In this document: piece after piece, positions 1 through 64,000 of the stretch
Layout: the number at the start of each line of letters is the position of its first letter
How positions within the stretch are numbered: the first letter of the stretch is position 1
Translations under genes and position numbers: made by a program
Source of the DNA: Capsaspora owczarzaki ATCC 30864
Taxonomy: Eukaryota; Opisthokonta; Filasterea
Length of the DNA stretch: 64,000 nucleotides
Direction of reading: 5' to 3'
Assembly (NCBI RefSeq): GCF_000151315.2
Contig: NW_011887305.1
Location: 533,399-597,398 of the forward strand
The notes under the pieces: model-generated
Told to the model about the DNA's origin: nothing
Databases searched by the model: none
The model's input: the letters and a program-made list of their open reading frames with translations, nothing else

Positions 1-1052
1 TTGGAATTGTGCGGCTGTTGTTGGGGTTTCCGGTTCAGTACGAGCAAAAATGGATGAGCACCAAACAAGGAGCAAAGTATGCCTAGATCCACACAAGCAA
101 CGTCATACCCATTCTGGCGTCGAGCTCGGCGAATGAAACACCTCCGCTGTCCGAGTCGATCGTGTGCAAATAAAATGTCCAACAAGGTGAGACACAAAGG
201 TGAGCATCCAGTGACTATGAGTCGTTCGATCTCTGCGCAACCAACACTTTTCCGGTTTACTGCAGAAACGTGGTCCTCTCGCACATCTTTGCAAGTAGTT
301 CGATGCGCATCATCCATGTCATCGCAGGGGGTGCAAGTCCAATGGTAAGTCCAGCCACACTGCGCACTGCGCTGTGACCCCCCATTTTCTCTCCCTCCTC
401 TCGCCTTTTCGCGCCTTCTGCTCGCAGCCGTCCACTGCGCAGACTTCACCAACGCGCATTCCAGCCATCCGCTCGTTCGACCAGCAAACACGCTTTTGCT
501 TCGTCCCTTGACGCTCGTCGAGCGAGGGAGGGAGGCGCGATTCGTGGCTCCGATAAGAAGCGACCAGACAAAGGCTGCTGGCGACTGAAGAGCGACAATC
601 AGCGCACGTTTGCAGGAGAAACAACAACAACAACAAAGCACCACGAAGCGACGCATCGACGGCACAGCTTTGAATGGAAGCGCGCCACAATGGAAAACAA
701 GACAAAAAAGCGCGGGAAACAAACGAGAACCAAAAATCGCGTGTTGTTGTTGCGGTTTTTTTTTTTTTTTGTTTTTATACCTCAGAAGGACGGTCGCAGC
801 TTCAGGGACGCGGTAGACCTTCCATCCGCGACGCTCAAAGAACTCGCTGAGCACGGAGAGCACGGTCGTCTTGCCGGCGCAGGGGCCTGTGGAGCGAGGC
901 GAGGGGAGAAAGCGAAGGAAAAAGCGAGAAAGAAGAGATTCCGAGGTAAAAAGCATGACCATTCGTTACTCAAAAGTTCACTGGCAGGGCAAGACAAGGG
1001 TAGGTGCAGCAGGCTTACCACCAGTGAGCACGATTTTCAGCACTTCCGCCAT
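1..1052 (-). CDS. AAA_28-type P-loop NTPase, N-terminal part (cut by window edge)
   Basis: Partial gene: the start is present and the C-terminus lies beyond base 1. Exons: 1019-1052, 781-886, 109-146 and 1-14. The spliced product begins [12 protein letters not shown] and continues into a Walker A motif GPCAGKTT, then [12 protein letters not shown] and [13 protein letters not shown]. This order (P-loop, VPEAAT, GGVSF) is typical of the AAA_28 family of NTP-binding proteins, which includes NadR-like kinases; the substrate in eukaryotes is not known to me. All donors are GT and all acceptors AG, and the phases agree (1, 2, 1). The intron 147-780 is long for this genome (634 bp) and contains a T-rich tract. 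The gene is divergent from the F-box gene across about 280 bp. I am sure of the fold, not of the cellular role. Confidence 0.75.
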
Positions 1053-1328
1053 TATTGTTTGTATTGCAAAGCTCAAAAAGAGTGACAAGCGCTCTGGCTT
1101 TGGATCTGGATTCATGTGTCAGCAGCAGCTGCATTCATGTTGAATGCCGACCTCTGAGTGCAGCGTTCTTCTTTGACGATATGCGTCTTAGCGTCTGCTC
1201 AGATAATTTTGTTTCACTTTTTCCCTTCAATTTTTGTTTCAACTTTCCAACAGAGTTTTTCAAACTCCCTCCTTCTCACCATCACTTCTCCTTTTTTGTT
1301 CTTTTTGAATTCCCCTACGTTTCCTTCT

Positions 1329-3689
1329 ATGAATGTCTGGACGACTGAGGAAGGCGGCGTGATGCACAATGTTGGTCCATTGCTGCCGCCACTCAATCTG
1401 CCAGACCAACCAGCGACGACCGAGGGGTTGTCCAGTCGACGACTCCTCGTGAATACGTCCATCACGACTACCACTACTGATACTGATACTGCCGATACTA
1501 CCGATACTGCCGATGCTGACGATACTGCTGCAGCGCCGCGCGGAATCGACGCCCTGCCAAACGAACTCTTCCTGACAATCTTTGCCTACCTCGACGCAGT
1601 GACCTTGTTCAGCTGCAGCCAAGTCTGCTCGCGTTGGCGCGGTCTCATGTCGTCGGCCGTCATGCTGCGCTCGATGGACCTCTCGCGGGACTTTGGCTCG
1701 GTGGCCTTGCTGACCCTCGTCGAATCGGCTGCTCCTGCTGCTGCAGACCTCCTTGCGTCATCAGCACTGCAGAGCGCCCCGTCGGATGCCGCCACCACTC
1801 GACTGGCAGCTGCGGCTGCCAATAGTACTAGCAATGCCTCGAATGCACCGAGCCATGACAGGGCAGCAGCAGGCACGGCACGCAGCCCCAAATTTCGCAT
1901 CGCCTGGCGAAACTCGACCCGTTTGACACCGTTACCAGATCTCACCGGTCAAGTCGCCACAACTATTGCGCAGACTGTGGAAGCAGACTCGACACTGGCA
2001 AATAAGACCCCTGAGACTGCTACTGACGCTTTACCGCGGGATGCACACGATGAAGAACCACCCATCAAGATTGTACTCGCAAGACGATCTTCCAGTTCCC
2101 TGCCGTCGCAGTCGGGTTCGTCGACAGCGGTGCCTCCTGTTGAAGGCGTGCGCAATTCTACTGCTGCTGCTGCTGTCCCCACTGCTACCACTGCTGCTAC
2201 TGCTGCTACTGCTGCTACTGCTGCTACGGCCCTTGTGGAGATGGCTCGCGCGCCTGAACTTTCCTCAAAACTCGCATCCATGCTCCTGGAAGCGGCTGCT
2301 GCGACGTCCTCGACGGCCATTTCGTCCGCTGCTCCTTCCTCTTCTAGCCTTGCCGTTATTGATGCTGCTTCAGGACCCTCAGCCAGGGTACCGTTGCACC
2401 ACCGACCAGAGGGCGACATTGTCACCCAGCTATCTCGCTGGCTACTGCGGAGACACCTGCGACTCTTCTCCTCCCACCTGCGGTACCTTGACTTTTCGCA
2501 TTCGCCGGCTTTCATCTCAGAGTCCGTTCTCTGTGCATCGCTGAGTGTCGCTACCGGGCTAGTGTCGCTGAACGTGCAAGGATGCACCATCACCAATCGA
2601 ACCCTGTTTTGCTTGCCGCCTTCGTTGACACACCTGGACATTTCGTACTGCATGGGAATATCCGCCGCTGGAATCAACCACATTGCCCATGCGTGTCCCC
2701 AATTGCGCGTGCTCAAGTGCAAGCACGTGAGTGAGATGCAGGACTTTTCCCTGACCCACCTCGCCCTGTCTGGCCTTCGACTTTCGCATCTGGATCTTGA
2801 AGGATGTGGCCAAATCACCAATGCTGGACTCAGCGCCTTGCTCGTCGCGAGCGGTGGTGATCTCATTGATTTGTCGTTGCGGGCCTGCGATGGACTCGAT
2901 GGGAGCGCCGCTCGCGCAGTGGCTCAGAACTGTCCCTTGCTCAAACGCATCGACTTGTCCTACTTGCCGCTGGTTGACTACGACGTGACTGTTCTGGCTT
3001 GCTCATGCCCTCGTTTGACCAGCGTTCGGCTCTGGCGCTGCAACCAGCTAACGGATCTCGCCGTGACCGACCTTGCCAACTTTTGCCCCTCCATCACCGA
3101 ACTCGATTTGATGCACTGCAACAGAGGATTGATCAATCCGAGCATTCACCGGTTTCCAAAGCTTCGCAAGCTCGTTCTGTATGGCTGTTCGTCGGTGACT
3201 CCCGCCACCCTCGCTCTGTGCCTCGCAATGCCTGGGTTGGAAAACATCAATCTTGCCCATACGGCTGTCGATGACGACGCAATCGAGCAAGCAGCGCAAG
3301 TGATCAAGCAACAGTCCCACACTGACCAGGCAGACGAGAGTGTGTCAACGGTTGGCTCTGGCCAGTCGCTGCATTCGCTCACTCTGACAGACACAACGGT
3401 CGGAGATCGTGGCATTGCCGCATTGGTGCAATTTGCACACAAACTGCAAGTGCTCGTTCTCCGACGGAGCCCAGTCACGGATGCGTCTACAACGCTTCTT
3501 GCCTCTGGCTTTCCGCTTTTGCGCCAACTGTTCTTGAACGATTGCCGTGGCATCACCGATGAGTTTGCCAATCGATGGCCATCCGGCAGCCCCGTGCGCG
3601 AGCTCCACACCCGGGGCACGAACCTGAGCAAGCGCGGTGTTGCGTTGTTGTCCCATCACGCACAAGATGACAGATTGGAATTGAGTTGA
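1329..3689 (+). CDS. F-box and leucine-rich-repeat protein (FBXL type)
   Basis: Single exon, 786 residues from the ATG at 1329. The frame is open further upstream, but that stretch is T/C-rich and reads like 5' leader, so I chose 1329. An F-box lies at about residues 72-115 (LPNELFLTIFAYLDAV then SQVCSRWRGL). A long Ala/Ser/Thr-rich linker follows, including an ACTGCT-type repeat near 2160-2225. About ten cysteine-containing LRRs run from about residue 380 to the end (for example LTHLDISYC, LSHLDLEGC, LTSVRLWRC). F-box proteins of this layout are substrate receptors of SCF (Skp1-Cullin-F-box) ubiquitin ligases: the F-box binds Skp1 and the LRRs bind the target. The target cannot be read from sequence. 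It is convergent with PYROXD1, with about 100 bp between stop codons. Confidence 0.85.
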   Translation: MNVWTTEEGGVMHNVGPLLPPLNLPDQPATTEGLSSRRLLVNTSITTTTTDTDTADTTDTADADDTAAAPRGIDALPNELFLTIFAYLDAVTLFSCSQVCSRWRGLMSSAVMLRSMDLSRDFGSVALLTLVESAAPAAADLLASSALQSAPSDAATTRLAAAAANSTSNASNAPSHDRAAAGTARSPKFRIAWRNSTRLTPLPDLTGQVATTIAQTVEADSTLANKTPETATDALPRDAHDEEPPIKIVLARRSSSSLPSQSGSSTAVPPVEGVRNSTAAAAVPTATTAATAATAATAATALVEMARAPELSSKLASMLLEAAAATSSTAISSAAPSSSSLAVIDAASGPSARVPLHHRPEGDIVTQLSRWLLRRHLRLFSSHLRYLDFSHSPAFISESVLCASLSVATGLVSLNVQGCTITNRTLFCLPPSLTHLDISYCMGISAAGINHIAHACPQLRVLKCKHVSEMQDFSLTHLALSGLRLSHLDLEGCGQITNAGLSALLVASGGDLIDLSLRACDGLDGSAARAVAQNCPLLKRIDLSYLPLVDYDVTVLACSCPRLTSVRLWRCNQLTDLAVTDLANFCPSITELDLMHCNRGLINPSIHRFPKLRKLVLYGCSSVTPATLALCLAMPGLENINLAHTAVDDDAIEQAAQVIKQQSHTDQADESVSTVGSGQSLHSLTLTDTTVGDRGIAALVQFAHKLQVLVLRRSPVTDASTTLLASGFPLLRQLFLNDCRGITDEFANRWPSGSPVRELHTRGTNLSKRGVALLSHHAQDDRLELS

Positions 3690-3793
3690 GCGTTTAAGTG
3701 TCGTCTTCTTTGAGACTCTTGTGCACAATGTTTTTTTTTTGTTTTGTCAGTTAATACAATTGTTATTTCGAAGGTACAACCCTACACCATCGG

Positions 3794-6006
3794 TTAATCA
3801 AAATAATCTTCAACGTCTACGTCGGGATCGAGCAACATGTCCTTGAATGCAGACACATCCAGCTGATTCAAAATGAGATTTTCAAACGTTTCCTGAACAA
3901 CAGAGAGTTGCGCAGTTTCCATCAGTCTTCCAGGTTCGTTTCAAGTTTCGCTATTGCGACAACAACAACAACAGCCACACAAGCTCCTGCATACCTCTAG
4001 ATCTGTCTCGCCAATCAGGACGGCACCTTGAACGCACCCATTGGCAAGCACAAGCTTGATATACTCGTGCCCTCGTGTCACCCGCAGCAGAACCTCGTAG
4101 TCCCCAACGGCGAGTCCTTGCGCATTGTACAGCCCCAATAGCACTACCTTGAAGCCGAAAAACCGGGTGACGTGTGCAAATGCCTCAAAACAAAAGTCCA
4201 ACAAGGCCAGCTCGTGTTTGGCCGCAGCTTGGATGCAACGCGCAGCATAGGCGCCCATTTGACGCGCCTGTGTCCACAATCGCAGCTGAAACCAGTGACT
4301 CGATGTCGGCCACTGCACTGTGCACACATCGCCCGCCGCAAAAACATCGGGCAGATTGGTTTGCATTTGGTCGTTCACTGCAATCCCGCCGTCCGACGCT
4401 CGCAGAATCTGTACAGCAAGGAAACCAAGCACCAACCTCCAAAATTCAGCGGCGCCGTGCAAATGACACAAAACCAGCCCACCACACGCGATCATACACA
4501 CACCTCAGGACCAATAAAATCAGCGCACGGAACTACTCCGGTGGCCGAAACAACGACGTCGCAGCCGTAAACTCGATTGTTGCTCAGCACAACAATGGCA
4601 GGCCAGTCGAGGATGTCTGTGTCATTGTGCACAATAGCTGGGTGCTGCTGTCGGTATGCGACAAACTCTGCCGGAGACAGTACGGCACTAACACTTGTCG
4701 AGAGCTCGACCACTCGACGCGGGGTATCGATGCGCTCTCCGATTGGATGCAAGCGAGCCTGGTCTTGCCACCGTGGACCGAGCGCAGCCCCAGAATAGAC
4801 TTCCATAGCAGGAGCTGTTTGGTTTGGCTCTGGAGGAGCCTGTGAGGAAGGAATATCGGAGACGCCGGCACGAGCGCTGGCCAGAGCGGCCTTGGCAGCG
4901 CGCTGTTGGAGTGTGTGCGGAGTGAAAATGGCGACACCATTCTCGGTTTCCTCAGGTTCTTCCGGCAGTCCATGTCGAAGTGTTGCCGTTGACTCGTTCT
5001 CGCTCATGCCCGCTGATTCCAGCTTGACATCCGACATGAAAAACGTAGCGGCACCCGCATCGAAAAAGCTTGTGCCAATGTGCTCATCGCGCACCGCCCA
5101 AACGACGTCGCAGAATTGGACTTCATGTCTGCAGCAATCCAAGGCAAAAAACAAATTTCAATCAGAATGAGCGATTGGTTGGGGGGGGGGCTGTCAAATC
5201 GATGACATGATGCAAACACGAGGCGATTACACAAGCTCCAGCGCAATGCCTCCATTGCCGACAACGACAACGCGCCGCGCACTTCCCAGCCGCGCTTGCA
5301 AATCCTGCATCAGAGAGATCCATACATTCGCACAGCTCAGTGCATTCGAAACCCCCCGATCAAAGGCACCACTTCCGGCATGACTGTACCTTGACGCTCT
5401 CCGTGTCGCGAATCCCGATGACGTGCTCGGGATGGGCGGTCGCGATCAGGTTGGGTCTCGCTCCAGCGCAGACACAGAGCTTGTCATACGCATGGCGCCG
5501 ACCTGCCGTGTCCAGGACGGACTTGGCGCGTGTGTCGACGGAGGCCACAGTCGCGTGCACGATGCTCAGATTGGGATACTGCAGCGCGTCATCCAGCCAG
5601 CGCTCGACAATCTCGAACGTCTCGAGCGTCCGCGACAGCTGCGAAAAAACAAGCAAGGTCGAGAGTGTGCACAAGGCGCATGGAGATTGTCAGAGTCGTT
5701 GAAATGGAGCGATTGCGATCAGTGAGCATGCTGTTGGTTTCAGATGCGAATCTTTCGTATTCGCGTTGTCTCTCTGCTCATGCATGGGAAGAGTAGACGA
5801 CGCACTGCTTGACTGCTTGGATGAGAGCAAGCAAACAAAAAGAAAGCTGCCCTTTTCCGTACCTGGTGAAAGTTGGCGACCGTTTTGAGCATTGGGGAGG
5901 CCGACAAGAGCGTAATTCGGTGTTCCGGTTGGTTTCGCCAGGCTACTGCGAGCGACTCTGCACATGTAGCACCTGCAATGCCGGATCCAATCACTACAAC
6001 ATGCAT
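3794..6006 (-). CDS. PYROXD1: PYROXD1-like FAD/NAD(P) oxidoreductase
   Basis: Six exons: 5863-6006, 5390-5638, 5231-5304, 4504-5128, 3995-4408 and 3794-3892, giving 534 residues (human PYROXD1 is about 500). The first dinucleotide-binding motif GSGIAGA is at residues 7-13 and a second, GNGG, at 147-150. The C-terminal half has [28 protein letters not shown] and VLIGETDLE, and the end [13 protein letters not shown] is diagnostic of PYROXD1 among pyridine-nucleotide disulfide reductases. The CxxxxC redox pair of classical family members is absent from the N-terminus, as in PYROXD1. In animals it acts as an oxidoreductase that guards the tRNA ligase complex against oxidation; I carry that role over by homology only. 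The start at 6006 places the FAD motif at the extreme N-terminus. An in-frame upstream ATG at 6045 would add 13 residues. Confidence 0.93.
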
Positions 6007-6293
6007 GTTTTGATTCTTGGAGTTTGAAACGCGCGAAATTTTCAACGAGATGGTCGAAAAGGAGGGAAAAAAAAAAAAAAAAAAGTAGACTGCAAACTCG
6101 CAAGCACGTCAAGTAGGACTGCATTCATTGTGCAGATTTGGCTGGGTTGTGACCACTTGTTCGGCAATCTTGATAGGATGGATGGTAGTTGAAGACGGGT
6201 CTTGGTTTTCGTCTGAATTTTGGAGCTGAAGTTTCGAATCCAACGACCAGGCCAATATCAAAACCGATTGTGCCCAGCAACATCAACATCTAA

Positions 6294-6366
6294 GGGCTTG
6301 TAGCTCATTTGGTAGAGCGCATCGTTAGCATCGATGAGGTCAGCGGTTCGACTCCGTTCAAGTCCA
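6294..6366 (+). tRNA. tRNA-Ala (anticodon AGC)
   Basis: Cloverleaf read by eye. The 7-bp acceptor stem GGGCTTG/CAAGTCC closes the gene, followed by an A discriminator. The D arm AGCTCATTTGGTAGAGC contains the A box. The anticodon stem is CATCG/CGATG with loop TTAGCAT, giving anticodon AGC. The T arm AGCGGTTCGACTCCGTT contains the B box. There is no intron and CCA is not encoded. A T run begins right at the 3' end and serves as the RNA polymerase III terminator; a longer T tract of about 30 follows at roughly 6389-6418. Confidence 0.96.
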
Positions 6367-6381
6367 TTTTTTTTGCTTTGG

Positions 6382-6418
<37 letters not shown>

Positions 6419-6420
6419 CG
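6367..6420 (+). terminator. Poly-T tracts after the tRNA gene
   Basis: A run of 8 T starts within a base of the tRNA 3' end, and a second run of about 30 T lies 20 bp further. The first is a sufficient polymerase III terminator. The second is one of many long T tracts in this genome. Confidence 0.75.
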
Positions 6421-6510
6421 TTTCGCTGGTTTGCAACTACGCGAGTGTCTCTTGCACTACTCGCACAATCTCAATCTTTATCAAGCTGATACTCTGCGCT
6501 TCATACGGTA

Positions 6511-7105
6511 GCTGTCAAACGCCGGCATCACGGATGGAACCATCACAGAAGACAGCGACGTGTTTCTGTTCGGTGCGCGTCGCGTGTATCGAAACTTTTT
6601 CAACCCGAACAAGTACGCCGAGTTTTACGCGAGTTCTGCAATCGAGAGTTACCTCGCGCTCGATAGAGAAAAGCTGATCGATCTTGCGCTGCTGCTCGGC
6701 TCCGACTACACTTCTGGTGTGGAGCGCATTGGTCCCGTCCTCGCCATGGAAATTCTCGGCGACTTTCCATCTCTCCAGGAGTTTGCGACGTTTCTTCATC
6801 AGTACAAGTTTGCGACCTCTGATTTGGACTTGGACGCTGTTTCGCCACTTCGTCGAAAGTTGGTAAGAAGGCTCCAGAACGACGAGGGGACGAGGGGGTC
6901 TAGGGGATGTGTTTCCGTGAAGTTTTTTCTCAACCCTTTCATCAAACACGAGATTCCGCAAATGTTTCAGCTCGTTGGGTTTTCCCGTCCCTGGTGCAGC
7001 AAATCCTCCATACTCTGCGTCACAATCATGCAAAGCAACACAGGCGACTGTTTGATGCCTGAAAGCAATTCTTCATTGATCTTGAATTTCTTTCACGCAA
7101 AGTAG
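6511..7105 (+). pseudogene. Orphan fragment of XPG/Rad2 nuclease (I-region exon)
   Basis: A single reading frame from about 6512 to 6859 encodes an XPG (ERCC5/Rad2) internal nuclease segment: GTITEDSDVFLFGARRVYRNFF, then LDREKLIDLALLLGSDYTSGV and GPVLAMEILGDFP. The frame closes with a stop at 6509 just before, next to a possible acceptor (GGTAG), and a consensus donor GTAAGAAG follows KL near 6860. No N-region, no upstream EAEAQ catalytic segment and no PCNA-binding C-terminus are present, and PYROXD1 occupies the DNA upstream. Around 6975-7045 another frame reads LGFPVP, reminiscent of the next XPG segment, but out of phase. I therefore call it a truncated copy. A very small spliced gene is the alternative. 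Confidence 0.7.
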
Positions 7106-8025
7106 ATTGTGGATTTTGTAAGATCGTAGAGCTACCATCAACCGTTGCACATACATGTACAAAGCGTGCGCACTCCCCCCCTCCCCCAAGTCGAGGGATC
7201 GGGAAACACTTCATGCTGCACACTGGATCTAGCGGGTTGCGGGTTGAGCTGTCCATACGCAAGTGCGAAATCAGAGCCAAGTTTCGCCGAGACCCGTTTC
7301 CTTACTGTATCGCTGTTCGTTCGCGACCAGTTCCTCCGCCGCCAGCCACTCTGCTCGTCTGGATCCCCACACGCTTCATCCTCAACCCCCATCCAACACG
7401 ATCGCATCTCACACTTTGTTCCGTTGCGGTGCTTTTTCTCTTTCTCATGGCAACATCGCAACATCACCCGACGTCCGTTTTTTTTTTTTTTTTTTTTGTC
7501 GGCGTTTTGTCACCATGCGCCGCACACACGCTTTGAGCTCCCGTCCTCTTCCCATCCTTCTTCATCTCGCGTTACGTCCTTCCGTGTGCGTTTGCTCCTT
7601 GCGTCTCTTTCCCCTTCCGTCATCTCTTGCTGTTGTGTTCTGATATCTCGGCGATTTTTTTGTGCCATTCCTTGCCGCTCTTTTTTTTTTTTTTTTTTTA
7701 TCATTTTCCACGTGCGCGGCATTTTTGGCGCCTTTTTTTTTTTTTTTTATCTCTCTCTTTTCGTCCGGCTTTTGCAAGCATGACAACAAGCAACGAGCCA
7801 CACACCCTATTTGTCCATTTGTCGACATGCACCGTCTTCAACCCTGACGCCTGCTTTGGCTTTTTTGGATGTTTGAGTCGCTCTCGATTCGCAATGCGAG
7901 ATTTTCCATTTTGTTCGCTTTTTTTTTTTTTTACTCTATTTTTTTCTCCCAACATTTGCACACCTCTTTTTTTTTTTTTTTTTTTTTTTAATCTTGTTTT
8001 TGTGTGAAAGCGGGAAAAGGACAAC
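7106..8025. other. Intergenic, T-rich 5' region of the MARCH gene
   Basis: No coding signal. Five T tracts of 12 to 21 bases lie on the plus strand (near 7479-7496, 7681-7699, 7732-7749, 7920-7932 and 7969-7989), pointing toward the MARCH start codon. The open frames here are low complexity. Confidence 0.6.
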
Positions 8026-8084
8026 ATGCATTCACCAAAGCGTGGATCGACAAGCACAAGAATGACGACAGTCGCTGGTGATGG

Positions 8085-8116
<32 letters not shown>

Positions 8117-9777
8117 ATGCGTCAGCGAGCACGACTCAGCCGCGTTTCGCACAGCCGTCGCTCCATCCCCACATGCCGTGTCATCGGCCGACCACCACCT
8201 CTACAACCACAGCCCCTGCCACCACAACTGCCACCACAACCGCAATGATGATTGAGCATTCACAAGCAGCGGCAGCAGCAGCAGCGACCGGGTCGTCGTC
8301 CACTACTGGCAACGAGGGAACAGAGTCTGTTGACATGCAGCGACTCACGCCGGCTGTTTCACCCGCAGCCAGTTGTTGCACATCACAACCGCACCCATCG
8401 CCCATCTCCCCTCATCCTAACAATAATAATCATCAACATCATCATCAACATCTGCAGCATCTGCAGCAGCAACAACATACCGCTGTGAGCATTGCTGAAA
8501 GACCTCCCGCGGCGGATGCGGATAACGTCAGCTGCGCGTCCGCCGTCACTTGCCGCATCTGCAAGCTGACCGAGGACGAGAGCGAGCTCCCGCTCATCCA
8601 GCCGTGCCTGTGCAAAGGATCCGTCGGGTTTGTGCACGCAGAGTGCCTCAGGGTCTGGTTTGGCATGGCAAACTGCTCGGCGCGAATCACGCCGCCAGAG
8701 CAGCAGCAGGAACAAGAGCCGGAGCACGAGGACGACGACGACGACCGCTCAGCAACAAGCCATGCTGCTGCTGCTGCTGCTGCTGCGAACGCCACGCCGT
8801 CAACCTCGTCGTCGGCATCTACATCGACGTACGTCTCCCCGTCGCAGTCCACGGAGCAGCTGCACCGCGTTTCAGACCACCACGTTACGGTCGTGATCGA
8901 GTCTGCCGCTGGCACACCTGCCCCATTGCCGAATAATTCGCATTTTGGCTCGGACAGCGACAGTGCTAGCGTGGACTCTGATTTTTCGTCAGACAGCTCG
9001 CTCGATCTCCCCGACGCGGTCGTCTGGGACCTCGACGAGGAGGAGGAGGAAATTGATCCGCTCGTCTTGCTGCAATCGCAAGAGTTTCGCTGCGAAATCT
9101 GCCACTTCCGCTTTGGCCTCGAGTTCCACCAACGAAAGTTCAAGCAGGTACAGATTGCTTTTTGTTTGTTTGCGAGATTTGCAATGAAGGGATGTATTTG
9201 GGATGATGGAGCTCAAAAGCAACACCAAAACAAAAACCGCTCACTTCTTTCTCTCTGTCCGTCTGCATCTTTTCAGTGGGACAAGCTCAAATTCACAAAA
9301 GGCGAAAAGCGACAGCTCAAGGCTAACGTGGCCTGCTACGCTTTGGCTGGCTTGACCATTGGCTGGACGACAAACACCTTCCTGCTGCCGCTCATCTCGG
9401 ACGCGGCTGAAGGCTTCAACTACTACTTTATGGCCCTGCTTCTCATCGTCAGCTGGATTATCTGGCTTACTCTCTTCATCGTTCATCTCCGCTTTTACAT
9501 TCGCGTCTACCGCCGATGGAAGTTGGCCAATCGCGACATGCACGTTCTGTCGTACGAGGAGGCCATCCGCTCGCGGGAAGCCCCTGCAGACGATTCGACG
9601 GCCTGCCCTAGTATGAACCCAACCGGCGACTCTTGCAAGAAGATGCGGCGAGCCAGTCGCGTGAGCTGCTCGCCATCCGAAGGCGCTGGTGTCGCATCCA
9701 GCTCGAGCTCCTCCGCCACTCCATACACCGCGGAGTGCGATTCCAGTGTCATTCCCATGCGAGTGCTTGGTCAATGA
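8026..9777 (+). CDS. MARCH1/8-like membrane RING-CH E3 ubiquitin ligase
   Basis: Two exons, 8026-9147 and 9277-9777, giving 540 residues. The RING-CH zinc ligands are C176/C179 (CRIC), C194/C196 (CLC), H204/C207 (HAEC) and C356/C359 (CEIC). The last pair is separated from HAEC by about 148 residues of acidic, Ala- and Ser-rich sequence, where the family normally has 11 to 25. CHFRF and a Trp-rich linker follow, then two membrane segments (about 390-412 and 420-446), as in MARCH1/8. These ligases sit in endosomal and plasma membranes and ubiquitinate membrane proteins. The intron 9148-9276 is 129 bp, a multiple of three without in-frame stop, so retention would simply add 43 residues. The N-terminal 170 residues are Ala, Thr, His and Gln tracts. 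It is convergent with TIM50. Confidence 0.88.
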
Positions 9778-10151
9778 AAGTGCCAAGATGGATACTGCTG
9801 GCAATCACGCCCTCCTTCTCCAAAAACACACACACGCACTCTCTCTTTTCTTGTTAGCTGGATGTTCTTTTTGTCTCGTTCGTTATTGTATTGGATTCTG
9901 GTCTGTGCCTGGTTTCTAGTTGTTTCTGCTTGTTGGCATCTGGTATGCTTGCACAAGTTGTCATTGATGTTGTTAACACCCTCTTCAACAAAACGGTTTT
10001 TTTTTTTTCTCTCTCTCTTTAAACCGCGTCCATCGAACGCTGATCGGCGTCCATCGAACTTTGATAGAATCAAGCGTTTTCGATATTTAGAGACAATAGC
10101 GGTCAATTCGAAGCACAAAAACAATGCTCAGCATCAACAACTCAAAGCAAG
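9778..10151. other. Intergenic between convergent MARCH and TIM50 genes
   Basis: 3' flanks of two convergent genes. The only structure seen is a 13-bp direct repeat, gcgtccatcgaac, at about 10026-10060. No RNA gene or coding frame is supported. Confidence 0.5.
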
Positions 10152-12096
10152 TTAAGCAGACGAGGGTGCGCTTCCAAACCAGCGCTGCCAAAACCATGGC
10201 TGAGGGGCAGCCTCGCTGGCAGGCTCGACTGCTGGTGCAGTAGTAGATTGTTGGGGTGCTTCGGCTGCTGGCTTGGCCTATACAAAGGAAGGAGGAAACG
10301 AAAATGAGACTCGAGCGAGACACAAAAACAAACCAACGAGCAAAAACAAAACAAACAAAAAACTGCCGTAGCAAGCCCTCTCTCAGCCACTACGCTGCAA
10401 AGCCAGATCTTACAGATTCAGCAGAACGACCGAGATAACCGAGGCCAGGTAGCCGACCCGCTCGCTCTTGCGCGGCCTGCTGTCGGCGACGATTCTCGTC
10501 AATAATTCGCTTTTGGTTTTCCCGGAAGGTGGCAATCAGGTCTTTGCCTTCATACGCCTTGATGACTGTTCGGACGTCTGCAACGTTGTTGGTGGCAATC
10601 AGCTCGAGGAAGGGCAAAAGCTCGAACAGAGCGCGGTCGTTCGCCTCGCCCTGGAATGGCTTGATTTTGATGCCATTGTGCGGCTGCATCGAAAAGGCCT
10701 CCGCTTCGTCATCGATCAAAATGACACGCGCAAGGTCGCGGTTGAGCTTGGACAAGTCCTACATTGAGGTAGAGGCATCACCAATCGATACGTTAGTGTT
10801 GGGAGTTGTGGCTTACAGAGTCATCGAGCACCAACAAACTCGCCTTAATGTGCTTGCCGCCAGAGTAGCGAGTAGAGTCCTTGTACAAGCGATACAAGAT
10901 ATACCCTTGGGGATCCAGCTTGTCGAGAATGGGGTTGGCGTACTGCAAGGAAGGCAGAAAAACAAAGAGTCAATGTCCAATTCGCCTAGCAGGTGCGCGG
11001 CAAGATGACGGCCGCGATGATGTAACACTGCTGGAACACATACCGGAGGGTAGGCAGAGCTGAACACGATAATCTCGTACCAAGGCGCGAGGTGAGCGAA
11101 CAGCAAATCGATGCCGGGGCGTTTCACAGTCTTCCAGCCACTAACACGCTGTGGGACGAAGGAGAATCCAACAGTCATAGAAGATTAGTAACCGACATCG
11201 ATGGAGACAGCCCCCTCCCACCCCCCGCGCAAACCAAACGAAAACACAACGACAAAAACTAAAACCAAAAACAAAGCAAGCCGCAAAAGGACTCACATTC
11301 CACGACGAGTGAACAAGCGTGTCATCCAAGTCGAGAACCAGCGTGTAGGGACGGTTGTATGGAACGGGGAGCGGATCGGGCAGGAGCTTTTCCTCCTGGG
11401 ATTCATTGAAGGTTTCAAAGAAGGCACGGAAGCGATCGGCCGAGCGCTTCAAGTAGGCGATCGGGACCCAGTCATCGGCGTAGACGTTCTTGGTGATTTC
11501 AGCCTGACGGAGACGGGCGTCTTCCGGATAGAGTGCCTGGAACAGGTCGTGGTGGCCCTCCACGCCGCCCATCATCCACGAGCCCAGCGCGGTGAGCAGC
11601 GTGCCGCCGGCGAGGGCGACCACCCGCGCGCCCGTGAGCACACGGCCAGAGCCAAACGCAGCCGTGCTCATGAAGCGGTTGCCACTCGTCCATAGGTCCA
11701 GCCCTGTGATGAGGACGAGGACGAGGACGAGCGGTTGAAACGGGCGCCAGTGGACGAGGCCCAGAGCGAGTACATTCGCACCGGTGCAGCAGCGGCAGAG
11801 ACGCGAGCAGTGGCGTTGACAGCACTAGCAGCACTAGCAGCACTAGCAGCAGTGACGGGAGTGGCGCGAGTGGTGGCGCGAGCGGAAGTGGCGGATGCAG
11901 TCGCTGCCATGTGGACAGTGTTGCTGAACGCCGAGACAGGACGACGACCAGCAGCAGCAGCAGCGGCGGCGAACGACGAGAGGCCAGCCGCAGTCATCAG
12001 CGAGGCACCGGCATTCGTCAGTCGGAAGGACGATGGTGATGATGACGAGGTCAATGCAGTCGAAACGGCAGCACGCGCGACAAGCAGACGACGCAT
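10152..12096 (-). CDS. TIMM50: TIM50, mitochondrial presequence translocase receptor subunit
   Basis: Clear exons: 11297-11703, 11044-11148, 10817-10942, 10414-10758 and 10152-10277, plus a first exon starting at the ATG at 12096. Core motifs: [14 protein letters not shown] (FCP/SCP-type DxDx fold), [59 protein letters not shown] and [17 protein letters not shown]. These identify the intermembrane-space domain of TIM50, which hands presequence proteins from TOM to TIM23. The N-terminus is Ala/Ser/Arg-rich, as a mitochondrial presequence should be, and a likely membrane segment ([17 protein letters not shown]) precedes the domain. The first exon and the exon at 11703 are in different frames. 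The tract before 11703 is pyrimidine-rich and ends in CAG, so a small intron is likely, but I could not fix its donor. The C-terminal tail is Ala/Pro-rich. Confidence 0.9.
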
Positions 12097-12568
12097 TTGC
12101 CGAAAAGACAAGAGAAGAGAGAATAAGATGGAGAACAATGACTGGGATGGGGAGGATCTCATCATAGAGAGATTGGAAGTGGAAATCATCAAAGTTTGTT
12201 TGTCTGAATTAAAGTGCGAGCCGGAAGAAGAGGAGGAGGAGGAGGACGGAGAGCGAGTTGAATTGGGAGTTTCTGGCTGCAAGTCCATTGAATCAAGGAG
12301 AGGATGGATGGATGAACGATCGTATGACTTGTCACTGCTGATGAATTCGTGCAGTTCGTAGCAGTAGCCCATGTAGTAAGTAGGTCACAGTCGTACAGAA
12401 GATCTCGAACCAGGAGTTCGTTGTTCGTGACCAAATCTGCCCCCGTTCAAGCTTCAAATCTCTGCTTTCATGCATCGTCACTCGTTTTTCCTCGTTTTTC
12501 TCTTTTTTTCTCTTCCAACATTTTGTCTGAACTTTTGGAAAATTTTCTCAGTTTTTTCGCTCTTTTTC

Positions 12569-12609
<41 letters not shown>

Positions 12610-12785
12610 CGCTTTTTGTCAATTTTTTTTTTAATCCTTTTTTTTTTTTTTTTGTTTTTTTCCAATCCAAATTTTCACTTCAATCAAACACAAAAACAAA
12701 GCAAAATCCAACTTTGAAACTCAGCGAAGGTTTTGTCTTTCACTTCAAAGTCTGCATTTTCAACAAAACAAAACACAAAAAACCG
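12097..12785. promoter_or_regulatory. Shared divergent 5' region of TIM50 and the PP2C gene
   Basis: About 690 bp between two divergent start codons. A T tract of nearly 40 lies at about 12572-12609 and another of about 17 at 12640-12656, both on the strand of the phosphatase gene. No coding frame is supported, and I saw no convincing TATA box. Confidence 0.5.
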
Positions 12786-15277
12786 ATGTCGAGCGCGGCG
12801 CCGTACTCTGGCGGCAGCGGCAGTGGCAGCGCAGGAGGAGGCAATCTGGACGCGTCGGTCGCTGCCGTCGTTGGCGGGCTGATGGTCCCTGCTCCCGTCG
12901 GTTCAGCCGACAACAGCAACAGCAGCAACAGCAGCAGCATCAGGCGCGACGACGGCGGTCGAACGACCTGCGCGGGGACATGCTCACCAAGCACAAAGAG
13001 TTTCTCAAGAAGATGACGATGGGCGACACGGGCCTTCCCGCCAGCATCCCCGTCGCAGACGCCATCTCGGCAGCAGAGCTCGAGGCTGAAGCGCTCTACA
13101 TTGCCGCAGAGTACCTCAAATTCAGGCAAGTGGCGCGCTCGCTCGCTCGGTCTCACCTCATTCTCATTCTCAATCTCGCTTCAACAATCTGGTAGCAATT
13201 CTCAATTCTCATTCACTCACCGTTGGTTTTTGTTTCACCCCCCCCCACACACACACACACTCTTGTTTTGAATCGGTCGCTCGCTCAATTTCACAGAGTA
13301 TCGACGCTCTCAGGTGTGCTGCCAGACGCGTACAATGACACGCTCAACTCGCATCGAGCAGGCTCATCATCATCATCATCCTCGTCTTCTTCATCCGCGT
13401 CCTCATCCTCGTCGTCGCGGGACAGTCGCAAGCACCAGTCCATGTACACTCCGCCAGTGGCGTCGATCGAGCAGGTTGCTGTTGATCGTCCTGCAGGGAG
13501 GTCTTCAAGTATGATTGGTGCCGTTGGACCGGCGTTCAATTCGCTGCCGGCAGGATTCCGACCGAGCTCATCCTTCCCTGGAAGTTCGGCTCCGTTCAGC
13601 AGGTCGAACAGCAATTCAACCAGCTTGGAAACGTTCGGCAACTCGCCGCTCCCAGGAACGCCAGAGGTCGGTGAAAGCCCGCGCGCCTCGTTCACCTCGA
13701 TCTCTAGCGTCCAGCTCGAGCCGTCGCACTGGATTGTGAATGCCAGCACGTTCCCGAGTCTAAGCCGGCTAGTCGTGGATCAGCTCGAGCAAGCCGACCT
13801 GTCGCAGTTCAAACTAGAAGATTCGAGTGAGCCTTGTTGCTGCTGCAGTTCTGTTCGTTGTGCCTTGTGCGTTGCTGGACTCTAACGTGTTGCCAACTTT
13901 CTTTGACAGAGAACGACAACATGTTAGACGGCCGAGCGATCGCGCGCTGGGTTGTAGATAGTATTGAAAATGCCCTCAAAGCCAGCGAGCCCTCTTCGCG
14001 TCGCGGCTCCATTCCATTGTATGTTGTGTTTTTGCTTTTTTTTATATATAATTTGTGGTTGATGTTGTAGCCTGTAATTCTCACATTGCGCTCCATCTTT
14101 TGCTGTGCTTGCGGCAGACCACCCTTCAAGTTTGACACGCATTCTTTTGCGGCTCAGGGCAAACGGTCGACCATGGAGGATCGTCATGTCGTGATTGAAG
14201 ATCTTAACACACTAATGGGCTTGGATGTACGTGCGGTTCGTTTGGGGATTTATTTCTGACGGTAACAAGAACTCATCCGCTTACTTGGTGTACACCTCTC
14301 CAATTGCGACAGACCCACCCAATGCAAGCCTACTTTGCCGTGTACGACGGACACGGTGGTGTCGATGCGGCTGCATATGCAAAAAATCACGTTCATGTCC
14401 AAATTGTTCGAGATGCCGCGTTTGCTGCCAAGCCCGAAGACGCTGTCAAGAGTGGCTTTGAGCGCACCGACGCGCTGTTTCTTGAGCGAGCCAATCGCGA
14501 GGTAGTAGAGGCATTCCCCCCCCCCCTTCCTTTTTGAACATGTTTTCCGATTCTGTGTGGGTGCGTTGGTGCATTGCTAACCTTGGACTTTGACTTGCCA
14601 AAATTCAGAACTGGTCCAGTGGTGCCACATGCGTGGGCGCCTTGGTTCGGGGGACCGATCTCTATGTCGGCTGGCTGGGAGACTCGCAGGCTGTGCTCGC
14701 ACGCAACGGCGCCGGGATTTTGCTGACAAAACCGCACAAACCCAACGACGAGGTTAGTTTTTGCTCGCAGTGCTGTGAACAACCTTCTTCTCTCGCGTGC
14801 AAAATCCATGTTCATTTTGACGCGCGCTCCGTCCCACAGGCTGAAAAGGCTCGCATTGAAGAATCCGGTGGCATGGTCTTGTTTTACGGCGGATGGCGTG
14901 TTAACGGCACGTTGGCGGTCGCCAGAGCCATTGGCGACAAGCAACTGAAGGAGCACGTCATTGGCACTCCAGATGTTGTGCACGAGGTTCTTCAGCCCGG
15001 TCGCGACGAATTCCTCATCCTGGCGTGCGACGGACTGTGGGACGTGATGGATGCCAACGGCGCCGTCCATTTTGTCAGCGAGTATCGCGCTCGAACGGGC
15101 TTTGGCGATGGTGTTGCCGAGGCTCTGGTGGAAAAGGCTTTGCAGCTCGGCTCGACCGACAATGTCTCGATTGTTGTTGTGTTTTTCGACACGCCGACGC
15201 AACGCGCCGCCTCCCTGAGTTCGCTGAACAAGGAACCTGCACGACATGCGCAAGTGACTCAAGCCATGAATATGTAA
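12786..15277 (+). CDS. PP2C-family Ser/Thr phosphatase, PPM1F/PPM1E-like
   Basis: Seven exons: about 12786-13125, 13297-13826, 13910-14018, 14118-14226, 14313-14501, 14609-14752 and 14840-15277. The catalytic core has STMEDRHVV, AVYDGHGGVDAAAY, GWLGDSQAVLARNG, WRVNGTLAVARAIGD, LACDGLWDV and GSTDN, so the metal-binding aspartates of a PPM phosphatase are present. Similarity is closest to the PPM1E/PPM1F (CaMK phosphatase/POPX) group, including the KARIEESGG segment. These enzymes dephosphorylate CaM kinases and PAK in animals. The first intron, 13126-13296, uses a GC donor (CAG|GCAAGT). At the 5' end two frames compete. The frame from ATG 12786 (MSSAAPYSGG) closes at 13016. The frame that joins exon 2 carries NDLRGDMLTKHKEF, with its first ATG at 12980. 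The safe start is therefore 12980 unless there is an indel in the CAG/AAC repeat at about 12911-12942. Confidence 0.9.
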
Positions 15278-15481
15278 CAACTTTTGGTTGTTGCTGTAGC
15301 TGTTGATTGTCCGTTTTTCTTTTTGTTTTGTTTTTTTGTTTCTTTGGTGGATGTTGGATTTTGTGCGTTCGTTCTTCCATACCTCGTTTCTATGTAGCCG
15401 CGAACTTGTGTGATTTTGTTGTATCATTTTTTCGTTACTTGTGTTTTTTGGTCTTAAGATGTCATAAATGATTGTGATTAA

Positions 15482-17326
15482 CTAGTCGTAGTCGGGAATT
15501 TCATCTTGTTCAGCTGGTGCCGGCGGTTTCCACACTTTGATCAGCCCGTCCACTGCAGAAGTAAGCACGCTAGGTTCGAAAGGGTGGTGCGAGACGCCTT
15601 GAACAGCTCCTTTGTGCGCGGCGATGGTCTGAATAATTTTGGCCTGCCATCGTCAAAATAACGCACAAGTTGGAGCCAAGGGTTCTCCACACGATTGAAT
15701 ACTAGGCCAGATATGTTGTAGACAATCTTCTTGCACGGCGTTCGATAATTACCTCAACAAGGCTCCAAACGAAAAGCTTGCCATCCTCGGATCCGCTCAG
15801 GACATGCGAATCGTTGAGAGCAAACGTACTGTCCAGCTTATAGGACTCGTTAACGTGGCCGGAATATCTATCAAGAATCGAGCGAGAATCGAACATTAGC
15901 ATCCGCGCACAAGTTCCAATCAAATCATTGTAGGAGGCTTACGTTCCGAGCAGCTTTCCGAGGTCTTTGTCTAGAAGCCGCACAGCGCTATCAAGAGTCG
16001 AGGCAAGAATGCAGTTTCCATCGCTCGAGAACCGCACGGAAGTAACAGGAGCTGCAAAAACGCGCAGAGGTGAGTGCAATGACAATGACGGCATGGGCAA
16101 GCCACCACGCATATTTACATCCAATGGTATCAGTTGTCACTCTCCCAACTCGGACGTCGTAGATTCGAATAGATCCATCAACCGATCTGGCATGTAAACT
16201 CCAAAGTCAGAAAATCGCTGCCAAAGCACCATCCTGAATTTTCATGACTCTTCGTTCCTACCCGACAACCATTTCATGATTCATGATATGAATGCTACAT
16301 ATGCTATCCTTGGCTTCTTTCATGGTTTGTACGGGATCGCGCATATTGGATCTGCAGCGAAAACAAACAAAAAACAAACACCAAATCAGCGAGGACTCAT
16401 GGTGCCCTACAAGCTCATTCAAGTGTGAGATACGACACTTACTTCAAGTCCCAGATGCGAACTGTAGCATCATATGATCCTGCAGACAAAAAAAACCCCG
16501 GCAATCACAAATGTGCAAAAGTGAGAAACAGCCAAAACTGACACAAGTCGAAGAAACCCAGAGATGGCGCGACATCCACAAACCTGATACAACTACCGTA
16601 TTATCTGCATTCAACCCTAAACAATTGACACGCTGCAGGAGCACACGGTGTTGAGTTTTCAGCCAAAGTTTGACTCGCTCTCGTTTCGCATCGAATGAGC
16701 ACGTACCGCAAGATGCCCACGTAACTTGCGCAGTATGTTTCCACTCGCTACATCCCATTGAATGACGGTCTTGTCGCCGCCGCATGAAACAATCCACTCG
16801 TTGTTGGACGCTCTGCGATGATTTGAAACACAAAAAAACCAAATCCAGTAGTGAAAAGTTAGATTTCCCATCAGATCGGCCGATTCTCCGTGGTCACAGG
16901 CTCCATAGGTTCACAAGAGATTGATTTCGATTCATTCCACACAGAATAGTCATGCAGTGGAAAGGTTCTGAGCATTTTTGTGATCTTGTCTCAGAATTCC
17001 TTACGTTGCGAGGTCGAGCACTTCGTGGCCATGTCCAATGTACGTCTTGAGCAGCATGCCAGAGTGTGGATTCCACAGATTGACTGTCTTATCTGCACCG
17101 CCCGACACGCAGTACGTTCCAGCCGCTGTGTGCCTCATGAAACCGATGTGAATGAGTGGACTCGTCCATGACCAACCCCCAACCCCCGCCCCCTCAACTC
17201 ATTCAAAGATCAGAGTCTGATCGCCAAGTTCAACATCAATGCAACGGTCGAGTTACGGTTGAAGCGGACGGCTGTCACGGCGCCTTGGTGGCCCTTCAGC
17301 GTTCGTGCTGGAGTCGGATCGAACAT
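15482..17326 (-). CDS. WDR83: WDR83 (MORG1), seven-bladed WD40 scaffold
   Basis: Ten exons: 17257-17326, 17005-17125, 16707-16812, 16584-16632, 16443-16479, 16262-16351, 16119-16186, 15943-16051, 15753-15867 and 15482-15643. All phases agree and the product is 308 residues (human 315). Recognisable blades are TLKGHQGAVTAVRFN, GGADKTVNLWNP, GGDKTVIQWDV, DATVRIWD, VDGSIRIYDVR, STLDSAVRLLDKDLGKLLG and SEDGKLFVWSLVE. The order and the short C-terminal acidic tail match WDR83. In animals it is both a spliceosome-associated protein and a scaffold for ERK signalling. Several introns are only 60 to 100 bp, and one exon is 37 bp. It is convergent with the phosphatase gene. Confidence 0.95.
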
Positions 17327-17593
17327 GCGCGTCGTGCGAACGTCACTCCAAACGTAGACTGAGACTGAAATCCTCATTCTCAAATTAAGCATGGAAAAAG
17401 AAAACAAATTGGCTCGACAAGAACAACTGGGGAGAACAGAGATGGAACATAAATTTTTCGAAAACACGCACGGAAGCATTCACACAGAAGACGCATGGTG
17501 CAAAGCAAGAAACACAAACAAATGCAACACAAAATCATGCAGAAAGCAAAAAGACAAGTACGCCACGCGAAAAGTCGGCTTTGAGTTTTGGTC

Positions 17594-20340
<2,747 letters not shown>

Positions 20341-20355
20341 GCTCGGCGACCGCGG

Positions 20356-20449
20356 AACAAGCCCGCCGCGGCCAGTCGGCTGGTGCAGCTCAGTGCCGAC
20401 AGAACAAGCCCGCCGCGGCCAGTCGGCTGGTGCAGCTCAGTGCCGACAG
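20356..20449. repeat. Perfect 47-bp tandem duplication upstream of the UGP start codon
   Basis: Two identical 47-base units at 20356-20402 and 20403-20449 (each begins aacaagcccgccgcgg and ends gtgccgacag). 47 is not a multiple of three. With a single unit the minus-strand frame from ATG 20543 would run without break into the UGP start at 20340; with two it does not. A partial third copy of the end segment follows. Confidence 0.9.
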
Positions 20450-20946
20450 CGCGCTGGTGCAGCGGGTGCAGCGGGTGCGGCTCGCCACCACCATGAGCGG
20501 CGGTCGACGAGGAGGGCGAAGACGAGGAGGGCGGGTTGGACATTAAAAAAATAAAAAAAAAATAAAAATAAAAAATAAAAAAAGAACAGTGGGTTTGCAT
20601 TGGGATTGTTTGGGGATTTTTGTGGATTTTTGTGGATTTTTGAGAGCAGAATAACTCGCTGCGTCCTGTTGAGCGGTTGGAGCAGTAGGGACGAGCTGCT
20701 TTTTGAAAAGTGTGAATGGAGGGGGTTGGGGGGAGGGAGGGGAAAAGATCTCCAATTGAAAGCCGGAAAAAAGTGTGCGAGAGCATCTGTGCTGCTGAGA
20801 TGAAGGGGTTGGAAGGACAACCAAACTCCGTTTGTTAACACAGTGAAAGCGTTCGATAGAACGCTGAATGGAGCGATGCACATGAACAGTCGGGTGAAAG
20901 TTCTATTAACGAAAGAAACAATGCAAAACAAAAAGAGCACGCAGTC
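20450..20946. promoter_or_regulatory. 5' region of UGP and 3' flank of Abitram
   Basis: Besides a potential upstream N-terminal extension of UGP (ATG at 20543), this stretch holds a T-rich (minus strand) leader of TTTATT units at about 20544-20582. I see no further gene. Confidence 0.5.
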
Positions 20947-21879
20947 TCAGTGTTCCATCGGGGTGGTGTCGACGTCTACTGCTGCTGCTGCTGCTGCTGA
21001 TGATGATGATGAAGACTCTGACACAGGGACAGAAGCTGCAGCTCGGGCAGAGGTCGACGCACCACTGGCTGCTAGCCTCTCCAAGTACTCTGCCTCGCTC
21101 AGCAGGGCAATTGCCTTGTCGCCCTCTTGGCGCTTTGGCGGATACTTTGGTGGAATGACGAGCGCTAGGTATCCGGCTGTGGTGGGATGCGTTCTTAGCA
21201 AGTCTGGCTGAGCAAGAAGCCGTTCGTTAAACTCGACAATCGCGCCGTAGATACAAATACGAGGTCGGAAGACGCGCCCGTCGCTCATGGTCACTTCGGC
21301 CAACGTGGTCAATGGCTGCTGCGCATGTCGCGACTCCATCTTCTTTGGCCGGATGAGCGGCAGCGCTGCAAATTTGACAGAAACGACCGTTGATGCTTCG
21401 GCTCCCTCCGCGAGAGTTCCGGTTACTATCGCGTGTGATGGCGCTATGCCCACCAGCTGGAGCTTGTTATAATGCTCAAACACGTACTGGTGGCATCCTT
21501 GGCCCTGCACATCCATTGCGTACTTGCGCGTTTCAAACGCCTTGTCCGCGTGCCTCGTCTCCGGGGTTGTTCGGAGCCCCTCGTTTTCATGATTCAGCGC
21601 TCCAGTCGCATCAGCCGTTGTAGTAGTCGCAGTAGTAGTAGTAGTAGCGGTTGTCCGAGCGACGTTCGGGCAGTCCTGCCAGATCGACGGGGACACGAGG
21701 ATCAGTCCCTGCTTTTGCGCTGCGTCGTGGAGCTGCTCGATCGACCATCCCAGCAACGCCTGGTCTGTTGAGTATGCGTGGAGTGCATCTGCGTGGTGGC
21801 TTGACGGCGTCGCTTGAGTGAGCTCGACTGGACTGTGCTCGCGTCCGTCCTTGTCCAGCAGAAACACAATCTGATCCAT
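20947..21879 (-). CDS. ABITRAM: Abitram (FAM206A/Simiate) homologue
   Basis: Single exon, 310 residues. The central and C-terminal parts match the Abitram family: HQYVFEHYNKLQLVGIAPSHAI, then MSDGRVFRPRICIYGAIVEFN and HPTTAGYLALVIP, followed by a LLSEAEYLERL helix. The family has a fold like a biotinyl/lipoyl or glycine-cleavage H domain and is known in animals as an actin-binding and transcription-related protein of nucleus and neurites. The molecular role in a single cell is unknown. The N-terminal 100 residues are longer than in animals and contain a Thr-rich stretch. The C-terminal tail is Ser/Ala-rich and acidic. The start is the first ATG (MDQIVFLLDKDG). Divergent from the LYSET-like gene. 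Confidence 0.82.
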   Translation of the reverse strand: MDQIVFLLDKDGREHSPVELTQATPSSHHADALHAYSTDQALLGWSIEQLHDAAQKQGLILVSPSIWQDCPNVARTTATTTTTATTTTADATGALNHENEGLRTTPETRHADKAFETRKYAMDVQGQGCHQYVFEHYNKLQLVGIAPSHAIVTGTLAEGAEASTVVSVKFAALPLIRPKKMESRHAQQPLTTLAEVTMSDGRVFRPRICIYGAIVEFNERLLAQPDLLRTHPTTAGYLALVIPPKYPPKRQEGDKAIALLSEAEYLERLAASGASTSARAAASVPVSESSSSSSAAAAAAVDVDTTPMEH

Positions 21880-22322
21880 ATGTTCTCAGCGTTTCAGTCA
21901 AAACTTCACAAGTCGACAAACAAAAAAATACAATAACGACTGATTTCATTTTCAGATTTGTCGTTTTTCTGAGATGTTGAAGTTTGGTCTGACATGCTCA
22001 GTTTCATTCATTCGTTCGGCGCACCGCTCAGATCCACTCATGCTTGCCTGCGTTTTGCTGTACCACGAGTTCACACACTTTGGTCAATCAAAGCAACGAC
22101 TTCCAGTACAACCATTTGTGTGTGGGACGACTCGTCTTCTCAGTTTCTCAGACGCTGCTTTCCCGTTTCTTTTCAATCCCCTTCTGCTTCCTCTACTCCT
22201 CAGTAATTTTGTTTCCCCCACCCCACCCACCTTCACACAAATCCTTTTATTCAATTCTTCAGTCCCTCTTCCGCTGCTGGATGCCCCCCAGTCTCCTGTT
22301 GTCCATCCCAAAGCGCGGCCAC
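21880..22322. promoter_or_regulatory. Divergent 5' region of Abitram and the LYSET-like gene
   Basis: No independent gene is visible. The plus strand is pyrimidine-rich before the LYSET-like start. An in-frame ATG at 22281 could extend that protein by 14 residues. Confidence 0.5.
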
Positions 22323-22792
22323 ATGAACTTCCGACAGCGTTTCGCGTTTGTGTTTCTGATACTGAGCTTCATTGTGTGGCTCTATCTCCTGAGCTACATC
22401 TTTGACTGGCATGCAGTCTACACGGATCTCTCCAAGAGCCAGCTCGACGAGTACCAGCAAGCGATCGACAGGCAAGCTCAGGTACAAACGCGCACAGTGC
22501 AGTGTGAAGCAACCCAAACGGTTTGACGATGGGAGTAGCGGGGTCGCCTTCTCCACCGCAACCTCAACCTCACTCTGTATTGCATCGCATTGACTTGCAT
22601 TGACTTTGGATTGAACTGGCTTTTTTTGCGCTTGTTCGGCAGCTGTCGTGGTCGTTGTCCACTCGCGCTTGGCTCTCGTCGATTCCATTCTGGGGCTGGT
22701 GCCTCATCATCGGCATCCCGTTCCTCCAGCTCATGATCTTCTTGTGGGTCCTCACACGGCCAAACCCAATGATGCCGTTCGCACGAGGATGA
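22323..22792 (+). CDS. TMEM251: LYSET/TMEM251-like small two-span membrane protein
   Basis: Two exons, 22323-22481 and 22643-22792, giving 102 residues. The protein starts MNFRQRF, followed by a membrane segment at about 8-27 (FLILSFIVWLYLLSYIF), a polar loop with YTDLSKSQLDEYQQ, then SLSTRAWLSSIPFWGWC leading into a second membrane segment at about 69-91 and ending TRPNPMMPFARG. The start motif MNFRQR, the spacing of the two membrane helices and the S-x-PFW-x-W motif before helix two match vertebrate LYSET (TMEM251). LYSET anchors GlcNAc-1-phosphotransferase in the Golgi and is required for mannose-6-phosphate tagging of lysosomal enzymes. The homology call is by motif from memory; the protein is short, so a profile search should confirm it. 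Confidence 0.72.
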
Positions 22793-23396
22793 GGATTTTG
22801 CGACGACGTGTTCATTGTTAACGTTTTCGGTGGTTCCATTACAAAATTTTCAGACTTACTTTTTGACTTGACTTGCGTTACTGGGAATTCAGCAAATGGG
22901 TATCAACATATCACGTAGTTTGATGTCGAACTACCGTGAGATTCGCATTTGATGTGGTATTGGGTTTTGCTGGGCGGAACCGATCGGATTGAGCTGTTCC
23001 CTCGGTCTTCCGTCTGTTTGGCACTCAAACACGCTCTTTCCAGCAAAAGGTGCAAAACTTCATGCTGTCGGCAAAAGAAAGAAACCAGAAAACGGGTCTG
23101 TGTTGAAAACACGTCACAACGAGAACAACAAAAGCGCGGCACAGCACGCCGAAAAAAAAAAATGGCAAACACGAAACACTGCAACAAAACTACATGCCAT
23201 CCAACGTCAAGCGGAAGAATACACACGCGCCGACAAGAGATGGCAAAGGTAGAACGTAGGCAAAAAACAAAACACAGAAAAGAGACTACATCGACAACAA
23301 CAACACATCGACGAAAAAGAGGAAGCAAATGGCAATCAGATTAATAAGGGAGGAAAAGAGCATCAGGATAGTGGGGAAAAAAGAACTCGTGTGCAC
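22793..23396. other. Intergenic, convergent LYSET-like and kinase genes
   Basis: 3' flanks only. The stretch 23090-23370 is A-rich on the plus strand with many CAA/AAC triplets. No coding frame with family resemblance and no RNA gene seen. Confidence 0.5.
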
Positions 23397-26300
23397 TTAG
23401 AACAGCGAGTCCTTGTTCTGCACCAGCACGAGCACAAGCTCGGCTTGCTGCGGGAGCTTGGACTGGTCCAACAGATCGGCTCCACGCAAAATCAGCGGCC
23501 CAAAGATGTTAGCCAGCGTTTGCAGAGCATTTTGCGGAGACTCGATGCTCGCCGAAAGACTGGCAAAGCAGCAGAACAAAAACAACATGCATAGAGGCAA
23601 GTCAGAGTCTGCCCATGCTCACACAACGTAAACAGCAGATTAAAGTTGAACACTTACACGGCACAATGCTGGACGCAACGCTTGAGCGCTGCGATATGCT
23701 CAGCAGGGAGTTTTGAAATCAGTCCCGACAAAGCAGCCACGCGATCAGAGGTACGACCTAACAACAAACAAATTCCCCCTCCCCAGAAAAGTCAGTCAAA
23801 AGCACGAGACAGAACATAAACCTCAGCACCATTCAGCACGCCAACGTACGCGCAGCATCGTAGAAAGACGACTGGAAGGCAAGCGGAATCACGGCGTCGG
23901 GCAGCTTCTGCAAGAAGCGGCGAAGCAGCCAGCAAACAGCATTAATGTCCGCGGTGCTCAGCGTTGTTTGAAGCAGCGCTGCAAGTAGTAGGATTCAAGC
24001 GAGTCGGTCAGCCATCAAAATCCAAAAATCAATCGCACGAATCGCAAGATGCAAAGTTGCTGGCCTCACCAGGCTGGAATCCGTTCTTGGTCACTTCATC
24101 CTTGAGCAGAGTGTTGGCAGTTGGAGCAGCTGCAACTTTGTGCACACTCTCACGGCCGAGCGCTACATGGAACAGACAACACATGCATCGGAAGAACCAG
24201 TTAGAATCAGTAGCGTGTCTTGCATTCGACTGTAACATAAAAAGGTACATACCGCGAATCTCAATCTGGGTGGCAGCGAGATCAAGGAAACGAGAGAGCG
24301 GGACTCGCTCGGCCTTTGCAATGTCCTTGAGCGACATCTCCAAGTAGGAAGCGGCGGGCACTACATCGGGAAAAAAATAAACAGCAACGAGGTCAACATC
24401 ATGCATCAAAATTAGCTGCAAAGCAACAAACACTTAAACGGATCCCTACGTGGCGCAGCGTTCAGGCCTTTAGGAAGGGAAGGTTTGGGTGGTGCAACAG
24501 TGGAGATGGTTTGTCGAAGCGGCTCCTGTGTCACGACCAAATCGAACAAACCATTGTCAGGCCCGACAAACCTATCAAACTATTTTTTTGTTTCGTTGCA
24601 ACGCAGAGCGAACGATACGTACGGGTTGACTGTCAAAGTCACCGTCTTTCATCTTCTCCAGTTGTGTGATGGCATCCTTGCTGCCATTGTCACGCGCGCG
24701 TTCAAACCATGAGCGTGCAGTTGGAACATCACGAGCCACGCCGTCGCCATGAAGGTAAAACCAGCCCAAACAGAATTGGGCATGGCCATCGTTCTGCTCG
24801 GCACTTCGCGAGTACCTGTGGAAGGAAGTACAAATACCCAAACCAGTGAGCACGGTTTGCACACACAAACAAACGCACACACACAAAAACACAAAAAACC
24901 ATGTTGTTCACACTCACCACTTGATCGCTTGTGCCACATCCCGCTTAATCACATTGCCGTTGGCATAGTACCAGCCAAGATTTCGCTGCGCACGACTGCT
25001 GTTGCCAACCTCGGCAGCTCGCAAAAACCACTTGACGGCCGCTTGGTGATCGACAGGGACGCCCCAAGTGCCGTCACGGTAGACAGCACCGAGTTTGACC
25101 ATGGACTCGACGTCGTTGTTGAGAGCGGCAGCTTGATACCACTCGAGACAAGTGGTGACATCGGCGGCGGGGTGCTGCGAGTCTGGCGAATAGTACCATG
25201 CCAGGAATGTCTGTGCTGTGAGTTCGTTCTGCGCAGCCGCGCGGAAGTACCACTTGAGCGCCTGCTCCTTGTTGACTGCAGTGCCATGTCCTTCGTACAG
25301 GCACCAGCCGAGGTTGCGCTGGGCGCGCGCATGTCCGCGCAGCGCAGCGTTTTCATAGCACTTGAAGGCGTGCGCCATTGACTTTTCCACACCAACACCA
25401 TCACGGTAGCAAGCGCCGAGCCAGCACAAGCCCTCCAAGGAATCGTGTTTGACGGACTCGATGAACATTCGGAACGCAGCGGGTTGATCGCGCGGGAAGC
25501 CAAAGCTTCCGTCCATGTGGCACTGCGCAATGCGCGAGATTGAATCTCCGTGGTTTTGTGCACGCGCGGCAGTGTAGTACTCCAAAGCACGGGCGGGGTC
25601 CTTGGTGACGCCGCACAGGCCCAGCTCGTGGCACTGACCAAGCTCATACAGGGCGCCCGCATCGCCGAGCTCGGCGCCCTCGCTAAAGAGGCGCAGCGCC
25701 TCAGCCACATTCTCCTTGACGCCTGTGCCAGTCTTGTAGCAATGGCCAACCCAGCGCAAGCTCGACATGTTTCCGGCGCGAGCAGCGCGGAAAAAGTAGC
25801 GGAATGCATTGTTTCCGTTCGCAGGCATGTCGATGCCATGCAGGTTGCGCATGGCCAGCTCATACAAGGCAATGGGGTGGTTGCCGTCGCGGGCTGCTCG
25901 CTTGAGCCAGTTCAGTGACTCGGTCAGGTTTTTGGTCGCGCCACCCGAGCCAGTCAAGTGGCGAAGCGCCATTTGGTACTGGGCCTCGGGATCGTTGTCC
26001 TCTGCCAAGTCCTGCAAGTGTGCAAGGTTTGCGTCGAGGTAGAGCTTTGGAACAGTGTGAGGGGCAGCCTCGCCCAGGACCAACGTCTCTGGAATCGGAG
26101 GAGAGACGTTTGGCGCGGGTGTGGCTCCGCGAGGCGTAGGTGCCAACGCGGCCGAGGCACCCGCTGCCATCGATACCGGTTGCTGGCCAGGCTTGTTGGC
26201 AGTCGGGCGCGAGGGAGCAGCCAAGGGCGCCTCAATCAGCATGGAAGGCGACCTCGGCGCAGCTGGTTCCGCGAGTTTCTGGACGGCTGGGACGCGGACA

Positions 26301-29137
26301 CCAGGACCAGGAGAAGCCGGCAGTGGCCCATTGGGCACGGCAGAGCTCAAACGTGATGCGAGCGCAGCAGGCTTGGCAGGCACCGGAGGCAGGGCAGCGC
26401 TGTCCGGCAAGCTGGCAGCCAGCTCGTAAATGGCAGCCTCCTTCTCGTTGGGCAGCGTCGCTGCGGGCCGGTTGGGCAGCAGCATCACCTTCTTCCTGGG
26501 TGCAGTGGCGGGCCCTTGTCCTCCAGTGGTCTGCGCCGCCTTTTGTTGCTGCTGCTGCTGCTGGGGCTGTTGAGCTGCTGCAGGATTCAAATTGGACCGC
26601 GGAGGAAGCGCTGGTGATTGCTGCTGTTGTTGTTGCTGATGCGGTGTGGGCCCAACAAAGTTTCGCTCGAACGCGACCTGTGCGCTTTGCACCGAAGGCA
26701 GCGCGTCCAGGATTTCGTAACCACCAGAGTCGCGGGACGCAATCTTGCGCTCCGAGGCGCGCAGGCTGAGCTGATGGCGGGAAAGGGGTGCCGCCTGGTC
26801 TTGACGGTAGGCATCAAAGCGTTGAGGCAAGGGTTCGGGGTGGATGGAATCGCCCTTCTTGTTGATTTCCTGGCAGTACTCGACGCTTGCAAGCTTGGTC
26901 TCGAGCTGCGTGAGCTCGCCGACAAGCTCGGAAAACTTGGGGCGCTTGGAAGGGTTGACATCGCAGCAGCGCTCAATCAGCTCCTTGAACTTTGGCGGGC
27001 AGTTCTGAATGTGGGGCTCGACCGTGATGGCCACGCCAGACTTTTTCAGGCGCGTAATCTCCATGATGGCCGTTTCCTGGTCGGGAACGACCTGCATGGT
27101 GGCCAAGTCGCAGAAGAGCAAATCACGGTGCACGACTTCCCAGATGATGCAGCCGAATGCATAAACGTCGCAGGCCTCGTTGACCGGGGCGTTGCTGGCA
27201 AACCACTCGCCAGCCGAGCGGCTTTGGGAAACCAGCAGCTCTGGGGCGGCGTACAGGACGCGGCCGAGCGCAGCATTGATCATGCCGAGGTCACGCTGGT
27301 GCTGCAGCTTGTCATTGGCTGCCGAGGCCTTGTTTGACGCGCTGCCCGCACCGGGGCCGGGGCTCGTGGGAGCCTGCTGACGGAAGCGCGACAGGCCAAA
27401 GTCCGACACTTTGACGTGCAAGTCCTGGTCGAGGAGCAGGTTGGAGGTCTTGAGATCGTTGTGGATGATTGGCGGAGAGTGCTTGTACAGCGCGGCCATG
27501 CCGAGAGCAGCCTCCTTGATGAAGCGGGCTCGGAGCTTCCACGGCACGTCGAGAATGTTGTCGCGTTGGGTGACCATGTAATCATACAGGCTGCCTCCGG
27601 CGCAGTTTTCCATAATCAAGCAGCGGTTGCCCTTCTCTGCGCAGACAGCGTACAGCATGACAACGTTCTTGTGGGAGAGACGCTCCATCACCGAGACTTC
27701 ATGCTCAAACTCTTGCAGAGCAAGCTTCATGCCCTCGCGGCGCTGCCGTGCCTCCTCCGAGTCGTCGTCGGCCTCAACAAAGCCCGCATTGTGGCCGGCA
27801 CCAGCGCCACCACCTGCGCCGAGCTGGTGGTTGAGATGGTTTGCGCGGTGGATGAGATCCTTGATGGCGAGCTTCATGCCCGCGTCGCCGGAAGGGATGC
27901 CGGGCGAATTGAGCATCTTGACGGCGACTTCGTCGCCTTGCCAGATGGCGCGCCAGACGGAGGCGTAGCCGCCTGCGCCGAGCGGCTTTGGGTCGGGGAA
28001 ATCGAGCTCAAAGAAGGGGACGCGCGGGCATCGCAGGACGGTCTGCTGCTGGCTGCTCTTGCCCTGCTTGTTGCCAGCATGGTAGAAGCTGCTTGGAGCG
28101 GACGGCGGGGCGGACGTGAGACTGCTGCTGCCGTTCGACGAGGACGACGAGGACGACGAGGACTGAGGCGAGCCCTTGAGATGGCGATCAAACATTGCGA
28201 CGAGCGAGCGCAGCAGATTCGCGTGCAGCGCGGGTGCAGTCTTTGGCTGGAGCTGCAGCAGCATGTACTGGACAATGTCGGTGAGCATGAACTTGAGTGC
28301 AGTGACGTCCGCCGCGTCGTCGTCGTCAAAGTGAAGCCCGCAGAAGAGCATTGCGCGCTGACCCCGCAGCCCGGCGTTCGCCAGCTCGTCCGGCGACTTT
28401 TGCGCAATGTTGGTTGCAGCAGCAATGGTAGCCGCCGCCGCTGCAGCCGGGGACAGCGAGGACCCATTGTTGTTGTTGGTGTTGTTGTTGTTGTTGGGCT
28501 TTTGGTTTGCTGCTGGGCTTCGCTGCTGGGTGAGGACGGTCGCGTTGCCATAGAGCGCGTCCGCGGCGGCGGGCTTGGTGCTGCTAGTTGCTGCAGCAAT
28601 CATGGAGATGGAGCCCGTGGCCGCGAGCGCAATGGCCTGCTGCTGGATCTCCTGCGGCAAGAGCGCGGTGACTGTTTGGGAACATTCGAGGAACTGTGTC
28701 CGCATTGCGCCCTCACGGAACGCGACTGCCTTCCACGCGTCCTGCGGCAACGGCTGCGGTGGTGGTGGTGCTTGTTGCTGCTGATGCTGCTGGTGCTGCT
28801 GCTTTGGAAGTGGCGCCGCCGAGGAGAGGAGCGCAAGCAGAACGCGGCAGCCCGCAAACGCATTGACGAAATCCTGCTGGGTGCCAAACCGGGAAAGCAG
28901 CGAGCCAGATCTCTGCTGCTGCTGGGGGTTGCGTGTCTGAAGCTGCTGCTGCTGCTGCTGCTGCTGTTGCTGTTGCTGTTGAGGGAGGTTGGCGCGCTCG
29001 AGCTCGTCGAGGACGGCGCTGGCGAGGGCGACCAGGCGCGCTGCCTTGACGTTGGCAAATTGAGCGGCGGAGGCGAGCGAACGGAGCTCGGCAAGCGCCT
29101 GCCGCAGCGACCCGGTGTCGGTCGCAGGAACGTCCAT
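23397..29137 (-). CDS. MLKL-like helical bundle + TKL-type kinase + Sel1 repeats + RhoGAP protein
   Basis: Eight exons: 24918-29137, 24623-24815, 24450-24525, 24253-24360, 24070-24162, 23850-23978, 23658-23757 and 23397-23559, giving 1,693 residues with agreeing phases. Residues 1-200 look like an MLKL/HeLo-type helical bundle (ANVKAARLVALASAVLDEL, FVNAFAGCRVLLALL), interrupted by a Gln tract. The kinase domain is at about 378-720: glycine loop LGAGGYASVW, VAVKML (about 407), IIHNDLKTSN in place of HRD (about 561, catalytic Asp kept), VSDFGLSR (about 580) and YAAPELL (about 629). A Pro/Gln-rich linker follows. About 11 or 12 Sel1 repeats lie at 1030-1480 (such as AQYQMALRHLTG and AQRNLGWCLYEGHG). 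The last 200 residues form a RhoGAP/p85-BH-like domain (LLRRFLQKLPDAVIP, LANIFGPLILR). A signalling role is inferred; the combination is not one I recognise. Confidence 0.85.
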
Positions 29138-30199
29138 CGTTGGATTGTTTGGATTGTTTGGATTGTTGGATGTTTGATGTTGGATGGATGTTGGATGCCA
29201 AAAATTGAAATGTGTGGAAAGCTGAAAGAAAAAAAAAAAAAAAAAACAAGCAAAATGTGTGTGAAAAGAAGATTTGAAAAAAACTAGAAAAAAGAAAAAA
29301 AAAAAAAACACAAAAACAGAAAAAAAGACAAAGAAAAGGAGAAAAAAAAAAAGTGGGTTTGATTTGTTTTTGGATTTTGGAAAAGAAAAAGAAGAAGAAA
29401 AGAAAGAAGAAGAAAAGGAAGAAAGAAAGAAAAAACAATCGAAAGTGAGTTCAAAACGAAAGAAAGAAAAAGGAAAAAAAAAAAACACAAAGAAAAGGAC
29501 GAAACTTTGAAGAAAGATCAAAAAAAGAGAAAAGGAAACAAAAAAGACGAAAATCGCCAAAATTGGGAGCCACGCAGCAAGAAACGCACACACCCTGCGA
29601 ATTTGCGAACTGGATCAACAAGACGGATGGACGGTGAAGAGGGAGAAACAAGGACGCTATGAGAGGAGAGGAGAGAGAGAGAGAGTATGATGGGGAAATC
29701 CCGCGAACGAACGAACGAACGGAAGCAAACAAGTCCTTGTGGCGCGACGTTTGTGCTCCCAAAAAAGGGACTCTGATGGATGACGCACTCCCGACCAAAA
29801 GCCGACCAGAGCTACACGGTCAATTCGGGAGGCAGGGGGGAGCGGTGGGGGGAAAAGGGGTTTGACAGAACAGAACTGACAAGGTTTAGCTTCTCAGAAA
29901 AACCAAAGAGATGAAATGCGCAGAATTCCAACAGCAACTCAACGCGCTTACCAACACCCATCAAAAGTGCATGCATCGAAACGCGCCGTTTCGTCTGAAT
30001 CTGAGGCAACGAAGCAACGAGCCGGTTCTCTTTTCAAACAAGCGGTCTTGTTTCTCAGACACCGAGTATTTTTCATTTGTTCCTCATCCAACCTCCACTA
30101 TTGCCATTTATTATTTACTACTACAGTATCAATGCAACATGCTCACTCTCTTCTCTCTCAGCTTTTCAGACTTTTTTTTTTTCCATTTGTGTTTCAAGC
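29138..30199. promoter_or_regulatory. Divergent 5' region of the kinase and PSMD5 genes
   Basis: About 1 kb without a supported gene. Bases 29222-29500 are almost pure A/G on the plus strand (T/C on the kinase strand), with A runs near 29228-29246, 29297-29308 and 29342-29352. An 11-bp ggattgttt-type repeat lies at 29141-29168 just before the kinase ATG. A T run of about 10 precedes the PSMD5 ATG. Confidence 0.55.
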
Positions 30200-33100
30200 A
30201 TGAGTTTCGCGAATTCTGAATCGACTGCGACGACGTTGGCGGCAGTTCGCGCTGTGCTTGTCAATCCCGCGATCGCCGTGGCTGGCTCGGAGGACATTCT
30301 GCGCGACGACGACTCATCCGCAGCAACAACGGCAGCAACAGCAGGCGGCCCGCAGCAGCAGCAGCAGCAGCAGCAGGACGGAGCATTCGCTGCTGAGAGC
30401 GGCAATTCGAGAGCCATGCTGCGCGCTGCTCAAGGTCGCCTCGTTCCAGACCGAGATCAAGAGGAACACGAAGACGAAAACGACTTGTACAACCATGAGG
30501 ATCCAGCGGTGGCAGCCGCTGCGCCAGCCATCGACCGGCAGCGCAGAGCCGTGGAAAACGCGTTGGCGTTGCTAAACACGTACTGCGAAGGTGAGGAAGA
30601 GCCGCGGACATGCCGTGACATCCTCAAGCCAGATAGGGGCTCGAGATGGCGAATTATACCATGACGTGTGATCGTGGAAGCGGCGGCGGCGGGGGGAGGA
30701 GAGAGAGAGATTGGTTGCACTTGCGCCAAATGTCGCTCGACTTCTGAGAACTCTCGCAGCCGCTCTGCTGCTAATCCTGAGGTTTCTCACATTGCTTGGA
30801 TGGATGCCTTTTGTTATTATGATTATTTTCAACAGCATTGCTTCATGCTCAGCCGACAAGTGTTCGCCAGGCCCAGTTCGACGATCTCCTGCGCAACCAT
30901 TTCCCTCTGTCACTGCTTTTGAACTACCTCAACCCGGGAAATCCAGAGTCGGTGTGGGAGCTGACTGTGCAAGTGCTTAAAAAGGTTGGACTCCATGCAA
31001 GCTTTATTTTTGCCGCCGGGGTTTGGGACTGGAAAGAGTAATTTTGGCTGACTGCAGGGTGGTTTGTTTGTTTGCTTGTTTCCTACGACGGGCAGGTTTT
31101 TGTTGGATGGGCGCCAGATGCGGAGACTGCAGCTTGGGTCAAGGTATGTTGCCCCGCCAGCTTGATTTGGCAACACCACGAGAACTGCTTTGCATTCAAG
31201 ATTGCGTGTCTCTGACATTTTTCTGCGCCATTTTGTTTTTTGGCCAGCCGTTTGTCATTCAAGGTTTCCACCATCCTTACGTCGGAGTCCGCACTCTGAG
31301 TATTTTGCAGCTGTCCAGAATTGCGCGCGTTCATTCAAACTTTGTAAGACTGGAGACCGGAAATTTTGCTACACTGTAGTCTTGTTGCGCTGAGACCTGC
31401 ATTTCGTTGTCGTTGTTGTTTGTTGCTGCATTCGCTGTTCAGTTGGACGACGAGCTCATCACCCTCACTATGGGGCTTCTTGCCGATCCTTTGCTGCCGG
31501 TTGCTCAGCAAGCAACTGCCATGCTGCTTGATGTAAAGTTTGGAGCCTCGCAAGCTGCCACGTTATTTTGTTTTTCACTGTAACCTCCCCATTCCCTCCC
31601 GCTTTTGCTTTTGTCAGGCACTTGGCCATGAGCAATCTGGTGGTCCTCTACTTTCTCCTCGGTTTCAACAAACCTTGCTTGCATTATTTGCCAAGTATGT
31701 GTGGTTGCGAGCTTTGTGTTGTTGGGGGGGGGGTTGCATCAAGGTTCGTGCTGCCTCGCTCTGGCTCACTTTTCTGGGTGGTGTAACGTTGTAGAGACGC
31801 TGTCGTCAAGATGCGTTGCTATGAAGCCATCATGCAAGCAGGTCTGCAATCAGAGCAAACAGCGCTCAGCCCGGCATTGCAGCCTTTCACCGACGCACTC
31901 GTTCGTGACCTGACGCAGTCGTCGGATATTCTCTTGCAAGTCAACCTAGTTGAACTAGCTGGCGAGGTACGCGACTGCTGCCTCTGGTTTGTGTTTGCAC
32001 TTTTAATTGCCGTTAACGCTTCCCATCCCAAACAAACAAAAAATGCGACTTGATTCAACAGTTGTTGATCACTCCTGCCGGCAACCGACTTGCCGAGAAG
32101 CTCTACATTCACCGACACATTATTGCGCTTTTGCAAAAAAGCAGCGAAGATCCTTTCCTGTCTTTCCTTGTACCGTCGGGACTCAAGTATCTCGCCAAGG
32201 TGGCCGCAGTTCCCGTACGTGCTTCACTTGCTTGTGCTTGCTTTAGCAGCGGCTTGTTAATGGTGACGTTGGTGTTTGGTATCTTGTCGAATGTGCGCAG
32301 TCGCTGGACTTTCCCAAGTTCCTCGACGAACACCCCCAGATTTTCCCCTTGCTTTTCCAGTTCATGACCGGCACCGACATGGTCAGCAAGGTACCACCTC
32401 GTTTTTTTCTTTTGAAGCATTGGCATGACGTCCGTCCTCTCATTCTCAATGTGGGCCTTTGATGCTGGTGCTGTCGGTTGTTTCTCCACAGCAAGCTGCC
32501 ATTGATACCCTGGGATGCATTGGATCGACGAGTTCCGGCTTTGAACTGATTCGTCGCGCTGATTCGACTGCCGAGGGCCGGAGCTTGCTCAAAGCAGCGT
32601 TCGGCGACCTTCTCACCCCGTCCCCGGACTTGCACAATTGCGTGATGAATGCTTTTGCTTCTGTTATTCTTGGCGGCGAGCGCGTGCTGAAAACTGGCGG
32701 TCTTTCCCACGACCAGATGCGAGCGCAATCTGCCTTGTTGAGCCGTTTGTTCAAGGCACTGCCAGGCAAGTGTATTAGTTTTGCAACATCCGCGATGTCC
32801 CTTCGGTTTCTTTTTTGTTTGTTTTTTGTGGGTTTTTTTGTTGTTGTTGCTTCTCATGCGTTTGGGTTACGTCCCCTCCCCCCTTTGTGTGTTTGCGTGT
32901 GTGTTCTGGCAAAGCAGGCGTTCCGTCTCTGTCAGCCACGAAAGCGATTTTTGATTACGCTCGTCAGCCATTCCAAGATGTTCGATTCGCCGCGTTCAAC
33001 GTCCTCTACGCAATCGCTGCGCATTCTTGGGGTCAACAGGCGAGTCTGGGGTCACGTATCCGGGTGTGCATGAGTGTGTGCGGATTTCACTTTTTTGCTT

Positions 33101-33383
33101 CGAGCTAATCATGTCTGCTGTTTTCAACGCGTGACAGGAATTGGCAACTTGTCCTGGTCTGCTTGAGCACTTGCTCAACCGTGCCACTGAAACAAGCAAA
33201 GAAGGCTCAGAGTGGAAGTTTAACATCATCCAGCGACTCGCACGGCCGGTTGTTATTCCTGGAGACCCGTTCAGCGCAACCACCTTGTTTGGCGGCGCCG
33301 TCTACCAACGAATTCACGACTACATTGCGCAAGGGCCGTTCGCGGCTCAAGGCACAATGGCTGTATCTACTCTTGAAGCGTAA
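30200..33383 (+). CDS. PSMD5: PSMD5, 26S proteasome assembly chaperone (S5b)
   Basis: Twelve exons: 30200-30590, 30836-30984, 31096-31143, 31248-31343, 31443-31532, 31618-31694, 31795-31966, 32062-32214, 32301-32390, 32492-32765, 32918-33039 and 33138-33383, giving 635 residues (human 504). The body is helical-repeat sequence: FHHPYVGVRTLSILQLSRIA, DTLGCIGS, FQDVRFAAFNVLYAIAAHSW, ATETSKEGSEWKFNIIQRLA, and a C-terminus ending AVSTLEA like the human TTAVEG end. PSMD5 binds base subunit Rpt1/PSMC2 and assists assembly of the 19S particle. The extra length is an N-terminal Ala/Gln/acidic extension of about 120 residues. Introns 32766-32917 (CAG|GCAAGT) and 33040-33137 (CAG|GCGAGT) both use GC donors, forced by phase. 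Convergent with the TANGO1-like gene. Confidence 0.92.
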
Positions 33384-33515
33384 TTTTTGTGTCATTTGTT
33401 GCAATGGAAGAACAACAAAAAGGATTCATTCGACATTGACATTCACGTCACACAAAGACACATTGCAACTCAACGTCACCACGACATACACACACACACA
33501 TACGAGGCAGAGGTG

Positions 33516-35181
33516 TTACAACTGCGTTGACGACGGAGGGCCAACAAACCAGGCTCCGCCAGACGGGGCAGATTGTTGATCAGCCTGCGGACCGGCAGAG
33601 TACATGAAGGGATCGACCATTGCTGCAGCGGACGCGTTGGAAGCAGCATGAGAGGTCTCGGCTTGGTGTTGAACCGGCTGCAGCAACATGGCGGGAAGGT
33701 CGTTTCCATGACTGCGGGTGTTTGAGCCCGTGCTGTTCTGCATGGCCATGCGGCGCTGGCGCGCCTCAGCTTGTGCCGACAACTGGCGCGCAGGTGGTTG
33801 CGCTGCTGCGACAGGAGCTGGGGCAGCCAACGTGGCAGGGTTGTAGACGTCTTGCGGACTGAAAGCGGGCTGCTCGACTGGCGGTTGTGCGTGTGGCTGC
33901 AGGTGTTGCTGCTGTTGCTGCGGTTGCTGCTGGTACTGGTAGCCCGCTTCGGGTTGGTAGTGCTGCGATGAGCTGAGCGACGCATTGTGCTGAGGCTGCT
34001 GCTGCGGCTGGGCGTATTGATCATACGTGGTTGCCTGATCAAACTGTTGGGGTGGCTGGTGGAACTGATTCGTGTACTGGTCCACATGGTGTTGGGAATG
34101 CTGTTGGGAATGCTGTTGGGAATGCTGTTGTTGCGGCTGCTGCTGCTGCTGTTGCTGCTGATGCTGATGCTGGAAATCATACTGCTGCTGCTGAGGCTGA
34201 GATTCAGCAGCCGGAACATGAGATCCACCAGCACCGCGGCGATTGGTGAACATGTCGTTCGCATAGGCGTCATCGTCGAGCACGTCACGGTCGTCGTAAC
34301 GAGGCTGTGCGTTTTGAGCAGGCTGCTCGTGGTAGTCGTCCCATGTTGACGCCGCAACAGCCCCGCCGTCGTGTGGCTGGAGGTGTTGGTGCACTCCTTG
34401 TGATGCCTCGAAATCGCCCGCAGGGTCAAAGTGCGGGTCATAACCTGCCACGCGAGCATCCGCTGCAGGAGCGAACGTGCTGGTGGTCTGAGGCTGGAAA
34501 GCGGGAGGTTGCCAAGACGCCTGTTGCACCTGCCCTTGATGGTCACCCTGGTGGTGGTGGTGTTGTGGCGGCGACGGCTGCTGCTGCTGCGGCTGTTGCA
34601 AGGAAATCGAGCGAGGCTGTTGCCGAGGCGAGCCGACGGGTGCGCCAGCTTCACGTGCTGCTGCTGGTGGTTGGCGGGGAGAGTGGGGCGCTGCCTGCGG
34701 CGAGTGCTGCGAAGACTGGTGGCCACCAAACGCGTCACCAGAAGGGCTGCCGTGGTGCTCAAACGTCGATCGAGGGGCATTGTACAAGTCGTGCCCAAAG
34801 TCGGCACGCTGCGAGCTGGCCATCGATGGCGCCATCGAGAAGGACGAGATCCCATAGTCTTGCATCGTTGAAGTTGTTGCCTGCGGTGGGACTGAAGTAG
34901 CACGCTGAGACCCGGGCTGCTGGCCAATGTCGTGAGCGCCGTACTCGGGAATCGGCGCGCCAACATTGTGTGAGGCGACACCAAGCGAGGCAAGTCCGCC
35001 AGCTGCCCCTGAGACGGATCGAGCTGCTGCTGGCTGCTGGTTGTAAGCGGGCGGCTGGTTGGAAGAGACGCCAGCGACTTGACGGCCAGAAGCAGCAAAC
35101 TGCTGATGCTGGGGTTGATGCTGATGCTGCTGATGGTGCTGGTGGTGTTGCTGGTGGTGTTGCTGTTGCTGGTGTTGCTGT

Positions 35182-35213
<32 letters not shown>

Positions 35214-38200
35214 CTGTTGTTGTTGGACAAACTGGCGCTGACGAGAGTCGGCAAGGATTTGACGAAGCTTCTTGTTGGCAGTCTGGCACTCGGCCATCTT
35301 GTACTTGAGCTGGTTAAGTTGCTCGGTGCGCTGCGAGTCGGTAAACTCCAAATCGCTAATCTTGCCGAGCAAGGTGGCCTCCTGGTCGCGCATGGAGGCA
35401 GCCAGCGTATCGTAATCCGCAAAGGAACGGGCGAGCTCGGCCTCCTTGTTTCCAAGCTGGGATTGCAGATTGGTCAGGCTCTGCTGAAGCATGCCGGCAT
35501 CGCTGGTCAGCGAGACAATTCTGTGCTGCAAGGACGCAGAGTCGGACTCGAGTTCCTGCACTCGCGCATCGGAAGCGGCCAGCTGGTCCTTGGCAGTGTT
35601 GTTGGCGCGAATGTACTCTTTAATCTCGGACTCGTACTCGGCCTTCTTGTCCTCAATCACCTCGGTAAGCGTGGCGACTTGGCGCTTGAGCTTTTCGTTC
35701 TCGGCGGTCGCTGGGCGGGCCACCTTTTGCTTTTCCATCTGGCCATGCAGCGCCTGGATTTCATCTTGCAGCCCGCGCAGTTTGGCTTCGCTGTCCTGGG
35801 CTCGCTGCTGGAGCGCGGCCTCCTGCTCCTTGTACCGCAAAAGCTCTGCTTCGATTTCGGCCTGTCGCTTGATTGCGTGGTGTCGCGTGGAAGATGCGAC
35901 CCCAGAACGAGTGGAGGACGCCAGACCGCTCTCGCCAGCCCCGCCGTCGACGCTGGCCGTCTGTCCAGCATCATCCTCCAGGCCGTCATCGGCGTGGGAC
36001 GGATGAGCGGCCAACTCGTCCATGCTGCGCTTGAGATGCTCCAGCTCTGCTTTGGCAGCATTGCAGGCCGTCTCGCTCGCCCTCAGCTCCTTTGAGAGGG
36101 CGTCGATCCGACGGTCGCGATCCTGTTCGGCCTCGCGGAGTCGTTGCTTGCTAGAAACGAGCTCGTTGCTGACAGCAACGTGAGCTGCTCCGCTCTCCTC
36201 GAGCGTGGTCTGAAGCTGGGCCACTTGGCGATCGAGCGTGTTGCGAACGCGCTCGAGGTTGAGAGCTTCGTCGGTCTTCTTGGCAAGGGCGTCCTTCAGC
36301 TGCATAATGTTTTGGTACTCGGCAGCCTGGTGCTGAAGCTGCTGCACGGCCTCCGTGTGCTTGGTGCGCATCACGTTCAGCTGGTCTTCGACCGCCGTGC
36401 GCCTTTGAACCTCGCCTTGGTAGGCACGCTGAAGGTCGCCAACGCGGCTATCGCTGGCCTGCAATGATTGCTGGAATTGCATGAGCTGGAGTTGGTCCTC
36501 GTGTTGGCGAGTCATAAAGGTCTGGACTTGCTCCTTGAGACGAGTGGCTTCGGCTGTGGCAATCTGCGACTGACGCTGTGCGTCGCCAATCTTTTGTGCT
36601 TGCAGATCCAGCTCACTGGCCAGCTGCTTGCAGCGTGAGTCGGCCTGGCTGGCGGCAGCAGTCGCTGCAGCCAACTGTCGCTCCACTTCGGCAACGCGAG
36701 CATTGGCGGCGGCGCCAGAGGGACCAGGTGTGCTGGGAGTGCTGCGGACAATCCACACAATGGCAACAATGGCGAGCCCAATGGCAGACGAGATGCCGAT
36801 TTGCCAGTAAATGTTGCTGGAAAGCTCACTCCAGAAGGCGGTGGAAGCCTTGGCCGGTGGTGCTGCGGCGGCTTCGTCTTGCTGCTGCTGTTGTTGCTGC
36901 TGCTGCTGCGGGGGCGAGATTGAGGGTCGAGAGTCGGCAGCGCGATGGCGATTGCCGGGAACGTGTCGGTGGGGCGGAACTGGAGGTTCAAACGGCTCCA
37001 GATTTTGGAGACGTTCGGCTTCAGCTTGTTGCTCGCGCTCAATGCGATCGCGCTCAGCCTGCTGCTCAAACTCGAGCTTGACTGCCTGTGCGCGCTCGGC
37101 TTGTGCGACAATTTCAGCTTCAATAGCTGCCTGGCGGGCTCGCTCGGCTTCGAGGCGCGCTTGCTCGGCTTCCTGGTGAGCTCGTTCGGCTTCCTGGCGC
37201 GCTTGTTCGGCTTGCTCGGCCTCAAACAGTTTCTGGAGACGCTGCTGCTCTTCAATGGCTGCAGCGTCGGCTGCTTCTTGAGCTGCAGCAGCTTCTTGAG
37301 CTTGAATCCGCAGCTGCTCTGCTTGGTCTTGCAGCAGCTGGTCTGCGTCCATCTCGCTGTTTTCGATGCGCTCTACACTGTCAGTCGCATCGTGGTAGGT
37401 AGGCTCGACAGTCACCACAGTTGTTTCCTCAGCAGCGGACTCGGTTGCAGACGGCACAGCAGCGGTTGAGGCATCGGCCACTGCAGGAGCAGAGTCGGCT
37501 TGGGTAGAAGCCAGCGCAACTTCCATGTCATGGTGAGCGGCTTCCATCTCGCGGAGGTGGTCGGCACGCTCCAGATCAGCCAGCATCTGCTCGACGTCCT
37601 CGTCGGCGAGAGCTTGCTCGGATTGCTCGACTTCTTTGGCAACAATGGATGGCGTCTCCTCCGCAACCGACACCACGTCGGTGGGCTCTGGGGCATGGCC
37701 CACACTGGAGTCGCTGGCAGCGTCTGCGACGGCAGCAGTTTCAACCGAGACGAGCTCCTCGGCGGCGAGCTCGGGCGTTTCGAGCTCGAGCAGCTCTGGG
37801 GTCTCGAGCGCAAGCAGCTCGGGGGTTTCGATGGCTTGCTGCACGCCAGGCGTCGTCTCGGCCGAGTTTGCAAGTAAAGTGGCAGTGGCACTCTCGGCTT
37901 CAGCAGTGGGTCCGGCAGCCGAGGCCTGGCTGAGAATGTCCACCGTTTCAGTCGCAACAAGGGCAGGAGCTGTGGCTGTCGACGAAGAAGGAGCAGCCAC
38001 GACGGTCGTCGTAGGAATCGCAAGCCTGGTAGCAGTGCCACTCAGTTGCTCAAACAGCTGTTCGGCGGGATGGACAATCTCTTCCAGGAAAATGGCGAGC
38101 GCCGGAGGGTGCTTGAACGTGTTGGTGTCGAGCAGATTCGCGCAACGCGCCACCAGTGACTTGACGAGCTGTGCAGCACGCTGCCCGAACGCCGCACCCC

Positions 38201-39326
38201 CGCGCTTCAAGCTGCTGTTGGCGATCGACTTGATCTTGCCAAGCTCGCGCTGCAACGTGTCAAACTGGTTTCGCTCCGTCAAGGACGCCCCGGCGAACGG
38301 GTCTGTCGACGGCGCTTGTTGCTCATCAGGTGGATTGCTCGCGGCCGCACCTTCTTCAACAGGAGCAACATAGTACGGCGCAAACCCGGTGACAAGAAAC
38401 GTGGCGTCAGAGAACACCGAGCTCTCCAGGACATACTCGGGGCTAAAGCGGCCACGAACGCCGTTCTTTTCTGCTCCAATTGCGTTTACACAAAATGCAT
38501 GTGTTGAGATTCAGGTGGGATTGACCGTGAATTTCGTGTCACAAAAAACAGAACCAGAGTGAGTTGCTGCGTTTCACTTCGAACCAGTGTCAACACCCCG
38601 CCGTGTGAGAGCGACTGAGCACCACACCAACAGAACAACCAGCATAACAACGTTCAGCAAAAAAACACAAAACTTGCCTCCGATCCAGACTTCCAGCTCC
38701 TCGCTCTTGGCAAAGACGGTCATCGTGTCCCCCGGATCAAAGCGCAGCAGCGGACCCCAGGACGCGAGTGCTTCGGCGGGGTCTTCCGCGACGCTGCTGG
38801 GACTGCCATCCTGCTGCTGTTGTTCTTGTTGTCGTGGTGCGTTCTGCTTGTTGGCCATCTGGGACGCGTGCTGCAACTGTGGTCGCGGAGCTCGCCGCGC
38901 AAAGACTCGCGAGATCGCTTCTATTGAAACAACCAAACGAAGTGAGTGAGTGCACCATCAGACGTGCTCCGATCGACGCCTTGGACAGCGGAATCGGGAA
39001 TGAGCAACGCAAAGCACAGACATGCAAAATGAGGAGGAGCCGGAGCTGGAGCTTGGGTGGGGGAGGAGAAGTCGAGCTGGAGTGGTCTTCTTACTTGTGC
39101 ACGTCTCGTCGGCGCAGGCAAAGGTCGGCATCGACGTCAGACCCGATGGACTGTCTGCTGCGTTGGGCTGCGCAGAGACGAGCATCGAGGCAGCGAGCGC
39201 GATCGCAGCAGCCAGGGCAACCGCGAGCAACCGCAGCGATGATGAGCTGGCAGCAGCAGCCGTTGTCGTTCTGCGTCGCCCAGCAGCAGCAGCGTCGTCT
39301 CGCCGGCGCTGCTGAAGTGTCGCCAT
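33516..39326 (-). CDS. TANGO1/MIA3-like ER exit-site cargo receptor
   Basis: Three exons, 39095-39326, 38678-38920 and 33516-38470, giving 1,809 residues. A signal peptide (LRLLAVALAAAIALAASMLVSA) is followed by FACADETCT, which opens a MIA/TANGO1-type SH3-like domain (LLRFDPGDTMTVFAKSEELEVWIGE, GRFSPEYVLESSVF) holding a roughly 45-residue Gln/Pro insertion. A long acidic lumenal region with Glu/Ala-rich coiled coil comes next. A membrane segment lies at about 711-731 (IGISSAIGLAIVAIVWIV). Cytosolic coiled coils reach to about 1150, then a Gln tract and a Gln/Pro-rich tail. The order of SH3-like domain, coiled lumen, membrane span, coiled coils and proline-rich tail is that of metazoan TANGO1, which links bulky cargo to COPII at ER exit sites. 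Intron 2 has a GC donor (GAG|GCAAGT). Confidence 0.8.
35172..35226. repeat. CTG/CAG repeat encoding a Gln tract
   Basis: About 17 consecutive Gln codons on the minus strand, with flanking Gln/His repeats, in the cytosolic part of the TANGO1-like protein. Confidence 0.8.
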
Positions 39327-39605
39327 GGTTTTGTTGTTTGTGTTCAACGCAACGTCGCAGCCGTCTTTCGCAAGCAGGATCTTCTTGGACGGGAATGAAA
39401 AAAAAAAAAAAAGGCGCCAAAAACAATCTGGCTGAAGGAGAACTGCAATGCACTTGCTTTTGTACTTACAACCACACAGTAGTGTACTTAGTATGCTTGG
39501 AGCGTAAACGGGCAAACATCAGAAACGTAAGACAAACGAAAATTATCGGATTGTATTTTGTTTTTTTCTATTCAAATTTGGTGTCTATGTGCTGGGTGTC
39601 TGTGT

Positions 39606-41323
<1,718 letters not shown>

Positions 41324-41604
41324 GACGGAAGAAATTAAAACTGGAGTGAAATGGAGTGAAAGGTGAAATGAATGTCAAGGTAGAAGACGACCGTGCCGTT
41401 GGGTCGTGATAATGGCAGGTCGAAGTCACAATTGGAGGAGGAAGGGGAAATTGCTCGAGATGCCGCGAGATGCCGAGTCCACAAGATGGGCCTGTCTTTC
41501 GAAGGCTGATTTGTCCATGCAAAACTTGGCTGAACGCTGGAAGAAACTTTCAATTGGGTGGAAAATTGTCTACGGTTTGCATCCAAGCACTTCAACGATT
41601 GGCG

Positions 41605-43266
41605 TTAGACATAGCCAACATAAAGCGATTCAAACTGCACATCTCGAGAAGACTTGCTGGCTCGAACTTGAACCTGCCAACCGGCGCGCATTTGTCGGAT
41701 GACAGGATGATTGGCTGGCAGGATTGTCACAAGCTCGAGGCTCGAATTGACAAAAGTCGGTTTTGCTGAAAATTCGTATTGAACAGCGCCTTGCTCATTT
41801 CGGATAATCAAATCAAAGCCGCTGCTGCCGTTGCTGTCGAAACGGTTTCCCATGTCACGAAACACTTGAATTGCTTTCACACGAACCGAACCTCCATCAA
41901 TCCTTTGAGGTAGTGTGACTTTCAGAATACGCTCGGGGGAATCATAAAAATGCGATCGCTTGGTGTGCTGCACGCCTTGCCAGTAGTGCGCTTCGTCCAT
42001 AATGAGCTCGGCAATCTCGGCTGGCAGTGCTGGTAGAGATGTGGGTTGATCCTCCAGCGCCAGTCCACTGCTCAGCAAGTGAAACACGTTCTGAAGGTCT
42101 TCAGCAGTTGCCAATCGTGGACGCGAGGAGAATACAAGAGGGTTGATCTGCGTGTCGATCCTGCGCACGAACAAGCAAAGTGAATGAGCACTCAGCGGGG
42201 CAACTCCTTTGGTTGGAGCACAAATCGTTCGGACAAACAACGAACAAAAGTCTATTCAGAGTTCGGTTGACTTGACGCGCTTCACCAATCGCTTGAAGAC
42301 CAGCCTTGCCAATGAAATTGAATCGTATACTATCGCTTAAAGAGTGAGCAAGGTATGTCTGAGCCTCGCCCAACGACCGAGACCAGCAAGCAAAGCGCAC
42401 AGCAACTTACTCGAGCCACCACAGCTGTTTGTTCACCATGAGTGCCCCAGCGATTGCCTGCGCTCCAATGTCACCAATCTGATTGTCACCAAGACTGTCC
42501 ATCCCTCCATCAGTGAGCACTCTGTGTCATCTGTGAATCATTCACACACATGCATCAGTCAAAGTGAGATGTCTTACTGGAGAGAACTCAGCGTCGTGTT
42601 CACTTTGAGTGCCTCGGCAATCGCCTGCGCTCCAGCATCGCCAATTTGATTCTTATTCAGACTGTCCATCCCACCCTCCGTCGGTGAGCACTCCTAGTAC
42701 ATTTGACTTGACCCACTCACAAGCACCAGTAGATGCGAAATGACATACTTGAGCCAATCCAGCGTCTTGTTCACTTTGAGAGCTTCAGCGATTGCGTGCG
42801 CTCCAGCATCGCCAAGCCGATTCTCTTCCAGACTGTCCATCTCCTCCATGAATGAGCACTCGTCTGAATCACCCACTCTCATGCGCCGACAAGAGTGAGA
42901 TGCCTCACTCAAGAGAAGTCAGCGTCGTGTTCACTTTGAGTGCCTCAGCAACGGCCTGCAATCCAGCATCGCCAATCTGATTCTGGTACAGACTGTTCAT
43001 CTCCTCCGTCAGTGAGCCACTCTTATCGCTCTGTGCTGCATCACCCGCTCACGTGCATCAGTCAAAAGAAGCTGCCTTACTCGAGCTCCTTCAGCGTCGT
43101 GTTCACTTTGAATGCTTCAGCAATCGCTCGCGCTCCAGCATCGTCAATCTGCTTTTTGTGCAGACTGTCCCTCCATTTCGTCAGTAGCACCTCGGCTTTT
43201 ATCTTACACGAGCTTTTCACTCGCATTGTTGACTTGGTCGTACAGCTCTCGCTGTCTTTCAGTCAT
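41605..43266 (-). CDS. Leucine-rich-repeat (RNase-inhibitor type) protein with one repeat per exon
   Basis: Eight exons: 43208-43266, then six of exactly 84 bp (43081-43164, 42909-42992, 42749-42832, 42578-42661, 42411-42494 and 42246-42329), then 41605-42160; 372 residues. Each 84-bp exon begins after CAG with T-CTN, ends with phase 2 and encodes one 28-residue LRR of the form L-x-x-NQIGDAGAQAIAEALKVNTTL. Repeats of this kind form a horseshoe that binds proteins. The last exon encodes about 185 residues with LPALPAEIAELIMDEA, which resembles an F-box-like helix, and a beta-rich domain (VKAIQVFRDMGNRFD, FDLIIRNEQGAVQYEF) that I do not recognise. The start is the ATG at 43266; the upstream copy of the 22-bp start repeat reaches a stop quickly. 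Confidence 0.85.
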
Positions 43267-43288
43267 GCTCTCGCTGTCTTTCAGTCAT
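43259..43288. repeat. 22-bp direct repeat covering the LRR gene start codon
   Basis: On the minus strand the sequence from ATGACTGAAAGACAGCG to GAGAGC occurs twice in tandem, each with its own ATG (43288 and 43266). Only the inner ATG leads into the spliced frame. Confidence 0.8.
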
Positions 43289-43619
43289 GCTCTGATACGA
43301 ATGCATTGGAAGCACTCAGAACAACGAAACAAAAAAAAGGTTGTAACTTGGAAGTGACTCGACGTCAGTGTCTTCTCTCCAGATTTTGTGCTCGACATTC
43401 ACATCGCTGGTGAGCAAAAGTAGCTGGGAACATGAATCAGATTCTCGTGAGCCAGAAGTTGAAGATGTCAAAACAATAGGGAGGATATTGTAGATTTATC
43501 AGATTCAGTGACACCGTCTCTCCTCCCTTCGACCCTCAGTGCACAAAGTCATTTTACTTTTCTTTTTGCTTGGTTGCTCAGACAGAGGAGGTCAGTCCTT
43601 TCCAACGCAAAACTCAATC
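43267..43619. promoter_or_regulatory. Divergent 5' region of the LRR and SH3BGRL genes
   Basis: About 350 bp between divergent starts. Nothing beyond the 22-bp repeat and a short T-rich stretch before the SH3BGRL ATG can be supported. Confidence 0.45.
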
Positions 43620-44254
43620 ATGTCCGACATTGTCGTCTACTACTCTGAAGTCTCTGGCAACCAGCAGGTGAGTCTCCCGCCGCCGCCGCCACTCCCATCG
43701 GCAGCACTCCGTGTACTCTGTGCTTTTGGGGGTTCCTTCTTGCATCCTGTTGCGCGGATGGCCCAGTGTTTCAACGTCAGATTGTGCACAGATTGAAATT
43801 TTTTCCTTTTTTTTCTTTTTTTCTTTTTTTTTTCAGTTTGAGAGGTTGTTGCCCCGCCGCGTTGCGACTCAACCACCCGCGCCTTTGTCCCGATGCTCTT
43901 CTCCTTGCTTTCTCTTCCTTCAACGCTGCTCGCTGTCAAAACGCAACCCCAAAACGGCGAAACGATGACGCGTCAAACAGAAATAAAAAAAATGCGATGT
44001 CAAATTTTTTGTATTTTTCGTGACTTTTTTTTTTTTTTTTTTTGTTTGGTTTCTTTATTCCAACGTTGATCGCTTTGATGACGGCGGTTTTTTTTTCCCC
44101 CTCCATTTGACTGTCGCTGCGTGAATGCGAGTTTGTGTTTCTGTCTTTTGCGTGTGGCGTTCATTTTGTGCACGACAAAAGAACAAAAAGAACGACTTTT
44201 TGCAAAAAAAAAAAAAAAAAAAATCTTGTTGAATGAACATTAAAAAAATTCGCT

Positions 44255-44289
<35 letters not shown>

Positions 44290-44816
44290 TAAAGATCGCT
44301 TTTCGGCCAGATTTGGAATTGAAAATGTTTGTTTCGTTTGCGTTGATTTTTTTTTTTTTTTCAACTTTGCGTTTCAAAAAGTCAGACTTTGTTTAAGTTG
44401 TAATTTTGTGATCAACATTTGCTGATACCAAAAAAATATGAACTGATGGATTGCTGTTTGAATGAATGAATGAATGAATGAATCAGGTCAAGAAGAACAC
44501 CCAGTCGCTCTTCTTCATGTTCGACGGCAAGAAGATTGCCTACAAGAAGGTCGACGTCTCGATCGACGACGCTGGCAAGAACTACATGCAGTCCAAGAGC
44601 CACAAGCGCGACCTTCCCCAGGTCTTTGTCAACGGCGAGTTCAAGGGCGTACGTATTCGTTTTGGTTGTTGTGAAGGGTTTGATCGGCGAGGATTCGAGT
44701 CGCTGACGCTCGTGTGTTTGGCTTTTGCTTTGTTTGTTTGTTTTTTTCCACTTCAGGTTTACGACGACGTCGTCGAGGCTAACGAGTCTGGCGAGCTTGA
44801 GAAGTTCCTGTCGTAA
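43620..44816 (+). CDS. SH3BGRL: SH3BGRL-like thioredoxin-fold protein
   Basis: Three exons, 43620-43667, 44487-44648 and 44757-44816, giving 89 residues. MSDIVVYYSEVSGNQQ, then VKKNTQSLFFMFDGKKIAYKKVDV, KSHKRDLPQVFVNGEFKG and VYDDVVEANESGELEKFL match the SH3BGRL family: a small glutaredoxin-like fold with a cis-Pro loop (LPQVF) but without the CxxC redox centre. The family acts as an adaptor in animals and has no enzyme activity. Intron 1 is 819 bp, several times the usual length here, with T tracts near 44023-44043, 44260-44289 and 44347-44361. It ends in a GAAT tetranucleotide repeat right before the acceptor. Confidence 0.9.
44458..44483. repeat. GAAT tetranucleotide microsatellite next to a splice acceptor
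   Basis: About six GAAT units directly abut the acceptor CAG of SH3BGRL exon 2, where a pyrimidine tract would be expected. Confidence 0.75.
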
Positions 44817-44952
44817 AGCACCTTCCCTTCTGTTTCTTTTTCTTTTTTTTTTTGCGATTGTGCTGTTCGATTGTAAATCCTTGCCGCTTGAATTTATGAT
44901 CAATGAAGGAAGCAATTTCGCAATCAACAACGAACGGAACATTGGCCATGCT

Positions 44953-46352
44953 TCACTTCCGACACCGAGCTTCAACCAAACGCACGACATGCTCTGGAAC
45001 ATTCGGCATTCCCACGTAGCCTGGAAAATAGTTGACATCAATCACGACATTCTCGCCCGTATCAGAGTCAATCACAACATCGATTCCAAACAGGGAGAGT
45101 TGCTATTTTCGAGGCGACGGTGTGAGACTGGTGAGTTTTTGGGGCGGGAAATAGTTGGCAAAAGTCAACCAGAGGAATCTTACCAGACAGTCGCCCACTT
45201 CTTGCGCAAGACGCTGTAAGGTATTGACAGAGATTGAGCGCGCAGTTGTTGTTGCTGTTGTTGTTGCTGCTGCTGCGGCCGCTTGGTGCAGAGGCGATGT
45301 TGACGTTGCTTTCGAAATGGTACTGCTATCGAAGCGAACGAGTCCAGTCTCAGTGTCTGAGGTGTTCAAATTCCCAGCAGAGACATGAGCACAAGCAGAT
45401 CACACCATGCACCAACCCCTCCTTGACGACCACGCTCAGCCAAACCTTTGTCAGACAAGTCGCGAATCGACTTGCGCTGCACGTCGTGAACGGCAGATCC
45501 AATCACAAAGATCTTGTGCAAAACACCACCGTGGTTGACAAACTGCTGCGCTACAATCGTGCTGCCAACGGGTGCTTCGGCTACAAACTCTGCGAGGCCG
45601 GCTACGGTCGACGCGATGGCCATTTGATGCGCATCGGTTGTGAGACCGACGAATTTGCAAACTGTGCAAGCAGCCCATCAAATCAATCAGTCACAACGCT
45701 CCCCTTATGCATAGAACCACACCTTGCCATCCATCAAAGAACACAACCCAAAAACCATACCAACAGGCAACTTGACATGCGAACTCGCCAATTGCACTCG
45801 CAGCGCATCAACGTTGTCAGCCTTCGGTGTACCAGCAGTTTTGATTGTTGCAGAATTCGGAATGGTCCACTGGCATGTCCCAGGATGATGATTCTCGATT
45901 GCTTCACTGAGCCTTGCAAAGTAGCGCTCGCGATGGAGCAGCGAATCAGCGGCTTCAATCGGATCGATCACTGGAATAGCCGGGCATCCAGGCGCAGCCA
46001 GCATCTGCTCAAATACCAATGCCAATTCCCCAAAGCATAAGCCATGCATGCTTTTTCAATGTCCATTGATTCATAGAATTCAGAGCCGCTAAGAAATGGC
46101 TGCGTCATCACTGTAAAACACTCTGCGTACTTGCTGCAGCCACTCGCGCATCTCGACTGCCGATGGATCCGGGCCATACGCCCTGTGGAGTATGCAATCG
46201 AGAGACTGGAACTCTTCCACCGTGGTCGTCTTTGCATCGAGCTTGACTTGGCTGATTTTGTGCGCTGCGAACGCATCCAAGACTGCTGGCCAGTCAAACT
46301 TGCGCTGCTTGGCCTCTGACAACCACCACCCGATCTTGATCATGACAATCAA
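44953..46352 (-). CDS. ITPK1: Inositol-tetrakisphosphate 1-kinase
   Basis: Five exons: 46131-46352, 45761-46004, 45446-45661, 45184-45356 and 44953-45102, giving 334 residues. IGWWLSEAKQRKFDWP opens the ITPK1-specific N-lobe; LDCILHRAYG and IPVIDPIEAADSLLHRERY follow. The ATP-grasp part shows VCKFVG, DAHQMAIA, IVAQQFVNHGGVLHKIFVIG, VQRKSIRDLS, LSLFGIDVVID and VVIDVNYFPGYVG, so the metal-binding Asp and Asn of the ATP-grasp fold are present. The enzyme phosphorylates inositol tri- and tetrakisphosphates toward InsP5/InsP6. The donor of the intron after DLSDK is GTTTGG, weak but supported by phase and alignment. An Ala/Thr-rich insertion of about 20 residues sits in the variable loop near residues 255-275. 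Confidence 0.92.
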
Positions 46353-46585
46353 AACAAAGGGAGTGATACCACGTTGGTAGTGCTTGGGATTTCTGAGACT
46401 GTTCGAGCTCCTATTCCAATTCGCTCAGATTTCAGGACTGAGCCTTCTTATTCAATTGCATACACCATCCCCCTCTTCTCCTGTGACTTCCAGCTCCCTT
46501 AATGCCACTGACACTCAATGGTAGAGTGTTTCCAGTCCCTCACTCTTTTTGTTTTTGCTGAGCAGAGCCATTCAACAAGCAAGCA
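46353..46585. promoter_or_regulatory. Divergent promoter region, ITPK1 and STX5
   Basis: 233 bp between two divergent starts; both genes must share it. No named element recognised. Confidence 0.5.
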
Positions 46586-48139
46586 ATGGCGCTGATCTCG
46601 GCCAAGGACCGAACCAAAGAGTTCCTGTCTGCCGTCGCGACTGCCCAGCGCACCTCCGCCGCGGCCTCCGCATTGCCCGGCAGCAGCAGCAGCAGCAGCA
46701 GCACCTCCAGCAGTAGTAGCATGGCGGGCGGCGGCAGGCTCGGCAGTCGCGACGACCCCGGCGTTCCCCTCCTCACTTCGCCTGGCTCGTCGTCGTCCTC
46801 GTCCTCGTCCTCGTCCATGCCGCGCACTCAGTTTGCGCTCATCGCCAAGCAGATCGCAATGGACATTAACAGCACGTTCGGCAAACTCGAGCGCTTGTCT
46901 GCTTGTAAGCCGCGCTCTGCTCGCCGCTGCCGTCGTGGCGCTTTGCTTGGCTCGCTTGTACTCTCTTACTCTGAGTATACTCAGACGAGCCTACTATTTG
47001 CCAACCTTCACTCTGATGAAGAACACAAACCCCGTGATTGATGACGTTGATCAGTCGAAACAATTCTGATACTTACTGAGCTTGATGTCTTTGTTTGTGT
47101 GTGTTCTCTCAGTGGCAAAGAAAAAGTCGCTGTTCGATGACCGACCTGTCGAGATCCAGGAGCTGACGTACATTATCAAGCAGAGCATTGGCCAGCTGAA
47201 CGAGCAGATCGCGCAATTGCAGCGCAGTCAGAGCGGATCCAAGCGACGCGAGCAGGAAAAGAAGCACTCGGACAACGTTGTCGTCTCGCTGCAATCAAAG
47301 CTCGCAAACATGTCCAAAGAGTTCAAGTCGGTGCTTGAAGTCCGAACGCAAGTAAGCAACAACAGGAGCGGGAGGGAGAGGAGTTTTTACCTGCACGTTA
47401 CAGCACGTAGAGTTGCGCTGACATTGCCACAACAGAATTTGAAAGATCAGCAAGAGCGACGAGAGCACTACTCCACGGGCCCTGCGTTGGCAGGCAGTTT
47501 GGACGCACCCAGCAGTAGTGGCGGCGCAGGTGAGCCCATCCTTTTTGTGAGCTCTCGACCCCTTGGTTGTTCGCTCGATTCACTGAACGTTTTCGGGTGT
47601 TGTTTTTCTTGGTAGGCTCCATTGCTCTGGATCTGACCGGCTCGAATTACCAACAAATGCAACAAATGCAACTGGTTGACAAGCAGGTGAGCATTCCTGT
47701 GTGGGCATACAATCCGCATCCCCTTGTTCATATCTCACTTTTCCAACTGGTTGCACAGGATGCTTATATCCGATCGCGCGAGGACGCTGTAACAACGATC
47801 GAGTCGACAATTGTGGAGCTTGGTGGCATTTTCCAACAGCTCGGCACGTTGATTCACGAACAAGGCCAAATGGTTGAAAGGTGAGCAGCAGCAACGCAGT
47901 TTTGTCGAGCGTTTTTCAAGCAGAAACTGCTTTTTTGCTGATTTCTGGGTCCTTTTTTTGCGCTGCTCCTTCACCACAGAATCGATGCAAACATTGAAGA
48001 AACCGAAGTCAATATTAATCTCGCGCACAGCGAAATCGCCAAGTACTTTGAGAACATTTCCAGCAACCGCTGGCTCATGATCAAGATTTTTGCCGTTTTG
48101 ATAGTATTCTTTATTGTTTTCGTCGTGTTCTTTGCTTAA
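46586..48139 (+). CDS. STX5: Syntaxin-5, Golgi Qa-SNARE
   Basis: Six exons: 46586-46904, 47113-47351, 47436-47529, 47616-47686, 47759-47880 and 47980-48139, giving 334 residues. The N-terminal DRTKEFLSAV peptide is the Sly1-binding motif of syntaxin-5. A helical Habc domain follows (SLFDDRPVEIQELTYIIKQSIGQLN, LQSKLANMSKEFKSVLEVRTQ). The SNARE helix at about 243-305 has the central Gln in GIFQQLGTLIHEQG, and the tail anchor is at about 313-333 (IFAVLIVFFIVFVVFF). Syntaxin-5 drives ER-to-Golgi and intra-Golgi fusion. The Ser-rich block at residues 30-75 is a local low-complexity expansion encoded by AGC/TCG repeats. Convergent with the VMA12-like gene, 114 bp between stops. Confidence 0.94.
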
Positions 48140-48253
48140 CGAAGAATAGGTGAAGACGTGCTTGATGATTGTCTTTGTTTTGGTTCCTTGTTGCTTATTC
48201 TTTTTGTTGTTCCAATTGATAATTAATCGTTCGTTCGTTCGTTCGTTTGGAAA

Positions 48254-49462
48254 TTACAACGAGAACTTGATGATAAAGTACAGCTCAGCACCCAATGCAA
48301 CGAACGCAGCCAGCATGCCGCACAAGACCATCATGGCCGTGTTGCCTGGAAAGACCTGCTCAGACACCTTGTAGCCTGCAGCAAACACGGCAACACCGGA
48401 CAGAATCGTTCCGAAAATTAGGGAAAAGATTTGCTCGACCTTCTTGAGCTCGAGCGGGTTGATGTTTGGCTCCTCGGCGTGGGCGGTGAGGCCTCTTGTC
48501 ATTCGCGCATAGTTTTTTTCTTCGACTAGGACTTTCAGCTTGGCCAATCGTGCGACGAGTTCGGGGCTCTTGGAATAGGAAGCAGGAACGTCAAAGTAAT
48601 TTTCAGTGAATGTTTCTCCCCCTCCCCCCCAAAAGGAGCACAACAACAACAACAACAATAGCAACCTCGATTTTCAACATGTTCTCCTCACTCGAACAAT
48701 TTCAGGCATGGCTGGGGGAACGATCTGCGAGCCATGCAACACCTTGTGCAATGTCAACGCCGGCTGGTCTTGCTTGAGCTGTTGCCATAATCTAACAAGT
48801 CCACAACACAACGCACACAACGCACACGATGAGAGTGCATGACCTTTTTTTTTCAACCACTAGTTCAAGCACCACCCCATCCCCTCCTCTATCTCAACTT
48901 TGGCATCATATGCAGCTGAATGCAGCAGGATACGTTTCCCCCCTTCAAAATTGCCGGTTTTCCCCCCTTCGAATACACACTCACCGCTTGACCAGTGCAA
49001 ATTCAATGAGCAACGCAGGTCTTTGCAATGGCGTTGCTTCATCAACCGCCTCTTTACTACTTGTACTCGTCGCAGTTGTACTGGTTGTACTGGTTGCAGT
49101 GGTACTTGTCGTGGTGGCTTTGGCCTTCGCTTCGTCCCATGCTGACTGTGCCGCCTGCAGCTCGGCGCGCAGATCACTCGTCGTCGTCGTCGTTGTCGTC
49201 GCCGTCGCTTGTTTGTGCTTCTGCTGAAGTTGCTGTCCCTTCTTCACTTGCGTTGCGAGATAGTCGCGCACGAGCTGCTGCAGCGATTCCGTCGCTTCGA
49301 CCTGCGGCATATGAAGCTCAATGCAATGTAATAGAAAAGACGACTGAGCTTCAAGTCTGAGATTTCTCCCCTTTTGAAGTTTAAATGTACAAGTACCGTT
49401 GACTCGACTAGCAATCTGAGTACACTCGCTGCATCTTTAGAAGGACTAAAATCTGCTGTCAT
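48254..49462 (-). CDS. TMEM199: VMA12/TMEM199-like V-ATPase assembly factor
   Basis: Four exons: 49397-49462, 48985-49301, 48692-48791 and 48254-48568, giving 265 residues. Key segments are LIEFALVKRLWQQL, ALTLHKVLHGSQIV, SPELVARLAKLKVLVEEKNYARMTRG (the family signature NPELVARLEKIK...YKRITR) and two membrane helices at about 208-229 and 238-261 ending GAELYFIIKFSL. VMA12/TMEM199 acts in the ER membrane in assembly of the Vo sector of the vacuolar ATPase. Exon 1 (MTADFSPSKDAASVLRLL) is inferred from a clean donor/acceptor pair in phase. The alternative start is an ATG at 49310 inside that acceptor region. A Thr/Ala-rich stretch fills the linker at residues 55-95. Confidence 0.88.
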
Positions 49463-49776
49463 CCTCGTAATCTTAGAATTCTGAGGCCTTTTTCCTCTCC
49501 TTCCCGTCTCACCGCCGTTCCCTCTCTTCCCCCACCCCCACCCCACCCCTTCCTTTAGAATATAGATCTACAAAGTACCAGTGCTGTACCTTGACTGCCA
49601 TTCTGATCAAAGACTCGCTCTCAGCATCAGCACTTTTCATACAGTAGAACACTTGTCCTGAATCCCAAACTCCTTCCCTTCTCGCTTTCTCTTGCTTCCC
49701 ACTGACTTTGTTTTTTCTCCTTCTTTCTTTTTATTCTGTACTCATTTCTTCTTCTTCTTGCTTTTTTTTGTCGTTC
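49463..49776. other. Divergent 5' region, VMA12-like and glutaredoxin
   Basis: No gene seen. The plus strand is C/T-rich in the last 130 bp before the glutaredoxin ATG. Confidence 0.5.
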
Positions 49777-50349
49777 ATGTTGCGTCGCGTTGCTTCGACA
49801 TTGCCTTCGTCTCTGTTCCGCCGCTCGTCTCCTTCTTCCTCGTCGTCGTCGCTTCGCCGCGCTGCCCTCGCCATCGCTCCCGGTGCTCCTTCTGCTTCTC
49901 CTTCTGCTTCTGCTCCATCTGCTTCTGCTTCGTCCAGCCACCGCTTGACCACCCTGCTCGCAGTCACCGCCGCCGTCTGCCTCTTCAGCACCTGCGCCGT
50001 CTCAACCGCTTTCGCCGCGTCCCATCCGCCCACGTCCGACTCCATCATGTCTGCCAACCGCAAGCTGATTGACGAGTTTGTCGCGTCCAACACGGTCGCC
50101 ATCTTCAGCAAGTCGTACTGCCCTTACTGCAAGCGCGTCAAGGCCCTGTTTGACAGCATTGGCGTCAAGTACACGGCCATTGAGCTCGACACCCACCCCG
50201 ATGGCAGCGGCATCCAGTCAGAGCTCATCAATGTGACTGGTCAGCGCACCGTCCCGAACGTCTTTGTCCGAGGCACTCACATTGGCGGCTCCGACGACAC
50301 GCACGCTGCTCAAAAGTCAGGCCGTCTCCAGAAGCTGCTCGATGCCTGA
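49777..50349 (+). CDS. Dithiol glutaredoxin with N-terminal presequence
   Basis: Single exon, 190 residues. The C-terminal 100 residues are a classical glutaredoxin: the redox motif CPYC at residues 115-118 (SKSYCPYCKR), TVPNVFVRGTHIGGSDD with the cis-Pro and glutathione-binding GG, and a terminal helix. It reduces disulfides and glutathionylated proteins with glutathione. The first 90 residues are Arg/Ser/Ala-rich (MLRRVASTLPSSLFRRSS), like a mitochondrial presequence, followed by a hydrophobic stretch (LTTLLAVTAAVCLFSTCAV). An internal ATG at 50047 (MSANRKLIDEF) starts exactly at the domain and could give a cytosolic form. The target organelle is inference. Confidence 0.93.
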   Translation: MLRRVASTLPSSLFRRSSPSSSSSSLRRAALAIAPGAPSASPSASAPSASASSSHRLTTLLAVTAAVCLFSTCAVSTAFAASHPPTSDSIMSANRKLIDEFVASNTVAIFSKSYCPYCKRVKALFDSIGVKYTAIELDTHPDGSGIQSELINVTGQRTVPNVFVRGTHIGGSDDTHAAQKSGRLQKLLDA

Positions 50350-50623
50350 GCATAATTCTGAGAAGCTCGGGGAAAAGGGGGTGTGTCTGAGAGAGAGGTC
50401 TGAGCGAGAGACAGAAGAGTTGGCTCCGTCTCGCCATCCCCGTTCATCCTTCATCTTGGAGCAAATACATCCATCCTGTTCCCTGCAAATAAAACGAGCT
50501 ACACTCTCGCGCAAATGGATTTCCTTGTTTATTGAGGTGAGGGGATTGTTACTTGCTTTTTGTGAGCAGCTGTTGGATGCAGCCGGTACAAGACATTGTC
50601 GAGCTTTTTGGCGCTCGCTTGGT

Positions 50624-52471
50624 TTACCGCCTGCGGGGCGAGCGAGAACGAGACCGCGAGCGATCACGGCGCCCAGAGTAGCTGCAGCAAAAGGTTGTTG
50701 ACGCAGGCTGGTGAGAAACGGCGCACGAAAAGGCATCATTACAAACTCCCAGTCCCTTTACCTCCTGCGCGGAGAGCGGGAACGAGAACGCGAGCGATCA
50801 CGGCTACGGCCATAGCTTGAAGACGAAAATCAAGTACGGTGACGGCAAAAACCAACCGGAAAGAGAAACAAGCAGTTTGGGGTTAGAAAACGAGGCAATC
50901 AACAAACAACCGAGGGAAAGTTCGGGGAGAAAAAAAAAATAAAACGAATGATGGAAGGGGCTGGAAAATACCGGCGTTGCATGCTACACGCAGGTGAGGA
51001 CATGGACCACGCTTGGTGGCCAACTCCAAGACGCTCGCTCGCGACTGTATGAAAACGCGCTTACCGCACCGCGAAGGCATACAACAACCAAAAAAATCAC
51101 GCACCACTCAAAATTCCCCCTCCCCCAAGTTCCCCCGACACTGATCTGCACAAGCAAATTGAGAGGATTGAATCGAAAAGAGCAAAGAAGAACTTACCTT
51201 CGATCGTCACGATCCAAGTCGTGGTATGAGCGGCGACGACGATCGTCGCGATCATCGTAACGGTCGCGGTCTCGGCCACGATCCGAGCGATCCCGGTCGC
51301 GGTCGCGGTCGTCGTCACGGCCAAACGGGCGCGGCGGTCCACGCAATGCAGTCGGGAACCCCTCTTGCTATTTGATAGGAAACGAAGCCAAAAAAACAAA
51401 ACTCAACAGTTAAAAACCCTCACTCACACAAAAGAAATCAGAAAAGGTCCCTGCACTCACCTTGTACTTGGCCAGCATATCGCGAATCAACGCGTAGCCA
51501 ACATGCACTTTGCCTTGGATGTGAGCATCAACACGCTCTTGGGCATCACCGACAATCAGCAAGGCACCGCAGATTTGGCAGACCTCGAGGCTGTTGTCGC
51601 GACCGTCTTCGTCCGGACGCTCCAGCTTGGTCTTGTCGTTGGTGAGACGCTCAATGTCACGCATGATGGCGGACGCTTCGTCGACCTGGCCCTGGGCGCC
51701 GAGGTCTTGCGCGCGCGAGGTCAACTCGGCGATCTGCTCGTTCACGCGAGCGATGCGCTGCGCACGGTCCTGCTGCCGCTGCGCCTCCGAGCCCGGTCCG
51801 ACGTGCATGCGCTCCGTGTTGGCACGAATGACGCGCTCCACACTGCGCACGGTCTCTTCGAGGAAGTTGTTGTGCGCCAGTTCAAAGCCGAGTTCGCCCT
51901 TGCGGCTGCTTGTCTGGTAGGCCTCCCGCAGCTTGTCATCGTGGACCTTGGCGCACTTGCCCAGATCCATCTTTGTGTTTGGGAAGAGGTCGTGCGGGCA
52001 CAATCCGCACAAGTAGTGCTTGCAGACCTGTTCAAGCAGAACATAGTGAGTGCATGAGTGAGTGAGTGAGCCCGTTCGTACCGCCCGTTCGCTTTTCGGG
52101 TTGGTCAAAGTTCACTGTCGTCGTTTCGCCAAGTTGCAATGCCACGCGAGGGCTGAAGCAGTCGGGAGGGGGAAACGGGGCGTCGTCGTTCTCGTTTCGC
52201 TTTGCTTTTTGTATGGACGTTGCATTGACGAACTTACATCGTCGTCCGGCCACTCGCGTTCACGCTTGCGCTCGTGCGGCAGTGCGTTGCGATTGACGCC
52301 CATCAGCTCATCGAGGAGCGCTCGGTTGGCTGTGTGGAGTGAGAGGGCGGGGAGAGAGAGAGAGAGAGTGCAGAGGGTAGTGCAATGGAAAACCCAGTCA
52401 AAGTCAAACAGTCAGTCAACCAAACTCAGAATCGTGATTGTTTTTGTTATTGTGATGCATTTACCAGACAT
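50624..52471 (-). CDS. LUC7L: LUC7-like U1 snRNP splicing factor
   Basis: Exons: 52465-52471 (only ATG TCT G), 52238-52329, 51461-52027, 51198-51367, 50762-50815 and 50624-50681; 315 residues if all are joined. NRALLDELMG, then a CCCH finger (VCKHYLCGLCPHD...CAKVHD), a coiled coil, and a second C2H2-type finger (VCQICGALL...HIQGKVHVGY) define LUC7. An Arg/Asp repeat and an RS tail follow. LUC7 proteins sit in the U1 snRNP and help choose 5' splice sites. The last two exons are near-copies: SYGRSRDRSRSRSRSPRRR and SYSGRRDRSRSRSRSPRRR. Exon 5 carries a TAA that overlaps its own donor (AG|GTAAAG), so the protein ends after 298 residues if the intron is kept. Divergent from GTF3C5. Confidence 0.92.
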
Positions 52472-52641
52472 GATTTGTGTGAGAATTGAAAAGTGAGCTT
52501 GTTTGAGTGAAAAAAAAAATAAAAAAGTCAGAAAAGTCTGAGATTTTGAAACTGGACATTTAAAATAAATACCGCTTCTTTCGTTTTCTTCGTCTTTTGC
52601 CTCACTCTACTTTTGTGTGTGTTTGTAACAGGTTTTGATCA
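52472..52641. promoter_or_regulatory. Divergent promoter region, LUC7 and GTF3C5
   Basis: 170 bp between two divergent start codons, with an A run at about 52510-52525. Confidence 0.5.
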
Positions 52642-55600
52642 ATGTCGGATGACGAGAATCACAATCAAGATGCAAGCGCAGTGACGCCCGAGCTGATTGC
52701 AGCGACTGTGCTCGAGCATCGCCGCGCCAAAGCGAGCCAGCCGACCAAGTACCGCTTCATCAACGTGCTCGCAGGCGGACCAGGAGGAGCCGGCATGGGA
52801 GGAGCCGGCACAGGAGGAGGTCAAGGCGGACGACTGCGACCATCCAACATGACTGGCTCCTCCGACGAGATCGCCGGCCATCATGCAGGCCAGGGCTCAG
52901 GCTCAGGCTTTGGCATAGGCTCAGGCACTGCAGATGGAGCGGCAGACGATGACGCGCTGCTGGACTATGCAGAGATTGACCAAATGTCGTCGAGAATGGC
53001 GGGATACTGGCCGGGTGCCGCGAGCGCATCGACAGCGACCGTTCCTGCTGCTGGTGCTGGGACGAGTGCAACTACGGATGCGAGGTCAATGACCCTGGCG
53101 AGGCGGCCGCGGCAGTCAACGCGCAACCACGGCGGTGCGCTCGAGCCAGACTTGCAACTGCCGATCGAATCGGAGCGCAGTCTCGAGCCTGGACGAGTGC
53201 ATCGCACAGCGCCAAGTGCATCAGGCTTGGATGGTGGCTTGGGTGGAGCTAGTAGTGCTCGGGGTGTAGCGGACGAGCCAGTCAATAGGTCTGCGGAACT
53301 TGGGCTGGAACCCGGCAAGCCAATTCCAACGCTCTTTGCCATTCACTATCCAGGTACTGTCATAGTGTGTACTCATTTTTGAAGTGATGTGCTTCTTGAA
53401 GCGAAAGAAGTGTCAGGTGCCTATCGTCAGGGTTTCAGACGGCTCATGCACATTTCATTCTGGCTGATTTTCTGTCTGTTCACCTGCTCGTGTCACTGCT
53501 TAGGCAATGTCAAAAATGTCGATCGGGCAGTAACTACCCTTGGAGGACACGCGGCTGTCAATAAGGTTTGTCTTTGAGGCGATTTGATGAAGAATCAGTG
53601 GAGAGAAACGGCGTTTTGTGTGTGTGGTGTTCTTTGCCACGTGCATGACTCCCCCGCCTCGTGCTGACAAAATTGGAACAACCTCTGACCAAATCCAATA
53701 GGCGGCGCAGTTAAACGGCGAACTGCAGTTGAATTTCCGTCCCGAGGCAACTTTTTCGGCCGCTGTTCGCAGCGATAAAACACGACCCTGTGCCAGTCTT
53801 TTAGTGAGATTGCAAGCACCAACTGGCGGCATGAGCAAGGATGTTACCATCTCCGTCCGCGGAGTGATTGCAACGAGCACGCAATTCCGCGCTCTCGCTC
53901 CAGTTCAAATCTTACCCGCGCCGCCCGTCCCAGCCCAGCGCTCACTTGAAGGGGCCTCCTTGGATGGTATGCTTCACCTAGATTTTTGTTTACAGCTCGA
54001 CGATGACCTCTTGTTTTTGACTCCCAGCTCACGAACGAACCGATTCCTCGTGCAGAAGTGGGCGACGCCTGTATCTTTTCCCGTACAGACATGCAGCTCC
54101 CGCCATTCTCGTTCACCCACATCGATCAGCCACGAACATACAAGTAAGAGCGAAAGGAGGAGATGCATGAATTTGATGCGAGATTTTATTGACCTGCGTT
54201 GTGAATATCAGATTCAAGCCGCCAATTTCCAATTCCGCGGCCAGTAACTCCACAGCTCCCATGGCTCAAAAGTCCTCTGTGCGCGTCAATTTTTCACTTT
54301 GTAAGTCTTTGATCACGCGCTCTAGGTTGACGTTGAAGCAGCCAAGTCTGACCTGAAAGTGTGCCGATTGTGCAGCCGCGCCGCAACCCACAGGCCCTCC
54401 GCGTGGATTGCCAACGACTCGTAACACTGCTCAGTCGGCCAGACTAGCAAAGGAATTGCACAGAGTGAGCTTGGGATGCACTCTTCGTGGCTTCTCATGC
54501 ATCGCTTCACTCACTTTTGGGTTGCTCCTTTGATTTGACCATTCAGCTCTTCCAAGAACGTCCAATTTGGTCACGACTGTCTCTGATCACTCGCTTGCGT
54601 CGAGAGGGTATTTCCACCAGCTTAGTGATGCCGTGCGTGACAAACTGCTGGTAGTTTTCTTGGTTGTTTGGGGTTTTTCTCATTTCTCACTCGGATGATA
54701 CCATCACAGCTTGTTAATGTCAACCGCCTTTCGTTATTCGACTGGCCCTTGGCGTACTTTGTGGGTCAGGTTTGGATATGACCCACGGCGTGATCCAAAT
54801 GCGCGCTCGTGAGTTCCGAGGCGTTGCTTTGTTGTTTGATTTGTTTGTCTCTCTTTTTTTGTTGTTTGTGGGAGACCTGACTTGAATATCCCCACGCCAA
54901 CCACTCAATGTTTTTGCTCTTGTTCTGTTCAGGTACCAAATGATCGATCTTCGGTTTGCCGGCAATGTGCCACTTGCACCATCTCTCAAAAGGTGGGGTA
55001 AATTTGACTGCCGTCGTAGTGGTCTTTTCGAGGACTGAAGTTGGTTTCTCATTCATTGTTGCTGTTCTTAACGGTAGTGAACGCACGGCAGCAAGCATTG
55101 CCGCTAGCCAGTTTGCCGACGTCTTTATTCCCAACACGTCCCCTTCGCAGCGCCAGTGCTGCATGCAAGTGTGCGATATTCTGCTTCGAGATGTGCAACA
55201 ACTCTTGAAGACTCCTGTGCCTGCTCTGGATGTGCGCTTTGGCTACTTCCGTCGCAAAGATGTTGAAGCTATCGTGACGAGCGTCAAAGCGCAAACTCCC
55301 ATGACTGTGGTGCTTGCGACACCAGAGCTCTTCAAAGCGGCGCTGCGAAATGCCGGTGTTGACCCCGAGCGGTACAGTCCATCCGCCATCACGCTGTCCG
55401 AGCCGCTAGGTGACAGCAGCCCCTTTGCTCCCATTCCAATGGATACGAGCGAGAGCGCAACCTCTGACGTCCCTTCCTTGTCAGTCGCTCCCCATCTCAG
55501 CTCGTCCTACGGCGGCGCATTCCTCGCCGAGCAATTAGACGATGTTGCCGAGTTTGACGTGTTTGATCAAGAGAGCACGGACGACGAAGCGGATAACACC

Positions 55601-55720
55601 ACAGCACGTCATCCACATAACGAGTTCGACAACGACGCAGACGATGGCGACGACGATGAGTATGACGACAAAGAGGATGACGATGCCTACGCAGATCCTT
55701 TCGACCACGACGATGAATGA
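52642..55720 (+). CDS. GTF3C5: General transcription factor 3C polypeptide 5 (TFIIIC)
   Basis: Ten exons: 52642-53353, 53504-53565, 53702-53966, 54056-54143, 54212-54300, 54376-54464, 54547-54632, 54710-54808, 54933-54992 and 55078-55720, giving 730 residues. Diagnostic segments: FAIHYPGNVKNVDRAVTTLGG, LQLNFRPEATFSAAV, ACIFSRTDMQ...FTHIDQPRTY, LFQERPIWSR, LLMSTAFRYSTGPWRTLWVR, FGYDPRRDPNARSYQMIDLRF and a late QVCDILLRDVQQLL helix. The C-terminus is strongly acidic (DADDGDDDEYDDKEDDD), as in the family. TFIIIC binds the A and B boxes of tRNA genes; this subunit contacts the A-box side. The N-terminal 220 residues are Gly/Ala-rich and not conserved. The acceptor at 54055 was chosen over a nearer one because only it keeps the frame. 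Confidence 0.92.
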
Positions 55721-55827
55721 ACGAAGGCAGACACCAGTCGGCATCTCCTTCGGTTGTTGCTGGTGTTTGATGGCTTGAGTTTTATACAGTATCTACATCA
55801 ATCACTTTTGACACAAATTCGACTGGC

Positions 55828-58800
55828 TCAGGCCCACAACGAAATCATGCCACTGTCCGCACCAAACAGCAGCTGCTGGTTGACGGGCAGCATTGCAAAA
55901 CTGTTGACTGTGCCTCGGATTGCATCGCTGCGCAGCTTGTGAGAGGTGAACGAGGGTTGCTAACAGGATTAGAGAGGGTTAGGATGGGGGTTGGTGGAGG
56001 TTGATGAGTGCAAGGTGACAAGGGAAAAAACAATCAAGAAAATGCAAAATCTTTACCGTTCTATCCAGCGCGCCGTGGAAGCCAAGACGGTTGGAGGCTG
56101 TGAGTGCCAGCACATCGCGCTTTGAGATTTCAAAATGCGTGACTGCATCCGTGTGGCCTGCAAGGAGCCATCGCTTTCAAGTGAGCCTTCCCCCAAAAGA
56201 AAACTCGGAGACAAAGAACCAACAGCTCTCTCGTACCGCGCATAAACTTGACCGGGACAGCAGTATGTACATTCCAGAGGGTGAGAGTGGAATCTGCAGA
56301 GCTCGACACGAGCTGGTGCTCGGACACTGGCTTCATGGAGAGGACATCCGATTCGTGAGCGCGCCAAGCAGCCAACATCAAGCCCGTGCGCAAATCGAGC
56401 AGCGAGATGATGCCCCCAGAAAATCCGGTGGCAATCCAGTTGTAGCCCGGATCGACAGCAATCGAGCGAATGGAGCCTGCGACAGTGAGAAGGGGTTTTG
56501 ACGCAAGTGAGAAATTCCTTGAGACAAAACCAAATCCAGAACCAATGAAGAATCTTACCAGCTGGCATAGTCGCCACCTTCCACTCGTGCAACAGTTGAT
56601 TGCTCTCGAGATCAAGGAATCTACAAGAGTCGCCCATCATGTGAGGGAGCAAATCCAAAAACAGCCAATTCCTTCATCGTCTCGTTTCCCTACTACCTTA
56701 GCGTGTTGTCCGAGGTTCCAGCCACAAGGCAGCTGCGTTGCGGGATTTGCTGGAAGCACACAATAGAGCTCTTTGGAAGGTCAAATTGTTGAGTGCAATA
56801 TCCGTTCTCGGGATTCCAAATCTAACGCAATCAAAGGTGTGTGAGTTCAACATCTGGTTGACAAGGCTCAACCAAGCTTCGTGACGTACATGAATTCCTC
56901 CATCGCACGAGGCGACAAAGTCGGTGGATGTCATAATTTGTACGGACGAAACGGTCTTGCGATGACCGACATAAGTTCGACGACACTTGGCGACTGGCAA
57001 CGAGTCTTCCTCCATACCGATGGACCATAACTTGACAGTCTTGTCCTTGCTGCCACTCACAAACTGCTGCTCGTTATCAAACACCGCGAGCGAGCGAACA
57101 GCAGCAGTGTGTCCTGCAATCAAGCACAGTCCCAACCAGCACGTTCACGCCAACGTGAATTGCCATGCCATGACCAGCAAATGAACATGAAACCAGCAAA
57201 TGAACTGCAACAGTACCCGCAAAGCTTTGCAACTTGAGCTCTCGGAATGACAAGGAGGCGTTGCGAGATTGAGGATCTGCCCAAACCCAGAAACAGTCAA
57301 CAACAGCAACAACAAAACAACTACAACTACAACAACACACTTTGCCTCTCCGCCTCCGAATCAAACATCCCGCAATTCAAAACACCACAAAAAAACTTCT
57401 CACTCATTTGATGGGTCAGGTAGGTTCCCCAGTTGGCATATGTGGTCTGGATCTCCTCGGCGCTGGGATCGTCGCCGTCCTTCTTGGAGCCGAGAGTCAG
57501 CAGATTGGAGAACTTGGCTCGCATCGAGTCGTTGGCGGACTGCGGGGGCATCGGGGCAGCGGCAGCGGCAGAGACCGCAGCTGCAATGGCGGCAGAGATG
57601 GCACTGGCAGAGACGACCGAGCCTGGGCCTTGCTCGGCGTTGCCATCCATTTCGTTGCCCGAATGCGAAAAGGACGCAAGATGCGAGTACATGAGCGTCT
57701 CGATGAGTTGCGAGTTGGCAATGTAGCGACGCATTGATTCTTGGCCAACAAGCAGACAGAACTGAGAATACGCCAGGTAGGCCGTCTCCGCCGTGTAGAC
57801 CTGACGCCACTCTTCGAGATCGGACTCGCCATTGGGCGCAGCAGAAGCACGCTGGGCCGCAATGAACGACGCTGATGTGAGCGCGTCGGAAGCAGACGAT
57901 GTCCTGGGATGACCAGTGGTATCTTCCAGGGTCCTGTCATAAATCCAGTCGAACGGAGCAAAGAACACGCGAAGAATGGGCAGAGCAAAGTCTTTCATGA
58001 TGGGCATTGCATCGGCACACTTGCGCGACAAAAGCCGGCAAACGTAAATCATCGACTCGAGCATCTGACGGCACATGCGGCTGCGCAGGGCTCCGGAGAA
58101 GGCGGCGCTTGATGGCGATCCGAGCCAACGAATCAACGGCATAAACACCTTGGAGGAGAAGTCGTCCATCTGCTCGGCCAGCGTGTCACTATTGAGGTGC
58201 TCACAGCAGCCTTGCAGCAGGTTGAGCACATTCACAATGGTTTGAGCACTGCGGTCGGCCATCGAGGTTGGAGACGCAACGTCGGCAATGGTCGCGTTGG
58301 CTGCCGCAAGCGCAGAGCCCAAGGACATTTCCACAAGCGAGGACGTCGAGGAGACGCCGGAGACGTTGCCGGCTTCGTTGCCAAGGGATGCTGTTGCCGC
58401 TGCGGTAGGACTCGGCGCAGCGATGGTGGCAGCTTTAGTCAGTTGCGCTGCGAGCGTGGAAATAATGTGCGGAATGTACTGCCCGAGGACGACCGTTTCA
58501 CCACCAGTCGCAGAGATGGAGAGAAGGCACTTGATGACAATGTTGGCGTTGGGGCGGGTGAGATGCCGCAGCAAGGGCTTGGTCATAAAGCGAGACGGAA
58601 TAACCGGGCCGAGCTGCGCAGCCAGATCAACCAGACCGTCACCAGCAGCCTTGGCGATGGCAATGTTGGCAGAAACCACGCCATCGATCAAAAAGCCGAC
58701 GAAATGCTCCATGAAAAAGGACAGACCAATTCTGTTGAGAAGCGACAGCACAAAGCGCTTTGACAAGATGACAACTTGAACCGCCTCGTCCGCCGTCAGC

Positions 58801-61800
58801 TCAAACAGAGCGAGTAGTGGCTTCAAAAAGACGACTCGAGTGCGACGCGGACCGAGTTTGGCGGTGACATGGTCGAAAAGCAGGACAGCGGCCTGCTGCC
58901 GCGTCAAGGGATGCGAAAAGAGCTGCATGATGAAGGGCATGGCGATCTGGAAGCCATCGTCGGCCAGCTTGACCAATGTCGTAATGTGCTCAGCGGTGAA
59001 GGTGACGCGGGTCGGCCAGTCGCTGGCCTGGAACTCTGCCAGGAAAGAGTACAGCGCGGGAAAGTAGTCTGGGAACAAGAACGACCCACCGGGTAAGAAG
59101 GACGTTTGCAACAGCAGGTCGGTCGGAGGCGTGATGGAGGAATCGTTGCGCAACAGCAGCGCAACCGCTTGACGAACAGTGCTGGGCAACTCGTTGAGGT
59201 AGGGCAGGTACAGCGAGGCAGGACCCTGCGATCCCATCATCATGGAAGCTGCAGCACTGCTCGTGGCACCCGGGAGCGAGCCAGCAGCAGTGCCGCTGCT
59301 CGTGTTGGCTGTGGCAGACAGGGTGGACGAGGCAGCTGCTTGAGCTGACGCAGCAGCCGTCGCGAACGCAGTGGCACCTTTGCCAGACGGCATGCCCGAC
59401 ACGCTGGTATTGAACGCGGCCGAGAATCCACCGCCCATGGACATGGATGCAATTTGGTTGCTGGTGGCATTGACGCTCGAGCTGCCCGCAGAGCTCGACA
59501 TGCCAACCAGCGATGGTGCGAGCAACCCGGCCGAGGACGGCGCAGCAACGAGCTTGGTGGAGACGGCGTGTCTCTGGGCTGCGAGACGCTGGCGAACAGC
59601 AGTCTGATCCGAGTTGGCGGCACTGCCCTCTGCCGAGCCGATCGGCTGGGTGAGCGACTGCGGCACTGCACTGTTGAATACCACTTCGTTCAGCAGCATG
59701 ACGCTGTTTCTGGCCGCGAGATTCACCTGCGAGATGAAGGACGTGGTGCCCGGGGCGGTGGGAATGGTATGCCGCACAGGGAATGGAGAGAACGAAGGCA
59801 GGGCAGTGTCGAAGGGCGAGATGGTTGCTGCATTGCTCAGATTGTTTGCGCGCTGCTTGGAGGCTGGGGCAGTCACGCCGAGCACAGGGTCAAGCTCTGA
59901 GAGGGCGTCGACAGTGGCAGACGTTCGGAGCCGAGAGGGTCCCGTTGCCTCCAGAATACCGCGAGCGTGGTACCGATCAGCAAGGTACAGCTCGCACACG
60001 ATGCAAGCCAATCGGTAAAGATCAAAGGAGCGACGCTCCTCAAACGAGCACGGGATGGAGTCTGCACCGATGGCTGAGAGTAAAGCGGCAGTTTGCATGG
60101 AGGGCAGAATGTTACCGTCCAGCTGCTCCAACGGTTGAAGTGGAGCCACCAGTTGGCCGGCGTGGTCACTGGAAATGAGCTGGGCCAACGAGGTGGAGGC
60201 GCCTTCGAGCAGACTGCCGCCCTCGCTCGCACCAGCGCCCAGAGTGCCGGTGACCACGGCTGAACCAGCCTGTTGGCCATGCAGCTGCGAGAGTTGTTCC
60301 ATGATTGCGCGATTGGCAAGGGAGACGAGCGAGCTGGACTCGAGCAAGTGGGTGACGATGGTGGCGGAAGTGCCCTGCAGAGACGACGCAAACGCCCTCG
60401 ACTGCTCGAAAAGCAGCAAAGGTCCGATATGACCCGCTTGATCTGGATCCTCGGCCAGAGAAATGCGAGGGAGCTGCTGAGTCAGAGGCTGTTGCGGGAC
60501 TCCTTGCTGACTCGACGCCGAGACAGCCGCCAGCCCGCTGCCGCTGGATCCTCCCGCAGACAAGCCGGCGGCACCGCTCGCCATTTGCCAGCCGGGATAG
60601 TTCGAGGGCATCGACGTAGGAGGTGAAGGTGGAGCGGCGGCCGATGCAGCCGCAGTCAAGGCGGCCAGAGCGTTGGACGAGGTCGCTGTTCCATCGGTCG
60701 CTGTGGCACCACCTGCATACCCATCAGCTCCACCGGATACGTTGGGCGAATTGGTAGACGCTGTTGCACTGGCAGAACTGAGCGCCGCTGCAGCAGAGGC
60801 ACTCGCCGCTTGTATGTCAAGCGGCGTTGGCGATGCCAGCATTTGTGACCGGGTGTTTGGTTGAGGCAAGGGTGACGAAGGCAGCGCCGGATTGGAGGGT
60901 GGCTGCTGGAGGGTGGAGGAGGCACCGACTGCTGCTGCTGCTGCTGGCATTGCGAGTGTGGTGGTGGTGTTGGTGGTCGTGGTCGGTTGGACTGGATTCG
61001 AGGGGTTGACGGCACCCAACGAAGCAGCGGTAGACGATGAAGCGACTGCACTTCCAAGAGATGCAGCGTTTTGGTGCTGCTGGGGCGCGACAAAGTTGTC
61101 CTTGATAATCCGCGGAGGATGCGGATGGCCAAACAACTGCACCACTCCGTGAGAGGCCAGGTACTTGTGCTGATCCACCAATGGGAGGAAGACGTTCTTG
61201 GCCTTGACGGCACCGCGGCCAGTCAATTTCCAGCCGAACGTGAGGTCAATCCAGTGGTGGAGGAGTCCACTGACGGCATCGCTTTCAGAGCACGCATGTG
61301 TTTGTCGACAAAGTCGCGCCCAGAGACGGCCCAGTGCGGGACCTCAATGTCCGGCATGTCCGAGTGGATGGACTGGAAAATGTCTGGGTCGGTGAAAAAC
61401 TCGGGAATGCACTCGTCCGGTGTCCAGTCGTACATGCGTTGCATGCTGGACGGATACTCGTTTGGCTCGTAGTTGGACCGTACATAGCGGCAGAGGAGCG
61501 CTCGCGGCGTGCGCCGCGCCAGGTACACAAAGTACGTGACCTCCGACAAGAGCTCGCTAATGTGGTGAGGAGTGGCCGAGTCCCAGGTGATGTCGAGTTG
61601 CTGGTCACCCTTGTTGAGCCGGAACTTGGTCTTGGTCAAGTTTCGCCATCCCCCGTTGGAGCGAGAAAAGTCAATCACCCAGGGAAGGACTGGATGGTAA
61701 TTGGGATCGCCGCGGCGACGGCCTGCAAGGTGGTTGAGCGCCATGAGATATTCAAAGTTGGAAATGCTGCCGCGAGTCCAGTGATCAATCAGCCATGGCA

Positions 61801-63533
61801 AGTCCATGAGCGTGGGCGCACGCGGGATGGACGGCGAGAAAGGAACGAGGTTGAACATGAGTCGGGGTCGCGCCGCCGTGACAGACAGCAACGACGCTTG
61901 GTTGACCCACGGCGAGCAGCTGGTAAAGCCAGTGACACGAACCCACAAGTGCTCGGAAATCAGGCAGTTGGAGGACGTGAGTTGACCGTGCGTGATGCCA
62001 TTGCGATGGCAGAAGGCGAGCACTTGCAGGATTTGGTAAATGACAAACAAGCTTTTGGCGTGCGATGCAGACAAGGCGTACGGACTGAATGTAACAATAT
62101 CGCTCAGTGTTTTGGGCTCGAACGGATACAAGATGTAATACGCGCGCGCCGTCTCCACGACAGCCAATGCCGAGGCGAGGTTGGGATGGTTGGAGGATCG
62201 GAGGGCAGCCGCCAAGTCTGCATCGAAAAAGTTATCGACCACGTCCGAACAAGGACCCGGCGTAGCAGTCGCGCCAGGTGTACCACTGCTCGCTGAAGAT
62301 GATACGGCGGGGGAGGTTGGTGTTGTCGTCGTGGTTGCCGGCGCTCCGAATGCGCTCTCAAACTGTGCCGCTTTCGACAGCAGGTTTTTTGCAGGGCTTC
62401 GATGGGTGGGGCCGCTGCTGCCGTCGGACGAAACGACGGCAATGTTGGGTTGGAGTGTGGTGAGTAGGTTCATGAGCGCGCGGTCCTGTTGGCGAGAGGC
62501 AGATGAGGAGAAAAAGGAAAACGACAAAATACAAAATAAGGCGAAGATTGGCTTCAGGCATGGCAATGTCCACAACACACAAACAACACACATGTGTAAC
62601 ACGTACCTGATCGCCAATGACGGTGGCGCCACTGCTTGGCACCCATGCTTCGCCCGGGTCGGCCGAATCCGAGGCACCAACAATGTTGCGCAGCTTTGAT
62701 TGCTCCGCCTCATCGCTCAGATGACTCAAGTAGTTTCCTAGAGACACGAGCGCGTCTGATCCAATCTGGTGCACGGTCTGTCCATGCTGAGATGGAGTGT
62801 CACTGATCGGGTCCCCAGAATTGGCAGTCGCGTTCGCCTGAGCGAGCTCTGTAAAGACCTTCGGCCTGTGCCATTGCGTGCGTACAATAGCGATGATGCG
62901 CAATCATGACAAAAACGCAATCCCCAGTCAGCTACTTGCTCGCGACACTCCGATCATGATGGAGCGTCAAAGCATTGTTGACTTTACCTTCGGCCACTGT
63001 GGACGCCTTTGAGAACCACCTTGACGGCGACCTGCACATACGAGTTTTCTGGATGGGCATTCGAACGCTCAGCCAGCAATCGCAGCTGGGCCGTGAGTGC
63101 CGCGGACGGCGAGATTCCCATCGGCAAGCCGGCCTCTTCGGTTGAGAGTGATAGCGGGGGGTGCGCTGGCGGGATGGCACGATCCAGCGCCACCGATCGC
63201 AGCCACGCCTGATCGACCTGTGTGTTTTGTGGTGGTGTGGGGTGTGTCAATGTCATTGTGGGGAAGCGTCCGCCAGAGCCCAGTCGAACATTGAATCGAT
63301 GCGAATTCAGGAGAGAACGGGGTCATCATTGTCCATCATCAGACCAACTCGTGAGATTCAAGCACACCAAAAGCAAAAGGCAGCATCACCCAAGAGGACA
63401 GAGCACAGGCCGTTACCACGCAGCAGGCATGGGTGCCGTGATCGCCAGGCTCGAACAGCGGCCGGGTCGCGCGCGGCTGAAGCTCGGCGTCAATCAGCTC
63501 GGACAGCGCTGGAAACGAGAGCCGCTGTCCCAT
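55828..63533 (-). CDS. WDR81: WDR81, BEACH and WD40 endosomal protein (frame break inside)
   Basis: Eleven exons: 63417-63533, 62988-63217, 62607-62865, 57404-62485, 57217-57276, 56890-57113, 56697-56821, 56559-56620, 56237-56476, 56057-56157 and 55828-55959; about 2,210 residues if the frame break is ignored. The N-terminus ([15 protein letters not shown]) leads to a kinase-like region ([34 protein letters not shown]) with no HRD. The BEACH domain follows ([58 protein letters not shown]). Then come [27 protein letters not shown], a long Ala/Ser region, a helical part and C-terminal WD40 blades. WDR81 works with WDR91 to dampen PI3P synthesis on endosomes and in autophagy. At about 61286 one base is missing: HMRAL is followed by [15 protein letters not shown] in another frame. 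Exon 4 length and flanking phases agree with a one-base loss. Confidence 0.92.
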
Positions 63534-63592
<59 letters not shown>

Positions 63593-64000
63593 ATGAACTT
63601 GGAGAGAAAAAATGGGTAACTTCAAGCAAGGCTAGCGACCTGTTCCGCTCGGATTTCGCCGCCCCGCTCAAATTGATTGTTGACAAAATATTATTGCATG
63701 TTGAATGCAAGAAATAGTTGGCGGTGAGGAGGGAAATTTCGTTGAAAATTGGAGGCCAATCCATTTCGTGTCGGGTACTGCAAAGCCCGCTCGAGCTGTC
63801 CAAGCAACGGTTCTGCCGTTGTAAAATGACTATCGTTGCGTGTACAATGTGCTTGTTGCGGAACCTTGATCTCTGTTATTTCATCTGGAAGCGGGCAAAA
63901 ATGAGCCAGAGCACAAAATTAAAAACCAGCAACCAAAAAAATGAATCTCGAACAAATTTATCTTCACAAAATTTTGGCTTTTGCAATTCATTGATTCAAA
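63534..64000. promoter_or_regulatory. 5' region of WDR81; no gene seen
   Basis: A run of 56 A (T on the gene strand) at 63535-63590 lies one base upstream of the WDR81 ATG. The remaining 400 bp show no coding or RNA signal that I can support. Confidence 0.6.
63535..63590. repeat. A56 homopolymer
   Basis: Uninterrupted run of 56 A on the plus strand, which is T56 on the WDR81 strand immediately before its start codon. Confidence 0.95.

Follow-up and report, generated by a model that had tools for sequence, protein, structure and literature searches.

The question raised by this locus is whether one gene of Capsaspora owczarzaki joins a protein kinase, an array of Sel1 repeats and a RhoGAP domain in a single chain, and whether the N-terminal part of that chain is an MLKL-like four-helix bundle that would tie it to cell death. 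We analysed a stretch of 64,000 nucleotides (the window), and our genome searches covered 27.46 Mb in 29 contigs.

The gene model and its exons

The gene lies on the minus strand from 29137 to 23397, and its eight predicted exons form one frame of 1,693 amino acids with one terminal stop. Exon 1 (29137-24918; all exons and features are on the minus strand) encodes an N-terminal region (residues 1-183, 28589..29137), a linker rich in N, S, A and Q that has further helices predicted by AF2 (residues ~184-379, 28001..28588), a TKL-like protein kinase domain (26900..28000, residues 380-746 with limits placed by eye), a low-complexity linker rich in proline and glutamine (residues ~747-1046, 26000..26899) and, from residue 1047 on, the larger part of the Sel1 array (24918..25999; PF08238, E 1.9e-61, 8 stretches). 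Exon 2 (24623..24815) carries the final full Sel1 repeat, which scores 31.6 bits with PF08238 against a cut-off of 30.7, and the cap. The array had been put at about 12 repeats; it is real by PF08238, and by eye we count 11 full units and a partial cap. Another Sel1-kinase protein of this genome, at locus L041, has HLG for HRD and its Sel1 repeats placed first, and it was rejected as a sister of the window gene because both domain order and tree position differ; our Sel1-kinase screen, with a strict motif at 12 loci on one strand each, did not catch it.

Exon 3 (24450..24525) encodes a short proline-rich linker in frame, and the RhoGAP domain begins in exon 4 (24253..24360) at about 24304, continues through exons 5 (24070..24162), 6 (23850..23978) and 7 (23658..23757), and ends in exon 8 (23397..23559) with TLANIFGPLILR and the stop codon. 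Joined, the C-terminal part gives a PF00620 score of 60.6 bits (cut-off 24.5) and contains the whole fold with its FGP motif, so the RhoGAP assignment in the earlier note holds; where that note counts "six short exons", exon 1 is in fact followed by seven, and Sel1 extends into the first of them. The six-frame PF00620 search of the genome omits the window gene, whose RhoGAP is spread over five exons.

The seven introns are 89-102 bases long. Those between the Sel1 and RhoGAP parts, introns 2 and 3, have GT-AG ends and measure 97 and 89 bases; the five backed by recognised domains measure 90-102. In all seven short exons, codon scoring ranks the predicted frame first (in exon 3, 0.59 bits per codon versus 0.28 and 0.12 in the other frames). 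Introns 2 and 3, which were held out of the background, score negative in all three frames; the remaining five are also negative, but were included in the background. An alternative exon 3 donor, ending the exon at 24432, would keep the frame and give 1,699 amino acids, with an intron 3 of just 71 bases. The joins between Sel1 and RhoGAP are thus predictions from frame, intron size and codon usage rather than from RNA, and together with the domain scores they suggest that all eight exons would be spliced into one mRNA, and that kinase, Sel1 array and RhoGAP stand in one predicted protein as had been proposed. It is unlikely that two adjacent genes have been wrongly joined, one for an N-terminus-kinase-Sel1 protein and the other for a separate small RhoGAP-like protein. 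An in-frame ATG (MSLKDIAK...) does lie in exon 4 directly ahead of the RhoGAP domain, and introns 2 and 3 fall outside all recognised domains; however, exon 3 appears coding in the joining frame while these two introns appear noncoding, their ends and sizes fit joining, and only about 240 bases separate the stop that would end read-through (24575) from the exon 4 ATG.

The kinase domain and the N-terminal region

The kinase domain is matched by PF00069 (E 4.5e-39, best stretch residues 471-739) and PF07714 (2.6e-36), and its N-lobe was located by alignment. It contains the motifs VAVK, FEHEV, HND, KTSN, DFG and APE, and is interrupted by inserts ahead of helix C and within the activation loop. 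The earlier note was right that HND replaces HRD with the catalytic Asp retained, and the VAVK Lys, the helix C Glu, the Asn and DFG are kept as well, from which the kinase is probably active, although the HND change may weaken or abolish activity. Among the best 60 of 727 PDB matches the top kinases are MLT/ZAK and CTR1 (8e-27), followed by RIPK3 and RAF; one of the best six is a JAK-type chain and the best matches are mostly TKL, and on these closest matches we class the domain as TKL-like. In a first tree, built from 10 of 12 candidate loci, the window kinase and three kinases of the same genome that carry an MLKL_N domain, the window kinase stood next to CAMK-like outgroups at 92; in a second, of 25 sequences, which omitted L058, L062, L065, L067, L068, and L077 (unusable frame), that placement fell to only 61, and we read neither tree as fixing its place. 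We note that HRDLAARN-type kinases occur at four loci of the genome.

The N-terminal region had been read as having the pattern of the MLKL/HeLo four-helix bundle, and that reading found no support. Pfam, which covers both MLKL_N and HeLo, gave nothing above cut-off for residues 1-385 (a chance match to PsaL, E 0.26, was the only one), and a hand-edited N-terminus freed of its Q-rich stretches, together with a 70-residue piece, gave only the sub-cut-off matches HhH-GPD (0.2) and PAC_bac (0.21). Nothing rose above any curated cut-off in NCBIfam, and a phmmer search of the PDB with residues 1-183 returned five matches with E of at least 0.17, the top three on the polyQ stretch. HeLo membership was judged by Pfam alone, and MLKL_N membership by hhalign and hmmsearch as well. 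When hhalign compared the N-terminus with the genome's three MLKL_N domains, it gave a probability of 0.12% and scores of 10.8-11.3, which is the level of 200 shuffles of the edited copy (mean 11.35), and residues 251-345 reached 0.29%; the three domains, each left out in turn, detect one another at 91-99%. With filters off, hmmsearch yielded 2.8 bits at most.

AF2 on the single sequence places helices at residues 8-24, 30-49, 56-66, 87-106, 133-159 and 162-173, with a pLDDT of just 47.8 (mean 41.8 for residues 1-345), and Foldseek with this low-pLDDT model, which is too weak to decide for or against a four-helix bundle, found no match with E <=0.001 and six with E 5-10. In the genome the N-terminus has nine other matches (E 0.001-0.6). 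Three lie in screened loci (L044, L045 and L050, one strand each), the match on contig C1 is within a 1,234-amino-acid frame without a kinase motif, and no such motif occurs in any listed frame of at least 150 amino acids at the loci on C3 and C17; with three of the nine loci inspected, all nine were judged to be chance or composition rather than paralogues. The region, broken by polyQ, is probably helical according to these low-confidence models, has no assigned family and might serve oligomerisation.

A link to cell death could be saved if the protein were an MLKL-like executioner, with a diverged four-helix bundle that is freed by the kinase domain, under control of the Sel1 and RhoGAP parts, and kills or permeabilises the cell. 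Two MLKL_N-kinase-TPR proteins encoded elsewhere in this genome share its order of predicted helical N-terminus, TKL-like kinase and solenoid. In a genome search with the window kinase, the MLKL_N kinase on C5 ranks first after the query itself, at 76 bits with the runner-up at 62, and Glomeromycotina homologues of the MLKL family (TCDB 1.A.105) bear Sel1 repeats (PMC8778642, where the passage on the Sel1 carriers leaves RhoGAP unmentioned). We nevertheless hold this to be very improbable: besides the missing Pfam, hhalign, hmmsearch and Foldseek matches, the C5 match is one-way, since the reverse search ranks the window kinase 81st of 115 rows (a rank lowered because inserts split the window kinase), and the 25-sequence tree groups the MLKL_N kinases together (87) with the window kinase outside.

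The RhoGAP fold and a proposed function

The RhoGAP domain is 25% identical to its nearest genome match besides itself (E 5e-10), and in phmmer searches ARHGAP15, chimaerin and RacGAP1 outscore the p85 BH domain. Alignment with eight RhoGAPs of the genome, and with beta2-chimaerin in exon 5, shows that all four GAP positions are substituted in the window protein, with K, R, Q and T standing for Arg finger, Lys, Arg and Asn: the arginine finger is Lys at residue 1541 (24137-24139, exon 5), the conserved Lys and Arg have become Arg and Gln in LLRRFLQKLP of exon 6, and the conserved Asn is Thr in exon 8. The last three we take to correspond to Lys122, Arg126 and Asn194 of p50RhoGAP. All four are kept in eight of the eight RhoGAPs compared, which lean canonical because they were chosen as the best-scoring of 44 genome matches. 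The catalytic residues are missing, and the domain is therefore more likely, as judged from its residues, to be a binding domain than a GAP. That the attached kinase directs an active RhoGAP and so reduces Rho signalling is quite improbable: the entire fold and the FGP motif are present, but every one of the four catalytic or switch-binding positions is replaced. The earlier suggestion that the fusion ties the kinase to small-GTPase control is plausible, more likely through binding than through GAP activity.

We favour, at a probability of about 0.45, the reading that the gene encodes one multidomain signalling kinase, in which the Sel1 solenoid would hold a probably active TKL-like kinase and bind partners, and the GAP-dead C-terminal fold would bind a Rho-type GTPase without inactivating it; the bound GTPase might then position the protein in the cell or control the kinase. 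Such a chain of kinase, Sel1 scaffold and catalytically degenerate RhoGAP would be a compact coupling of phosphorylation to small-GTPase state. A scaffold acting by binding alone, with both kinase and GAP dead, is rather unlikely; HND, the other HRD changes in the genome (HRN, HLN and HLG) and the replaced GAP residues speak for it, but the Lys, Glu, Asp, Asn and DFG of the kinase are all in place. A GTPase-gated death kinase, whose diverged, polyQ-split four-helix bundle is released as the GAP-dead RhoGAP senses a Rho GTPase, would perhaps sit here in a unicellular relative of animals, and has in our estimate hardly any likelihood.

Comparison with known systems

Fusions of kinase and RhoGAP are already known, and we found no description of a protein with the order kinase-Sel1-RhoGAP among the titles and abstract openings listed from the literature searched, whose coverage excludes most subscription journals. 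BCR likewise has a kinase-like activity and a RhoGAP in one protein; it differs in its DH-PH and C2 domains, its atypical kinase and its lack of Sel1. The BH domain of PI3-kinase p85, which mainly binds, also has the RhoGAP fold, and its phmmer matches to the window RhoGAP are weak (E 0.004-0.08). ROCO kinases belong to the TKL group. Dictyostelium has two ROCO kinases and one STE kinase that, like the window protein, combine kinase and RhoGAP (PMC1420674, in whose main text "Sel1" is absent; the ROCO kinases with RhoGAP are also described in PMC6320773), and the ROCO proteins differ from ours in having Roc-COR. The Phytophthora MAP4K PITG_11253 has, as the window protein does, a C-terminal RhoGAP, and its kinase is of the STE group (PMC3019232, whose main text is also without "Sel1").

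A close likeness in layout is in the same genome, where the three MLKL_N kinases (MLKL_N-kinase-TPR genes at C5:370249 on and C6:1395124 on, and an MLKL_N-kinase gene at C1:3390793 on) likewise have a helical N-terminal region followed by a TKL-like kinase; in two of them a solenoid of helical repeats comes next. They differ from the window protein in that their MLKL_N domains score 45-70 bits (cut-off 27), while it gives no MLKL_N match above cut-off; the C5 and C6 proteins have TPR (one also SH3) where the window protein has Sel1 and RhoGAP, and the C1 protein has neither TPR nor SH3. HRD is altered in two of the three (HRN, HLN). The question of necroptosis shifts to these three genes, which would be the right place for testing the age of MLKL-type proteins.

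Gene structure and domains

The gene lies on the minus strand of the window and was modelled as a single gene, from a start ATG at 29137 to a stop at 23397, by joining eight exons (29137–24918, 24815–24623, 24525–24450, 24360–24253, 24162–24070, 23978–23850, 23757–23658 and 23559–23397) across GT-AG introns of, in order, 102, 97, 89, 90, 91, 92 and 98 bases. The predicted product has 1,693 residues; an alternative exon 3 donor (end 24432) likewise keeps the frame and gives 1,699. The Sel1 array continues from exon 1 into exon 2 and the RhoGAP match extends over exons 4 to 8 (Pfam), so introns 1 and 4 through 7 have homology backing; introns 2 and 3, the joins between the Sel1 and RhoGAP halves, have none. 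Codon scores took coding frequencies from eight ORFs elsewhere in this genome, against a background of the other five introns plus the gene flanks, with introns 2 and 3 held out. The predicted frame is best in all seven short exons (exon 3, 0.59 bits per codon versus 0.28 and 0.12), and introns 2 and 3 are negative in all three frames; the other five are also negative, a partly circular result because they belong to the background. Exon 4 contains an ATG, and a separate small RhoGAP gene is possible; from domain spans and codon scores, fusion of the two halves in one predicted gene is likely. Pfam domains and codon scores make the single protein proposed in the earlier note likely.

In alignment, the kinase domain (PF00069, E 4.5e-39) retains VAVK, Glu in helix C, Asn and DFG, and its HND still has the catalytic Asp, as had been noted. 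Among the best 60 of 727 PDB matches its nearest kinases are TKL members, MLT/ZAK and CTR1, then RIPK3 and RAF, and a JAK-type chain is within the best six. Pfam finds Sel1 repeats (E 1.9e-61) in eight stretches of exon 1 and one of exon 2; the "about 12" repeats first reported are by eye 11 full units plus an incomplete cap.

The coding strand carries an extended T-rich tract (29277–29485) immediately before the start, and T-rich stretches (in-frame F runs) precede the starts of three more genes of this genome, L054, L056 and L069. Elsewhere in the window, two adjoining, overlapping minus-strand frames with kinase and BEACH domains (57330–62716) are probably one gene with introns, and 1158–3686 (plus) encodes an F-box and leucine-rich repeat protein.

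The N-terminal region and the MLKL_N kinases

The earlier note had proposed an MLKL-like N-terminal bundle, which sequence comparison does not support. Residues 1–385 gave only a chance Pfam match (E 0.26), and a genome search with MLKL_N (PF22215) placed three genes above the cut-off, the window gene not among them: L054 on C5 (MLKL_N-kinase-TPR-SH3, HRD kept), L055 on C1 (MLKL_N-kinase, HLN for HRD) and L056 on C6 (MLKL_N-kinase-TPR, HRN for HRD, numerous YQ(N/A) linker motifs). By hhalign, each of these domains is detected by the other two at 98.7, 91.2 and 98.2% probability, whereas window residues 1–185 against all three reach 0.12% (score 11.34), or 0.12% (10.84) with Q-rich stretches removed, the level of 200 shuffles of the latter (mean 11.35, highest 17.08). 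Residues 251–345 gave 0.29%, and hmmsearch with filters off at most 2.8 bits. Single-sequence AlphaFold predicts helices, but mean pLDDT is so low (47.8 for residues 1–183, 41.8 for 1–345) that no fold can be named; Foldseek found no match at E ≤ 0.001.

A very diverged MLKL-type bundle is possible: the order helical region, kinase, solenoid is common to the window gene and two of the MLKL_N kinases, and with its self-match excluded the window kinase hits the L054 kinase best in this genome (76 bits; next 62). That match is not reciprocal, however, since the L054 query ranks the window kinase 81st of 115 rows, although inserts split the window kinase. The kinase tree joins the three MLKL_N kinases in one group (87) that leaves out the window kinase, whose own position is poorly supported (61). 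These three likely bear more on the origin of MLKL-type proteins than does the window gene.

Among other kinases of the genome, L041 (1398–4109, minus) has Sel1 repeats followed by a probable pseudokinase, in which HLG replaces HRD, and after it a RING-like C-terminus (by eye). Related kinases at L057, L058, L060, L061, L063 and L066 have HLDLK in place of HRDLK, the first four with RING-like C-termini (by eye), and probably belong to a larger expansion.

The RhoGAP domain and known relatives

The RhoGAP domain reported earlier was confirmed by Pfam once the short exons were joined (60.6 bits, cut-off 24.5). In the PDB it hits ARHGAP15, beta2-chimaerin and RacGAP1 chains (E 4e-8 to 1e-6), and p85 weakly. 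Aligned with the eight best of 44 genome matches, it has Lys at the finger arginine position, Arg and Gln where the next conserved helix normally has Lys and Arg, and Thr for the Asn preceding FGP, the usual residue being present in all eight at each position. The roles of these positions we take to be those known from p50RhoGAP work, and the domain is probably dead as a GAP. We infer a kinase on a Sel1 scaffold whose RhoGAP fold would bind a GTPase without hydrolysis; the GTPase might in this way recruit or switch the kinase. The domain layout and the residue changes are observed, and GTPase binding, kinase activity and the direction of control are inferred from them.

Among the literature matches listed, none described a protein that runs from a kinase through Sel1 repeats to a RhoGAP domain. 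MLKL-family homologues of Glomeromycotina bear Sel1 repeats (PMC8778642; HeLo/MLKL links in fungi are reviewed in PMC12881547). The window gene is a variant of the multidomain kinase. Two ROCO kinases and one STE kinase of Dictyostelium similarly carry kinase and RhoGAP in one protein (PMC1420674; on Roco proteins also PMC6320773), and a Phytophthora MAP4K, like the window gene, has its RhoGAP at the C-terminus (PMC3019232).
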